NCBI GenBank assembly: GCA_014376645.1
Contig: JACMRD010000129.1
Span: forward strand, 1 to 55,440
DNA length: 55,440 nt
Reading direction: 5' to 3'
Source: Herminiimonas sp.
GTDB taxonomy: Bacteria > Pseudomonadota > Gammaproteobacteria > Burkholderiales > Burkholderiaceae_D
The notes under the pieces were generated by a model. The model was given only the letters and a program-made list of their open reading frames with translations, was not told where the DNA came from and did not search any database. The first letter of the stretch is position 1. Each line of letters opens with the position of its first letter. Positions 1 through 55,440 of the stretch are shown in pieces. The translations under genes and the position numbers were made by a program.

Positions 1-1
1 G

Positions 2-616
2 AAGCTGGCCGAAGCCCTGGACACCTACATCCCCATGCCCGAGCGTGCGGTTGACGGCGCATTCCTGATGCCAGTGGAAGACGTGTTCTCCATCTCTGGT
101 CGCGGCACCGTTGTGACCGGTCGTATCGAGCGCGGTATCGTGAAAGTCGGCGAAGAGTTGGAAATCATCGGCATCCGTGACACGCAGAAGACGACTTGCA
201 CGGGCGTGGAAATGTTTCGCAAGCTGCTGGACCAGGGTCAAGCTGGCGACAACGTCGGCGTGCTGCTGCGCGGAACCAAGCGTGAAGACGTCGAGCGGGG
301 CCAGGTCTTGGCCAAGCCGGGTTCGATCAAGCCGCACAAGCATTTCACGGGCGAGATCTATGTGTTGTCGAAGGATGAGGGTGGTCGTCATACGCCTTTC
401 TTCAACAACTACCGTCCTCAGTTTTACTTCCGCACGACAGACGTGACGGGCTCGATCGAATTGCCGAAAGACAAAGAGATGGTCATGCCGGGTGACAACG
501 TTTCGATCACGGTGATGCTGATCAATCCGATCGCGATGGAAGAAGGTCTGCGTTTCGCCATTCGTGAAGGCGGTCGTACCGTCGGCGCTGGTGTCGTCGC
601 CAAGATTCTCGAGTAA
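2..616 (+). CDS. tuf: Elongation factor Tu, 3' part (5' end outside window)
   Basis: The open frame enters from the left edge and encodes the last 204 residues of EF-Tu, the GTPase that delivers aminoacyl-tRNA to the ribosome. The end of domain 1 ([10 protein letters not shown]), all of domain 2 ([13 protein letters not shown]) and domain 3 ([21 protein letters not shown], ending VVAKILE) are visible. The GTP-binding motifs lie outside the window. A methionine at position 35 is internal, not the start. It lies just upstream of rpsJ, as is usual where tuf heads the S10 cluster. Identification is secure; which tuf copy this is cannot be told. Confidence 0.97.
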
Positions 617-661
617 TTTGTTGCGAGCCTTCGGGCTTTCGTGACCGTTCTTTTTATCTCC

Positions 662-697
662 GCTGCGGAAACAATCGTTTCCGCAGCTCGTTCTTTT
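662..697 (+). terminator. Strong hairpin with T-rich tail between tuf and rpsJ
   Basis: An 11-bp perfect stem (GCTGCGGAAAC, 662-672; GTTTCCGCAGC, 677-687) closes a 4-base loop and is followed by TCGTTCTTTT. It ends about 10 bases before the rpsJ start codon, so the rpsJ ribosome-binding site (AGGAAAA) is directly downstream. It looks like a terminator or attenuator of the tuf transcript. It may alternatively be a partial terminator that tunes S10-operon expression. Confidence 0.65.
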
Positions 698-707
698 AGG
701 AAAAACC

Positions 708-1076
708 ATGGCAACGTCAGATCAAAAAGCAGCAGTGCCCCAGAAAGCTTCCGCCCAGAAGGCGCCAGCCAACCAGCGCATCCGGATTCGCCTGAAAGCA
801 TTCGACTATCGTCTGATCGATCAATCGGCACTCGAAATCGTCGAAACAGCAAAACGTACTGGCGCAGTCGTCAAGGGACCAGTTCCATTGCCAACCCGCA
901 TTCAACGTTTTGACGTGTTGCGTTCCCCGCACGTCAACAAGACTTCGCGCGATCAGTTCGAGATCCGCACCCACCAACGCCTGATGGACATCGTCGATCC
1001 AACCGACAAGACTGTCGACGCATTGATGAAGCTGGATCTGCCAGCTGGCGTGGACGTCGAAATCAAACTGCAATAA
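708..1076 (+). CDS. rpsJ: 30S ribosomal protein S10 (NusE) with N-terminal extension
   Basis: S10 is part of the 30S head and, as NusE, takes part in transcription antitermination. The core from [20 protein letters not shown] to VDVEIKLQ is fully conserved. The protein is 122 residues, against about 103 for the usual family member. The extra 19 or so residues at the N-terminus are rich in Ala, Gln, Lys and Pro. The ATG at 708 has a fitting Shine-Dalgarno sequence (AGGAAAA), and no internal ATG lies near the usual start, so the extension looks real. It is the first gene of the S10 cluster, after the tuf hairpin. Confidence 0.95.
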
Positions 1077-1119
1077 AAAGCGATGTCTGTTCGAAACACC
1101 GACATACCACAACTAAGTG

Positions 1120-1148
1120 TTGTGGTGCGGTCAATCGCACGTTATAAT
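1120..1148 (+). promoter_or_regulatory. Candidate sigma-70 promoter in the rpsJ-rplC gap
   Basis: TTGTGG (1120-1125) and a perfect TATAAT (1143-1148) are separated by 17 bases, in the 180-base gap before rplC. The -35 box overlaps the right arm of a small inverted repeat (CCACAAC, then GTTGTGG from 1119). The -35 match is weak, so this is a proposal for a second start for the rplC-to-rpsQ part of the operon. Confidence 0.45.
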
Positions 1149-1256
1149 CGCCGACTTCGGTAAGAGTACGCATGGAGATAATCCAGATGCTGCTCTTCCA
1201 TTATTAAGTAGTACAAACATCAGCCCTGCCCAATCGTAGGCGGGAATGGAGCAAAA

Positions 1257-1913
1257 ATGAGCCTAGGCCTACTCGGTCGCAAGGTTGGTATGATGCGCAT
1301 CTTTACGGATGATGGGGATTCGATTCCTGTTACCGTCGTGGACGTATCGAACAACCGCGTGACACAAATCAAAACGCCTGACACGGACGGTTATTCCGCT
1401 GTGCAGGTCGCATACGGCCATCGCCGCGCGTCGCGCGTCAATTCGGCTGCTGCTGGGCATCATGCCAAGGCAGGTGTCGAAGCTGGTACGATCCTCAAAG
1501 AATTCCGCATCGACGCTGCCAAGGCTTCTGAAATGAAGGCCGGCGACATTGTCGCAGCCAGCCTTTTCGAAGTCGGCCAAAAAGTTGACGTGCAGGGTAT
1601 CTCGATCGGTAAGGGTTATGCTGGCGTTATAAAGCGCTATAACTTCAGTTCCGGTCGGGCAACGCACGGTAACTCGCGCTCGCACAATGTGCCGGGCTCG
1701 ATCGGTATGGCGCAGGATCCGGGCCGGGTTTTTCCTGGTAAGCGGATGACTGGTCATATGGGCGATGTCACCGTCACGACACAGAACCTTGAAATCGCGC
1801 GCATCGACGCCGACCGGCAGCTCCTGCTGGTCAAGGGTGCCGTTCCGGGTGCGAAGAACGGCCAAGTGGTCGTGTCGCCTGCGGTCAAAACCAAAGCCAA
1901 GAAGGGAGCCTAA
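1257..1913 (+). CDS. rplC: 50S ribosomal protein L3
   Basis: L3 is an early-assembling protein that binds 23S rRNA near the peptidyl transferase centre. The protein starts [16 protein letters not shown] and holds the conserved loop [20 protein letters not shown] around residue 150; its Gln is at the position that PrmB methylates in related bacteria. Length is 218 residues, normal for betaproteobacteria (E. coli 209). GGAG precedes the ATG. rplD starts 3 bases after the stop, consistent with co-translation. Confidence 0.97.
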
Positions 1914-1916
1914 GCG

Positions 1917-2537
1917 ATGGATATCAAGCTCCTGAATGCTGAGGGTCAATCGGCTTCGAACGTGGATGCGCCAGATACAATTTTCGGTCGCGACTACAAC
2001 GAAGCGCTGATTCATCAAGTGGTTGTTGCCTACCAGGCAAATGCTCGCAGTGGTAACAGCAAGCAAAAGAATCGTGAAGAAGTCCATCACACGACGAAGA
2101 AGCCATGGCGTCAAAAAGGTACGGGCCGCGCTCGTGCCGGTATGTCGTCCTCGCCTCTGTGGCGCGGCGGCGGTCGGATTTTTCCAAACTCTCCAGACCA
2201 GAATTACACGCACAAGGTCAACAAGAAAATGTATCGCGCAGGTGTCTGTTCGATCCTCTCACAGTTGGCGCGTGAAGGTCGTCTGTCGATCATCGAAGAT
2301 CTGATCGTGGATGCACCGAAGACAAAACTGCTGTCGCAAAAGCTGAAAAGCATGGGCCTGGAGTCCGTGTTGATCATCACCGACAACATCGATGAAAACC
2401 TCGAACTCGCATCGCGCAACTTGCCGCATGTGCTGATCGTCGAGCCACGCCACGCTGATCCGGTTTCGCTTGTGTATTACAAGAAAATCGTTATCACCAA
2501 GCAGGCATTGGCCAAGATTGAGGAGATGCTGGCATGA
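1917..2537 (+). CDS. rplD: 50S ribosomal protein L4
   Basis: L4 lines the peptide exit tunnel. In gammaproteobacteria it also represses the S10 operon; no E. coli-type S10 leader could be recognised here. The conserved extended loop is visible ([20 protein letters not shown], then [10 protein letters not shown]). Length is 206 residues, typical of the family. The stop overlaps the rplW start (ATGA). Confidence 0.97.
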
Positions 2538-2851
2538 GCGCGATTCTGAAACATACTGAAGAGCGCTTGATGAAGGTCTTGCTGGCGCCAGTGATTTCTG
2601 AGAAGGCAACCTTTGTCGCAGAGAAGAACGAGCAAGTCGTTTTTCTGGTGATGCCGGACGCTACCAAGCTCGAGATCAAGGCAGCCGTCGAGATGCTGTT
2701 CAAGGTTCAAGTGGAGTCGGTGCAGGTTGCAAACCGCATGGGTAAGCAAAAGCGTTCGGGCAAGTTCAACGGCCGCCGCAACCATACCCGTCGCGCATTT
2801 GTCTGCCTGAAGCCCGGCCAAGAAATCAACTTCACCGAGGAGGCTAAATAA
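2534..2851 (+). CDS. rplW: 50S ribosomal protein L23
   Basis: L23 sits at the exit of the ribosomal tunnel and docks trigger factor and the signal recognition particle. The frame holds the family signature ([15 protein letters not shown], then [20 protein letters not shown]). Translation could begin at 2534 ([13 protein letters not shown]) or at the methionine [12 protein letters not shown], residue 13. The first is chosen because it overlaps the rplD stop by 4 bases. Length is 105 residues, about 100 in the family. The stop shares a base with the rplB start (TAATG). Confidence 0.95.
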
Positions 2852-3678
2852 TGGCACTCGTTAAAGTCAAACCAACCTCACCAGGCCGTCGTGGCATGGT
2901 CAAGGTGGTTACACCCGACCTCTACAAGGGTCGTCCATTCGACGCTCTGACAGAATCGCAGTCGAAAAGTGCTGGCCGTAACAACAACGGTCACATCACG
3001 ACCCGTCATATAGGCGGTGGTCACAAGCAGCAGTATCGCGTGATCGACTTCAAGCGTACCAAGGATGGTATTCCGGCAAAAGTCGAACGGATTGAATACG
3101 ATCCGAACCGTACTGCCAATATCGCGTTGGTCTGCTATGCAGATGGCGAGCGTCACTATGTCATCGCCACAAAAGGCATGGCCGTTGGCGACCAGTTGAT
3201 GAGCGGTTCACAAGCGCCGATCAAGTCGGGCAACTGCCTGCCGATCCGCAATATTCCAGTCGGCACGATCATGCACTGCGTCGAGATGTTGCCTGGCAAG
3301 GGTGCCCAGATGGCACGCACAGCCGGCGCTGGCGTCGTTCTGATGGCGCGCGAAGGCGTCTACGCTCAGGTCCGCCTACGCTCCGGCGAAGTCCGCCGTG
3401 TTCACATCGAATGCCGTGCTACGGTTGGCGAAGTGGGCAATGCAGAGCACAGCTTGCGCAAGATCGGTAAAGCTGGTGCGATGCGCTGGCGCGGTGTTCG
3501 TCCTACCGTTCGCGGTGTGGTCATGAACCCGGTCGATCACCCGCATGGTGGTGGTGAGGGTAAGACAGCAGCTGGTCGTCATCCAGTTTCGCCTTGGGGC
3601 CAACAGACTAAGGGCAAGAAGACGCGTCGCAACAAGCGCACGACGTCGATGATTGTCTCGCGTCGTGGCAAGAAATAA
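2851..3678 (+). CDS. rplB: 50S ribosomal protein L2
   Basis: L2 is needed for subunit joining and peptidyl transferase activity. The frame shows the conserved [18 protein letters not shown] stretch and the essential-histidine motif [20 protein letters not shown] near residues 223-242. Length is 275 residues, as in relatives. Several positions in the N-terminal third differ from what I recall for close relatives (for example [17 protein letters not shown]), but no domain is missing. Confidence 0.97.
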
Positions 3679-3688
3679 GGGATAGCAC

Positions 3689-3964
3689 ATGACACGTTCA
3701 CTAAAAAGAGGGCCTTTCTGTGACGCCCACCTGGTCAAGAAAGTCGAGACCGGGCAGGCGACCAAGGACAGGTAGCCAACCAAGACATGGTCACGGCGGT
3801 CGACCATCATGCCGGATTTCATTGGCCTGACGATCGCCGTACACAACGGCAAGTTGCATGTGCCGGTGTACATTTCGGAAAACATGGTTGGTCACAAGCT
3901 CGGCGAATTTGCGCTGACCCGGACGTTCAAGGGCCATGCTGCTGATAAGAAGGCTAAGAAATAA
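3689..3964 (+). pseudogene. rpsS: 30S ribosomal protein S19 gene with an in-frame TAG codon
   Basis: S19 binds the 30S head with S13 near the tRNA sites. From the ATG at 3689 the frame reads MTRSLKRGPFCDAHLVKKVE and meets TAG at 3773-3775 (codon 29). Past it, the same frame continues through [20 protein letters not shown] and [20 protein letters not shown] to TAA at 3962-3964, giving a full-length 91-residue S19 if the TAG is read. A lysine (AAG) is expected there. Nearby changes include Arg for Lys at codon 28 and Thr where Ile is usual at codon 31. rplB is 10 bases upstream and rplV 4 bases downstream. It may be a nonsense mutation, a sequence error or a suppressed codon. Confidence 0.85.
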
Positions 3965-3968
3965 CATC

Positions 3969-4298
3969 ATGGAAACTAAAGCCTCCCTGCGTGGTGTGCG
4001 CCTTTCGGCCCAAAAAGGCCGTTTGGTTGCTGACCTGATCCGCGGCAAAAAAGTTGATCAAGCTCTCAATATTCTCCAGTTCAGCCCGAAGAAGGGCGCT
4101 GTGATCATCAAGCGTGTTCTGGAGTCTGCAATTGCAAACGCGGAACACAATGATGGCGCGGATATCGACGAGTTGAAAATCACGACGATCTTCGTCGAAA
4201 AAGGTTCGGTCCTCAAGCGCTTTACCGCGCGTGCAAAAGGCCGGGGTGATCGTATTTCAAAACAATCCTGTCACATTTACGTGACTGTCGGAAACTAA
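3969..4298 (+). CDS. rplV: 50S ribosomal protein L22
   Basis: L22 reaches into the peptide exit tunnel with a long beta hairpin. The start [19 protein letters not shown] and the C-terminal hairpin region ([20 protein letters not shown]) match the family, and the length of 109 residues is normal. The ATG at 3969 lies 4 bases after the rpsS stop; in-frame codons further upstream fall inside rpsS and are not used. Confidence 0.96.
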
Positions 4299-4307
4299 GG
4301 GGTCACG

Positions 4308-5174
4308 ATGGGTCAGAAGATACATCCTACCGGTTTTCGTCTATCAGTCACACGTAACTGGGGTTCGCGTTGGTATGCAGGCAATAGTAACTTTGCCACC
4401 ATGCTCAATGAAGATCTGAAGGTACGTGCGTATTTGAAGACAAAACTGAAGAACGCCTCGGTCGGCCGGGTCGTGATTGAGCGCCCTGCAAAGAACGCGC
4501 GTATCACGATTTACAGCTCGCGTCCTGGTGTTGTGATTGGCAAAAAAGGCGAGGATATCGAAGTCCTGAAAGCTGCGCTGACCAAGATGATGGGCGTGCC
4601 AGTGCATGTCAATATCGAAGAAATCCGTAAGCCTGAAACCGATGCGCAATTGATCGCTGACTCGATTGCCCAGCAGCTCGAAAAACGGATCATGTTCCGT
4701 CGTGCTATGAAGCGCGCGATGCAGAACGCCATGCGTCTGGGTGCCCTGGGTATCAAGATCATGTCGTCGGGTCGTTTGAACGGCATCGAGATCGCACGTA
4801 AGGAGTGGTATCGCGAAGGCCGGGTGCCACTGCACACGCTGCGCGCTGACATCGACTACGGTTTCGGCGAGGCGCTGACTACCTATGGCATCATCGGTAT
4901 CAAGGTTTGGGTCTACAAGGGTGATCGCCTTGCAAGCGGCGAAGCCCCGACCCTGCCGGATGTTGCAGATGACGCACGTCGCCGTCCGCCACGCCGCGAT
5001 GATGGCAAGCCAGGTAGCAGCCGTCCACGTACTCCGCGTCCTGAAGGTGCTGCGCCAAGCGGTGCGGCTTCGGGCGCGCCGGGTGCTGGTCCTGCTGCAA
5101 AACGCGTTCGCGCCAAGAAGCCGGACGGTGTCGCCGATGGCGCCGCTGCACCGGTTGTGAAAGCAGGAGAATAA
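4308..5174 (+). CDS. rpsC: 30S ribosomal protein S3 with long Ala/Pro/Arg-rich tail
   Basis: S3 forms part of the mRNA entry channel. The KH domain is visible around residues 60-100 ([20 protein letters not shown]), as is the C-terminal S3 domain ([20 protein letters not shown]). Length is 288 residues against 233 in E. coli. The extra 60 or so residues are a low-complexity tail rich in Ala, Pro, Gly, Arg and Lys, ending VVKAGE. Tails of this kind occur in other betaproteobacterial S3 proteins but vary in sequence. rplP begins 2 bases after the stop. Confidence 0.97.
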
Positions 5175-5176
5175 TC

Positions 5177-5596
5177 ATGCTGCAACCAGCACGTAGAAAA
5201 TATCGCAAGGAACAAAAGGGCCGTAACAAGGGCATATCGCATGCTCGTGGCACTGCTGTTTCATTTGGCGAATTTGGTTTGAAGGCAATTGGTCGGGGTC
5301 GTATCACGGCCCGTCAGATCGAAGCGGCGCGTCGGGCAATGACCCGCCACATCAAGCGTGGCGGTCGGATCTGGATCCGGATTTTCCCGGACAAGCCAAT
5401 TTCGCAAAAGCCGGCTGAAGTCCGGATGGGTAACGGTAAAGGTAATCCTGAGTATTACGTTGCCGAGATTCAGCCTGGCAAGATGCTGTATGAAATGGAC
5501 GGCGTTGATGAGACGCTTGCCCGCGAAGCTTTCCGGCTCGCCGCAGCTAAGTTGCCGTTGTTGACCACGTTCGTCGTGCGTCAAGTCGGCCAATAA
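5177..5596 (+). CDS. rplP: 50S ribosomal protein L16
   Basis: L16 organises the A-site region of 23S rRNA. The frame begins [20 protein letters not shown] and shows the conserved [20 protein letters not shown] and [20 protein letters not shown] motifs. Arg81 of E. coli L16, the YcfD hydroxylation site, corresponds to the Arg of the VRMG stretch. Length of 139 residues is standard. AGGAG precedes the start at a good distance. Confidence 0.97.
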
Positions 5597-5606
5597 GGGA
5601 GTGAAC

Positions 5607-5798
5607 ATGAAGACATCAGAACTCCGCGGCAAAGACGCGGCTGCGTTGACCAAAGAACTCAATGATCTGTTGAAGGCGCAGTTTGGTCTGCGCATGCAGA
5701 TCGCAACTCAGCAGCTGAGCAACACGTCGCAGCTGAAAAAAGTCCGGCGTGATATCGCCCGGGTGAAGACAGTGATGAACGTGAAGGACGCAAAATAA
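5607..5798 (+). CDS. rpmC: 50S ribosomal protein L29
   Basis: L29 is a small helical protein beside the tunnel exit that, with L23, helps dock chaperones. The 63-residue product starts [20 protein letters not shown] and has the conserved [10 protein letters not shown] helix. A GTG at 5601 is in frame two codons earlier, but the ATG at 5607 matches the family start and has AAGGGAG upstream. The stop overlaps the rpsQ start (TAATG). Confidence 0.95.
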
Positions 5799-6070
5799 TG
5801 AACGAGCCAGTTAAAACAGCGCTCAAGCGCACCCTGATCGGTAAGGTCGTATCGGATAAGATGGAAAAGACGGTCACCGTTTTGATCGAACGTCACGTCA
5901 AGCATCCGTTGTACGGCAAGATCATCATGCGCTCGAACAAGTATCACGCCCACAACGAAGGCAACACTGCCAAAGCGGGTGACATGGTCGAGATCCAAGA
6001 GGGTCGTCCGATCTCGAAGACCAAAGCCTGGACCGTGACACGCGTGATTCAAGCTGCGCAGATAGTCTAA
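5798..6070 (+). CDS. rpsQ: 30S ribosomal protein S17
   Basis: S17 is a primary 16S rRNA-binding protein of the 30S body. The OB-fold core is visible as [31 protein letters not shown] and [19 protein letters not shown]. Length is 90 residues (E. coli 84). It is the last gene before a 244-base gap, so it closes the S10-type part of the array. Confidence 0.96.
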
Positions 6071-6078
6071 ATAAGTGG

Positions 6079-6116
6079 TTGCAAGCCCAGCATATTGATG
6101 TAATAATTCTGGGCTT
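6079..6116 (+). promoter_or_regulatory. Candidate spc-operon promoter overlapping an 8-bp hairpin
   Basis: TTGCAA (6079-6084) and AATAAT (6102-6107) are 17 bases apart, matching the sigma-70 consensus at 4 of 6 and 5 of 6 positions. The same stretch can fold into an 8-bp stem (AAGCCCAG, 6083-6090; CTGGGCTT, 6109-6116) with an 18-base loop that contains the -10 box. In E. coli a promoter stands at this junction, before rplN. About 200 bases of leader would lie before rplN, and no frame was recognised in them. Confidence 0.45.
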
Positions 6117-6314
6117 CGCTGTCGAATGGCCACCGCTTCTCGCAAGCACGTGGCACGACAACAGTAGGTACCGCGATGGATACTATTCGCAGTAAGAAGT
6201 TGTGAAATTCATCCACCTCAACAGCGCTTCGCAAGAAGTCGTTGCCGAGACCAAGACTGACCGTAGTGCCGCATCGGGTGGCGCAGGGCGGGTTAAGTTG
6301 GGAAAGAAAATACT

Positions 6315-6683
6315 ATGATTCAAACTGAAAGCCGGCTCGAAGTAGCCGACAACACTGGCGCGCGCGAAGTCATGTGCATCAAGGTGCTGGGCGGTTCAAA
6401 GCGTCGGTACGCTGGAATTGGCGATGTGATCAAGGTCACTGTCAAGGTCGCTGCACCGCGCGGGCGCGTTAAAAAAGGCGAGATCTATAATGCTGTGGTC
6501 GTTCGGACTGCGAAGGGTGTTCGCCGTCCAGACGGTTCGTTGGTGAAGTTCGATTCCAACGCTGCTGTCTTGTTGAACGCAAAATTGGAGCCGATCGGCA
6601 CACGTATTTTTGGACCGGTCACCCGCGAGTTGCGTACTGAACGTTTCATGAAGATCGTTTCGCTTGCGCCTGAAGTTCTGTAA
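6315..6683 (+). CDS. rplN: 50S ribosomal protein L14
   Basis: L14 lies at the subunit interface and is the target of silencing factor RsfS. The 122-residue frame ([20 protein letters not shown]; ending [10 protein letters not shown]) is full length and well conserved. It is the first gene of the spc-type part of the array and is separated from rpsQ by 244 bases. rplX follows closely. Confidence 0.97.
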
Positions 6684-6692
6684 GGAGTAGTG

Positions 6693-7007
6693 ATGGATAA
6701 GATTCGTAAAAATGATGAAGTGATTGTCCTGACAGGGAAAGACAAGGGCAAGCGCGGCATCGTAACCAAGCGTGTGGACGCCGATTACGTTGTTGTCGAG
6801 GGTGTGAACGTTGCTAAAAAAGCGACCAAGCCGAATCCGATGACCGGTACCACTGGCGGCATTGTCGATAAGCTGATGCCTATACATGTCTCCAACGTTG
6901 CGTTGTTTAACGCAGCAACTGGCAAGGCAGATCGCGTTGGAAGCAAGGATGTGGACGGTAAGAAAGTTCGCATCTACAAGTCCAGCGGCGAAGCCGTTAA
7001 GGTGTAA
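6693..7007 (+). CDS. rplX: 50S ribosomal protein L24
   Basis: L24 is an assembly-initiating protein with a KOW motif, seen here as [20 protein letters not shown] near residues 4-23. The product is 104 residues, as expected. A GTG at 6690 directly precedes the ATG at 6693. The ATG is chosen because it agrees with the family start and has TAAGGAG about 8 bases upstream. Confidence 0.96.
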
Positions 7008-7013
7008 CAGATC

Positions 7014-7553
7014 ATGGCCCGTCTCCAAGAAGTATATAAATCAAAAGTCGCTGGCGACCTGACTGCAAAGTTCGGCTACAAGTCGGTGATGGAAGTGCCG
7101 CGTGTCCTGAAGATCACTCTGAACATGGGTCTGTCGGAGGCGATTGCGGACAAGAAGATCATCGAGCATGCCGTGGGCGACCTGACAAAGATCGCTGGCC
7201 AAAAGCCAGTGGTGACTAAGGCACGCAAGGCGATTGCCGGCTTCAAGATTCGGGAAGGCTATCCGATCGGTTGCATGGTGACGCTACGTGGCGCGCAGAT
7301 GTACGAATTCCTGGATCGACTGATCACAGTCGCTCTGCCTCGTGTACGTGACTTCCGGGGTGTCTCAGGTCGCGCGTTCGACGGTCGCGGTAATTACAAC
7401 ATCGGTGTGAAAGAGCAGATCATTTTCCCCGAGATTGAGTACGACAAGATTGACGTGTTGCGTGGTATGAATATTAGTATCACGACTACTGCGAAGACCG
7501 ACGAAGAAGCAAAAGCGCTTCTCGCCGCATTTAAATTTCCGTTCAGAAACTGA
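7014..7553 (+). CDS. rplE: 50S ribosomal protein L5
   Basis: L5 carries 5S rRNA and contacts the P-site tRNA. The 179-residue frame shows [40 protein letters not shown] and [20 protein letters not shown]. In E. coli, S8 represses the operon by binding near the rplX-rplE junction; the gap of 6 bases here leaves little room for the same leader, and I could not identify the site. rpsN begins 7 bases after the stop. Confidence 0.97.
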
Positions 7554-7560
7554 GGTTGCC

Positions 7561-7866
7561 ATGGCAAAACTGGCACTGATTAACCGTGAAATCAAGCGCG
7601 CTGACCTGGTGAAGAAATTCGCTGGTAAGCGTGCCGAATTGAAGGCAATCATTGATGACCAATCGAAGTCGGAAGAAGAGCGCTACGAAGCGCGCCTGTA
7701 GTTGCAGGCGCTTCCTCGTAACTCTGCTCCGACCCGCCATCGTAATCGTTGCGCATTGTCTGGTCGCCCGCGTGGCACTTTCCGTAAATTCGGTCTGGGC
7801 CGTATCAAGCTCCGTGAAATCGCCATGCGCGGCGAAATTCCCGGTATGACTAAAGCCAGCTGGTAA
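7561..7866 (+). pseudogene. rpsN: 30S ribosomal protein S14 gene with an in-frame TAG codon
   Basis: S14 is an essential 30S head protein. The frame starts [20 protein letters not shown] and meets TAG at 7699-7701 (codon 47), after YEARL. The same frame then continues [20 protein letters not shown] and [20 protein letters not shown] to TAA at 7864-7866. The result is a 101-residue S14 of the zinc-free class if the TAG is read through. The expected residue is Lys (AAG), one base away from TAG. No frameshift is present. It sits between rplE and rpsH with normal spacing and a normal ribosome-binding site. This is the same kind of lesion as in rpsS, 3.9 kb upstream. Confidence 0.85.
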
Positions 7867-7880
7867 TAGGAGAATATGCA

Positions 7881-8276
7881 ATGAGTATGAGCGATCCTAT
7901 CGCCGATATGCTGACCCGTATTCGCAATGCGCAAGTCGTGCAAAAGGTTTCGGTAGCAATGCCGTCGTCTAAAGTCAAGATTGCAATTGCCAACGTTCTG
8001 AAGGACGAGGGTTACATTGAGGATTTCGCGGTGTCTGAAGATGCGGGCAAGGCGGAATTGAAAATCGGTTTGAAGTATTACGCAGGCCGTCCGGTTATCG
8101 AGCGTTTGGAGCGTGTGTCCCGTCCAGGGTTGCGTGTCTACAAAGGTAAAGACGATATTCCGAACGTGATGAATGGCCTGGGTGTAGCCATCGTGTCCAC
8201 GCCGCAGGGTGTGATGACCGATCGCAAGGCTCGCGCGACCGGTGTCGGTGGCGAAGTCATCTGCTACGTCGCTTAA
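7881..8276 (+). CDS. rpsH: 30S ribosomal protein S8
   Basis: S8 binds the central domain of 16S rRNA and, in E. coli, represses the spc operon. The 131-residue frame shows [20 protein letters not shown] and the C-terminal signature [25 protein letters not shown] precedes the ATG at 7881; an in-frame ATG two codons later is an alternative. Confidence 0.97.
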
Positions 8277-8286
8277 GGAGTTCGAG

Positions 8287-8820
8287 ATGTCACGTGTAGG
8301 TAAAATGCCGATTGCACTGCCGAAGGACGCGGAAGCGACCATTTCCGCAGAGCAGATCGTAGTCAAGGGTCCATTGGGAACGTTGCGCCAGAGCCTCAAC
8401 GGTCTTGTGAGCGTTGCGAACACCGACGGCACACTGAAGTTCGAAGCGGCCAACGACAGTCGTGAAGCCAATGCGATGTCCGGTACGCTTAGAGCGCTGG
8501 TCAACAATATGGTGGTTGGTGTGACCAAAGGCTTCGAGAAGAAGCTTGTGCTGGTTGGAGTGGGCTACAAGGCGCAAGCGCAAGGCGACAAGCTGAATCT
8601 GTCGTTGGGCTTCTCGCACCCTGTCGTGCATCAGATGCCTGAAGGCGTCAGTTGTGCAACCGCGACCCCGACCGAGATTATCATCAAGGGTAACAATCGC
8701 CAGCAAGTCGGGCAAGTCGCAGCCGAGATTCGCGCTTACCGTCCGCCAGAGCCATACAAGGGCAAGGGCGTTCGCTATTCGGACGAAAAAGTTGCGCTCA
8801 AAGAAACCAAGAAGAAGTAA
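8287..8820 (+). CDS. rplF: 50S ribosomal protein L6
   Basis: L6 lies near the factor-binding site of the 50S subunit. The product ([20 protein letters not shown]; signature [20 protein letters not shown] near the C-terminus) is 177 residues, standard for the family. The frame is open 45 bases further upstream, but that stretch overlaps rpsH. The ATG at 8287, preceded by AAGGAG, is the start. Confidence 0.97.
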
Positions 8821-8832
8821 TAGGGGTTGATG

Positions 8833-9195
8833 ATGGACAAGAAACAATCACGCTTGCGCCGCGGCCGTCAGACTCGCGCGAAAATCGCCGAGTTGAAGGT
8901 AAACCGCCTGGCCGTGCATCGCACCAACTTGCATATTTACGCGACCATCATCAGCCCGGACGCCAAGATCTTGGCATCGGCGTCGACGCTGGAAGCAGAA
9001 GTGCGACTCGAGCTCGGTGGTCAGTCTGGCAAAGGCGGCAACGCTGCGGCTGCCGCCCTGGTAGGCAAGCGCGTTGCTGAGAAGGCATTGAAGGCCGGCA
9101 TCGCGGAGGTTGCATTCGACCGCTCCGGTTTCCGTTATCACGGCCGCGTCAAAGCAGTTGCAGAAGCTGCTCGCGAAGCTGGTCTGAAGTTTTAA
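8833..9195 (+). CDS. rplR: 50S ribosomal protein L18
   Basis: L18 binds 5S rRNA together with L5. The product starts [20 protein letters not shown] and ends [21 protein letters not shown] (8827) and ATG (8830) lie in frame just upstream. The ATG at 8833 fits the family start and gives the best distance to AGGGG. Length is 120 residues, normal. Confidence 0.95.
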
Positions 9196-9207
9196 GGAAG
9201 AATCGTC

Positions 9208-9726
9208 ATGGCAAAGATGCAATCGAAGATGCAAAGCGAGAAGCCAGATGATGGCATGCGCGAAAAAATGATCGCGGTCAACCGTGTGACCAAGGTAGTC
9301 AAGGGCGGCCGGATCATGGGTTTCGCGGCATTGGCTGTTGTTGGCGACGGTGATGGTCGGATCGGCATGGGCAAAGGAAAGTCGAAAGAAGTTCCAGTAG
9401 CTGTGCAAAAGGCAATGGAAGAAGCGCGTCGGAAGATGATCAAGGTCACGCTCAAGAACGGCACGCTGCAGCATACGGTGACCGGGAAGCATGGCGCGTC
9501 CTCTGTTCTGATGGCGCCTGCAAAGGAAGGTACTGGCGTGATCGCTGGTGGTCCAATGCGGGCGATTTTTGAGGTCATGGGCGTGACCAACGTGGTTGCG
9601 AAATCCAATGGTTCGACCAACCCGTATAACATGGTCCGTGCGACCCTGGACGGCTTGGCCAAAATGAACACACCGTCCGAAATTGCTGCGAAACGCGGCA
9701 AGTCGATCGAAGATATCCTGGGCTAA
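9208..9726 (+). CDS. rpsE: 30S ribosomal protein S5
   Basis: S5 supports decoding accuracy and mRNA unwinding at the entry channel. The 172-residue frame contains the dsRNA-binding-like N-terminal domain ([20 protein letters not shown]) and the conserved loop [20 protein letters not shown], then [20 protein letters not shown]. Nothing unusual is seen. Confidence 0.97.
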
Positions 9727-9736
9727 GGTGAAGCAG

Positions 9737-9946
9737 ATGGCAAAGACAAACACAGCAGTGCCGGTCGTTGGCAAGACCGTCAAGGTCAAATTGATGATGG
9801 GTTTGATCGGCACGCGGGAAACCCATCGTGCGACCGTTCGCGGCCTCGGCCTGCGTGGTATCAATTCGGTCTCGGAACTCGAAGATACGCCGTCAGTTCG
9901 CGGCATGATCAACAAGGTGTCGTATCTTGTGAAAGTAGTGGCGTAA
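9737..9946 (+). CDS. rpmD: 50S ribosomal protein L30
   Basis: L30 is a small 23S rRNA-binding protein. The 69-residue product contains [20 protein letters not shown] and [20 protein letters not shown]. It is a few residues longer at the N-terminus than most L30 proteins (about 60). The ATG at 9737 is taken as the start because codons further upstream overlap rpsE. Confidence 0.94.
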
Positions 9947-9973
9947 GGCTTCGGCCTGCGCACGGAGCAAATC

Positions 9974-10405
9974 ATGGAATTAAATACAATTCAGCCAGCT
10001 GATGGCGCCAAGCATTACAAACGTCGCGTCGGCCGTGGTATCGGTTCTGGTATCGGCAAGACCGCAGGCCGCGGTCACAAGGGTCAAAAGTCACGTGCCG
10101 GTGGTTTCCACAAGGTCGGCTTCGAGGGCGGTCAGATGCCTTTGCAACGTCGCTTGCCGAAGCGCGGGTTTAAGTCGATGGCTACGCCGTACAAGGCTGA
10201 AGTGCGGTTGTCTGATCTCGAGAACCTGCCATCAGGCGAGATTGATGTTCTGGTATTGAAGCAGGCTGGTTTGGTCGGTGAGCTGGCGCGGGTTGTGCGC
10301 GTGATCCTGTCGGGTGAGCTGACCAACAAGGTGACGCTCAAGGGTTTGATTGCGACCAAGGGCGCACGCGCCGCAATTGAAGCGGCTGGCGGTTCGGTTG
10401 CTTAA
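9974..10405 (+). CDS. rplO: 50S ribosomal protein L15
   Basis: L15 is a late-assembly protein that reaches deep into the 50S core. The glycine- and basic-rich N-terminal part ([20 protein letters not shown], then [15 protein letters not shown]) and the C-terminal domain are clear. Length is 143 residues (E. coli 144). secY follows after 23 bases. Confidence 0.97.
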
Positions 10406-10428
10406 TTTGTTCGTTTAAGGAGTGACAA

Positions 10429-11763
10429 GTGGCGACTACTCCTCAATCGGCTAAAAATGCGACCAGCGGATTTCCGTGGGGCCGATTGTGGTTCCTGCTC
10501 GGTGCGCTGGTTGTGTATCGTATCGGCGCCCACATTCCGGTACCTGGAATTGATCCGACGCAGTTAGCACAATTGTTCAAGCAGAATCAGGGCGGTATCC
10601 TGGGCATGTTTAACATGTTCTCGGGTGGTGCTCTCTCGAGATTCACGATTTTTGCGTTGGGGATCATGCCGTATATTTCGGCGTCGATCATCATGCAGTT
10701 GATGTCAATCGTCTCACCGCAGCTGGAAGCGTTGAAAAAAGAGGGTGAGTCTGGTCGGCGCAAGATTACCCAGTACACACGGTATGGCACGTTGGTACTG
10801 GCGACGTTTCAGGCGCTGGGAATCGCGGTGGCACTGGAGTCGCAAGCAGGGTTGGTGATTGACCCGGGCTATGCGTTCCGATTCACGACGGTGGTTACGC
10901 TCTTGACCGGTACGATGTTTCTGATGTGGTTGGGCGAGCAGATTACCGAGCGTGGCTTGGGTAACGGTATTTCGATCATTATCTTTGCCGGTATCGCGGC
11001 GGGATTGCCGAATGCGGTGGGCGGTTTGTTCGAGCTGGTTGCGACCGGGTCAATGAGTGCATTGTCGGCGATACTGATCGTGTTGATCGTTGCAGCGGTG
11101 ACGTTCGTGGTCGTATTCATCGAGCGCGGTCAGCGCAAGATTCTTGTAAATTACGCCAAGCGCCAGGTAGGCAATAAGATTTATGGTGGCCAGAGTAGTC
11201 ATTTGCCGCTAAAGCTGAACATGGCCGGTGTGATTCCACCGATCTTCGCTTCGTCGATCATTTTGTTCCCGTCGACGATCGTGAGCTGGTTCACCTCTGC
11301 AGGTGACTCGACCAACCCGCTCATCCGGTTCCTGAAGGATCTTGCTGCGTCGATGGCACCAGGCGAGCCGATTCATGCGTTGCTGTATGCGACTGCAATC
11401 GTGTTTTTCTGCTTCTTCTACACTGCGTTGGTGTTCAACAGCAAAGAGACAGCGGATAACCTGAAGAAAAGCGGGGCATTTGTTCCGGGTATTCGCCCTG
11501 GCGATCAAACCGCTCGATATATCGACCGGATCCTTACCCGGCTGACGCTGGCAGGTGCGGTGTACATCACACTGGTTTGCTTGCTGCCAGAGTTCTTGAT
11601 CGCACGCTGGAAGGTACCGTTTTATTTTGGTGGTACTTCGTTGCTCATTATCGTGGTAGTGACCATGGACTTCATGGCACAGGTACAGAATTACGTAATG
11701 TCGCAGCAATACGAATCGCTGCTCCGCAAGGCAAATTTCAAAGGCGGGGTTCCGACGCGTTAA
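10429..11763 (+). CDS. secY: Protein translocase subunit SecY
   Basis: SecY is the channel of the general secretion translocon in the inner membrane, acting with SecE, SecG and SecA. The 444-residue protein has about ten hydrophobic segments. Conserved stretches include [12 protein letters not shown] near the N-terminus, [20 protein letters not shown] in the plug and second helix region, and the cytoplasmic loop [20 protein letters not shown]. The start is GTG at 10429 with TTAAGGAG upstream. It sits between rplO and infA, the usual place. Confidence 0.97.
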
Positions 11764-11788
11764 GCGTCCAGGAAAACGGGCAGAACGA

Positions 11789-12007
11789 ATGGCAAAAGAC
11801 GACGTAATACAGATGCAGGGAGAGATTCTTGAAAATCTTCCGAATGCAACTTTTCGAGTGAAGCTGGAAAACGGGCACGTCGTGCTTGGTCATATTTCAG
11901 GCAAGATGCGAATGAACTATATTCGGATTCTGCCAGGTGACAAGGTAACGGTTGAATTGACTCCTTATGACTTGAGTCGGGCGCGTATTGTGTTCCGTAC
12001 CAAGTAG
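11789..12007 (+). CDS. infA: Translation initiation factor IF-1
   Basis: IF-1 occupies the A site of the 30S subunit during initiation. The 72-residue S1/OB-fold protein ([40 protein letters not shown]) is full length and ends RIVFRTK. Its stop codon is TAG, which matters for judging the in-frame TAG codons of rpsS and rpsN in the same array. Location between secY and rpmJ is typical of betaproteobacteria. Confidence 0.97.
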
Positions 12008-12096
12008 AGTAGTTGTTTGAATCGTGTGAATGACAGGGCAGTGCCTCGAGTGGCTCTGTTTCGAAAATTTTAAGTTTTGTTAGAAAGAGGGCCACA

Positions 12097-12210
12097 ATGA
12101 AAGTGCTCGCATCAGTCAAGCGGATTTGCCGCAATTGCAAGATCATCAAGCGCAAGGGTGTTGTGCGCGTGATCTGTATCGAACCGCGCCATAAACAGCG
12201 CCAGGGTTAA
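12097..12210 (+). CDS. rpmJ: 50S ribosomal protein L36
   Basis: A 37-residue frame reads [20 protein letters not shown] and ends [14 protein letters not shown]. It is the zinc-binding form of L36, with ligands Cys11, Cys14, Cys27 and His33 (C-x2-C-x12-C-x5-H). A purine-rich AAAGAGG precedes the ATG. It lies between infA and rpsM, 89 and 27 bases away. Confidence 0.95.
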
Positions 12211-12237
12211 TTAACGTTATTGATTGAGGAATAACGA

Positions 12238-12603
12238 ATGGCACGTATCGCAGGGGTTAATATCCCAAATCATCAGCACACGGTAATCGGCTTGACAGCG
12301 ATTTACGGCGTGGGTCGTCCTCGCGCAGAGGATATCTGCGTCAAATCGGGTGTCCCGACGAACAAGAAGGTCAAGGATCTTGACGATAGCGAGCTCGAGA
12401 AGCTTCGCGAAGAAATCGGCAGGTTCATCGTAGAGGGCGATTTGCGTCGCGAGATCTCGATGAACATCAAACGCTTGATGGACTTGGGTTGCTACCGCGG
12501 TATGCGTCATCGCAAGGGTCTCCCTTGCCGTGGTCAGCGCACTCGGACCAACGCACGTACCCGCAAGGGACCACGAAAAGCGGCGCAGTCGCTCAAGAAG
12601 TAA
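12238..12603 (+). CDS. rpsM: 30S ribosomal protein S13
   Basis: S13 sits in the 30S head and contacts the P-site tRNA and the 50S subunit. The 121-residue frame shows [20 protein letters not shown], the helix-two-turn-helix region and the basic tail [20 protein letters not shown] ending AAQSLKK. It starts the alpha-type part of the array. Relatives usually have a Lys in the [11 protein letters not shown] region; otherwise it looks ordinary. Confidence 0.97.
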
Positions 12604-12660
12604 ACCACGCTGATCGGACGATCAGCGGGTCGGCGTGTAGTCGGAATTTAGGAAATTATC

Positions 12661-13065
12661 ATGGCAAAAGCACCAAACAACGCCGCCGCAGCACGGGTGC
12701 GCAAGAAAGTCAAAAAGAATGTCGCCGAGGGTATCGCACATATCCACGCTTCGTTTAACAATACGATCATCACGATCACCGATCGTCAAGGTAATGCTCT
12801 GTCGTGGGCTACCTCGGGCGGTGCGGGTTTCAAGGGTTCGCGTAAATCGACTCCTTTCGCAGCGCAAGTTGCAGCTGAAGCCGCTGGCAAAGTGGCGGTC
12901 GAATGCGGCGTCAAGAATTTGGAAGTTCGCATCAAGGGCCCAGGCCCAGGTCGGGAATCGGCTGTTCGTGCGTTAAACAATCTTGGCATCAAGATTACGC
13001 AGATCCAGGATGTCACACCGGTGCCGCACAACGGCTGCCGTCCGCCAAAGCGTCGCCGAATCTGA
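12661..13065 (+). CDS. rpsK: 30S ribosomal protein S11
   Basis: S11 lines the platform at the mRNA exit (E-site) region. The 134-residue frame contains [34 protein letters not shown] and the C-terminal [16 protein letters not shown]. The start has GGAAATT upstream. A 160-base gap with a terminator-like hairpin separates it from rpsD. Confidence 0.97.
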
Positions 13066-13102
13066 TCCATCGGTCCGTGATGGATGCAAAAGTGGTAACC
13101 GG

Positions 13103-13133
13103 CCCGCCAACGCTGTTGGCGGGTGTTGTTTTT
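13103..13133 (+). terminator. Terminator-like hairpin between rpsK and rpsD
   Basis: An 8-bp perfect stem (CCCGCCAA, 13103-13110; TTGGCGGG, 13116-13123) with a 5-base loop is followed by TGTTGTTTTT. It has the form of an intrinsic terminator inside what is usually one transcript, so it may act as an attenuator or partial terminator ahead of rpsD. Confidence 0.6.
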
Positions 13134-13225
13134 AAGCCCACCGTTTGACATCAGGTAGGTCAGACTAGCGCTTGTCCGCTTTGCCTCATCGGGTCGAGCC
13201 GAGCGTCATTAAAAAAGGAAATTCC

Positions 13226-13849
13226 GTGGCACGTTATATTGGACCTAAAGCAAAGTTATCCCGCCGTGAAGGCACTGACCTGTTTCTCAAGAGCGCACGC
13301 CGCTCGCTGGACTCGAAATGTAAGCTCGACTCGAAACCTGGTCAGCATGGCCGCACTTCCGGCGCACGAACGTCTGACTACGGCAATCAGTTGCGCGAGA
13401 AGCAGAAAGTCAAGCGCATGTACGGCATCCTCGAGCGTCAGTTTCGTCGCTACTTCGCAGAAGCGGACCGACGTAAAGGCAACACCGGGGAGACACTGCT
13501 GAAACTGCTTGAGACTCGTCTCGACAACGTCGTCTACCGCATGGGGTTCGGTTCGACCCGCGCTGAAGGGCGCCAGTTGGTGTCGCATAAGGCGTTCACT
13601 GTCAACGGTATCGTTGTTAACATCGCTTCTTACCAAGTCAAGCCGGGTGACGTTGTTTCAGTGCGCGAAAAATCGAAGAAGCAGGTCCGCATTGCCGAAG
13701 CGCTGACGCTGGCTGAACAGTCGGGCATGCCGTCGTGGGTGTCGGTCGATCCGAAGAAAATGGAAGGTACTTTCAAGTCGCTGCCGGATCGTAGTGAAAT
13801 CGCCATGGACGTCAACGAATCCCTGATCGTCGAACTGTACTCGCGTTAA
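13226..13849 (+). CDS. rpsD: 30S ribosomal protein S4
   Basis: S4 starts 30S assembly by binding the 5' domain of 16S rRNA and autoregulates the alpha operon in E. coli. The 207-residue product begins [20 protein letters not shown] and carries the S4 RNA-binding domain ([35 protein letters not shown]). The frame is open from 13172, but the GTG at 13226 agrees with the family start and has AAAAAAGGAAA upstream. Confidence 0.96.
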
Positions 13850-13904
13850 TAGTCGGTCGCCTCATTCGCTTTTCCGCCGGTTCATATCCGAATATCAGTT
13901 GTTT

Positions 13905-13945
13905 CCAGAGGCTCGGGGCGCTCGGCGGCGCCCGCTCACCTCTGG
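13905..13945 (+). promoter_or_regulatory. Two-part hairpin between rpsD and rpoA
   Basis: The outer stem is CCAGAGG (13905-13911) with CCTCTGG (13939-13945). The inner stem is GGGCGC (13916-13921) with GCGCCC (13928-13933). No T run follows, so it is not a simple terminator. It ends 65 bases before the rpoA start and may be a translational control element, an RNA processing site or a transcript stabiliser. Its function is not known. Confidence 0.45.
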
Positions 13946-14010
13946 GAAGTAACTGAGCACACTTCAGCCTTATCGGTGTAATGAGCCGAGGGTATTGAAA
14001 AGGACAACTC

Positions 14011-14988
14011 ATGCAAAACAGTCTGTTGAAGCCGCGTATCGTCGAAGTGGAGGCCCTTGGTGCCGGTCACGCAAAAGTCGTGATGGAGCCGTTCGAGCGT
14101 GGCTACGGCCACACGCTGGGCAACGCCCTGCGTCGCGTGCTGCTGTCGTCGATGGTCGGCTATGCGCCGACAGAAGTGACCATCGCTGGCGTCGTGCACG
14201 AGTACTCTTCATTGGACGGCGTGCAAGAAGACGTGGTTGACATGCTGCTGAATTTGAAAGGCGTGGTCTTCAAGCTGCACAACCGTGACGAAGTTACGCT
14301 GACCCTGAAAAAAGATGGTGAAGGCGCTGTGTTGGCCTCCGATATCGATCTGCCGCATGACGTCGAATTGATCAATCCGGATCACGTGATCGCCAATCTG
14401 ACCGCCGGTGGCAAACTGGACATGCAGATCAAGGTCGAAAAAGGCCGTGGTTATGTCCCGGGCAACGTCCGTCGTTTGTCGGAAGATGCCAACAAGACCA
14501 TCGGTCGTATCATTCTCGACGCATCGTTTTCGCCAGTGCGTCGTGTGTCCTACTCAGTCGAGTCCGCTCGCGTCGAGCAGCGTACCGATCTGGACAAGCT
14601 GGTCATTAACATCGAAACCAACGGCGTCATCTCGCCGGAAGAAGCGATTCGTCAATCGGCTCGCGTCCTTGTGGACCAGCTCAATGTGTTCGCTGCTCTC
14701 GAAGGAACCGAAGCTGCTGCCGAGGCACCATCGCGTGCACCATCGGTCGATCCGATTTTGTTGCGTCCGGTCGATGACTTGGAACTTACGGTTCGTTCGG
14801 CAAATTGCCTCAAGGCCGAGAACATCTATTACATCGGCGATCTGATCCAGCGCAGCGAGAACGAACTGCTGAAAACACCTAACCTGGGACGCAAATCGCT
14901 GAATGAAATCAAGGAAGTTCTCGCTTCGCGTGGCCTGACACTAGGCATGAAGCTGGAAAACTGGCCGCCTGCCGGTCTCGAAAAGTAA
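14011..14988 (+). CDS. rpoA: DNA-directed RNA polymerase alpha subunit
   Basis: The alpha dimer nucleates RNA polymerase assembly and binds UP elements and activators. The N-terminal assembly domain ([20 protein letters not shown], residues about 30-50) and the C-terminal DNA-binding domain ([40 protein letters not shown]) are complete, joined by an Ala/Pro/Ser-rich linker. Length is 325 residues, as expected for betaproteobacteria. Confidence 0.98.
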
Positions 14989-15003
14989 TACAATTCGCAC
15001 CCC

Positions 15004-15033
15004 GTGCTGCTACGACAGGGCGGGATGCAGCAC
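15004..15033 (+). promoter_or_regulatory. Hairpin between rpoA and rplQ
   Basis: A 7-bp perfect inverted repeat (GTGCTGC, 15004-15010; GCAGCAC, 15027-15033) with a 16-base loop lies 16 bases after the rpoA stop. No T run follows. A TTGCAG with a TTAAAA 17 bases downstream lies nearer rplQ but is a weak promoter match. Confidence 0.35.
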
Positions 15034-15133
15034 TAGTTTCATCTCAATTTATACGAACTTACCGGCCCGCGACTCGCAATTTTTGCAGTTGATAGAAGAG
15101 CTGGATTAAAACTCACTCCTTAAAGGAATCATC

Positions 15134-15529
15134 ATGCGTCATCGTCATGGCTTACGTAAGTTAAACCGCACTTCTTCCCATCGACTGGCAATGCTGCGCA
15201 ACATGACAGTGTCACTGCTGCGTCATGAAGCCATCAAGACAACCGTACCGAAGGCAAAAGAATTGCGCCGCGTCATCGAGCCGATTCTGACTCTGGGCAA
15301 GACCAACACCTTGGCTAACAAGCGTCTGGCATTCGATCGCCTGCGTGATCGTGAAATGGTTGTCAAACTGTTCGCCGAACTAGGTCCCCGCTATGCTAAC
15401 CGTAACGGTGGCTACCTGCGTATCCTGAAAATGGGTTTTCGCGTTGGTGACAATGCGCCCATGGCGTATGTCGAACTGCTCGACCGTCCTGAAGTGACCG
15501 AGGCCGACGAGGCCGCAACGGTTGAGTAA
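15134..15529 (+). CDS. rplQ: 50S ribosomal protein L17
   Basis: L17 binds near the tunnel exit. The start [20 protein letters not shown] and the [19 protein letters not shown] stretch are typical. Length is 131 residues. It closes the ribosomal array and is followed by a clear terminator. AAAGGAA lies upstream of the ATG. Confidence 0.97.
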
Positions 15530-15556
15530 TCGGCTTGCTGCATTACCCGTACGATC

Positions 15557-15582
15557 AAAAACCAGGCTCTGCCTGGTTTTTG
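15557..15582 (+). terminator. Intrinsic terminator of the ribosomal array
   Basis: An 11-bp perfect stem (AAAAACCAGGC, 15557-15567; GCCTGGTTTTT, 15571-15581) with a 3-base loop ends in a T run. It lies 28 bases after the rplQ stop. Confidence 0.9.
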
Positions 15583-15847
15583 CATTTAGACCTATTTATC
15601 ATCGATGGCGCCGCCGCAGTAGGACCAGACGACGCACGACAGGTTTCGCTCGCTAAATCGACCAAGGATTCTTGGGTATCAGAGTCGGCCTGTCACAAGT
15701 AATGGAACTGCCCTGGGCAGAGAGCGGGCGCAGCAACCGGGCGCGCTTTCGATTGAATGCACGTTGGGTCGCCGGTGCGAATCCTTTCATGGCGGTACAA
15801 TCAGCGCTCGTTTAAGTTGACGCTTTAGAAAACCAGGAATTCGATCC
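15583..15847. other. Intergenic region before dsbD, no gene recognised
   Basis: Together with the rplQ terminator this leaves 318 bases without a gene. I found no tRNA, no recognisable frame and no clear promoter pair. TACAAT at 15796-15801 could be a -10 box for dsbD, but no -35 fits it. In many relatives I would expect cutA between rplQ and dsbD; I could not see a remnant. Confidence 0.4.
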
Positions 15848-17731
15848 ATGCTGAGCGCCTTTTTTTTCCTCTTGCAACGATCAAGTGCGCGATTATTGCG
15901 TGTGCGATCGGTGCAGATCATGCTGTTACTCCTATTGATTTGCGCGGTTGGCCGTAGTGAGGCCGCTGATGAATACCTCGAACCGGATGCAGCATTCAAG
16001 TTTTCCGCAGTCATGCAGACCCCGAAGATGGTTGCCATCACCTACGCCATCGCTGACGGCTACTACATGTATCGGGAACGGTTCCAGTTCAAGGCAGAGG
16101 GGGCCGCCCTCGGTGCGGCAGTCTTTCCGAACGGGAAGGTCAAGTTCGACGAAACCTTCCAGAAGAATGTCGAAACCTATCGCCATCAGGTCACGATCCA
16201 GGTTCCAGTAGAGGCATCCGGGCCGTTCACCCTGACAGCGATGGGACAGGGGTGTGCTGACAAGGGTTTGTGCTATGCGCCGATGGAGGCGGTAGTCAAA
16301 CTGTCTCCTTCGCGCGGGGATATTCTGGCTACCATCCAGGGTCCGGTAACATCAGTACCACTATCCTCCCCAGAAGGTAACGCGCCAGTGGTCTCGATGG
16401 GACCGCAAGCGAACGGTCCCGGCCGGTCGTCATCGGCGGATTCCCGATCGGGCAGCAGCATGACTGAGATGGGCAGCATCGAAGCGGCGCTGAAATCGGG
16501 CAGCCTGCTCTCGATTGTTCCGCTTTTCCTCCTTCTTGGTCTTGGCTTATCCTTTACACCCTGTGTCCTGCCGATGGTGCCGATCCTATCTTCGATCATA
16601 GTCGGGGAAGGGCAGTCGTTGTCGCGGGGGCGCGGATTCATGTTGTCCCTGGCCTACGCGCTCGGCATGGCGATTGTCTATACTGCCCTCGGGGTGGCTG
16701 CCGGACTGGTGGGGGAGGGACTTTCCGCCACTCTGCAGAATCCTTGGGTTCTGACTGCTTTCGCACTGTTGATGGTGGGGCTGTCGCTGTCGATGTTCGG
16801 GGTCTATCAACTCCAGGTCCCGGGATCACTGCAACTGCGGTTGATGGGGGCCTCGCAGCAACAGGCGGCAGGGAAAACTGCCGGTGTCTTTGTCATGGGT
16901 GCGCTATCGGCGCTGATCGTCGGCCCGTGCGTGGCGGCGCCGCTGGCTGGAGCGCTGGTGTACATCAGCCAGACCCGTAACGTCGTCATCGGTGGCAGTG
17001 CATTGTTCGCCATGGCCATTGGCATGAGCGTGCCGCTGCTGCTGGTTGGGGTGTCGGCCGGCACACTGCTTCCGCGCGCAGGTTTGTGGATGGACACAGT
17101 CAAGCGCTTTTTCGGCGTGCTGATGCTCGGCGTCGCGCTGTGGATGGTCTCGCCGCTGCTGTTGCCGGCTGTACAGATGGCTGGCTGGGCTGCGCTTGGT
17201 ATCGGATACGCTGCGTACATGCTGGCCTCCCGCTCGTCGCCCTGGATGTTCAAGGCGGTCGGGGTCGCCGTCGGCGTGATGGGGCTGCTCGAACTGGTTG
17301 GTGTGGCAAGCGGGGGGCAGGACGTCATCGCACCGCTGGCGCACCTGCAATCCGGCGGTGCCGCCAGGAGTGTTGAATTCCGGCGCGTGAAAACATCCGC
17401 GCAACTCGATACGGCGCTGGCTGCTGCTGCGGGGCAGACCGTATTGCTCGACTTCTACGCGGACTGGTGTGTCTCCTGCAAAGAAATGGAGAAGCTTACC
17501 TTCACCGATCGCGGCATCCAGAAGCAACTGGCCAATACGCTGCTGCTGCAGGTGGATGTTACGGCAAACGATGCCGACGATCGCGCATTGCTCAAGCGCT
17601 TCGGGCTTTTTGGTCCGCCCGGCATCATCCTGTTCGATCGCAAGGGGCTGGAGATCCGTGACAGCCGTGTTATCGGATATCAGAACCCGGTGCGTTTCGC
17701 ACGCTCGCTTGCAATGCTCGAACATACATAA
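15848..17731 (+). CDS. dsbD: Thiol:disulfide interchange protein DsbD
   Basis: DsbD moves electrons from cytoplasmic thioredoxin across the inner membrane to periplasmic DsbC, DsbG and cytochrome c maturation proteins. The 627-residue protein has a signal peptide (residues about 15-40), an N-terminal immunoglobulin-like domain with Cys136 and Cys142 (GCADKGLCY), about eight membrane segments with Cys239 (SFTPCVLPM) and Cys361 (VGPCVAAPL), and a C-terminal thioredoxin domain with the WCVSCK motif (Cys541, Cys544). All six redox cysteines are present. It is read alone after the ribosomal terminator, and supplies reductant useful to the ResB/CcsA pathway 6 kb downstream. Confidence 0.96.
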   Translation: MLSAFFFLLQRSSARLLRVRSVQIMLLLLLICAVGRSEAADEYLEPDAAFKFSAVMQTPKMVAITYAIADGYYMYRERFQFKAEGAALGAAVFPNGKVKFDETFQKNVETYRHQVTIQVPVEASGPFTLTAMGQGCADKGLCYAPMEAVVKLSPSRGDILATIQGPVTSVPLSSPEGNAPVVSMGPQANGPGRSSSADSRSGSSMTEMGSIEAALKSGSLLSIVPLFLLLGLGLSFTPCVLPMVPILSSIIVGEGQSLSRGRGFMLSLAYALGMAIVYTALGVAAGLVGEGLSATLQNPWVLTAFALLMVGLSLSMFGVYQLQVPGSLQLRLMGASQQQAAGKTAGVFVMGALSALIVGPCVAAPLAGALVYISQTRNVVIGGSALFAMAIGMSVPLLLVGVSAGTLLPRAGLWMDTVKRFFGVLMLGVALWMVSPLLLPAVQMAGWAALGIGYAAYMLASRSSPWMFKAVGVAVGVMGLLELVGVASGGQDVIAPLAHLQSGGAARSVEFRRVKTSAQLDTALAAAAGQTVLLDFYADWCVSCKEMEKLTFTDRGIQKQLANTLLLQVDVTANDADDRALLKRFGLFGPPGIILFDRKGLEIRDSRVIGYQNPVRFARSLAMLEHT

Positions 17732-17763
17732 CGCGGCGGCATTTGCTTAGATGGTGAATGTCG

Positions 17764-17792
17764 TTGAACCGGCGGTCGGCAGGGACTATAGT
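17764..17792 (+). promoter_or_regulatory. Probable sigma-70 promoter of the peroxiredoxin gene
   Basis: TTGAAC (17764-17769) and TATAGT (17787-17792) are exactly 17 bases apart, with 4 and 5 of 6 consensus matches. The predicted start leaves about 30 bases of leader before the ATG at 17830, which has GAGGAG upstream. Confidence 0.65.
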
Positions 17793-17829
17793 TTGACCCT
17801 GGCATTTTGCTAACTTGAGGAGATCTGAA

Positions 17830-18468
17830 ATGACGTTACGCCTGGGCGATACCGCACCCGATTTCACACAGGATTCATCGATCGGCAAACTGAATTTCTA
17901 CGAGTGGGCAGGTGACTCGTGGGTCGTGCTGTTTTCGCATCCCGCTGATTTCACCCCCGTCTGCACGACCGAGCTAGGCCTGACCGCACGCTTGAAGCCT
18001 GAATTCGACAAGCGCAACGTCAAGGCAATCGCCCTGTCGGTCGACACGGCAGACAAGCACGTGCAATGGATCAAGGACATTGAAGACACGCAGCAGACCG
18101 TAGTCGGCTTCCCCATCATCGCCGATGCCGACACGTCGGTAGCGCTGCAGTTCGACATGATCCATCCAAATCAGTCCGAGACCATGACCGTGCGTTCGCT
18201 GTTCATCATCGACCCCAAGAAGAAGGTTCGTCTGATGATCACTTATCCGATGAGTACCGGGCGTAATTTCGACGAAGTGCTGCGGGTGATCGATGCGCTG
18301 CAGCTGACGGATGGCTACACGGTTGCCACGCCAGGCAACTGGCGTGATGGCGATGACGTCATCATTCCGCTGTCGATCCAGGACGAGGCAGTGATTCGTC
18401 AGAAGTATCCCAAAGGCTTTACGGCGCAGCGGCCGTATCTCCGCGTGACACCACAGCCGAACAAATAA
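17830..18468 (+). CDS. 1-Cys peroxiredoxin (Prx6 type)
   Basis: A cytoplasmic thiol peroxidase expected to reduce hydrogen peroxide and organic peroxides. The motif HPADFTPVCTTELG carries the peroxidatic Cys45. The long C-terminal domain (YPKGFTAQRPYLRVTPQPNK region) and the length of 212 residues mark the Prx6 subfamily rather than AhpC. No second cysteine is apparent in the usual resolving position. The open frame begins 15 bases earlier, but the ATG at 17830 fits the family and the ribosome-binding site. It is convergent with hemB and has its own promoter, so it is probably a single-gene unit. Confidence 0.94.
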   Translation: MTLRLGDTAPDFTQDSSIGKLNFYEWAGDSWVVLFSHPADFTPVCTTELGLTARLKPEFDKRNVKAIALSVDTADKHVQWIKDIEDTQQTVVGFPIIADADTSVALQFDMIHPNQSETMTVRSLFIIDPKKKVRLMITYPMSTGRNFDEVLRVIDALQLTDGYTVATPGNWRDGDDVIIPLSIQDEAVIRQKYPKGFTAQRPYLRVTPQPNK

Positions 18469-18514
18469 GCGCCCGGCGGGCGGTCGCAGGCAGGAGCGCC
18501 GCAGCCCTTTGTTC

Positions 18515-19716
<1,202 letters not shown>

Positions 19717-19761
19717 GCGGGTACCTAATGAAAGCAGGATAACCCGCTCGGTACCGAGCTG

Positions 19762-20475
19762 CTACGGCGACGTAGCCGGTTGCGCCGCATGCTCAACCGC
19801 ATGCACAGCGGCAGGTATCAATCCGACCAGTTCCGAAATCTTTGCATCAGCTTCTTCCAGACCGACCCGTTTCAATGCAGAGAAAAGCTGAATCGTGAAA
19901 GGAAATGCAGCGCCTTGGGCGTCCACATATCCGGACAGGATGGCTTTGGCTTCGCGTAGGGCATTCGCTGCATCGTTGCGGTTGAGCTTGTCCGACTTCG
20001 TGAGGATGCAATGGATCGGTTTGCCGGTCGGCGCAAACCATTCCAGCATCTGAATGTCGAGGTCCGTGAACGGACGGCGCGAATCGATGATCAGCACTAG
20101 CGCGGCTAGCTGGGTGCGATGCTGTACGTAGTCGCCTAGTAATTTTTGCCAGTGCAGCTTGGCCGAGCCCGACACTTCAGCATAGCCATAGCCCGGCAGA
20201 TCGACCAGCAATGCCCGGATTTCATCCAGTTTGGTTTCATCCTTGCGGTGCTGTCCGACTTGGGCGCCGCCAATCGAAAAGTAATTGATATGCTGCGTAC
20301 GGCCCGGCGTCTTCGAAGCGAACGCGAGCTTTTTCTGGTTGCACAGAATGTTAATTGCGGTTGACTTGCCAGCGTTCGAGCGACCTGCGAAGGCGATCTC
20401 CGGAACCAGGGTCGTAGGTAGATCGCGGAGGTGATTCACCGTGGTGAAGAATCGGGCTTGCCAGAGTTGGGACAT
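19762..20475 (-). CDS. engB: Ribosome biogenesis GTPase EngB (YsxC/YihA)
   Basis: EngB is an essential GTPase that helps assemble the 50S subunit. G-motifs are clear: G1 GRSNAGKST (residues 31-39), G3 DLPGYG and G4 TKSDK. The frame is open from 20562, but the ATG at 20473-20475 ([20 protein letters not shown]) fits the family and gives 237 residues. The stop codon is TAG. It is divergent from the cytochrome c4 gene, an arrangement common in Burkholderiales. Confidence 0.95.
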
Positions 20476-20647
20476 AGTAGGGAGGTAAGAATAGGCGCAG
20501 AAAATACAGATCACCGGGCGAAAATGCCGGAAAGCTATTGTACAATACGGGGTTACGCGCAAGCGTGCCGTGATCGCGAAGTCGCATACGATAACAGCAT
20601 TGCCGACGCCAATGCAGAAATTTCCAATCGAGTCTCAGGGTGGTTGA

Positions 20648-21307
20648 ATGAACCGTTTGTTTTTAGCCGTAGTCAAAACAGTGTCGATCGTCGCCTTTGC
20701 GATTTCTTCGAGCGGGCACGCCGCAGAGGGAAAAAAAGGTACTCCGCCGGATCCGGTCAAGGGTGAAGCGATCTATACCAATGGTGATGCGGCGCGTGGC
20801 CTTCCGGCCTGTGTGTCCTGCCATGGCGCTGCGGGCGCATCGACGATTGCTCTCAACCCGAAGTTGGGCGGGCAGCATGAGGCCTACATCTACAAACAGC
20901 TTGTCAATTTCAAGGGTCCGGATCGCAAGCAGGCCGTGATGACTACCTACGCCACGATGCTCAGCGATGGCGACATGGAGAACATCGCTGCTTATCTGGA
21001 CAAGCAGCCGGCAAAAGCAGGCGCGGCCAAGAACAAAGACACGGTCGATTTGGGCAAGCGCATCTACCGCGCCGGCATCGCAGAGAAAAACGTACCAGCC
21101 TGCGCCGCCTGCCATGGCCCGAATGGCGCCGGCATACCCGCCCAGTTTGCCCGTCTCGGTGGACAGCATCAGGAATACACCACCGCTCAGTTAATGAACT
21201 TTCGTTCCGGCGCACGCAAGAACAGCATCCAGATGACGACGATTGCCAAGCGCCTGTCGGATGACGAGATGCAGGCCGTTGCAGATTACGTCGCCGGCCT
21301 TCATTGA
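20648..21307 (+). CDS. Cytochrome c4, di-haem periplasmic cytochrome
   Basis: A soluble or membrane-associated periplasmic electron carrier, expected to hand electrons to terminal oxidases. A signal peptide covers residues 1-27 or so (ends SSGHAAEG). Two haem-binding motifs are present: Cys55-Val-Ser-Cys58-His59 and Cys152-Ala-Ala-Cys155-His156, each in one of two similar halves that share a LGGQH motif. Length is 219 residues, as expected for c4. A strong terminator follows. The downstream genes encode the machinery that attaches its haems. Confidence 0.94.
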   Translation: MNRLFLAVVKTVSIVAFAISSSGHAAEGKKGTPPDPVKGEAIYTNGDAARGLPACVSCHGAAGASTIALNPKLGGQHEAYIYKQLVNFKGPDRKQAVMTTYATMLSDGDMENIAAYLDKQPAKAGAAKNKDTVDLGKRIYRAGIAEKNVPACAACHGPNGAGIPAQFARLGGQHQEYTTAQLMNFRSGARKNSIQMTTIAKRLSDDEMQAVADYVAGLH

Positions 21308-21368
21308 CAGGGTGGTCGCGCCGAATGTGAAATTTGTTCCGATGGCGCCAGATACCGACGCAGGACAG

Positions 21369-21393
21369 AAGGGTGGCCTAGGCCACCCTTTTT
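21369..21393 (+). terminator. Intrinsic terminator after cytochrome c4
   Basis: A perfect inverted repeat (AAGGGTGGCC with GGCCACCCTT, two-base centre TA, 21369-21390) runs into TTTTT. It separates cytochrome c4 from resB, so the latter probably has its own start. Confidence 0.85.
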
Positions 21394-21427
21394 CTTGAAA
21401 AAAATCGTTTGTGAATAGGCAAGAAAA

Positions 21428-23578
21428 ATGACCGTCAGTACCGCAGGAGTGCAGCTGAAGACCGATCGCCGCTGGCTGGCCGATGGCATCGAGCTCGTCT
21501 CGTCGATGCGATTCGCGATTAGCCTGCTGACGTTACTGGCGATCGCGTCGATCATCGGCACGGTGTTGAAACAGAACGAGCCGCTGCCGAATTACGTCAA
21601 TCAATTCGGACCGTTCTGGTTCGATGTGTTCGGCAAGCTGGGCCTCTACTCAGTCTATGCGGCGTGGTGGTTCCTGATGATCCTGGCGTTCCTGGTGCTG
21701 TCGACCTCGCTCTGTATCACGCGCAATGCGCCCAAGATGCTGAAGGACATGCGCAGCTGGCGCGAAAACGTGCGCGAGCAATCGCTGCGCAATTTCCATC
21801 ACAAGCAGGAGTGGGATGCCGGCACCGAGCGCGGCACGCTGACTGCCGAACTGGCGCAACGCATCGCCGCCAACGGCTACAAAGTCAAGATCGTGGAAAA
21901 GGACCACGCCACCCTGATCGCCGCCAAGCAGGGCGCCGCCAACAAGTGGGGATATATTTTCGCGCACGGCGCCATCGTCATCATCTGCATCGGTGGCTTG
22001 CTTGATTCCGATCTGCCGATCCGGTTCCAGCAATGGTTTTACGGGAAGTCGGCCTTTGCCGGCAACGGCATCATCGCCGACATCCCCGCACAGCACCGAC
22101 TCGGGCTGGGCAATCCTACCTTTCGCGGCAACACCATGATTCCCGAGGGCGGCAGTAGTAATACCGCGATCATCCAGCAACAGAGCGGCGTACTGATCCA
22201 GGATTTGCCGTTCACCATACAGCTGAAAAAGTTCGTCATCGACTATTACTCGACCGGGATGCCCAAGTTGTTTGCCAGTGAAGTGATCGTGACCGACCAC
22301 GAGACCGGCAAGCGCTTTCCCGCTACGATCAAGGTCAATGAACCGCTCGTCTACAAGGGACTGGCGGTGTACCAGTCCAGTTTCGAGGACGGCGGCAGCA
22401 AGCTCACCCTGGCAGGCTATCCGATGCAGGGCATGCGCAACTATGACTTTCCGGTGGCGGGCGAAGTCGGCGGGTCCACCCCCTTGGGTAATCCGAACGG
22501 GGCTGCCTACACGGTCGAGTTCAGCGGTTTTCGACCCTTCAATGTAGAGAACATGAATCCCGGCAGCGGCGGCAACGATGCCGGCAATACCGCTCAGGAC
22601 GTGCGGGGCGTCAAGCTGGCCAAGGGATTCGAGCAGAGATTCAGCGACGGACTCGACAAGCGCCTGGGATCGGCAGCCAAGAACGCCAACAGCAAGGACT
22701 TGAAGAACGTCGGGCCGAGCATCCAGTACAAGTTGCGCGACAAGACCGGTCAGGCGCGGGAGTATCAGAACTACATGCTGCCGACGACTCTTGATGGCAA
22801 CCGCGTCTTCCTGGCCGGAATGCGCGACACGCCGGATGCGCAGTTCCGCTATCTGCGCATTCCGGCCGATGACCAGGGCAGCGTTGACGAATGGATGCGT
22901 CTGCGCGCAGCGATCCAGGATCCTGCCATGCGTGCGCTGGCCGCACAGCGCTACGCTCAGCGCGCCATGCCGAGTTCGCGCGACGGCGCCGCCGACCTGC
23001 GGCTGCAGTTGGCCACGTCGGCGGAAAAAGGGCTGGGCATCTTTGCCGGTGACGAGCGGCAGGCCGGCTACGTCGCCATCACCGAGTTCCTGAAGCGCAT
23101 CCCGGCGGAGCAGCAGGAGAAGGCGGCAGATATCTTCATGAAGATCCTCAACGGCAGCCTGTGGGACCTCTGGCAAGCTGCCCGGGAAAAGGACGGCCTC
23201 AAGGGCATTGAAGCCGACGAAGCGCATGCCCGTTTCCTGCAACTGGCCACGAATGCCTACGCCGATTCTTACTTCTATGGTGCCCCGGTCTACCTGCAGC
23301 TAAAAACGTTCAGCGAAGTCAAGGCCTCGGTGCTGCAGGTGACGCGCTCACCGGGCAAGAACGTGGTGTACCTCGGTTGCCTGTTCCTGGTGCTCGGCGT
23401 GTTTTCGATGCTGTACGTTAGGGAGCGGCGGTTATGGGTATGGTTGAAGTCGCTGCCGGACGGTCATTCGCGGATCATCATGGCGATGAGCTCCCAGCGC
23501 AAGACCCTGGATTTCGAGCATGAATTCACGAAACTCAAGACGCAGCTGGCCCAAACAAGTGCCCCGCAGCAGCCCTGA
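21428..23578 (+). CDS. resB: Cytochrome c biogenesis protein ResB (CcsB), System II
   Basis: ResB works with CcsA in the inner membrane to move haem out and ligate it to apocytochrome c. The 716-residue protein has membrane segments near residues 30-50, 75-100 and 170-190, a large periplasmic domain, and a last membrane segment near residues 635-655 (NVVYLGCLFLVLGVFSMLYV). The N-terminal motif ELVSSMRFAISLLTLLAIAS is typical. The frame is intact. ccsA follows after 84 bases, consistent with an operon. Confidence 0.95.
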   Translation: MTVSTAGVQLKTDRRWLADGIELVSSMRFAISLLTLLAIASIIGTVLKQNEPLPNYVNQFGPFWFDVFGKLGLYSVYAAWWFLMILAFLVLSTSLCITRNAPKMLKDMRSWRENVREQSLRNFHHKQEWDAGTERGTLTAELAQRIAANGYKVKIVEKDHATLIAAKQGAANKWGYIFAHGAIVIICIGGLLDSDLPIRFQQWFYGKSAFAGNGIIADIPAQHRLGLGNPTFRGNTMIPEGGSSNTAIIQQQSGVLIQDLPFTIQLKKFVIDYYSTGMPKLFASEVIVTDHETGKRFPATIKVNEPLVYKGLAVYQSSFEDGGSKLTLAGYPMQGMRNYDFPVAGEVGGSTPLGNPNGAAYTVEFSGFRPFNVENMNPGSGGNDAGNTAQDVRGVKLAKGFEQRFSDGLDKRLGSAAKNANSKDLKNVGPSIQYKLRDKTGQAREYQNYMLPTTLDGNRVFLAGMRDTPDAQFRYLRIPADDQGSVDEWMRLRAAIQDPAMRALAAQRYAQRAMPSSRDGAADLRLQLATSAEKGLGIFAGDERQAGYVAITEFLKRIPAEQQEKAADIFMKILNGSLWDLWQAAREKDGLKGIEADEAHARFLQLATNAYADSYFYGAPVYLQLKTFSEVKASVLQVTRSPGKNVVYLGCLFLVLGVFSMLYVRERRLWVWLKSLPDGHSRIIMAMSSQRKTLDFEHEFTKLKTQLAQTSAPQQP

Positions 23579-23662
23579 GGCGACTCATCTATACTGTACG
23601 CGAGCTTCCGGCACGACGGTTCGATCCGCCGCGCGGGAATGCCGCCTGAACTGGAGAACACG

Positions 23663-24814
23663 ATGGAACTGACACACTCGCAAGCCTACGCGCCGACGCC
23701 GGGATTTTTCAAGCGACTCACGCTGGTCGACTGGCTGTACGGCGCCGTGCTGCTGTGTGCTTCCCTGTTCGCGTTAAACCGTTTCGGCGAGTACATGGAT
23801 TACTACGAGAAGCTTATCCTGGTCCTGGCCGCACCGACTTTTGCCTGGCTCGGCTGGCACTGGAAACCGGTACGCTGGCTGATTGCGCTGCTGGCGGTCC
23901 TGGCGCTCGGCGCCATGGCGCTGTACGGCGGCGTCCTGGACATGGCCAACAAGAAATTTTTGTTGAAGTACGCGCTTTCAAGCCAATCGGCGATCCTGTG
24001 GATGAGCACGCTGTTCTTCCTCTCGACCCTGTTCTACTGGGGCGGCCTGATCACCCGCTCCGGTTTCGGCGCTTCGGTCGGCAGCAAGCTGTGCTGGGCG
24101 GCCGTAGTGCTGGGTTTCACCGGCATGCTGGTGCGCTGGTATGAGTCGTACCTGATCGGCAGCGATGTCGGCCACATTCCGATTTCGAACCTCTACGAAG
24201 TATTCATCCTGTTCTGCATGATCACGGCGCTGTTCTACCTGTATTACGAACAGCACTACAAGACCCGTCAGCTGGGCCCGTTCGTCTTGCTCGTCATCTC
24301 CGCGGCAGTCGGTTTCCTGTTGTGGTACACGGTCACCCGCGACGCTGCAGAGATTCAGCCGCTGGTCCCTGCATTGCAAAGCTGGTGGATGAAGATTCAT
24401 GTCCCCGCAAATTTCATCGGTTACGGCACGTTCGCGCTGGCGGCAATGGTGGCCGTGGCTTATCTGTTGAAATCGCACGGGATGCTGGTCGACCGCCTGC
24501 CCGCGCTGGAGCTGCTCGACGACATGATGTACAAGTCGATCGCGGTCGGCTTCACCTTCTTCACGATCGCCACCATTCTCGGCGGCCTGTGGGCGGCTGA
24601 AGCCTGGGGGGGGTACTGGTCGTGGGATCCGAAGGAAACTTGGGCGCTGATCGTCTGGTTGAACTACGCGGCGTGGCTGCACATGCGTCTCATGAAGGGT
24701 CTGCGCGGCGAGGTCGCCGCATGGTGGGCACTGGTCGGCCTCGTCGTGACGACCTTCGCTTTCCTTGGTGTGAACATGTTCCTGTCAGGCCTGCATTCCT
24801 ACGGCGCGCTGTAG
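23663..24814 (+). CDS. ccsA: Cytochrome c biogenesis protein CcsA/ResC, System II
   Basis: The haem-handling partner of ResB. The tryptophan-rich WWD haem-binding motif is present (AAEAWGGYWSWDPKETWALI), and so are flanking conserved histidines (KIHVPANFIGYG; WLHMRLMKG). About eight membrane segments are predicted by eye. The ATG at 23663 (MELTHSQAY) has GGAG upstream; the frame is open 24 bases earlier. Length is 383 residues. The stop is TAG. Confidence 0.95.
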   Translation: MELTHSQAYAPTPGFFKRLTLVDWLYGAVLLCASLFALNRFGEYMDYYEKLILVLAAPTFAWLGWHWKPVRWLIALLAVLALGAMALYGGVLDMANKKFLLKYALSSQSAILWMSTLFFLSTLFYWGGLITRSGFGASVGSKLCWAAVVLGFTGMLVRWYESYLIGSDVGHIPISNLYEVFILFCMITALFYLYYEQHYKTRQLGPFVLLVISAAVGFLLWYTVTRDAAEIQPLVPALQSWWMKIHVPANFIGYGTFALAAMVAVAYLLKSHGMLVDRLPALELLDDMMYKSIAVGFTFFTIATILGGLWAAEAWGGYWSWDPKETWALIVWLNYAAWLHMRLMKGLRGEVAAWWALVGLVVTTFAFLGVNMFLSGLHSYGAL

Positions 24815-24912
24815 GCATGGCACCGCGGCCTTGCCTGCCGCAGTTGTAAGGTAAGCGCTGGCGTCGCCGACTCAACAACGATGTCATTTCTCGGCTCAAT
24901 CCTGGAGTATCT

Positions 24913-25893
24913 ATGCTGATCAAACGTAACCCCAACGGTATCGATCTGCCGTTCAGCTCGGAGATCACGCCACGGGCCGTCTTCGAGTCACGCCGCACTT
25001 TCATCCGGAAGATGGCAGTCGGCTCGATTGCCAGCGCCTCCATGCTCGAGATGGCCTCGCGGGAAGCGTTCGCGCAGGCACCGGGTGCAGCAAAGCTGGC
25101 GGGCAAGCCCAACGCGGCCTACGCGACCGCGGAGAAGCAGACATCCTTCAAGGATGCGACGACTTATAACAACTACTACGAGTTCGGCACCGACAAGGCT
25201 GATCCGGCCCGCACCGCCGGCACGCTCAAGACCCGTCCCTGGACAGTTGCCATCGAGGGCGAGGTCAAGAAACCAATGACGCTCGATATCGACAGCCTGC
25301 TGAAACTCGCGCCGCTGGAAGAGCGGGTCTACCGCCTGCGCTGCGTCGAGGGCTGGTCGATGGTCATCCCTTGGGTCGGCTATTCCCTGTCGGAGCTGAT
25401 CAAGAAGGTCGAGCCAACCGGCAACGCCAAATATCTCGAATTTATCACGCTGGCCGACAAGGCGCAGATGCCCGGCCTGCGCAGCCCGGTGCTCGAATGG
25501 CCTTACGTCGAAGGTTTGCGCATCGACGAGGCAATGCACCCGCTGGCGCTGCTCGGACTCGGCATGTACGGCGAGGTCCTGCCCCATCAGAATGGCGCGC
25601 CGGTGCGCATCATCCTCCCGTGGAAATACGGCTTCAAGTCGGCAAAGTCGATCGTCAAGATCCGCTTTGTCAGCGAACAACCGAAAACCGCCTGGAACAT
25701 CGCAGCCCCGAGCGAGTACGGTTTCTATTCGAACGTGAACCCCGACGTTGATCATCCGCGCTGGTCGCAGGGTACCGAGCGCCGCATCGGTGAGGACGGC
25801 CTGTTTGCCAAGAAGCGCAAGACGCTTATGTTTAATGGCTACAACGACGTCGCGTCGCTTTACAAGGGAATGGACCTGAAAAAGTATTTTTGA
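24913..25893 (+). CDS. msrP: Periplasmic methionine sulfoxide reductase catalytic subunit MsrP (YedY)
   Basis: MsrP is a molybdopterin enzyme that reduces oxidised methionines in periplasmic proteins. A Tat signal is visible near residues 27-34 (RRTFIRKM), followed by a hydrophobic stretch ending at AFAQAP. The molybdenum-binding Cys144 lies in [16 protein letters not shown]. Length is 326 residues, as in the family. The stop overlaps the msrQ start (TGATG), so the two are translationally coupled. Confidence 0.95.
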
Positions 25894-26537
25894 TGGCATT
25901 CAATCCGAGCCAGAAGCAGTTCAGGATCGTCAAGGCCAGCCTGTTCGCGCTGGCGTTGTTGCCGTTCCTGCGCCTCGTCGTGTTTACCTTCACCGATCGG
26001 CTGGGGGCCAACCCGGTTGAGTTCATTACGCGCAACACCGGTGACTGGACGTTGTATTTCCTGTGCATAACCTTGGCCATCACGCCGCTGCGCCGCCTGA
26101 CCGGTTGGGTGTGGCTCGTCAGGCTGCGGCGCATGGAAGGGCTATTTGCGTTTTTCTATGTCGCGCTGCACTTCATGACATTTCTCTGGTTCGATCACGC
26201 CTTCGACGTGGCGGAGATGTGGAAGGATGTGATCAAGCGCCCCTTCATTACGGTCGGCTTCATTGCCTTTGTGTTGCTGATACCGCTCGCGGCCAGCAGC
26301 ACCAATGCCATGATCAAGCGGATCGGCGCCAGGCGTTGGCAGTGGCTGCACCGCCTGATCTATCTGATCGCACCGCTCGGCATCCTGCACTACTGGTGGA
26401 TGAAGGCAGCCAAGCATAATTTCGAACAGCCGCTACTTTTCGGCGCCATCGTGGCGACGCTGCTACTCATGCGCCTCTACTGGAGCTGGTCTGCGCGCGC
26501 GAAGAAACGCGCTGCACTGGCGCCGTCGACCGTCTGA
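25893..26537 (+). CDS. msrQ: MsrQ (YedZ), haem-containing membrane partner of MsrP
   Basis: MsrQ is a haem-b membrane protein that passes electrons from the quinone pool or flavin reductase to MsrP. The 214-residue protein has about six membrane segments of the ferric-reductase-like type and conserved histidines (YVALHFMTFLWFDHAF; LHRLIYLIAPLGILHYWW). The ATG at 25893 overlaps the msrP stop. A TTG one codon earlier is in frame but less likely. Confidence 0.94.
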   Translation: MAFNPSQKQFRIVKASLFALALLPFLRLVVFTFTDRLGANPVEFITRNTGDWTLYFLCITLAITPLRRLTGWVWLVRLRRMEGLFAFFYVALHFMTFLWFDHAFDVAEMWKDVIKRPFITVGFIAFVLLIPLAASSTNAMIKRIGARRWQWLHRLIYLIAPLGILHYWWMKAAKHNFEQPLLFGAIVATLLLMRLYWSWSARAKKRAALAPSTV

Positions 26538-26567
26538 GCGACGGGATCGGCGGCGCGACGATTCTCC

Positions 26568-27851
26568 TCAGCGGATAAGGGACTCGAGCGCGAACAGCTC
26601 TGCCGGCGCTTCCCTGCGGCGCACCAGGTGGGCTACGTCGCCATCGACTAAAATTTCTGCAGCACGGCCGCGGGTGTTGTAGTTCGATGCCATGGTCATG
26701 CCGTAGGCGCCGGCGGACATGATTGCCAATAGATCACCCGCTTCGATCGACAGTGCACGCGAGCGCGCCAGCCAGTCGCCCGACTCGCACACCGGCCCTA
26801 CCACATCGTAGGTCACGGCGGGTGTCGTGCGCGGCGTCACCGGCTCGACGCCATGCCACGCTTGGTACATGGCCGGCCGCATCAGGTCGTTCATGGCAGC
26901 ATCAACCACCGCAAAATTCTTTGCTTCGCCTTCCTTGAGATACTGCACTTCGGTCAGCAGTACCCCGGCATTGCCGACGATCGAGCGGCCCGGCTCGAAC
27001 ATCACCTTGATCGGCTTGCCCTCGTACTTCCCATTGCGCCAGGCGTGAATCTTCGCGAACAGCTTTTCCAGATACGTCGCCACCGTCACCGGCTGGTCGC
27101 CGTCATAGCTGATGCCGATGCCGCCACCGATGTCCAGATGGTGAATCACGATGCCTTCGCCCGCCAGTGCGTCGATCAGTTCAATCAATTTGTCCGCGGC
27201 TTCGAGCAACGGGGCATCGTCCAGCAACTGCGATCCGATATGGCAATCGATGCCCATCACATCGATGTGCGACAGCGCGGCGCCAATCCGGTAGGTCGCA
27301 AGCGCATCGTCGAAGGCGACGCCGAACTTGCTTTCCTTCAGGCCGGTCGAAATGTAGGGGTGTGTCATTGCATCGACATTCGGGTTTACGCGCAAGGACA
27401 CCCGGGCCTGCTTGCCTATCTCGGCGGCGACCGCGTTGAGGCGATGCAGTTCGGGAATCGATTCGACGTTGAAACAGAGAATGTCGTGGGTTAGCGCCAG
27501 GCGCATTTCATCGCGCGACTTGCCGACGCCGGAAAAGATGATCTTGCTTGCGCTGCCGCCGGCGGCGAGGACCCGCAGCAGTTCGCCACCCGATACGATG
27601 TCGAAGCCTGACCCGCACTGGCTGAGCAACTGTAGGATCGCCAGATTGGAGTTCGATTTTACCGAAAAACAGATCAGTGCATCGTCGGGATGGGCAACGT
27701 GCGCCTTGCAAGCATTGGCATACGCTGCGAAGTTGTCGACCACGGACGCTTTCGAATATACGTAGGTGGGGGTACCGAACTGCCGGGCGATGTCGGTCAG
27801 CGCAAGGGATTCCGCGCACAGGACATTATTTTTATAAGTGAAGGGCGACAT
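26568..27851 (-). CDS. lysA: Diaminopimelate decarboxylase
   Basis: LysA makes L-lysine from meso-diaminopimelate with pyridoxal phosphate. The cofactor lysine is Lys65 (CFSVKSNSN). The glycine loop HLDIGGGIGI, the phosphate-binding EPGRSIVGNAG and the catalytic CESGDWLA motif are all present. Length is 427 residues, about 420 in the family. It follows a small lipoprotein gene by 12 bases and is convergent with msrQ. Confidence 0.96.
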   Translation of the reverse strand: MSPFTYKNNVLCAESLALTDIARQFGTPTYVYSKASVVDNFAAYANACKAHVAHPDDALICFSVKSNSNLAILQLLSQCGSGFDIVSGGELLRVLAAGGSASKIIFSGVGKSRDEMRLALTHDILCFNVESIPELHRLNAVAAEIGKQARVSLRVNPNVDAMTHPYISTGLKESKFGVAFDDALATYRIGAALSHIDVMGIDCHIGSQLLDDAPLLEAADKLIELIDALAGEGIVIHHLDIGGGIGISYDGDQPVTVATYLEKLFAKIHAWRNGKYEGKPIKVMFEPGRSIVGNAGVLLTEVQYLKEGEAKNFAVVDAAMNDLMRPAMYQAWHGVEPVTPRTTPAVTYDVVGPVCESGDWLARSRALSIEAGDLLAIMSAGAYGMTMASNYNTRGRAAEILVDGDVAHLVRRREAPAELFALESLIR

Positions 27852-27863
27852 GGCGGAAAAAAA

Positions 27864-28097
27864 TCAACGGGGTGATGGAGTCGCGGCACTGGTCGACGTA
27901 GCGGCTGCTGCGCCATTGGCTGGTGCAGCGGGCGTTGCGGGAACGGGCATCGACGGTTGCAGAGGGGCGGGTGCTGGCGCCGGCGTGACAGGTTGTTTGA
28001 CCGGCATGAACAGCGGGCCTTTCTGGCCGCAACCCGTCAGCAGGGCGAGCGTGACCGTGATCGTGCAAATAAGCGGGGATCGGAACGGAGCAAACAT
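27864..28097 (-). CDS. lptM: LptM-like small lipoprotein (YifL family)
   Basis: A short signal peptide ends in the lipobox LLTGC, followed by GQKGPL, the conserved LptM signature. The rest is a Pro/Ala/Thr-rich tail without clear structure. LptM helps mature the outer membrane LPS translocon LptD/LptE in E. coli. A GTG at 28116-28118 is an alternative start; the ATG at 28095-28097 gives a compact signal peptide with the lipid-bearing Cys at residue 23. It leads the lysA transcript. Confidence 0.8.
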   Translation of the reverse strand: MFAPFRSPLICTITVTLALLTGCGQKGPLFMPVKQPVTPAPAPAPLQPSMPVPATPAAPANGAAAATSTSAATPSPR

Positions 28098-28146
28098 GAA
28101 CTTCACGATTAGAATCACGGTTTAAATCAAGTCGCTGGAGTGTAGC

Positions 28147-28482
28147 ATGACCGAATCAGAATTCCTGGGCCTGGCGGACGCCACGTTGTCGACGATCGAG
28201 ACCGCGCTCGAAGAGATTACCCAGAGCACCGACATCGATATCGAATGCAGTCGCAACGGCAATGTGCTGGAGATCGAATTCATCGACAATGGCTCGAAAA
28301 TCATCGTCAACAGCCAGGCTCCGATGCAGGAAATGTGGGTCGCCGCGAAGTCGGGCGGATTCCATTACAAGCGTGCCGAGGACCGGTGGGTCAATACCCG
28401 CGACGGCAGCGAGCTGTTCGCTGCGTTGTCGGCCATGCTCAGTCAGCAGGGCAATGCCGCCCTGGTCGTTACCCAGGGTTGA
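28147..28482 (+). CDS. cyaY: Iron donor protein CyaY (bacterial frataxin)
   Basis: CyaY binds iron and tunes iron-sulfur cluster assembly on IscS/IscU. The 111-residue protein has the acidic first helix (ESEFLGLADATLSTIETALE) and the beta-sheet core with VLEIEFIDNGSKIIVN and SGGFHYKRAEDRWVNTRDGS. The start is the ATG at 28147. It is divergent from lptM-lysA and convergent with mrcA, as in many Burkholderiales. Confidence 0.95.
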   Translation: MTESEFLGLADATLSTIETALEEITQSTDIDIECSRNGNVLEIEFIDNGSKIIVNSQAPMQEMWVAAKSGGFHYKRAEDRWVNTRDGSELFAALSAMLSQQGNAALVVTQG

Positions 28483-28506
28483 ATCGCGCGGCCCGCGAGG
28501 GCGGTG

Positions 28507-30858
28507 TCAGAACAGTTCGTTCTTGACTTCGTCCTTCGTCTTTTCTTCCTCCGTCGGCACGCGCTCACCCACGCCCAGGCTGCGCACGCCGACTGTCGGC
28601 GGATTCTCGGCATAGTAATAATCGCCACCGACCTGGATCATGCCGTCCGGCACGGCGCGCTCGACCATCGGCACATCCTTCAGTACCTTCTGCATGTAGC
28701 CCATCCAGATCGGCAGGGCCAGGCCGCCGCCGGTCTCGCGGTTACCCAGATTCTTCGGCTGGTCGTAACCGATCCAGGCAATCCCGACCAGGTTCGGTTG
28801 GTAACCGGCGAACCAGGCATCGAGCGAATCGTTGGTGGTGCCGGTCTTGCCGGCCAGATCAGTCCGCTTCAGCGCCATCGCCTTGGCCGCCGTGCCATAT
28901 CGCACGACATCTTTCAGCATGCTGTCGATCATGAAGGCATTGCGTTCGTCGATGACGCGGTTCGCCGCCACGCCTGCCCTGTCCGGCTTGACCTGTGAAA
29001 GAACGCGGCCGTCGGCATCGATGATCTTGGCGATCAGGTACGGGTTGACCTTGTAGCCGCCATTGGCGAAGACTGAGTAGGCGCCGGCCATCTGCAAGGG
29101 CGTCACGGCGCCGGCGCCCAGGGCCAACGTCAGGTAGGCGGGATTACGTTCGGCATCGAAGCCGAAGCGCGTGGTGTATTCCTGGCCATATTTCGCGCCA
29201 ATCTTTTGCAGGATGCGGATCGATATCATGTTCTTCGATTTGGTCAGGCCCTTGCGCATCGTCATCGGACCGTCGTACTTGTTCTCGTAGTTCTTCGGCT
29301 CCCACGCCTGTCCACCGGTCTGGCCCGCGTCGAAACTGATCGGTGCGTCGTTGATGATGGTCGATGGCGACAAGCCTTTTTCCAGCGACGCCGAATAGAT
29401 GAACGGCTTAAAGGATGACCCCGGCTGGCGCCAGGCCTGCGTCACGTGATTGAATTTGTTCAGGTTGTAGTCAAAGCCGCCGATCAGTGCGCGGATCGCG
29501 CCATCCTCGGTGCTGGCGGCAACGAATGCCGACTGCACCTCCGGAATCTGCGTGATGCTCCAGATCCGGCCTTCCTGGATCACCCGGATGATGGCGCCAC
29601 GCTTGACGCGTTTCGTCGGCGGCGCCTTGTCGCTCAGAAGGTTGGCGGCGAAGGTCAGGCCGGGTCCGGTGATCGTGATCTCCTCGCCGGAGGACAGGAT
29701 CGCGCGGACGCTCCTGGGTGACGCATCGACCACGACTGCCGCGACGATGTCGTCGCTGTCAGCGTGGTCTGCGAGTTCGACTTCGATCGCATCGTCCGCT
29801 TCGTCCTTGGCCTTCGGAATATCCATGTAGGCTTCAGGACCGCGATAGCCGTGGCGTTTCTCGTAGTCCATCACGCCGCGACGCAACGCCAGGTAAGCTG
29901 CATCTTGATCGGGTTTGGTGATGGTCGTGAAGACGCTCAGGCCGCGTGTATAGGTCTCTTCCTTGAATTGCTCGTAGACCAGTTGTCTTGCCATCTCAGC
30001 CACATATTCGGCATGCACGCCGAACTCGCTGCTGTCGGTCTTGACCTTGAGCTCTTCTTTCTGGGCTTCGGCAAACTGGGGGTCCGAGATATAACGCAAC
30101 TGGTGCATGCGCTGAAGGATGTACTGCTGGCGCGCTTTCGCCCGCTTCGGATTGACCACCGGGTTATAGGCAGAGGGCGCTTTGGGCAAGCCAGCCAGCA
30201 TCGCCGCCTCGGCGATCGTCACGTCGCGCAGGTTCTTGCCGAAATAAATCTGTGCCGCCGAAGAAAAGCCGTACGCACGCTGACCCAGATAGATCTGGTT
30301 CATGTAGACCTCGAGAATCTGGTCCTTGCTCAGGTTCTGCTCGATCTTCCACGCCAGCAAGACTTCATAAATTTTCCGCTTGAGAGTCTGCTCGCTCGAC
30401 AGGAAAAAGTTCCGGGCGACCTGTTGCGTGATGGTCGAGGCACCCTGTTTGGCGCCACCGCCGATCAGATTGTGGGTCGCAGCGCGAATGATCCCGAGGT
30501 AATCGACACCGCCATGGTCGTAGAAGCGGTCATCCTCGATGGCCAGCACGGCCTTTTTCATGATCTCGGGAATTTCCTTGATTCGCACCAGGTTCCGGCG
30601 CTCTTCCCCGAATTCCCCGATCAAAACGTTATCTGCGGAAAAGACCCGAAGCGGAATCTTCGGGCGGTAATCGGTCAGGGAGTCCAGCGCCGGCAGGTTC
30701 GGATAGGCCATTGCCAGCATGAAGGCGAGTACGAGCGCACACACCGCGGCCAGTCCTGCGATCACGCCAAGAAAACCAAGACCGAGACGGGCCGCCTTGC
30801 TGACGTGGCGCGGGGCGGGCGCGGAAGGGGAATCGCCAGGCGAGTTTTTGGTGGCCAT
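28507..30858 (-). CDS. mrcA: Penicillin-binding protein 1A, bifunctional peptidoglycan synthase
   Basis: PBP1A polymerises and cross-links peptidoglycan. A cytoplasmic tail and one membrane segment (residues about 25-50) are followed by the glycosyltransferase domain with the catalytic EDDRFYDHGGVD, and a transpeptidase domain with SSFK (active Ser, in QPGSSFKPFIYS), SKN and KTGTT. An OB-like insert lies between the two. The ATG at 30856-30858 (MATKNSPGD) gives 783 residues. The frame is open upstream but without a fitting start. It is divergent from pilM, a classic arrangement. Confidence 0.96.
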   Translation of the reverse strand: MATKNSPGDSPSAPAPRHVSKAARLGLGFLGVIAGLAAVCALVLAFMLAMAYPNLPALDSLTDYRPKIPLRVFSADNVLIGEFGEERRNLVRIKEIPEIMKKAVLAIEDDRFYDHGGVDYLGIIRAATHNLIGGGAKQGASTITQQVARNFFLSSEQTLKRKIYEVLLAWKIEQNLSKDQILEVYMNQIYLGQRAYGFSSAAQIYFGKNLRDVTIAEAAMLAGLPKAPSAYNPVVNPKRAKARQQYILQRMHQLRYISDPQFAEAQKEELKVKTDSSEFGVHAEYVAEMARQLVYEQFKEETYTRGLSVFTTITKPDQDAAYLALRRGVMDYEKRHGYRGPEAYMDIPKAKDEADDAIEVELADHADSDDIVAAVVVDASPRSVRAILSSGEEITITGPGLTFAANLLSDKAPPTKRVKRGAIIRVIQEGRIWSITQIPEVQSAFVAASTEDGAIRALIGGFDYNLNKFNHVTQAWRQPGSSFKPFIYSASLEKGLSPSTIINDAPISFDAGQTGGQAWEPKNYENKYDGPMTMRKGLTKSKNMISIRILQKIGAKYGQEYTTRFGFDAERNPAYLTLALGAGAVTPLQMAGAYSVFANGGYKVNPYLIAKIIDADGRVLSQVKPDRAGVAANRVIDERNAFMIDSMLKDVVRYGTAAKAMALKRTDLAGKTGTTNDSLDAWFAGYQPNLVGIAWIGYDQPKNLGNRETGGGLALPIWMGYMQKVLKDVPMVERAVPDGMIQVGGDYYYAENPPTVGVRSLGVGERVPTEEEKTKDEVKNELF

Positions 30859-31182
30859 GCAGAGGAGAGAAGGTAGGTGGAATGCGACTGCATTATAACG
30901 GCATGCACTGTTGAGTTGGGATACGCGGGAGGCACGGAAAATAAGTGCCTCAAAGTAACAACTAGCGTTGGGTTTTGGCAACGCAATTGAAACTTGCCGC
31001 CTGAAAATTCATTTACACTTTGAGAACGCGGTGGCAACGATTTAAAGTGATCATTGATAAAGTTTCGCTAAATATAAGTTTTTAAACAAGAATTTCAAAA
31101 TTCAATTGTTAATTGTATTACTTTGACCGCCCCGGCTGTAGTGGGTTCACAGACGGCATTTTGTTTTCGGGGAGAATCGCCC
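30859..31182. promoter_or_regulatory. Divergent control region between mrcA and pilM
   Basis: This 324-base gap has no recognisable gene. TATAAT on the minus strand (30892-30897 on the plus strand) may be the mrcA -10 box, without a good -35. The part nearest pilM (about 31030-31125) is clearly AT-rich compared with its surroundings and should contain the pilus operon promoter, but no well-spaced pair could be fixed. Confidence 0.45.
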
Positions 31183-32265
31183 TTGGCTCTAGACCTCAGA
31201 TCTTTACTTGGCAGGAAAAATTCGGCACTCGTCGGATTGGATATCAGCACGTCCGGCGTAAAGCTTGTCGAGCTGTCGGAGGTCGGGAAAAACGAATTGC
31301 GTCTGGAATGCTTCGCGTCGGAACCCCTGCCACGCGGTGCCGTGGTCGATGGCAATATCGAAAATATCGAGCAGGTGTCCGATGCCGTGCGGCGCGTCTG
31401 GAAAAAGAGCGGAACTCGCGTCAAGCAGGTTGCCTTGGGCATGCCTCCCGCCTCCGTGATCACCAAAAAAATCATCTTGCCGGCCGGCTTGAACGAAGAG
31501 CAACTCGAGTTGCAGGTCGAGACCGAAGCCAGCCAGTACATTCCTTTTGCCCTCGACGAAGTGAGCCTGGATTTCGACGTGATCGGCCCGGTTGCCAATT
31601 CGGTGGACGACGTGGAGGTGATGCTGGCCGCTACCCGTAAGGAAAAGGTCGAGGATCGGGTTGCCGTGACCGAGGCTGCAGGTCTCACGCCGACCGTCAT
31701 GGACATCGAATCCTACGCGGCGCGTGCTGCCGTCGATCGTATCACTGCCCAATTGCCGAACGGCGGAGCCGGGCAGATCGTGGCACTGTTCCAGATCGGG
31801 GCGCAGGTGACACACGTCTCGATGCTGCTCGACGGTCAGCCTATCTACGAGCGCGAGCAGCCATTCGGCGGCCATCAATTGACGCAGGACATCGTGCGCG
31901 CCTATGGCCTGTCTTACGAAGAGGCCGAAGCCAAAAAGAAAGCAGACGACCTGCCAGAAGGCTATGCTTCTGAAATCCTCGAGCCTTTTCTGGAAAATGC
32001 GGCCCTGGAGGTCACCCGTGCGATCCAGTTCTTTTTCACCTCGACGCCATTTACGCGCATCGACCAGTTATTTCTCGCCGGTGGATGCGCCGTAATTCCT
32101 GGCCTGGTTGATCTGGTCGCAACCCGGACCAAGATTTCTACCTCCGTCATCACCCCGTTCAAGGGCATGCAGATGGCATCCGGTGTCCGGGAAAAGCAAT
32201 TGCGGCTGGAGGCGCCGGCCTACCTGGTTGCATGCGGGCTGGCGATGCGGAGGTTTAACCGATGA
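31183..32265 (+). CDS. pilM: Type IV pilus assembly protein PilM
   Basis: PilM is an actin-like cytoplasmic ATPase-fold protein that links the PilB/PilT motors to the PilN-PilO inner membrane complex. The PilM signature (ALVGLDISTSGVKLVELSE) and the late LFLAGGCAVIPGLVDLVATR motif are present. I choose TTG at 31183 (MALDLRSLLG) because GGGGAGA lies 6 bases upstream and the 360-residue length fits the family. An open frame from 31123 would add an unlikely 20 residues. The stop overlaps pilN (ATGA). Confidence 0.93.
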   Translation: MALDLRSLLGRKNSALVGLDISTSGVKLVELSEVGKNELRLECFASEPLPRGAVVDGNIENIEQVSDAVRRVWKKSGTRVKQVALGMPPASVITKKIILPAGLNEEQLELQVETEASQYIPFALDEVSLDFDVIGPVANSVDDVEVMLAATRKEKVEDRVAVTEAAGLTPTVMDIESYAARAAVDRITAQLPNGGAGQIVALFQIGAQVTHVSMLLDGQPIYEREQPFGGHQLTQDIVRAYGLSYEEAEAKKKADDLPEGYASEILEPFLENAALEVTRAIQFFFTSTPFTRIDQLFLAGGCAVIPGLVDLVATRTKISTSVITPFKGMQMASGVREKQLRLEAPAYLVACGLAMRRFNR

Positions 32266-32900
32266 TCAGAATCAATCTGCTTCCCCATCGGGAAGAAAAA
32301 CGCAAGCAGCGCCGTCAGGCGTTCTTCGCCATGCTAGCGTTGTCGGCGCTGTTGGCCGGAATCATTGTCATGCTGGTCGGCGGTTTCGTTGCCAACAGCA
32401 TTTTCAATCAAAATGCCCGCAACACGATTATCAAGAATGCTAATGCGAAGCTCGATGAAGAAATCAAGGAAATCGCCTCGCTCAAGCAGGAGATCGACGC
32501 CCTGAAAGCCCGTCAGCAAGCAGTCGAAGACTTGCAGAGCGATCGGAATCAGCCGGTCCATCTGCTCGATGAACTGGTTAAGCAGGTTCCAGAGGGAATC
32601 TACCTGCGCTCCTTCAAACAGGAAGCCCAGCGCGTCGTGCTCAACGGCTATGCACAGTCGAATGAACGGGTGTCTGAGCTGCTGCGTAACTTGAGCAATA
32701 ATTCGCTCTGGCTGGAACGTCCCGACCTCATCGAAATCCGCTCGACCGGAATCGGTACCGGCAAGGATGCAAAAAAAGTCTTCGATTTCACGATCAATGT
32801 CGGCATCAAGCGCGAGAGCGCCAAGGATACCCCTGCGGTTGTGCCCGGCGCCATCAAGCCGGCGGCCGCTGTTGCTGCCACCGCTCCCGCCAAGCCTTGA
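32262..32900 (+). CDS. pilN: Type IV pilus assembly protein PilN
   Basis: PilN is an inner membrane protein of the pilus alignment complex; its short cytoplasmic start (MIRINLLPHREEKRKQRRQ) binds PilM. One membrane segment (residues about 22-45) is followed by a coiled coil and a periplasmic ferredoxin-like domain. Length is 212 residues, with an Ala/Pro-rich end. The start overlaps pilM by 4 bases. pilO begins 15 bases after the stop. Confidence 0.94.
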   Translation: MIRINLLPHREEKRKQRRQAFFAMLALSALLAGIIVMLVGGFVANSIFNQNARNTIIKNANAKLDEEIKEIASLKQEIDALKARQQAVEDLQSDRNQPVHLLDELVKQVPEGIYLRSFKQEAQRVVLNGYAQSNERVSELLRNLSNNSLWLERPDLIEIRSTGIGTGKDAKKVFDFTINVGIKRESAKDTPAVVPGAIKPAAAVAATAPAKP

Positions 32901-32915
32901 TATGAAGGATGCACC

Positions 32916-33575
32916 ATGGCAGATCTGAAAAATATCGGCGCTTCCGTCAGTGCGCAGTTCCAGGGGCTCAGTGGACGCCATCCCGGACAATGGCCGCTCA
33001 TCCCCCGCATGTTGTGCGGCGTGGGCGTTCTCGCCGTGGTCATCGGCATCGGCTGGTTCGCCTACATCGATGGCCAGATCGACGAGCTCGCCCGCGGTGA
33101 AGCGGAAGAGCTCAAGCTCAAGGAAGATTACAAATCAAAGATCCAGCAAGCGATCAACCTGGAAGGATTGCGTAAGCAGAAAGCGCAGGTCGGCGAATAT
33201 GTGGCGACGCTCGAGAAGCAATTGCCGAGCAAGGCAGAAATGGACGCCCTGTTGTCCGACATTAATCAGGCCGGATTGGGGCGGGGATTGCAGTTCGAAC
33301 TGTTCAAGCCAGGGCAGGTCGTGGCGAAAGATTATTATGCCGAACTGCCGATCGACATCAAGGTGTCGGGCAATTACCACGATGTTGGCGCCTTTTCGAG
33401 TGACATCGCCAACCTGCCGCGGATCGTTACGCTGAATAACATGAATCTGGTCGCGGGCAAGGATGGTGTATTGACGCTCGAAGCAGTGGCCAAGACCTTC
33501 CGCTACCTCGACGCCGAGGAAGTCGCTGCACAGCGCAAAGCTGCGGCTGAGAAGAAGAAAGGGGAAAAGAAATGA
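32916..33575 (+). CDS. pilO: Type IV pilus assembly protein PilO
   Basis: PilO pairs with PilN in the periplasm and contacts the lipoprotein PilP. It has one membrane segment (residues about 30-50), a coiled coil, and the conserved LPSKAEMDALLSDINQAGLG stretch. Length is 219 residues, with a Lys-rich end. The stop overlaps the pilP start (ATGA). Confidence 0.94.
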   Translation: MADLKNIGASVSAQFQGLSGRHPGQWPLIPRMLCGVGVLAVVIGIGWFAYIDGQIDELARGEAEELKLKEDYKSKIQQAINLEGLRKQKAQVGEYVATLEKQLPSKAEMDALLSDINQAGLGRGLQFELFKPGQVVAKDYYAELPIDIKVSGNYHDVGAFSSDIANLPRIVTLNNMNLVAGKDGVLTLEAVAKTFRYLDAEEVAAQRKAAAEKKKGEKK

Positions 33576-34111
33576 CCCGCCCCATGTTGTTCCGCCTCGT
33601 TTCACTAGCCGTCGCAGCGGTGCTGCTCAATGGCTGCAGCGACAGTGGAATCGAGCTCCAGCAATGGATGCAGGAGACCAAGCAGCAGACCAAGATCAAC
33701 ATCCCGAAGCTGTCGGAACCGAAAAAATTCATTCCCTTTCTGTATGACGCGAAACGCAGTGTCGATCCCTATAATCCGGCCAAGCTCGCCGTCGCCCTGG
33801 CCAGAGCCCAGAGCAACTCAAGCAGCCTGCTCAAGCCCGACATGGAACGCCGCCGCGAGCCACTGGAAAGCTTCCCGCTCGATACCTTGAAAATGGTCGG
33901 CACGCTGGAGAAGCCGGGATTGGTCTACGCTTTGTTGCAAGTGGATAAGAGTATTTTTCAGGCAAAAGTAGGCAACTACATCGGACAGAACTTCGGCATG
34001 GTCACGAAGGTGACGGATACCGGTGTGGAAGTGAAAGAGATCGTTCAAGATGCGTCCGGCGATTGGGTCGAACGCCAAGCCAAGTTAGAGTTGCAGGAGA
34101 GTAAAAAATGA
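33572..34111 (+). CDS. pilP: Type IV pilus lipoprotein PilP
   Basis: PilP is an inner membrane lipoprotein that links PilN/PilO to the secretin PilQ. The signal peptide ends in the lipobox LLNGC (Cys at about residue 22). The conserved YDAKRSVDPYNPAKL and the PLESFPLDTLKMVGTLEKPG core are seen. Length is 179 residues. The stop overlaps the pilQ start. Confidence 0.95.
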   Translation: MTRPMLFRLVSLAVAAVLLNGCSDSGIELQQWMQETKQQTKINIPKLSEPKKFIPFLYDAKRSVDPYNPAKLAVALARAQSNSSSLLKPDMERRREPLESFPLDTLKMVGTLEKPGLVYALLQVDKSIFQAKVGNYIGQNFGMVTKVTDTGVEVKEIVQDASGDWVERQAKLELQESKK

Positions 34112-36306
34112 TGTCGTCATACGCCAAGGACCTGATCCTGCAATTCGGCACCCGTGCAAGCATGCTGGCCCGGGGCTGTATCGTCGTCTGCTGTGCTGCT
34201 GTGAGTACTCTGGCGGCAGCAGAGGACAACGCCATCGAATCGATCAGCGCCAACCAGCAGGGCGCGAACATCATCGTTCGGGTCCAGCTGAAAAAGCCGG
34301 TTGATAAATCGCCGATCGGTTTCTCGATTACCAGTCCGGCCCGCATCGCGCTCGATTTTGCCGGCACCGCCAACGCCACCGGCAAGACCACCCAGGAAAT
34401 TGGTCTTGGCGATGTCCGCAATGTCAATGTCGTGCAGGCAGGCGAGCGTTCGCGCCTGGTCTTCAATCTGTCCCGTCCGCTCAATTACGCAACGACTGTC
34501 GAAGGCAACGCCGTCATCGTCACCATCGATGCCTCCGGCGGCGTCGCGACGGCAGTCAGCTCGATCGGCCTGCCGGTGCGGGCGCCTGCAGCGGCGGCCA
34601 CCCCGGCGCCGGGCGGCCGGCAAGCCTTGCGTGACATCGATTTCCGCCGCGGTACCGGCGGGGAAGGGCGCATCGTGGTTGACCTCCCGAGCAATCAGAT
34701 CGGTGTCGACGTGCGTCAGCAGGGGCAGACCGTGGTGGTCGATTTCATGAAGGCCAGTCTGCCGGAAATTCTGCGCCGTCGTCTCGACGTCACCGATTTC
34801 GGCACCCCCGTTTCCAGCGTAACGACCATGGCGCAAGGGGAGAACGTGCGCATGGTGATCGAACCCAAAGGCCTGTGGGAACACAGCGCCTACCAGAGCG
34901 ATACGCAATTGGTCATCGAAGTGCGCCCTCTGAAGGAAGAGCCGAACAAGCTGACTCAGGGAACGCAAGGCTACCGCGGTGAAAAGTTGTCCCTGAATTT
35001 CCAGAATGTCGAAGTGCGCGCCGTGCTGCAGGTGATCGCCGACTTTACCGGCCTTAACATCATCACCAGCGACACTGTCAACGGCAACCTGACCTTGCGC
35101 CTGAAAGATGTGCCATGGGATCAGGCGCTCGATATCGTGATGCAGGCCAAAGGGCTGGACATGCGCAAGAACGGCTCGGTGATCTGGATCGCGCCGAAGG
35201 ATGAATTACTGACCAAGGAAAAGCTCGAGCTCGAACAGCGGGCGCAGATTGCCGAACTCGAACCGCTGAAAACCGAGACCTACCAGCTCAATTACCAGAA
35301 AGCCGAAGCCTTCAAGCTGGTCTTCGGCCTCGACGGCGCGTCAGACAGCAAGAACCGGATCCTGTCGAAGCGCGGCAGTGCCGTTATCGACCCTCGCACC
35401 AACCAGCTCTTCGTCACCGACATCGCCTCCAAGATCGAAGACATCCGCAGGCTTGTGAAGAAGACGGACATCGCCTCGCGCCAGGTGCTCATCGAAGCCC
35501 GGATCGTCGAAGCCGATGACAAGTTCAGCCGCAACCTCGGCGCCAAACTCGGGTTCGCCGATCTGCGCACCTTGCGCGGCGGTGATGCGGGCTACCAGCT
35601 CAACGGCAACACGCGCGGCGCCCTGACCGGAACCTATCAAGGCCTCGGCGAGCAGACCGGCCAGGTAGGCCGGGTGACGCCGACCGGTACCGACCTGGGC
35701 GGTAACTCCCAGTTCGTGAACCTGCCGGCAGCCGGCATCAACGGTAGCAATCCGGCCAGCCTTGCGATCAGCCTCTTTTCGGCTGCGGCCAACCGGTTCC
35801 TGAACCTGGAGCTGTCGGCACTCGAGGCCGATGGCAAGGGCAAGATCATCTCCAGCCCGCGGGTCGTGACCGCCGACCAGTTGAAAGCCTTGATCGAGCA
35901 GGGTACGGAATTACCGTATCAGCAAGCGACCAGCAGCGGCGCCACCTCGGTGTCGTTTCGCAAGGCAAATCTGAAGCTGGAAGTGACGCCACAGATCACG
36001 CCGGACGGCAATATCGTTCTGGATGTGGATGTCAACAAGGACAGCGTCGGGGTCGAGACCCGTGCCGGCTTTGCGATCGACACGAAGCATGTGAAGACCC
36101 AGGTACTGGTTGAAAACGGCGGGACGGTCGTGTTGGGCGGTATCTTCCAGCAAACCGAACGGGATTCGGTCGCCAAGGTGCCGTTCTTGGGTGACATTCC
36201 GGTGCTGGGCAATGTGTTCAAGACTACTGCTCGCACCAATGACAAGACAGAATTGCTGATTTTCATTACACCGAAAATCGTCGCTGATCGGTTGACCGGC
36301 CGCTAG
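34108..36306 (+). CDS. pilQ: Type IV pilus secretin PilQ
   Basis: PilQ forms the outer membrane channel through which the pilus passes. A signal peptide (to about residue 35) is followed by two AMIN-type domains that bind peptidoglycan (about residues 40-155 and 170-275), an N0/N1 region (LSLNFQNVEVRAVLQVIADF), and the secretin domain ending in VVLGGIFQQTERDSVAKVPF and LLIFITPKIV. Length is 732 residues. Two ATG codons in tandem (34108, 34111) could both serve. The stop is TAG. It is the last gene of pilMNOPQ. Confidence 0.96.
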   Translation: MMSSYAKDLILQFGTRASMLARGCIVVCCAAVSTLAAAEDNAIESISANQQGANIIVRVQLKKPVDKSPIGFSITSPARIALDFAGTANATGKTTQEIGLGDVRNVNVVQAGERSRLVFNLSRPLNYATTVEGNAVIVTIDASGGVATAVSSIGLPVRAPAAAATPAPGGRQALRDIDFRRGTGGEGRIVVDLPSNQIGVDVRQQGQTVVVDFMKASLPEILRRRLDVTDFGTPVSSVTTMAQGENVRMVIEPKGLWEHSAYQSDTQLVIEVRPLKEEPNKLTQGTQGYRGEKLSLNFQNVEVRAVLQVIADFTGLNIITSDTVNGNLTLRLKDVPWDQALDIVMQAKGLDMRKNGSVIWIAPKDELLTKEKLELEQRAQIAELEPLKTETYQLNYQKAEAFKLVFGLDGASDSKNRILSKRGSAVIDPRTNQLFVTDIASKIEDIRRLVKKTDIASRQVLIEARIVEADDKFSRNLGAKLGFADLRTLRGGDAGYQLNGNTRGALTGTYQGLGEQTGQVGRVTPTGTDLGGNSQFVNLPAAGINGSNPASLAISLFSAAANRFLNLELSALEADGKGKIISSPRVVTADQLKALIEQGTELPYQQATSSGATSVSFRKANLKLEVTPQITPDGNIVLDVDVNKDSVGVETRAGFAIDTKHVKTQVLVENGGTVVLGGIFQQTERDSVAKVPFLGDIPVLGNVFKTTARTNDKTELLIFITPKIVADRLTGR

Positions 36307-36344
36307 GTTCAGCAAGTAAAAACAATATCAAAAAGGACCATTTT

Positions 36345-38183
36345 ATGAACGCTGGAATCTTAAAACTCATGGCCAGATGCGCTGGACAGTTTTTTTTGAG
36401 TGCTGCATTGGTAGTGTCTGTTTCCGCGTGCGGCGGCGGCGGCGGTTCCGCTGGTGGCTCGGGCGCAACCACCACGACAGGTACCGGCACAACTTCTGGG
36501 AATTCGGTTGTCGCTGGTGTGGTCAAACTCGTTCTGGTTGACGCTCAAGGTGCGCCATCGCGAGCATTGACCTTGGCAGGACCAATTACTGCACAGGCAA
36601 CTGTTGTCGATAGTAAGGGCGCGGCAGTTGCCAACACCATCGTTACATTTGCGACTGGGGGAACATTGTCGACCTTGTCGCCAGCGTCCGGTTCAGTACT
36701 CACCAATGCAGCCGGTGTGGCGTCCGTGAATCTGACACCGAAAGATTTGTTGACGGCACAAACACAAGCGGGAGCTGCCGATACAGTCACAGCAACCGCA
36801 ACCGTAGCAACGCAACCACTGAAAGCAACGGCCAATTATCAATTGGGCGTTACGTCTGTCAGTCTTAAATTGGCAGCGCCAAGCGCAGGAACTGTTAGTC
36901 TGAAATCGTATGGAACGACTTCAATCAAGGTTGACGTACTTGCGAATGGCGCGCCATACATTGCACAGCCGGTCACGGTTAATTTCTCTTCGAATTGTGC
37001 CGGCGCTGGTAAGGCAACGTTGCCTGCCAGTGCAACGACATTGAATGGGCAAGCGCAAGTGGTCTACGTTGATAAAGGTTGCAGCGGGACCGATGTCGTC
37101 ACCGTCTCTTTGACAGGTGCGCAGCCAATTACTGCTTCGTTGGTCGTCGCGCCCCCTGTCGCAGCGTCGATCGGGTTTGTTTCTGCGACACCGAGTGACA
37201 AAGCGATCGTTTTGCAAGGTTCGGGCGGCAATGGACGCGTTGAAACTGCCACCCTGACATTCAAGGCGCTCGATACTTCCGGCCAGCCGCTGGCAAATCA
37301 ATCGATCAACTTTACTGTCAATCCAGCGGGCGTCGTGAGCCTTCCGGCAACGACTGCCATTACAGGTGTCGATGGCACTGTGGTTGTAACGGTGAACTCT
37401 GGTACCGTCGCGTCGACATTCAGGGTGATTGCAACTTTTGCAGATCAGCCGTTGATTTCAACCATCTCCGATACCGTAACCGTTACGACAGGCCAGCCGA
37501 TTCAGGCAGCATTTTCGCTAAGCGTAGAGACATTCAACATCTCTGGGTGGGATCACGACAACGTGCAGACGAAGGTAAATATTCTCCTCGCTGATGCCAA
37601 TGGTAACCCTGTCGCCGACGGCACGCCCGTGGTGTTTTCAACCGATAGCGGCGCAATCGGAAGTTCGAGCATCGGTGGATGTGTTACGACGAATGGCGCT
37701 TGCTTCGTCGTCTATCGAAGCCAAAACCCACGCTACGGGCTCAATAATACGGCCGGAAAGGCGCCTGGCGTGGCGACTATCACGGTATCGACCACGTCTG
37801 CTCTCTATAAACTCGACGGCACCACGACCGTCATTCTGAGTATGGATCAGCCAGTGCCGCAGGCGCCGCAGGCCCTGGTCACTACGTCGTGCCAGCCATA
37901 TTCGCTTCAGATAACGCCCAAAGATGCGAACGGGAATCCACTTCCCGCAACGACCGCCATCACCGCCGCAAACGTCGTAGGTAAGACAACCATTGGTGAA
38001 ATCATTCCTTCTGCGGTGCCAATAACACGGGTGGCAATTCCGCATACCATCCCCGTCATCCCGCCGGGCACATGCAAAGAAGGTGGGGCGACCACGGTCA
38101 CCGATAGCTTCGATATTAAAATCGCGACACCGCTAGGCGTGCCTGTCCAGTACCATTACACCTTCACCTACCCTTCTCCATAA
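36345..38183 (+). CDS. Large Ig-like (bacterial Big-type) repeat lipoprotein
   Basis: A 612-residue exported protein. The signal peptide ends with a lipobox (VSVSAC, Cys29), then a Gly/Thr-rich linker (to about residue 58), then three to four repeats of about 100 residues with the look of bacterial Ig-like Big-1 domains: patterns such as [56 protein letters not shown] and [13 protein letters not shown]. Two or more cysteine pairs may form disulfides. Such proteins are usually surface adhesins or structural lipoproteins. It starts 38 bases after pilQ and ends 10 bases before aroK. It is not part of the usual pilMNOPQ-aroK order, and its codon use seems less GC-biased than its neighbours. Confidence 0.85.
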
Positions 38184-38193
38184 CCTGAAAAAA

Positions 38194-39900
38194 TTGGGAC
38201 CAACAGAATCAGGCAGCATCTTCCTCGTTGGCCTCATGGGCTCCGGCAAGACGACAGTCGGCCGGGCCCTCGCCAGGAAGCTCAACAAGCGGTTCATCGA
38301 TTCGGATCACGAAATAGAGGCGCGAACCGGCGCCTCTATTGCATTGATTTTCGAGATCGAGGGCGAGGAGTCGTTTCGTCAGCGCGAGGCCGAAGTCATC
38401 CGTGAGCTGACTGAGCTCGATGACATCGTCCTTGGCACCGGCGGCGGCGCGATCCTGAACGCGGGTAGCCGCACCTTGCTCAGCGCGCGCGGCACGGTGA
38501 TCTATCTGCGTGCCAGCGTCAACAGCATCCTGCAACGCACCAGCCACGACAAGAGCCGGCCGCTCCTGCAAACAGCGGATCCACGGCGCCGGATCGAGGA
38601 ACTCTCGCGCTTTCGCGATCCGCTGTACACCGAAATTGCCGATATCGTGATCGATACCGGCCGGCCTAATGTACAATTTTTAGTTCACAGCATCCTCTCT
38701 CAGCTCGAGGCGCTGCAGCCAAAAACGGTGGAACCCTTCATGCTTCAAGACTCTCTTGCCGCCGCACCCGCGATGGCGGCACCTTCCCTGTCTGGCGATC
38801 CATCCGCTGCCCCGGCGCTGACGCTGCACGTCGAACTCGGCGAGCGTGGCTATCCGATCACGATCGGGCCGGGACTGCTGGACGACGTCGACCTACTGCG
38901 CCGCCAGGTACGCGGTGAGCGGGTGGCAGTCGTCACCAATACGGTCGTGGCTCCACTCTATCTGGCGCGCCTGACGGCGTCGCTGACGGCAGCCGGCAAG
39001 CAGGTGAGTGCGATCATCCTGCCCGATGGCGAGGAAGAAAAAACCTGGCCGAACCTGATGCTGATCTTCGACCGTCTGCTGGCCGAGAAGTGTGATCGCA
39101 AGACCACCCTGATCGCGCTGGGCGGTGGCGTGGTCGGCGACATGACCGGGTTTGCGGCCGCGACCTACATGCGCGGTGTGCCGTTGATCCAGGTACCGAC
39201 CACGCTGCTGTCGCAGGTCGATTCTTCGGTCGGCGGCAAGACCGGTATCAACCATCCGCTGGGCAAGAACATGATCGGCGCCTTTTACCAGCCGCAGGCG
39301 GTCATCGCCGATACCGACACGCTGGGCACCTTGCCGGCGCGCGAGCTGTCAGCCGGTCTGGCCGAAGTGATCAAGCACGGCGCGATCATCGATGTGGCGT
39401 TCTTCGACTGGATCGAAGCCAACATGCCGGCTCTGCTTGCTCGGGATACGGCCGCGCTGGCGTACGCGATCCGGCGTTCCTGCGAGATCAAGGCCGAGGT
39501 CGTGCGCCAGGACGAGCGCGAGTCCGGCATCCGGGCCATCCTCAATTTCGGCCATACCTTTGCGCATGCGATCGAAGCTGGCCTGGGTTTCGGCACCTGG
39601 CTACATGGCGAAGCGGTCGGTTGCGGCATGGTCATGGCCGCCACCCTGTCGTGCCGCCTCGGTCTCATCGATACGTCAACGCGTGAGCGGGTGCGCTGCG
39701 TGGTCGCGGCCGCCGGTCTGCCGACCGTCGCACCCGACCTGGGCGAAGCGACCTGGCTGGAGCTGATGCAAGTGGACAAGAAGAACGAGGGCGGCGCCAT
39801 CAAGTTCATCCTCCTCAATCCCTTGGGTCATTTCCTGATCACCGCCGCACCCGCCGCGCAGTTATCTGCGACACTTCAGGAATGCGTTCACCCATCCTGA
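38194..39900 (+). CDS. aroKB: Shikimate kinase / 3-dehydroquinate synthase in one frame
   Basis: Residues 1 to about 175 are shikimate kinase, with the P-loop GLMGSGKTT (13-21), DSDHEIE, and the lid region [20 protein letters not shown]. Residues about 210-568 are dehydroquinate synthase, with NAD-binding [14 protein letters not shown] and metal-site residues ([29 protein letters not shown]). They act in steps 5 and 2 of the shikimate pathway. The linker (about 176-209) is Ala/Pro-rich, with no stop codon. An in-frame ATG at 38740-38742 ([12 protein letters not shown]), preceded by GGTGGAA, could start a separate AroB. The kinase seems to start at TTG 38194, as no ATG is near. Relatives usually have two genes. 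Confidence 0.9.
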
Positions 39901-39939
39901 GCCGGAGCCGGAGCGTCCATACCAACATGAGGCGTTGCC

Positions 39940-41097
39940 ATGAGTCGTGATCCCAATCTGGCGTCCTATGCCGCCCATCCGGAAGCGTCACCTGGACGCC
40001 TGTTCGCCGAAGACGAGCCGGCTTCGCGCACTGAATTCCAGCGCGACCGCGATCGCATCATTCATTGCGCCGCGTTCCGCCGGCTCGAATACAAGACCCA
40101 GGTGTTCGTCAATCACGAGGGCGACCTGTTTCGCACGCGGCTCACGCACAGCATCGAAGTCGCGCAGATCGCACGCTCGATCGCCCGCAACCTGCGCGTG
40201 AACGAAGACTTGGTCGAGGCGATCTCGCTGGCGCACGATCTCGGTCACACCCCGTTCGGGCACGCTGGCCAGGATGCGCTCAACGCATGCATGCAGGATC
40301 ACGGCGGCTTCGAGCACAACCTGCAGAGCCTGCGCGTGGTGGATTCACTCGAGCAGCGCTACGGCGCCTTCGATGGCCTGAACCTGATGTTCGAGACTCG
40401 CGAGGGCATTCTCAAGCACTGCTCTCTGCCCAATGCGCGCAAGCTCGGGCGGATCGGATTGCGTTTCATCGAACGAAAGCAGCCGACGATCGAAGCGCAG
40501 ATCGCCAATCTGGCCGATGAAATCGCCTACAACAATCACGATATCGACGACGGACTGCGCTCGGGTGTGCTGAGCACCGCGCAGCTCGACGAAATCGATT
40601 TTTATGCGCGCCAGCGACGCGAGGTCGAGCGCACCTTTCCCGGCATCGGTGGGCGGCGCGCCATCAATGAAACGATCCGGCGCATGATCAATGCCCTAAT
40701 CGTCGACCTGATCACGACATCGCAGATGCGTATTGCCGATGCGCGGTTGCAGACGGTTGACGACGTGCGCAACGCGCCACCGCTCATTGCCTTCTCCGAC
40801 AAGGTCGGCGCCGAAGCGGCGCTGCTCAAGCGCTTCCTGCGCCAGAACATGTATCAGCATTATCTGGTCAACCGCATGACCAGCAAGGCGCGCCGCATCA
40901 TTACCGATCTCTTCAATGCGTTCGTCGCCGAGCCGAACCTGCTGCCGCCCGACTATCAGCGGGTCGGCGCCGATGGCGAACCGGCGCAGGGCGCGCCCTC
41001 GTCGCAGGAACACAGCGTGGCCGACTATATAGCGGGCATGACTGACCGCTATGCCATGCGCGAGCATCGCCGCCTGTTCGAGGTCGACGAGATCTGA
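39940..41097 (+). CDS. dgt: Deoxyguanosinetriphosphate triphosphohydrolase-like protein
   Basis: An HD-domain enzyme that hydrolyses dNTPs to nucleoside and triphosphate. The metal ligands are visible as His70 ([10 protein letters not shown]), His99-Asp100 ([15 protein letters not shown]) and the later [15 protein letters not shown]. Length is 385 residues, the class often annotated as dGTPase type 2. It follows aroKB after 39 bases, the typical aroK-aroB-dgt order. It is convergent with the next gene, only 4 bases away. Confidence 0.94.
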
Positions 41098-41101
41098 AAA
41101 C

Positions 41102-42193
41102 CTAAAGCAGATGTCGCAGCGGATGGGCGCCGGCCGGCCAGACCGGTGCAAAGAAACGCTCGACCTGTTCGTCGCCGACCGCATCGACCGTCGCCGGATC
41201 CCAGCGCGGCGCATCATCCTTGTCGATCACCGCCGCCCGTATTCCCTCCAGCACGTCGCGGTGTTCGAAGCAATGACGCACCATCGATCGCTCCATGCGC
41301 AGGCAATCGGCCAGCGTCATGGTTGCGCCACGCCGTAACTGTTCCAGGGTCACGCACAGCAGCAGGGGTGAGCGCTTTCGCATCGACACCAGCGCAGCCT
41401 GCGCAAAGGGCGATTCATCCTGCGCCAGCGAGGCCATGATGGCCGCCACCGACGGTTCGCTGAAATGCCGGTCGATCAACACGTCCTGAAGTGAGAGTGC
41501 ATGGGGTGGCATGCTTGCGGTTGCAACGACCGGACCGGCGGCGTCTGCCGCGACATCGCGCCACCGTTCGGCAGGCGCGTCCGCCAAGTTTTCGATCAGC
41601 GCATTCAGTCGTGCGGACTGCACAAGCAGGTCGGCTAATCCGGCGTGCACGGCATCGGTGCCGTCGATGGTGTGGCCGGTCAGGCCAAGGTACCTGCCCG
41701 TGGCACCGCGCGCACGGGGCAGGAAGAAGCTACCGCCGACATCGGGGAACAGGCCGATATTGACTTCCGGCATGGCCATGCGGGTGCGTTCGGTAACGAT
41801 GCGCATGCCGTGCGCCGCACCACTCTGCGAAATCCCCATCCCGCCACCCATGACGATGCCGTCCATGAGTGCGATGTACGGTTTTGGGAAGTGGTGAATC
41901 AGGTGGTTGAGCGCGTATTCTTCCGTGAAAAAATCTTCCAGCGTCGCGCTGCCGCCGAGCGGCGTGCCGCTTGCCACCTGATGGAAATAGCGGATGTCGC
42001 CGCCGGCGCAGAAGGCGCGTGCCTCGCTGCCGCGAACGACCACGGCATCGATGGCCGGATCATCGCACCAGGCGCCGAGGATCGCGGTCATGGTGCGCAC
42101 CATGTCGAGCGAGAGGGCGTTCAGGGCGCGGGGGCGATCTAGCGTCAGGCAGGCGAGACGCCGGTCGATGGTCGTCTTGATATGGTCGGTCAT
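41102..42193 (-). CDS. Enoyl-CoA hydratase/isomerase family protein, 3-hydroxyisobutyryl-CoA hydrolase type
   Basis: The crotonase fold is seen with the CoA/oxyanion loops GSEARAFCAGGDIRYFH (residues about 55-71) and MDGIVMGGGMGIS, and the acidic PEVNIGLFPDVGGSFFLPR. The C-terminal part (long helical region after residue 200) and the total length of 363 residues match the 3-hydroxyisobutyryl-CoA hydrolase subfamily of valine degradation rather than simple enoyl-CoA hydratases (about 260). The substrate cannot be proved from sequence. The stop is TAG. It is a single gene after the hpf terminator. Confidence 0.85.
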   Translation of the reverse strand: MTDHIKTTIDRRLACLTLDRPRALNALSLDMVRTMTAILGAWCDDPAIDAVVVRGSEARAFCAGGDIRYFHQVASGTPLGGSATLEDFFTEEYALNHLIHHFPKPYIALMDGIVMGGGMGISQSGAAHGMRIVTERTRMAMPEVNIGLFPDVGGSFFLPRARGATGRYLGLTGHTIDGTDAVHAGLADLLVQSARLNALIENLADAPAERWRDVAADAAGPVVATASMPPHALSLQDVLIDRHFSEPSVAAIMASLAQDESPFAQAALVSMRKRSPLLLCVTLEQLRRGATMTLADCLRMERSMVRHCFEHRDVLEGIRAAVIDKDDAPRWDPATVDAVGDEQVERFFAPVWPAGAHPLRHLL

Positions 42194-42258
42194 GGCGCAG
42201 ATGGTAAGTGGGAAACAGCTATTTTACCGGCCACGACCCGTGCGGCCGCACGCACATG

Positions 42259-42283
42259 AAAAAGGGCGCATCGTCTGCGCCCT
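42259..42283 (-). terminator. Intrinsic terminator of the kdsD-to-hpf operon
   Basis: On the minus strand, AGGGCGCA (42283-42276), a 5-base loop and TGCGCCCT (42270-42263) form an 8-bp perfect stem, followed by TTTTT (42263-42259). It lies 44 bases after the hpf stop. Confidence 0.85.
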
Positions 42284-42326
42284 CACGGTCAAGTAACGCC
42301 GAATTGTTCGGCAAGTGGCGTGCGCA

Positions 42327-42686
42327 TCAGGAAGGGGCGGCTGCCACGACTGCCGGTTCCGGCAAATGCTTGATCGCGTCGTGTTGATGGTCCTGCAGTT
42401 TGGTTTTGTATTTGATGACCTGGCGATCGAGTTTGTCGATCAAGGCATCAATGGCTGCATACAGGTCTTCGGCGATGCTCTCGGCATGCAGGTCCTTGCC
42501 GCGCAGTCGTAAATTGATCTCAGCCTTCTGTCGTTTTTCTTTTTCCGGGAGCTTATCGACAGTCAGGATGACCGCGATATCAATGACATGATCGAAATGG
42601 CGTCGAATGCGTTCCAGCTTGGTTTGCACGTATTCGCGAATGGCAGGTGTCAGTTCGAGGTGATGTCCACTGATTGTCAGATTCAT
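42327..42686 (-). CDS. hpf: Ribosome hibernation promoting factor
   Basis: HPF binds idle 30S subunits and drives 70S dimer formation in stationary phase. The 119-residue protein begins [20 protein letters not shown], with the family's [13 protein letters not shown]-like strand ([20 protein letters not shown]) and [20 protein letters not shown]. It is the short form; the C-terminal dimerisation domain of long HPF is absent. It follows rpoN by 24 bases, the usual neighbour. ptsN, often next, is not present here. Confidence 0.94.
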
Positions 42687-42710
42687 ACAGCGCTCCTAAG
42701 TGTTCAAAAA

Positions 42711-44186
42711 CTAAAGGGACTTGCGCAGATTTACTGGTGGTATTTTCAGTGCTTCGCGATACTTTGCCACGGTGCGGCGCGCGATCACCATACCTTGTTC
42801 GCCCAGCATGTCTGCAATTTTGCTGTCAGAGAAGGGAATCTTGGGGTCTTCGGCTCCTATCAATTGTTTAATGAGGGCGCGGATCGCAGTCGACGAGGCT
42901 TCGCCGCCTGCCTCCGTAGCGACGTGACTTCCGAAGAAGTACTTTAGTTCGAACATCCCATGCGGGGTAAGCATGTATTTTTGCGTTGTCACACGGGAAA
43001 TTGTGCTCTCGTGTAAACTTAGTGTATCAGCAATTTCGCGTAAGACAAGGGGTCGCATTGCCACCGCGCCATGCGAAAAAAAGTTCCTCTGCCGGTCCAC
43101 GATGGCCTGCGCCACGCGCAAGATCGTATCGAAGCGCTGACGCATGTTCTTGATCAGCCACTTGGCTTCCTGCATCTGCGAGGTGAGCGATCCCTCGCCC
43201 TTGCTCTGCTTGAGAATGTTGGCGTAGAGCGAATTGATTCGAAGCCGCGGCATCACATCGTGGTTGAGCATGACTTGCCAGCCGCCGCGCAGGCGCTTGA
43301 CGATCACGTCGGGCACCACGAAATCGGAGGCGTCGGAGGCGAAGGAGGCGCCCGGATGCGGGTTGCACTGCTTGATGACGATTTGCGCTTCACGCAGGTC
43401 TTCGTCGTCGCAATCGAGCGCCTTCTTGAGCTTGTTGAAATCACGCTGTGCGAACAGCGACAGGTAGTTTTCCACGATCGCCAGCGCCATGCGCCGCGTC
43501 ACCATCGGGATTTTCGGCATGCGGCGGATCTGCAGTGACAGGCATTCGGCCGCATTGCGCGCACCCACGCCCGGTGGGTCGAAACTCTGGATCAGCTTCA
43601 ACGCGATCGACAGTTCGTCGAGGTCGATTTCCAGCTCTTCCGGCAGACGCGCATGGATCGCTTCCAGCGACTCTTCCAGGTATCCGTTGTCGGTGAGGGC
43701 ATCGATCATCAGCTCGACCAGCGCCCGGTCGCGCAAGGTGTCGAGCGTGACCCGCATCTGTTCGAGTAGATGCTCGCGCAGGGTGCATTCGTGCGCTTCG
43801 AGTTGCGGGCGGGCGTCGTCGTCGTCGGGCGCCTTGGCGGTCTTGGCGACATCGTCGAAGCTCCACTCGGCCTCGCCGTTGGTGTCGGCCGCTGCGGTGT
43901 CAGGTGCGTCGAAGCTGGTGTCGCCCTCGACGCCGGGCGCCGCATTGGCGTCCTCGCTGGCGCCTTCGGGCGTCGAGCCGACCGCGCCGATGGCACCATC
44001 GGCCAGCAATCGAACCGAGTGATCGAGCGGATCATCCACCCGTTCGAGCAAGGGATTGTCGCAGAGGATCTGCTCGAGTTCCTGATGCAGCTCGAGCGTC
44101 GACAGCTGCAGCAAGCGGATCGATTGCTGCAGCTGTGGTGTCAGCGCGAGATGCTGTGAGACGCGAAGTTGTAGGCTCTGTTTCAT
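42711..44186 (-). CDS. rpoN: RNA polymerase sigma-54 factor
   Basis: Sigma-54 directs RNA polymerase to GG/GC promoters that need enhancer-binding ATPases. The activator-interacting region is seen at the start ([20 protein letters not shown]), then an acidic linker (residues about 55-140), the core-binding domain, the helix-turn-helix and the RpoN box [10 protein letters not shown] near the end. The ATG at 44184-44186 (MKQSLQL) gives 491 residues; the frame is open upstream into lptB. The stop is TAG. It is 19 bases after lptB, so probably co-transcribed. Confidence 0.96.
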
Positions 44187-44205
44187 GATTGGGGGAAGGC
44201 TGCCA

Positions 44206-44961
44206 TTACATCCTGAAGTGCTCGCCCAGATACACCCGCCGCACGGATTCGTCGGCGATGATGTCATCCGGTCGGCCACTGGCCAGTACTGCTCCCTGAT
44301 TGATGATGTAGGCGCGATCGCAGATACCCAGCGTCTCGCGCACATTGTGATCGGTGATGAGCACGCCGATTCCACGTTCCTTCAGAAACCGGACGATGCG
44401 CTGGATCTCGATCACGGCGATCGGGTCGACACCGGCGAACGGTTCGTCGAGCAGGACGAAGCGCGGATTGGTCGCCAGCGCGCGCGCGATCTCGACCCGG
44501 CGCCGTTCGCCGCCAGACAGCGACAACGCCTGATTGCCGCGCAGCTTTTCGATCTGCAGTTCGGCCAGCAAGGTGTCGAGCCGTTCTTCGATGGCCGCCT
44601 TCGACATCGGCTTGCCGTCGACTTTCTGCAACTCCAGCACGGCACGGATATTGTCTTCCACCGTCAGCTTGCGAAAGACCGAGGCTTCCTGCGGCAGGTA
44701 AGACAGGCCGAGCGTGGCGCGGCGGTGAATCGGCAGACGCGAGATACCGATGCCGTCGAGATCGATTTCACCCGCATCGAGCGGCACCAGGCCGACGATC
44801 ATGTAGAACGACGTGGTCTTGCCGGCGCCGTTCGGGCCGAGCAAACCGACGACTTCGCCGCTGGCGACCTGTAGCGAGACATCGCGCACGACCTGGCGCG
44901 CGCCATAACTTTTCTGCAAGCCGCGGACGATCAACGTACTGCTGGGCAGAGGACTGCTCAT
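44206..44961 (-). CDS. lptB: LPS export ABC transporter ATP-binding protein LptB
   Basis: LptB powers LPS extraction from the inner membrane with LptF and LptG. The Walker [10 protein letters not shown] (residues 42-50), the ABC signature LSGGERRR, Walker [15 protein letters not shown] and the switch histidine in [10 protein letters not shown] are present. I take the ATG at 44959-44961, one base after the lptA stop, giving 251 residues. Seven more codons upstream overlap lptA. Confidence 0.95.
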
Positions 44962-44962
44962 G

Positions 44963-45511
44963 TCACTTGTCTTTCGGTTCAATGCGCGGCTGGATTACCG
45001 CCTTGATGCGGCCACTGCCAGGCTTGGCGCCCGGTGCATTGTTGTTGACGGCGATGAATTCGGCCTTGGTGTCGTAGGAAATGAATTCGCCTTCGATTTC
45101 GTCCGTCGGCCGCGCTCCCTCGAGACGGCGCAGTTTGGCTTTCGAGAACAGCTTCACCAGTTCGGCACGACCATCGTATTCGATGCGTTCTGCTTCGCCC
45201 TCCACCCACAGGTTGGGTCCGCCGTCCCGCTTCTGGCGAAACGTCGCCAGCGCGCCCGGGGCCGCATACAGGGTCGCGAACTGGTAGCCCGCGCGGTCCT
45301 GGGTGACGACCACGCGGCCGGCTTTCATCAGGAGCGATCCGCGGGTGAGGATGACGTTGCCGGTGAAGGTATTGACCTGTTTCACATCATCGTAGGTCAT
45401 CTGGTCGGCAGCAATGTCGGTCGCTTTCTCGGAGTCGGCTTTTTCAGCGTATGCGAGGCTGGCGGTGGCAATATTGAGTGCGCACAGTGAGAATAAAAAA
45501 AATCGTTTCAT
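44963..45511 (-). CDS. lptA: LPS transport periplasmic protein LptA
   Basis: LptA forms the periplasmic bridge that carries LPS to the outer membrane. The signal peptide ([20 protein letters not shown], cleaved near residue 22) is followed by the OstA-like beta-jellyroll ([20 protein letters not shown]). The ATG at 45509-45511 has AGGAA 6 bases upstream, and the product is 182 residues; the frame is open for 183 more bases without family similarity. lptB starts right after. Confidence 0.94.
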
Positions 45512-45608
45512 GAAAATTCCTGTTCGTCTCGCCCGGGTCTGGTGCCCAGTATGTCGCCGATGCCGAGCGCGAGATTGCGCCCGGTTCAGTCGGTGTCTGA
45601 TGGATGGT

Positions 45609-46214
45609 TCAGGGCCCGGCAGTTGCGCCTTTCGGTGGATAGGTACCGTGCACGCGCCGCGCCATGCTGAATTCCCGCTTGGCGTTATTGGCAACCATGC
45701 CGATGCCGGTCATGTGCGCACTGCCCAGCGTCAGATCAGCGGCCTTGTCGGTCTGGATGACATCATCGTCGGGCAGGATCAAGAGATACTCCGTCATCAG
45801 GTGAAAATGTTCGCTGGTGGCCGAGGCGGGGCGATCGGCGTCGACCTTGTCATACATGTGAATCTTGCTGCTCTCCGGATCGACCATCGCGCGCTGCGAG
45901 CGCATGGTCAGCGGCGGCGCGGTCTGGCTCAGGCTGTGTACCACCGGCAGCGTGATTTCATAGGTGTCGTCGAGCGGACGGTGGATCATGCGGGTGCCGG
46001 CGATGTTGTAGCGCGCCTCGCCGGTCTTCGACATCCGCACGAAATTGAAATGTTCGACGTAATAATCAGGTTCGTTGCGCAGCGCGCCCGGGGTTCTGTC
46101 GACTGCGCTCTTCTGCATCACTTCCAGCAGCCAGAAACTACCCAGCGCCAGACCGATGCCGAGTCCCAGCAACAGCAGCATCCGGTAGCGATTGCCGGCA
46201 CGGCGGCTGCTCAT
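45609..46214 (-). CDS. lptC: LPS export ABC transporter periplasmic protein LptC
   Basis: LptC is anchored in the inner membrane and passes LPS from LptBFG to LptA. It has one membrane segment (residues about 12-32: MLLLLGLGIGLALGSFWLL), then a LptA-like beta-jellyroll (PDYYVEHFNFVRMSKTGEAR; LLILPDDDVIQTD). Length is 201 residues. The start overlaps the kdsC stop by 4 bases (ATGA). A 97-base gap separates it from lptA. Confidence 0.93.
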   Translation of the reverse strand: MSSRRAGNRYRMLLLLGLGIGLALGSFWLLEVMQKSAVDRTPGALRNEPDYYVEHFNFVRMSKTGEARYNIAGTRMIHRPLDDTYEITLPVVHSLSQTAPPLTMRSQRAMVDPESSKIHMYDKVDADRPASATSEHFHLMTEYLLILPDDDVIQTDKAADLTLGSAHMTGIGMVANNAKREFSMARRVHGTYPPKGATAGP

Positions 46215-46753
46215 GCCAGGTACGGCGCGAGCACCGCCTCGTATCTGTCCTGCGCGCGCAGGATCAGGTCGCATACCTCGCGCGCCGCGCCACGTCCGCC
46301 GTGCGCCTCGGTGACATAGTGCACGCGCGAGCGAACCTCGGCATGACCGTTGGGCACACTCGCGGCAAAGCCTACCTGCAGCAACAGCGGCAGATCGAGC
46401 CAGTCGTCACCGATGAATCCGCAGGCACTAGCTGGCAGGCCAGTGGTCTGCAACAGTTGCGTAAAGGCCTGCCGCTTGTCATGCACGCCCTGGATCACGT
46501 GTTCGATCGACAGGTCAGTCGCGCGGCGCAGCACGATCGGCGAAGCGCGGGCGCTGATGATCGCGGTCGCAATTCCACTCTGCTGCAACAGCTTGATGCC
46601 ATGACCATCGAGCACGTTAAAGCTTTTCAACAGCTCGCCGTCGGCGCCGAGATGCAAGCTGCCATCGGTCAGGATGCCGTCTACGTCGAAGATCATGAGG
46701 CGCACGCCGGCCGCCCGTCGCGTCACTTCCGCCAGCGGCAAGGTTCCGGACAT
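46211..46753 (-). CDS. kdsC: 3-deoxy-D-manno-octulosonate 8-phosphate phosphatase
   Basis: KdsC removes phosphate from KDO-8-phosphate, giving KDO for the LPS inner core. It is a HAD enzyme without cap domain; the nucleophile motif is LMIFDVDGILTDGSLHLGAD, and the Mg-binding FIGDDWLDLPLL is near residue 115. Length is 180 residues. The start overlaps the kdsD stop (TGATG). Function couples it to KdsD upstream. Confidence 0.95.
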   Translation of the reverse strand: MSGTLPLAEVTRRAAGVRLMIFDVDGILTDGSLHLGADGELLKSFNVLDGHGIKLLQQSGIATAIISARASPIVLRRATDLSIEHVIQGVHDKRQAFTQLLQTTGLPASACGFIGDDWLDLPLLLQVGFAASVPNGHAEVRSRVHYVTEAHGGRGAAREVCDLILRAQDRYEAVLAPYLA

Positions 46754-47781
46754 CAGATCACCTTGGCGCGGGTGAGGTCGTGGATGTGCAGGGCGCCGAC
46801 CAGTCGGCCGGTGGCGTCGGCTACCAGTAATTGATTGATGCGGAAGCGCTCCATCATCTCGACCGCTTCGACTGCGAGCTGGTCCGGTCCGATGGTGCGC
46901 GGATTGGCATGCATGACCTCGGCAATCGACAGCCGGGTGAAGTCCTGGACATGCTCGATCAGCCGGCGCAGGTCGCCATCCGTGAACACGCCGACCGGGC
47001 GGAACTGCGCATCGACGACGGCAGTCATTGCCATACCCTTGAGGGTAATTTCGAGCAGCGCCGCCGACAGGCTGACGTCCGGCGTGACCGTGGGAATCGC
47101 GTCGCCGGTGCGCATGACGTCGCGCACGTGGGTCAGCAGTCGCCGGCCGAGCGCGCCGCCCGGATGGGAGCGCGCAAAGTCATCCTCGCCGAAACCGCGG
47201 GCGTCGAGCAGCGCGACCGCCAGGGCGTCGCCCATGGCCAGCGCCGCGGTGGTGCTGGCCGTCGGCGCCAGGTTCAGCGGACAGGCTTCCTGCTCGACGC
47301 CGACGTCCAGGTGCACGTCGGCCAAGCGCGCAAGGGTCGAGTCGTCGTTGCCGGTCATCGCGATCAGGGTGGCGCCCATGCGCTTGAGGATGGGGACGAT
47401 CGCCAGCAATTCACCAGCCTCGCCGGAATTGGAAATCGCGATCAGCGCATCGGCGCCGGTGATCATGCCGAGGTCGCCGTGCGAGGCTTCGGCGGCGTGT
47501 ACGAACAGGGCGGGGGTGCCGGTCGAGGCCAGGGTCGAAGCGATCTTGCGGGCGATGTGGCCGGACTTGCCGATACCGGACACCACCACCCGGCCGCTGC
47601 ACGCCAGCAAAAGGCCGACGGCGCTGGCGAACGGATCGTCGATGCGGTCGGTCAGCCGGTTCTGCAGGCCGACGATGGCGTCAGCTTCGATCTGGAAGGT
47701 CGTGCGCGCCAACTGCAGCGCGCGACGCGCGGCATCGGCGTCGAATACGGTCGGCAAGGTTTTTGCATGGGTTACACTCAT
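46753..47781 (-). CDS. kdsD: Arabinose-5-phosphate isomerase
   Basis: KdsD converts ribulose-5-phosphate to arabinose-5-phosphate, the first step to KDO. The N-terminal SIS domain (VVVSGIGKSGHIARKIASTL; AEASHGDLGMI; ISNSGEAGELL) and two C-terminal CBS domains (from about residue 210) are present. The ATG at 47779-47781 (MSVTHAKTLP) gives 342 residues. No clear Shine-Dalgarno sequence precedes it, and a TATACT (47793-47788, minus strand) lies only 7 bases upstream, so the transcript could start at or near the ATG. It is the first gene of the LPS operon. Confidence 0.95.
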   Translation of the reverse strand: MSVTHAKTLPTVFDADAARRALQLARTTFQIEADAIVGLQNRLTDRIDDPFASAVGLLLACSGRVVVSGIGKSGHIARKIASTLASTGTPALFVHAAEASHGDLGMITGADALIAISNSGEAGELLAIVPILKRMGATLIAMTGNDDSTLARLADVHLDVGVEQEACPLNLAPTASTTAALAMGDALAVALLDARGFGEDDFARSHPGGALGRRLLTHVRDVMRTGDAIPTVTPDVSLSAALLEITLKGMAMTAVVDAQFRPVGVFTDGDLRRLIEHVQDFTRLSIAEVMHANPRTIGPDQLAVEAVEMMERFRINQLLVADATGRLVGALHIHDLTRAKVI

Positions 47782-47876
47782 GCCGAAAGTATAAACCAAT
47801 TAGCTAAGCAAAAAACCTGCCAGACGTAACAAAATCCCCGTCTTGACGCTTCGTAAAAACCGTTATCGATTCGCTC

Positions 47877-49868
47877 ATGATTCTGTCATCGCTTGAACTA
47901 ACCCTGTTGCTGCTGGGCGCGTCGGTGCTCGGCGTGGTCGCTTTCCGCATGTTGCACCTGCCGCCGATGCTGGGCTACGTGGCCGTCGGCATCGTCATCG
48001 GTCCACATGCGCTGGGCCTGGTGCAGGATGAATCCGGCACCCAGCATCTGGCTGAATTCGGCGTGGTCTTCCTGATGTTTTCCATCGGCCTGGAGTTCTC
48101 GCTGCCCAAGCTGATGTCGATGCGGCGCATCGTCTTTGGTCTCGGCCTGGCGCAGGTGCTGCTGACTGTCGTGGCGACCATGATCAGCGGCGTACTGGCG
48201 GCACTGCTGTTGCCGAAACTGGTCAGCGTGAGTTGGCAGGCGGCGTTTGCACTCGGCGGCGCGCTGGCGATGTCGTCGACGGCGATCGTCTCCAAGATGC
48301 TCACCGAGCGCCTGGAACTGGAGAGCGAACACGGGCGGCGCATCATGAGCGTGCTGTTGTTCCAGGATCTGGCACTGGTGCCGCTGCTGATCATCGTGCC
48401 GGCACTGGCCCACCCCGGCGGCAACCTGATGGCCACGCTCGCCTGGGCCACCTTCAAGGCGGCGCTGGTGCTGATCCTGTTGCTGTTCATCGGCCAGAAA
48501 CTGTTGCGCCGCTGGTTCCGCGTCGTGGTCCAGCGCCGTTCGCAGGAACTGTTCATGCTCAACCTGCTGCTCGTCACGCTCGGGGCAGCTTGGGTCACGG
48601 AGCGCGCCGGCCTGTCGCTGGCGCTGGGCGCTTTCGTGGCGGGCATGCTGATTTCGGAGACCGAATACCGGCATCAGGTCGAGGAAGACATCAAGCCGTT
48701 TCGTGACGTCCTGTTGGGCCTGTTCTTCGTCACCATCGGCATGCTGCTCAACGTACCGCTGGTACTGCAAAACTGGTGGCTGGTGCTGTTGTTGCTGGTT
48801 GGACCGGTGTTCCTCAAATTCGCGCTGATCGCGGCGCTGGCGAGGTTCTTCGGATCGTCCACCGGGGTGGCCCTGCGCACCGGGCTGGCACTGGCGCAAG
48901 CCGGCGAATTCGGCTTCGTGCTGCTCAATCAGGCCGGCGGCCTGAAACTGCTTGACCCGCTGCTGATCCAGATGATCCTCGCTTCGATGGTGCTGTCGAT
49001 GTTGGTCGCGCCGTTCCTGATCGAGCGCTCGGATGCGATCGTCCTGAAACTCTCGGCCAATGAATGGATGATGCAGTCGCTCACACTCACCCGCATCGCG
49101 ACCCGCACCATGACGGTTCAGCGTCACGTGATCATCGCCGGTTTCGGGCGCAGCGGGCAGAACCTGGCGCGCCTGCTGGAAGAGGAGAACATCGTCTACC
49201 ATGCCCTCGACCTGGAGCCGGACCGGGTGTCGGAAGCGCAGGCCAGCGGCGCCATGGTGTCGTATGGCGACGCCGCGCGCCGAGAAAGCCTGATTGCCGC
49301 CGGTATCCATCGCGCCGCCGCGCTGGTGATCACCTACACCAATACCGCTTCGGCGCTGAAGGTGCTGCACTTCGTCCAGGAACTCGCACCGACGCTGCCG
49401 GTCATCGTGCGCAGCCACGACGATACCGACCTCGACAAGTTGCGCGCCGCCGGTGCCACCGAAGTGGTGCCGGAACTGATGGAAGGCAGCCTGATGCTGG
49501 CGTCGCATGCGTTGGTGGTGCTGGGCGTGCCGCTGCGCCGGGTGGTGCACCGGGTACAGGCGGCGCGCGACGAGCGGTATGCATCGTTGCGCGGTTATTT
49601 CCATGCCGCAGGCGACACCGCCGAGGAGGATGATCATCTGCAGGTGCGTTTGCATTCAGTGACCCTGGGCGCCGATGCCAGCGCCGTCGGCAAGAGCGTC
49701 GAAGCGCTCGATCTCGGCCAGACCGGTTGTGCCGTGAGCATGCTGCGGCGGGCCAAGGATCGCGTCGAAATCAGCAGCCAGACCCGTTTGCAGGAGGGTG
49801 ACACGCTGGTCTTGCGCGGCACCACCGCAGCCATCGCGCTGGCCGAGGCGCGCCTGCTCAAGGCCTGA
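47877..49868 (+). CDS. Kef/YbaL-type monovalent cation:proton antiporter
   Basis: A CPA2-family inner membrane protein with about 12 hydrophobic segments (residues about 1-390) followed by a cytoplasmic RCK (TrkA-N) domain starting near residue 416 (IIAGFGRSGQNLARLLEEEN) and a TrkA-C domain from about residue 580. Such proteins exchange K+ or Na+ for H+ and often respond to nucleotides or thiols. Whether it is KefB/C- or RosB/YbaL-like cannot be fixed. Length is 663 residues. It is divergent from kdsD, with a 95-base gap; TTGACG at 47843-47848 may be its -35 box. Confidence 0.9.
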   Translation: MILSSLELTLLLLGASVLGVVAFRMLHLPPMLGYVAVGIVIGPHALGLVQDESGTQHLAEFGVVFLMFSIGLEFSLPKLMSMRRIVFGLGLAQVLLTVVATMISGVLAALLLPKLVSVSWQAAFALGGALAMSSTAIVSKMLTERLELESEHGRRIMSVLLFQDLALVPLLIIVPALAHPGGNLMATLAWATFKAALVLILLLFIGQKLLRRWFRVVVQRRSQELFMLNLLLVTLGAAWVTERAGLSLALGAFVAGMLISETEYRHQVEEDIKPFRDVLLGLFFVTIGMLLNVPLVLQNWWLVLLLLVGPVFLKFALIAALARFFGSSTGVALRTGLALAQAGEFGFVLLNQAGGLKLLDPLLIQMILASMVLSMLVAPFLIERSDAIVLKLSANEWMMQSLTLTRIATRTMTVQRHVIIAGFGRSGQNLARLLEEENIVYHALDLEPDRVSEAQASGAMVSYGDAARRESLIAAGIHRAAALVITYTNTASALKVLHFVQELAPTLPVIVRSHDDTDLDKLRAAGATEVVPELMEGSLMLASHALVVLGVPLRRVVHRVQAARDERYASLRGYFHAAGDTAEEDDHLQVRLHSVTLGADASAVGKSVEALDLGQTGCAVSMLRRAKDRVEISSQTRLQEGDTLVLRGTTAAIALAEARLLKA

Positions 49869-49976
49869 GCAGGGCAGCCTGATCCAATTCCCGCTAGGAT
49901 ACGGTTTTCGCTGCGCTCGCAGCGCGTGCACTGTCTGCGACTGCTTCCGCGCTACTCCCTGAAAGGCTGTTGTCCC

Positions 49977-51230
49977 ATGTCGACCCCCGTCAAATTCGTG
50001 CTCCTGATCGTGGCAGGGCTGGTCCTGCTCGGTGCAGTGGCCGCCTGCTCGCCGCTGCAGACCATCAATGCGCTTACTTCCAGCAGCACCTACGCCCGCA
50101 GCGACGACCTCGCCTACGGCAGCGACGTGCGTGACCGGCTCGACATCTACGCGCCGGCCGGCGCCGCGGGCCTGGCGCCGGTGGTGGTGTTCTTCTACGG
50201 CGGCAGCTGGAACAGCGGGAGCCGCAAGGACTACAAGTTCGTCGGGGAAGCGCTGGCCTCGCGCGGCATCCTGGCGGTGGTCGCGGATTACCGACTCTAT
50301 CCGCAGGTTCGCTATCCGGCCTTCCTGGAAGATTCTGCCGCCGCCGTCGTCTGGACCGCGAAAGAAGTGCGCAAGTACGGTGGCGACCCGAAGCGTCTGT
50401 TCGTCATGGGCCACAGCGCCGGCGGCTACAACGCGGCCATGGTAGCTCTCGACGGCCGCTGGCTGGCACAGGGCGGCATGAGCCCGGCGATGCTGCGCGG
50501 CTGGATCGGCCTGGCCGGTCCTTACGATTTCATCCCGATCAAGGAAGAGGCTGTGCGTCCGGTGTTCTTCTTTCCGAATACGCCACCCGAGTCGCAGCCG
50601 ATCAACCACGTCACGGCCGCCGCGCCGCCGACGCTGCTGATTGCGTCGAACAAGGACAGTCTGGTCGACCCGATCCGTAACACTGGCGGCTTGGCCAACA
50701 AGCTGCGCGCGGCGGGCGTACCGGTGCAGGAGACCTATTTCGACAACACTAGCCACACCAGCCTGGTCGGTTCGCTGGCGCGGCCCCTGCGCGGCCTGGC
50801 GCCGACCCTGGACGTGATCGAACGGTTCGTCAAGTCGGATGGCGGTCGCATCGCCGTCATCTCGCCATCTCCTGCGGCACCCGTGATGGCGACCTCGCCC
50901 TGGGCGCGCGGTAGCCCCGCCAGACTCGGAAAGGTCCGGCATGGAAGTGATCGAACGGATCGTTGGCATCATCGTTCCGGTGTTCGTGATCATCGCGCTC
51001 GGTTACGGCTATGCACGGCGCTCGGCCCCAGCGTCCAGTCCGACATGATTTCGGTCAACCGGGTCAGCATGGATGTGCTGTGTCCATTATTGCGGCAATA
51101 TGGGTTTGCCGCTGGCGGTCCTGGCGGTCCTGGCGTTCGGCAGCGCCAGCCTGCCGGCCGCGGTGGCACTGTTCATGGCCAGCAACCTGGTTTATTTTTC
51201 GGTGGGCATCGCCTTGATTCGCAGCGGTGA
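49977..51230 (+). CDS. Lipoprotein alpha/beta-hydrolase (esterase) with a run-on C-terminus
   Basis: The N-terminus is a signal peptide with lipobox VAAC (Cys about residue 23). The alpha/beta-hydrolase domain shows the oxyanion region VVVFFYGGSWNSG, the nucleophile elbow GHSAGG, and likely acid and base in NKDSLVDP and NTSHTSL. The domain resembles carboxylesterase/BD-FAE-like lipases and ends near residue 290 (about 50846). The frame continues for about 125 more residues through the start of the permease pseudogene, with no family similarity. A stop was probably lost by a small indel near 50850-50930. The ATG at 49977 is chosen over an open frame from 49926. Confidence 0.8.
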   Translation: MSTPVKFVLLIVAGLVLLGAVAACSPLQTINALTSSSTYARSDDLAYGSDVRDRLDIYAPAGAAGLAPVVVFFYGGSWNSGSRKDYKFVGEALASRGILAVVADYRLYPQVRYPAFLEDSAAAVVWTAKEVRKYGGDPKRLFVMGHSAGGYNAAMVALDGRWLAQGGMSPAMLRGWIGLAGPYDFIPIKEEAVRPVFFFPNTPPESQPINHVTAAAPPTLLIASNKDSLVDPIRNTGGLANKLRAAGVPVQETYFDNTSHTSLVGSLARPLRGLAPTLDVIERFVKSDGGRIAVISPSPAAPVMATSPWARGSPARLGKVRHGSDRTDRWHHRSGVRDHRARLRLCTALGPSVQSDMISVNRVSMDVLCPLLRQYGFAAGGPGGPGVRQRQPAGRGGTVHGQQPGLFFGGHRLDSQR

Positions 51231-51658
51231 CCGTGTGGACGGCGCGAGCAATGCGTCACCCTGGCGCTTGCTGGCCAGCCCGATGATGCTGGCGATGATG
51301 GCCGGGGTGATTTTTGCGGGAGTGTGGATCGGCGCGCCGGCGCCCTTGTTCCAGGGGTTGAAATTGCTGGTCGAAGCGTGCATCCCGATCATGCTCTTCG
51401 CGCTCGGGGTACGCATGGTCGATGTCAGCCTCAAGAGCTGGCACATCGGTCTGGCGGGTGCTGTCATGTGTCCGGTCGCTGGGCACCGTGCAGCGCGGCC
51501 AGATGTACCTCTTCGCGACGCTGCCCCCGGCCGTGTTCTGCTTCATGGTGGCCGAGCGCTACCAGCAGGAGCCGGACAAGGTCGCCGCCATCGTCCTGCT
51601 CGGCAATCTGGCAGCCATCGGTTTCGTCCCGGTCGGCCTGTGGTTCGGCTTGCGCTGA
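50941..51658 (+). pseudogene. Decayed AEC-family (auxin efflux carrier type) permease
   Basis: Three frames together give a broken AEC permease. The start (MEVIERIVGIIVPVFVIIAL) runs to a stop after about 35 codons. A frameshift near 51015-51030 leads to SVQSDMISVNRVSMDVLCP. A deletion then removes about 70 codons, up to GNMGLPLAV at 51094. A 9-base tandem duplication (CTGGCGGTC, 51112-51129) adds three residues. A second frameshift near 51470 leads to the last part (QMYLFATLPPAVFCFMVAER; LLGNLAAIGFVPVG) ending TGA at 51658. No functional protein is possible. Substrates of AEC proteins vary. Confidence 0.85.
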
Positions 51659-51682
51659 TCCACGGGCCAGCCGAAGCCGTCA

Positions 51683-54544
<2,862 letters not shown>

Positions 54545-54632
54545 TCACTGCTTTCAGCGGGAGGATCAACCCGACACTATAGCGGGTTTTGGTTTCTGGG
54601 GTAAAAGCTCCGGCCGGTAGGTCCGAGCGTGC

Positions 54633-54654
54633 TGCCGACACCGTTGAGTCGGCA
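54633..54654. promoter_or_regulatory. Inverted repeat in the uvrA-ssb control region
   Basis: TGCCGAC (54633-54639) and GTCGGCA (54648-54654) form a 7-bp perfect inverted repeat with an 8-base centre. It ends 19 bases before the putative ssb -10 box and so overlaps the -35 zone. It could be an operator or a short hairpin; no known regulator was recognised. Confidence 0.4.
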
Positions 54655-54673
54655 AATCCGATCGTGCCTCGCA

Positions 54674-54679
54674 TATAAT
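54674..54679 (+). promoter_or_regulatory. Candidate ssb -10 box
   Basis: A perfect TATAAT lies 75 bases before the ssb start. No consensus -35 box is correctly spaced (TTGAGT at 54644 is 24 bases away), so an activator or an extended element may be needed. Confidence 0.35.
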
Positions 54680-54753
54680 ATTGGTTCGCGCGCGGCGATA
54701 AAAGGGCAGCTGAATGGCGCCGTGCAAACATAGTTAACCTGGAGAATCAAGTC

Positions 54754-55305
54754 ATGGCATCGGTCAATAAAGTCATCATCGTCGGCAACCTCGGACGCGA
54801 TCCGGAGACGCGCTACATGCCCAATGGCGAAGCGGTTACCAACATCGCGGTTGCAACGACCGAAAGCTGGAAAGACAAGAGCAGCGGCGAAAAGAAAGAG
54901 CTCACCGAGTGGCACCGCATCACCTTTTATCGCAAGTTGGCGGAGATCGCCGGCCAATACCTGAAAAAAGGCTCGCAAATTTATATTGAAGGCCGCCTGC
55001 AGACCCGCAAGTGGACCGACAAGGAAAACGTCGAGCGTTACACCACTGAAATCATTGCAGATTCGATGCAGATGCTTGGTAGCCGTCAGGGCATGGGTGG
55101 TGGTGCAGGCGCACCGATGGATGATGATTACGCCAGCAGTGCACCGGCGCCACGCCAGTCTTCAGGCGGTGGTAGCGGCGGTGGTGGCATGGGCGGTGGT
55201 CGTGAAGGTGGCGGCAGCAGCGGCGGCAGCAGCGGTGGCGGCGCACGCCAGCCCGCCAAGCCGGCGCCGAACTTCAACGACATGGATGACGACATCCCGT
55301 TCTGA
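54754..55305 (+). CDS. ssb: Single-stranded DNA-binding protein
   Basis: SSB coats single-stranded DNA in replication, repair and recombination. The OB-fold is complete ([54 protein letters not shown]). A Gly/Ser-rich linker (residues about 115-170) leads to the conserved acidic tip MDDDIPF, which recruits partner proteins. Length is 183 residues. CTGGAG precedes the ATG. The linker DNA is low-complexity GGC/GGT/AGC repeats. Confidence 0.97.
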
Positions 55306-55331
55306 GACCGGGTGAAGCCGTAGGAATTTCC

Positions 55332-55358
55332 ACGCAGCTCGTTCAAGGCTGCGTTTTT
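55332..55358 (+). terminator. Intrinsic terminator after ssb
   Basis: A 7-bp perfect stem (ACGCAGC, 55332-55338; GCTGCGT, 55348-55354) with a 9-base loop is followed by a T run. The last 80 or so bases of the window hold no recognised feature. Confidence 0.8.
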
Positions 55359-55440
55359 CATTGTGCGTCAACGAATGACATGGTTGTGTCAACCAGCGCC
55401 CGGCCGCTCTGACATCGCCTTCAGCAGTCGTGGTTCATAA

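Follow-up and report, generated by a model that had tools for sequence, protein, structure and literature searches.

In-frame TAG codons in the rpsN and rpsS genes of a fragmented draft genome are probably local consensus errors

The in-frame TAG codon that interrupts rpsN, the gene of ribosomal protein S14, probably arose, like the TAG in rpsS (S19) of the same ribosomal array, through a local error in the consensus sequence of a fragmented draft, a cause that we infer from the surroundings of the two codons. The window analysed here is one contig (C224, 55,440 bases) and bears the S10-spc-alpha ribosomal array. The draft genome to which it belongs amounts to 3.38 Mb in 320 contigs and is estimated to be 89.5% complete with 2.43% contamination; judging from this state, the draft would be a metagenome bin. 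The nearest named loci are from Oxalobacteraceae, such as Noviherbaspirillum autotrophicum and Undibacterium terreum. Two odd patches of sequence in an otherwise clean array, the finding of each gene only once, the fragmentation of the draft and the use of TAG as an ordinary stop are best explained together by a local consensus error. Coordinates of the features are collected in Table 1.

An earlier note on this DNA, made from the sequence alone, had placed a TAG at codon 47 of rpsN with the rest of S14 continuing in frame, and our analysis confirms both the stop and the open frame that runs on to a normal TAA. The region downstream of the stop gives a match to PF00253 at 7702–7860, which spans domain positions 2–54 of 54. 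The replaced lysine had been called conserved. This is correct at the level of the family, where codon 47 is AAA in 23 and AAG in 21 relatives of an aligned set of 44, which pools genomes and named loci and in which some species are perhaps counted twice. However, it does not extend to a wider set of 81 loci, where the residue varies (K in 37, G in 15, E in 12, A in 11 and Q in 6). Similarly, the proposed single A-to-T change is valid if the ancestral codon was AAG, but the same-genus relative, a draft genome (G001), has AAA at codon 47, from which TAG differs by two bases.

The presence of a second amber codon at a lysine position, in rpsS, was also borne out. Codon 29 of S19 is AAG in each of the 12 aligned relatives. 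A match to S19 is present in 103 of the 116 genomes of the family and only the copy of this genome contains a stop, while the search of the same-genus draft for S19 gave no match. A match to S14 was obtained in 374 of the 399 genomes of the order, and among the matches listed a stop within S14 occurs in this genome only. In the array itself, rpsN and rpsS are the only two of 24 genes checked that have an internal stop. The genome search for an S14 paralogue that the earlier note had called for yielded none, and the 89.5% complete draft yields one S14 and one S19.

Table 1. Positions in the window of the two interrupted genes, their in-frame stops and the neighbouring private changes.
Feature	Position	Strand	Remark
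rpsS (S19)	3689..3964	+	interrupted at codon 29
S19 patch: private K7R, A22G and K28R, and I31T	3707..3781	+	K7, A22 and K28 each invariant (12/12); I31 a variable residue
In-frame TAG, S19 codon 29	3773..3775	+	Lys in 12/12 aligned relatives
rpsN (S14)	7561..7866	+	101 codons + TAA; interrupted at codon 47
In-frame TAG, rpsN codon 47	7699..7701	+	Lys in 44/44 aligned relatives
Open frame 3' of the rpsN TAG, first codon TTG	7702..7866	+	contains the PF00253 core
S14 private change Q60H	7738..7740	+	Q in 44/44
S14 private change T67S	7759..7761	+	T in 44/44; 81/81 in the wider set

Both stops are accompanied by further changes that are private to this genome; those of S14 (Q60H and T67S, in a patch of codons 47–67) do not figure in the earlier note, and the patch of S19 covers codons 7–31. 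With the stops excluded, such changes occupy 5 of 148 invariant columns in S14 and S19, while the 22 remaining genes together have 15 in 2,651 (p = 0.003, one-sided Fisher test), a comparison which serves as a check and not as a blind test because the two genes were picked for their stops. Outside the patches both genes are clean, with zero changes at residues invariant in the relatives in codons 1–46 of S14 and codons 32–91 of S19. Any single relative has 0–2 private changes in S14 and 0–1 in S19, and the highest sum for both genes is 3 (L053). As would be expected of a consensus error, implausible changes lie close to the stop in both genes while the remainder of each is free of them. However, clusters in some relatives weaken this observation: at the base level the window has 7 private bases within 90 bases starting from 3703 (0 of 500 shuffles), and clustering is likewise significant in other loci, for example L062 and L044 (0 of 500 shuffles). 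Two independent amber codons had been put forward as a pattern in need of explanation. The pattern stands, but with private changes packed around both TAGs one cause, a local consensus error, is likelier than two separate biological lesions.

Private changes are not in excess in the window as a whole. Over the whole array 22 of 2,801 columns are private, where the relatives range from 0 to 13 per 1,000, and for deeply conserved columns, among which S19 is scarcely counted, the window takes the median place among 78 loci. Private changes are not significantly more frequent in the first part of the array (14 of 1,258 columns) than in the remainder (8 of 1,543; p = 0.087). Within the S14 patch (window 7699–7761), the sequence departs from the same-genus relative at 12 bases, and T is the new base at 10 of them. 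This lean towards T has a shuffle p of 0.13 over the whole array and is absent from the S19 patch, and a single sequencing chemistry was rejected as the cause. The two-colour artefact described in the available part of PMC13218037 consists of T>G/A>C changes and does not match the A>T change considered here.

The frequency of in-frame stops in the rest of the genome was estimated by comparing 957 proteins predicted from 1.2 Mb of a complete relative (G031) with 497 kb (15%) of this genome, where homologues at a threshold of at least 45% identity cover 142 genes and 38,509 residues. Ten stops fall inside the alignments. Eight of them were discarded, since the flanks agree in no more than 17 residues and several of these stops are at the ends of alignments or within gaps, which leaves the stops of S14 and S19 as the only convincing ones in the 142 genes. 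No frameshift candidate was seen among 132 genes with a homologue, in agreement with the earlier statement that the other genes of the array are free of frameshifts. Screens for split genes by coding potential were set aside in favour of this homologue census, because shadow frames on the antisense strand dominated the output of the first (40 candidates here and 16 in the same-genus draft), while a stricter version (13 and 3 candidates) returned mostly apparent neighbouring genes sharing a frame and missed both known stops.

The same census in the same-genus draft (36 genes, 8,614 residues) gave five stops, of which four were discarded and one stands. This is an in-frame TAG at a lysine codon (L142:13731, G001 contig C19) of a gene which we take to be cytochrome-like, and the contig ends 111 bases away in a run of 14 G. 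Such runs are a recognised signature of two-colour sequencing. In the window, the copy of this gene has lysine at the corresponding codon.

TAG is an ordinary stop in this genome. Of 97 genes whose ends were compared with a relative, 43 close with TGA, 38 with TAA and 16 with TAG, and infA of this very array terminates with TAG. Release factor 1 is intact, as prfA scores 533.2 bits against a cut-off of 423.25 and has no internal stop. A code in which UAG is reassigned was rejected in view of the TAG terminators, the intact RF1 and a census with only two convincing stops in 142 genes. The tRNA inventory proposed in the earlier note did not reveal a tRNA with a CUA anticodon among 29 Rfam matches from an incomplete draft with an incomplete tRNA set; anticodons were called for 27 of the 29, and CUA in none. 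Two tRNA fragments at contig ends (L153:1–57 and L154:8165–8220) were read by eye from their loops as Lys(TTT) and His(GTG), and it is possible that the contigs break at these places through repeats of the draft's other tRNA genes.

The pyrrolysine system invites comparison, as it decodes UAG and the TAGs here stand at lysine positions. Pyrrolysine is a lysine derivative, although its known targets do not include ribosomal proteins. The best match to PylS in the incomplete genome scores 29.4 bits and stays below the cut-off of 178.15, which is exceeded in 1 of 14 control genomes, and pyrrolysine decoding was rejected for want of a match over the cut-off in the draft.

Could the TAGs be real and nevertheless translated, by an amber suppressor tRNA or through strong readthrough, to give complete S14 and S19 proteins while TAG remains a stop elsewhere? 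Amber suppressor tRNAs would permit readthrough of UAG with RF1 present, both stops are at lysine codons, as is that of the same-genus draft, and the incomplete tRNA set means that a suppressor could be absent from the draft. However, the 29 tRNA matches without CUA, the intact RF1, the share of genes that end with TAG and the PylS score below the cut-off all speak against it, and suppression leaves Q60H, T67S, K7R, A22G and K28R unexplained. We therefore regard translation through the stops as very unlikely. A bolder version appears highly improbable: that a betaproteobacterium with a working RF1 inserts an amino acid, probably lysine, at UAG in two essential ribosomal genes by way of an undiscovered suppressor tRNA, which would make ribosome production dependent on suppression, and that the lysine-codon TAG of the sister species belongs to the same habit.

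Other explanations accept the stops but give them a different meaning. The copies may be decaying, with intact genes of S14 and S19 in the tenth of the genome that the draft lacks, or the assembled lineage may itself be dying. The completeness of 89.5% and the additional private changes in both genes are in line with this suggestion. However, nearly every genome with a match has a single S14, and a few have two, among the matches listed, while S19 gives a single match in each of 103 genomes. Decay should moreover spread across genes, whereas the changes sit in patches and the other array genes have no internal stop, and we consider it very unlikely. A minority or mixed-strain allele that entered the consensus is likewise very unlikely: bins merge strains and the contamination estimate is 2.43%, but a second allele was not seen in the draft, where each gene has a single match. 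The least probable proposal, to which we give hardly any credence, is that S14 is truly split, with a head of 46 residues ending at the TAG and the conserved core restarting at the TTG at 7702. Other bacteria have short forms of S14 without this head, TTG is the very next codon, and the open frame that follows keeps the PF00253 core (positions 2–54). However, there is no sign of design, as the TTG is a sense codon at this place in relatives without the stop (L032–L035 and L037). A split would also leave S19 unexplained, where the first in-frame ATG past the stop is codon 41, beyond conserved residues.

If a local consensus error is responsible, short stretches of the contig would carry wrong bases, two of which happen to create stops. 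Such bases might stem from shallow or low-quality read cover, or from the collapsing of closely related reads, and the living organism would have an ordinary codon at the site and a normal S14. The TAG of the same-genus draft, which also arises at a lysine codon where the sequence is poor, favours this explanation. Several observations point the other way. Both sites lie in the interior of a 55-kb contig; the 132 genes are without a frameshift candidate and the overall rate of private changes in the window is unremarkable; L062 and L044 have clusters of private changes, and L053 has three in the same two genes. Furthermore, each stop is a TAG in place of a lysine codon, and the direction of the base changes is not common to the two patches.

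Our literature search found no paper on this case. False in-frame stops in draft genomes are discussed in PMC8629427, and the cases in the part of that paper available to us share with ours a small number of stops, a standard code and a suppressor tRNA that was not found. According to the same part, the false calls stem from pseudogenes (in yeasts) and from contaminating contigs, and the bacterial code changes known at the time reassign UGA. In contrast, the surroundings of the stops described here suggest wrong bases, and the gene lies within its array.

Were the TAGs real, a bacterium with RF1 retained would need suppression to make essential ribosomal proteins, a highly surprising state. 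The case illustrates that recoding can be mimicked by a handful of wrong bases in a draft, and that private changes adjoining a stop offer a useful check.

A further cluster of five private bases was seen in rplB (window 2942–2969). It was rejected as a third patch, as codon 36 of L2 varies in the wider set, and this cluster is probably natural.
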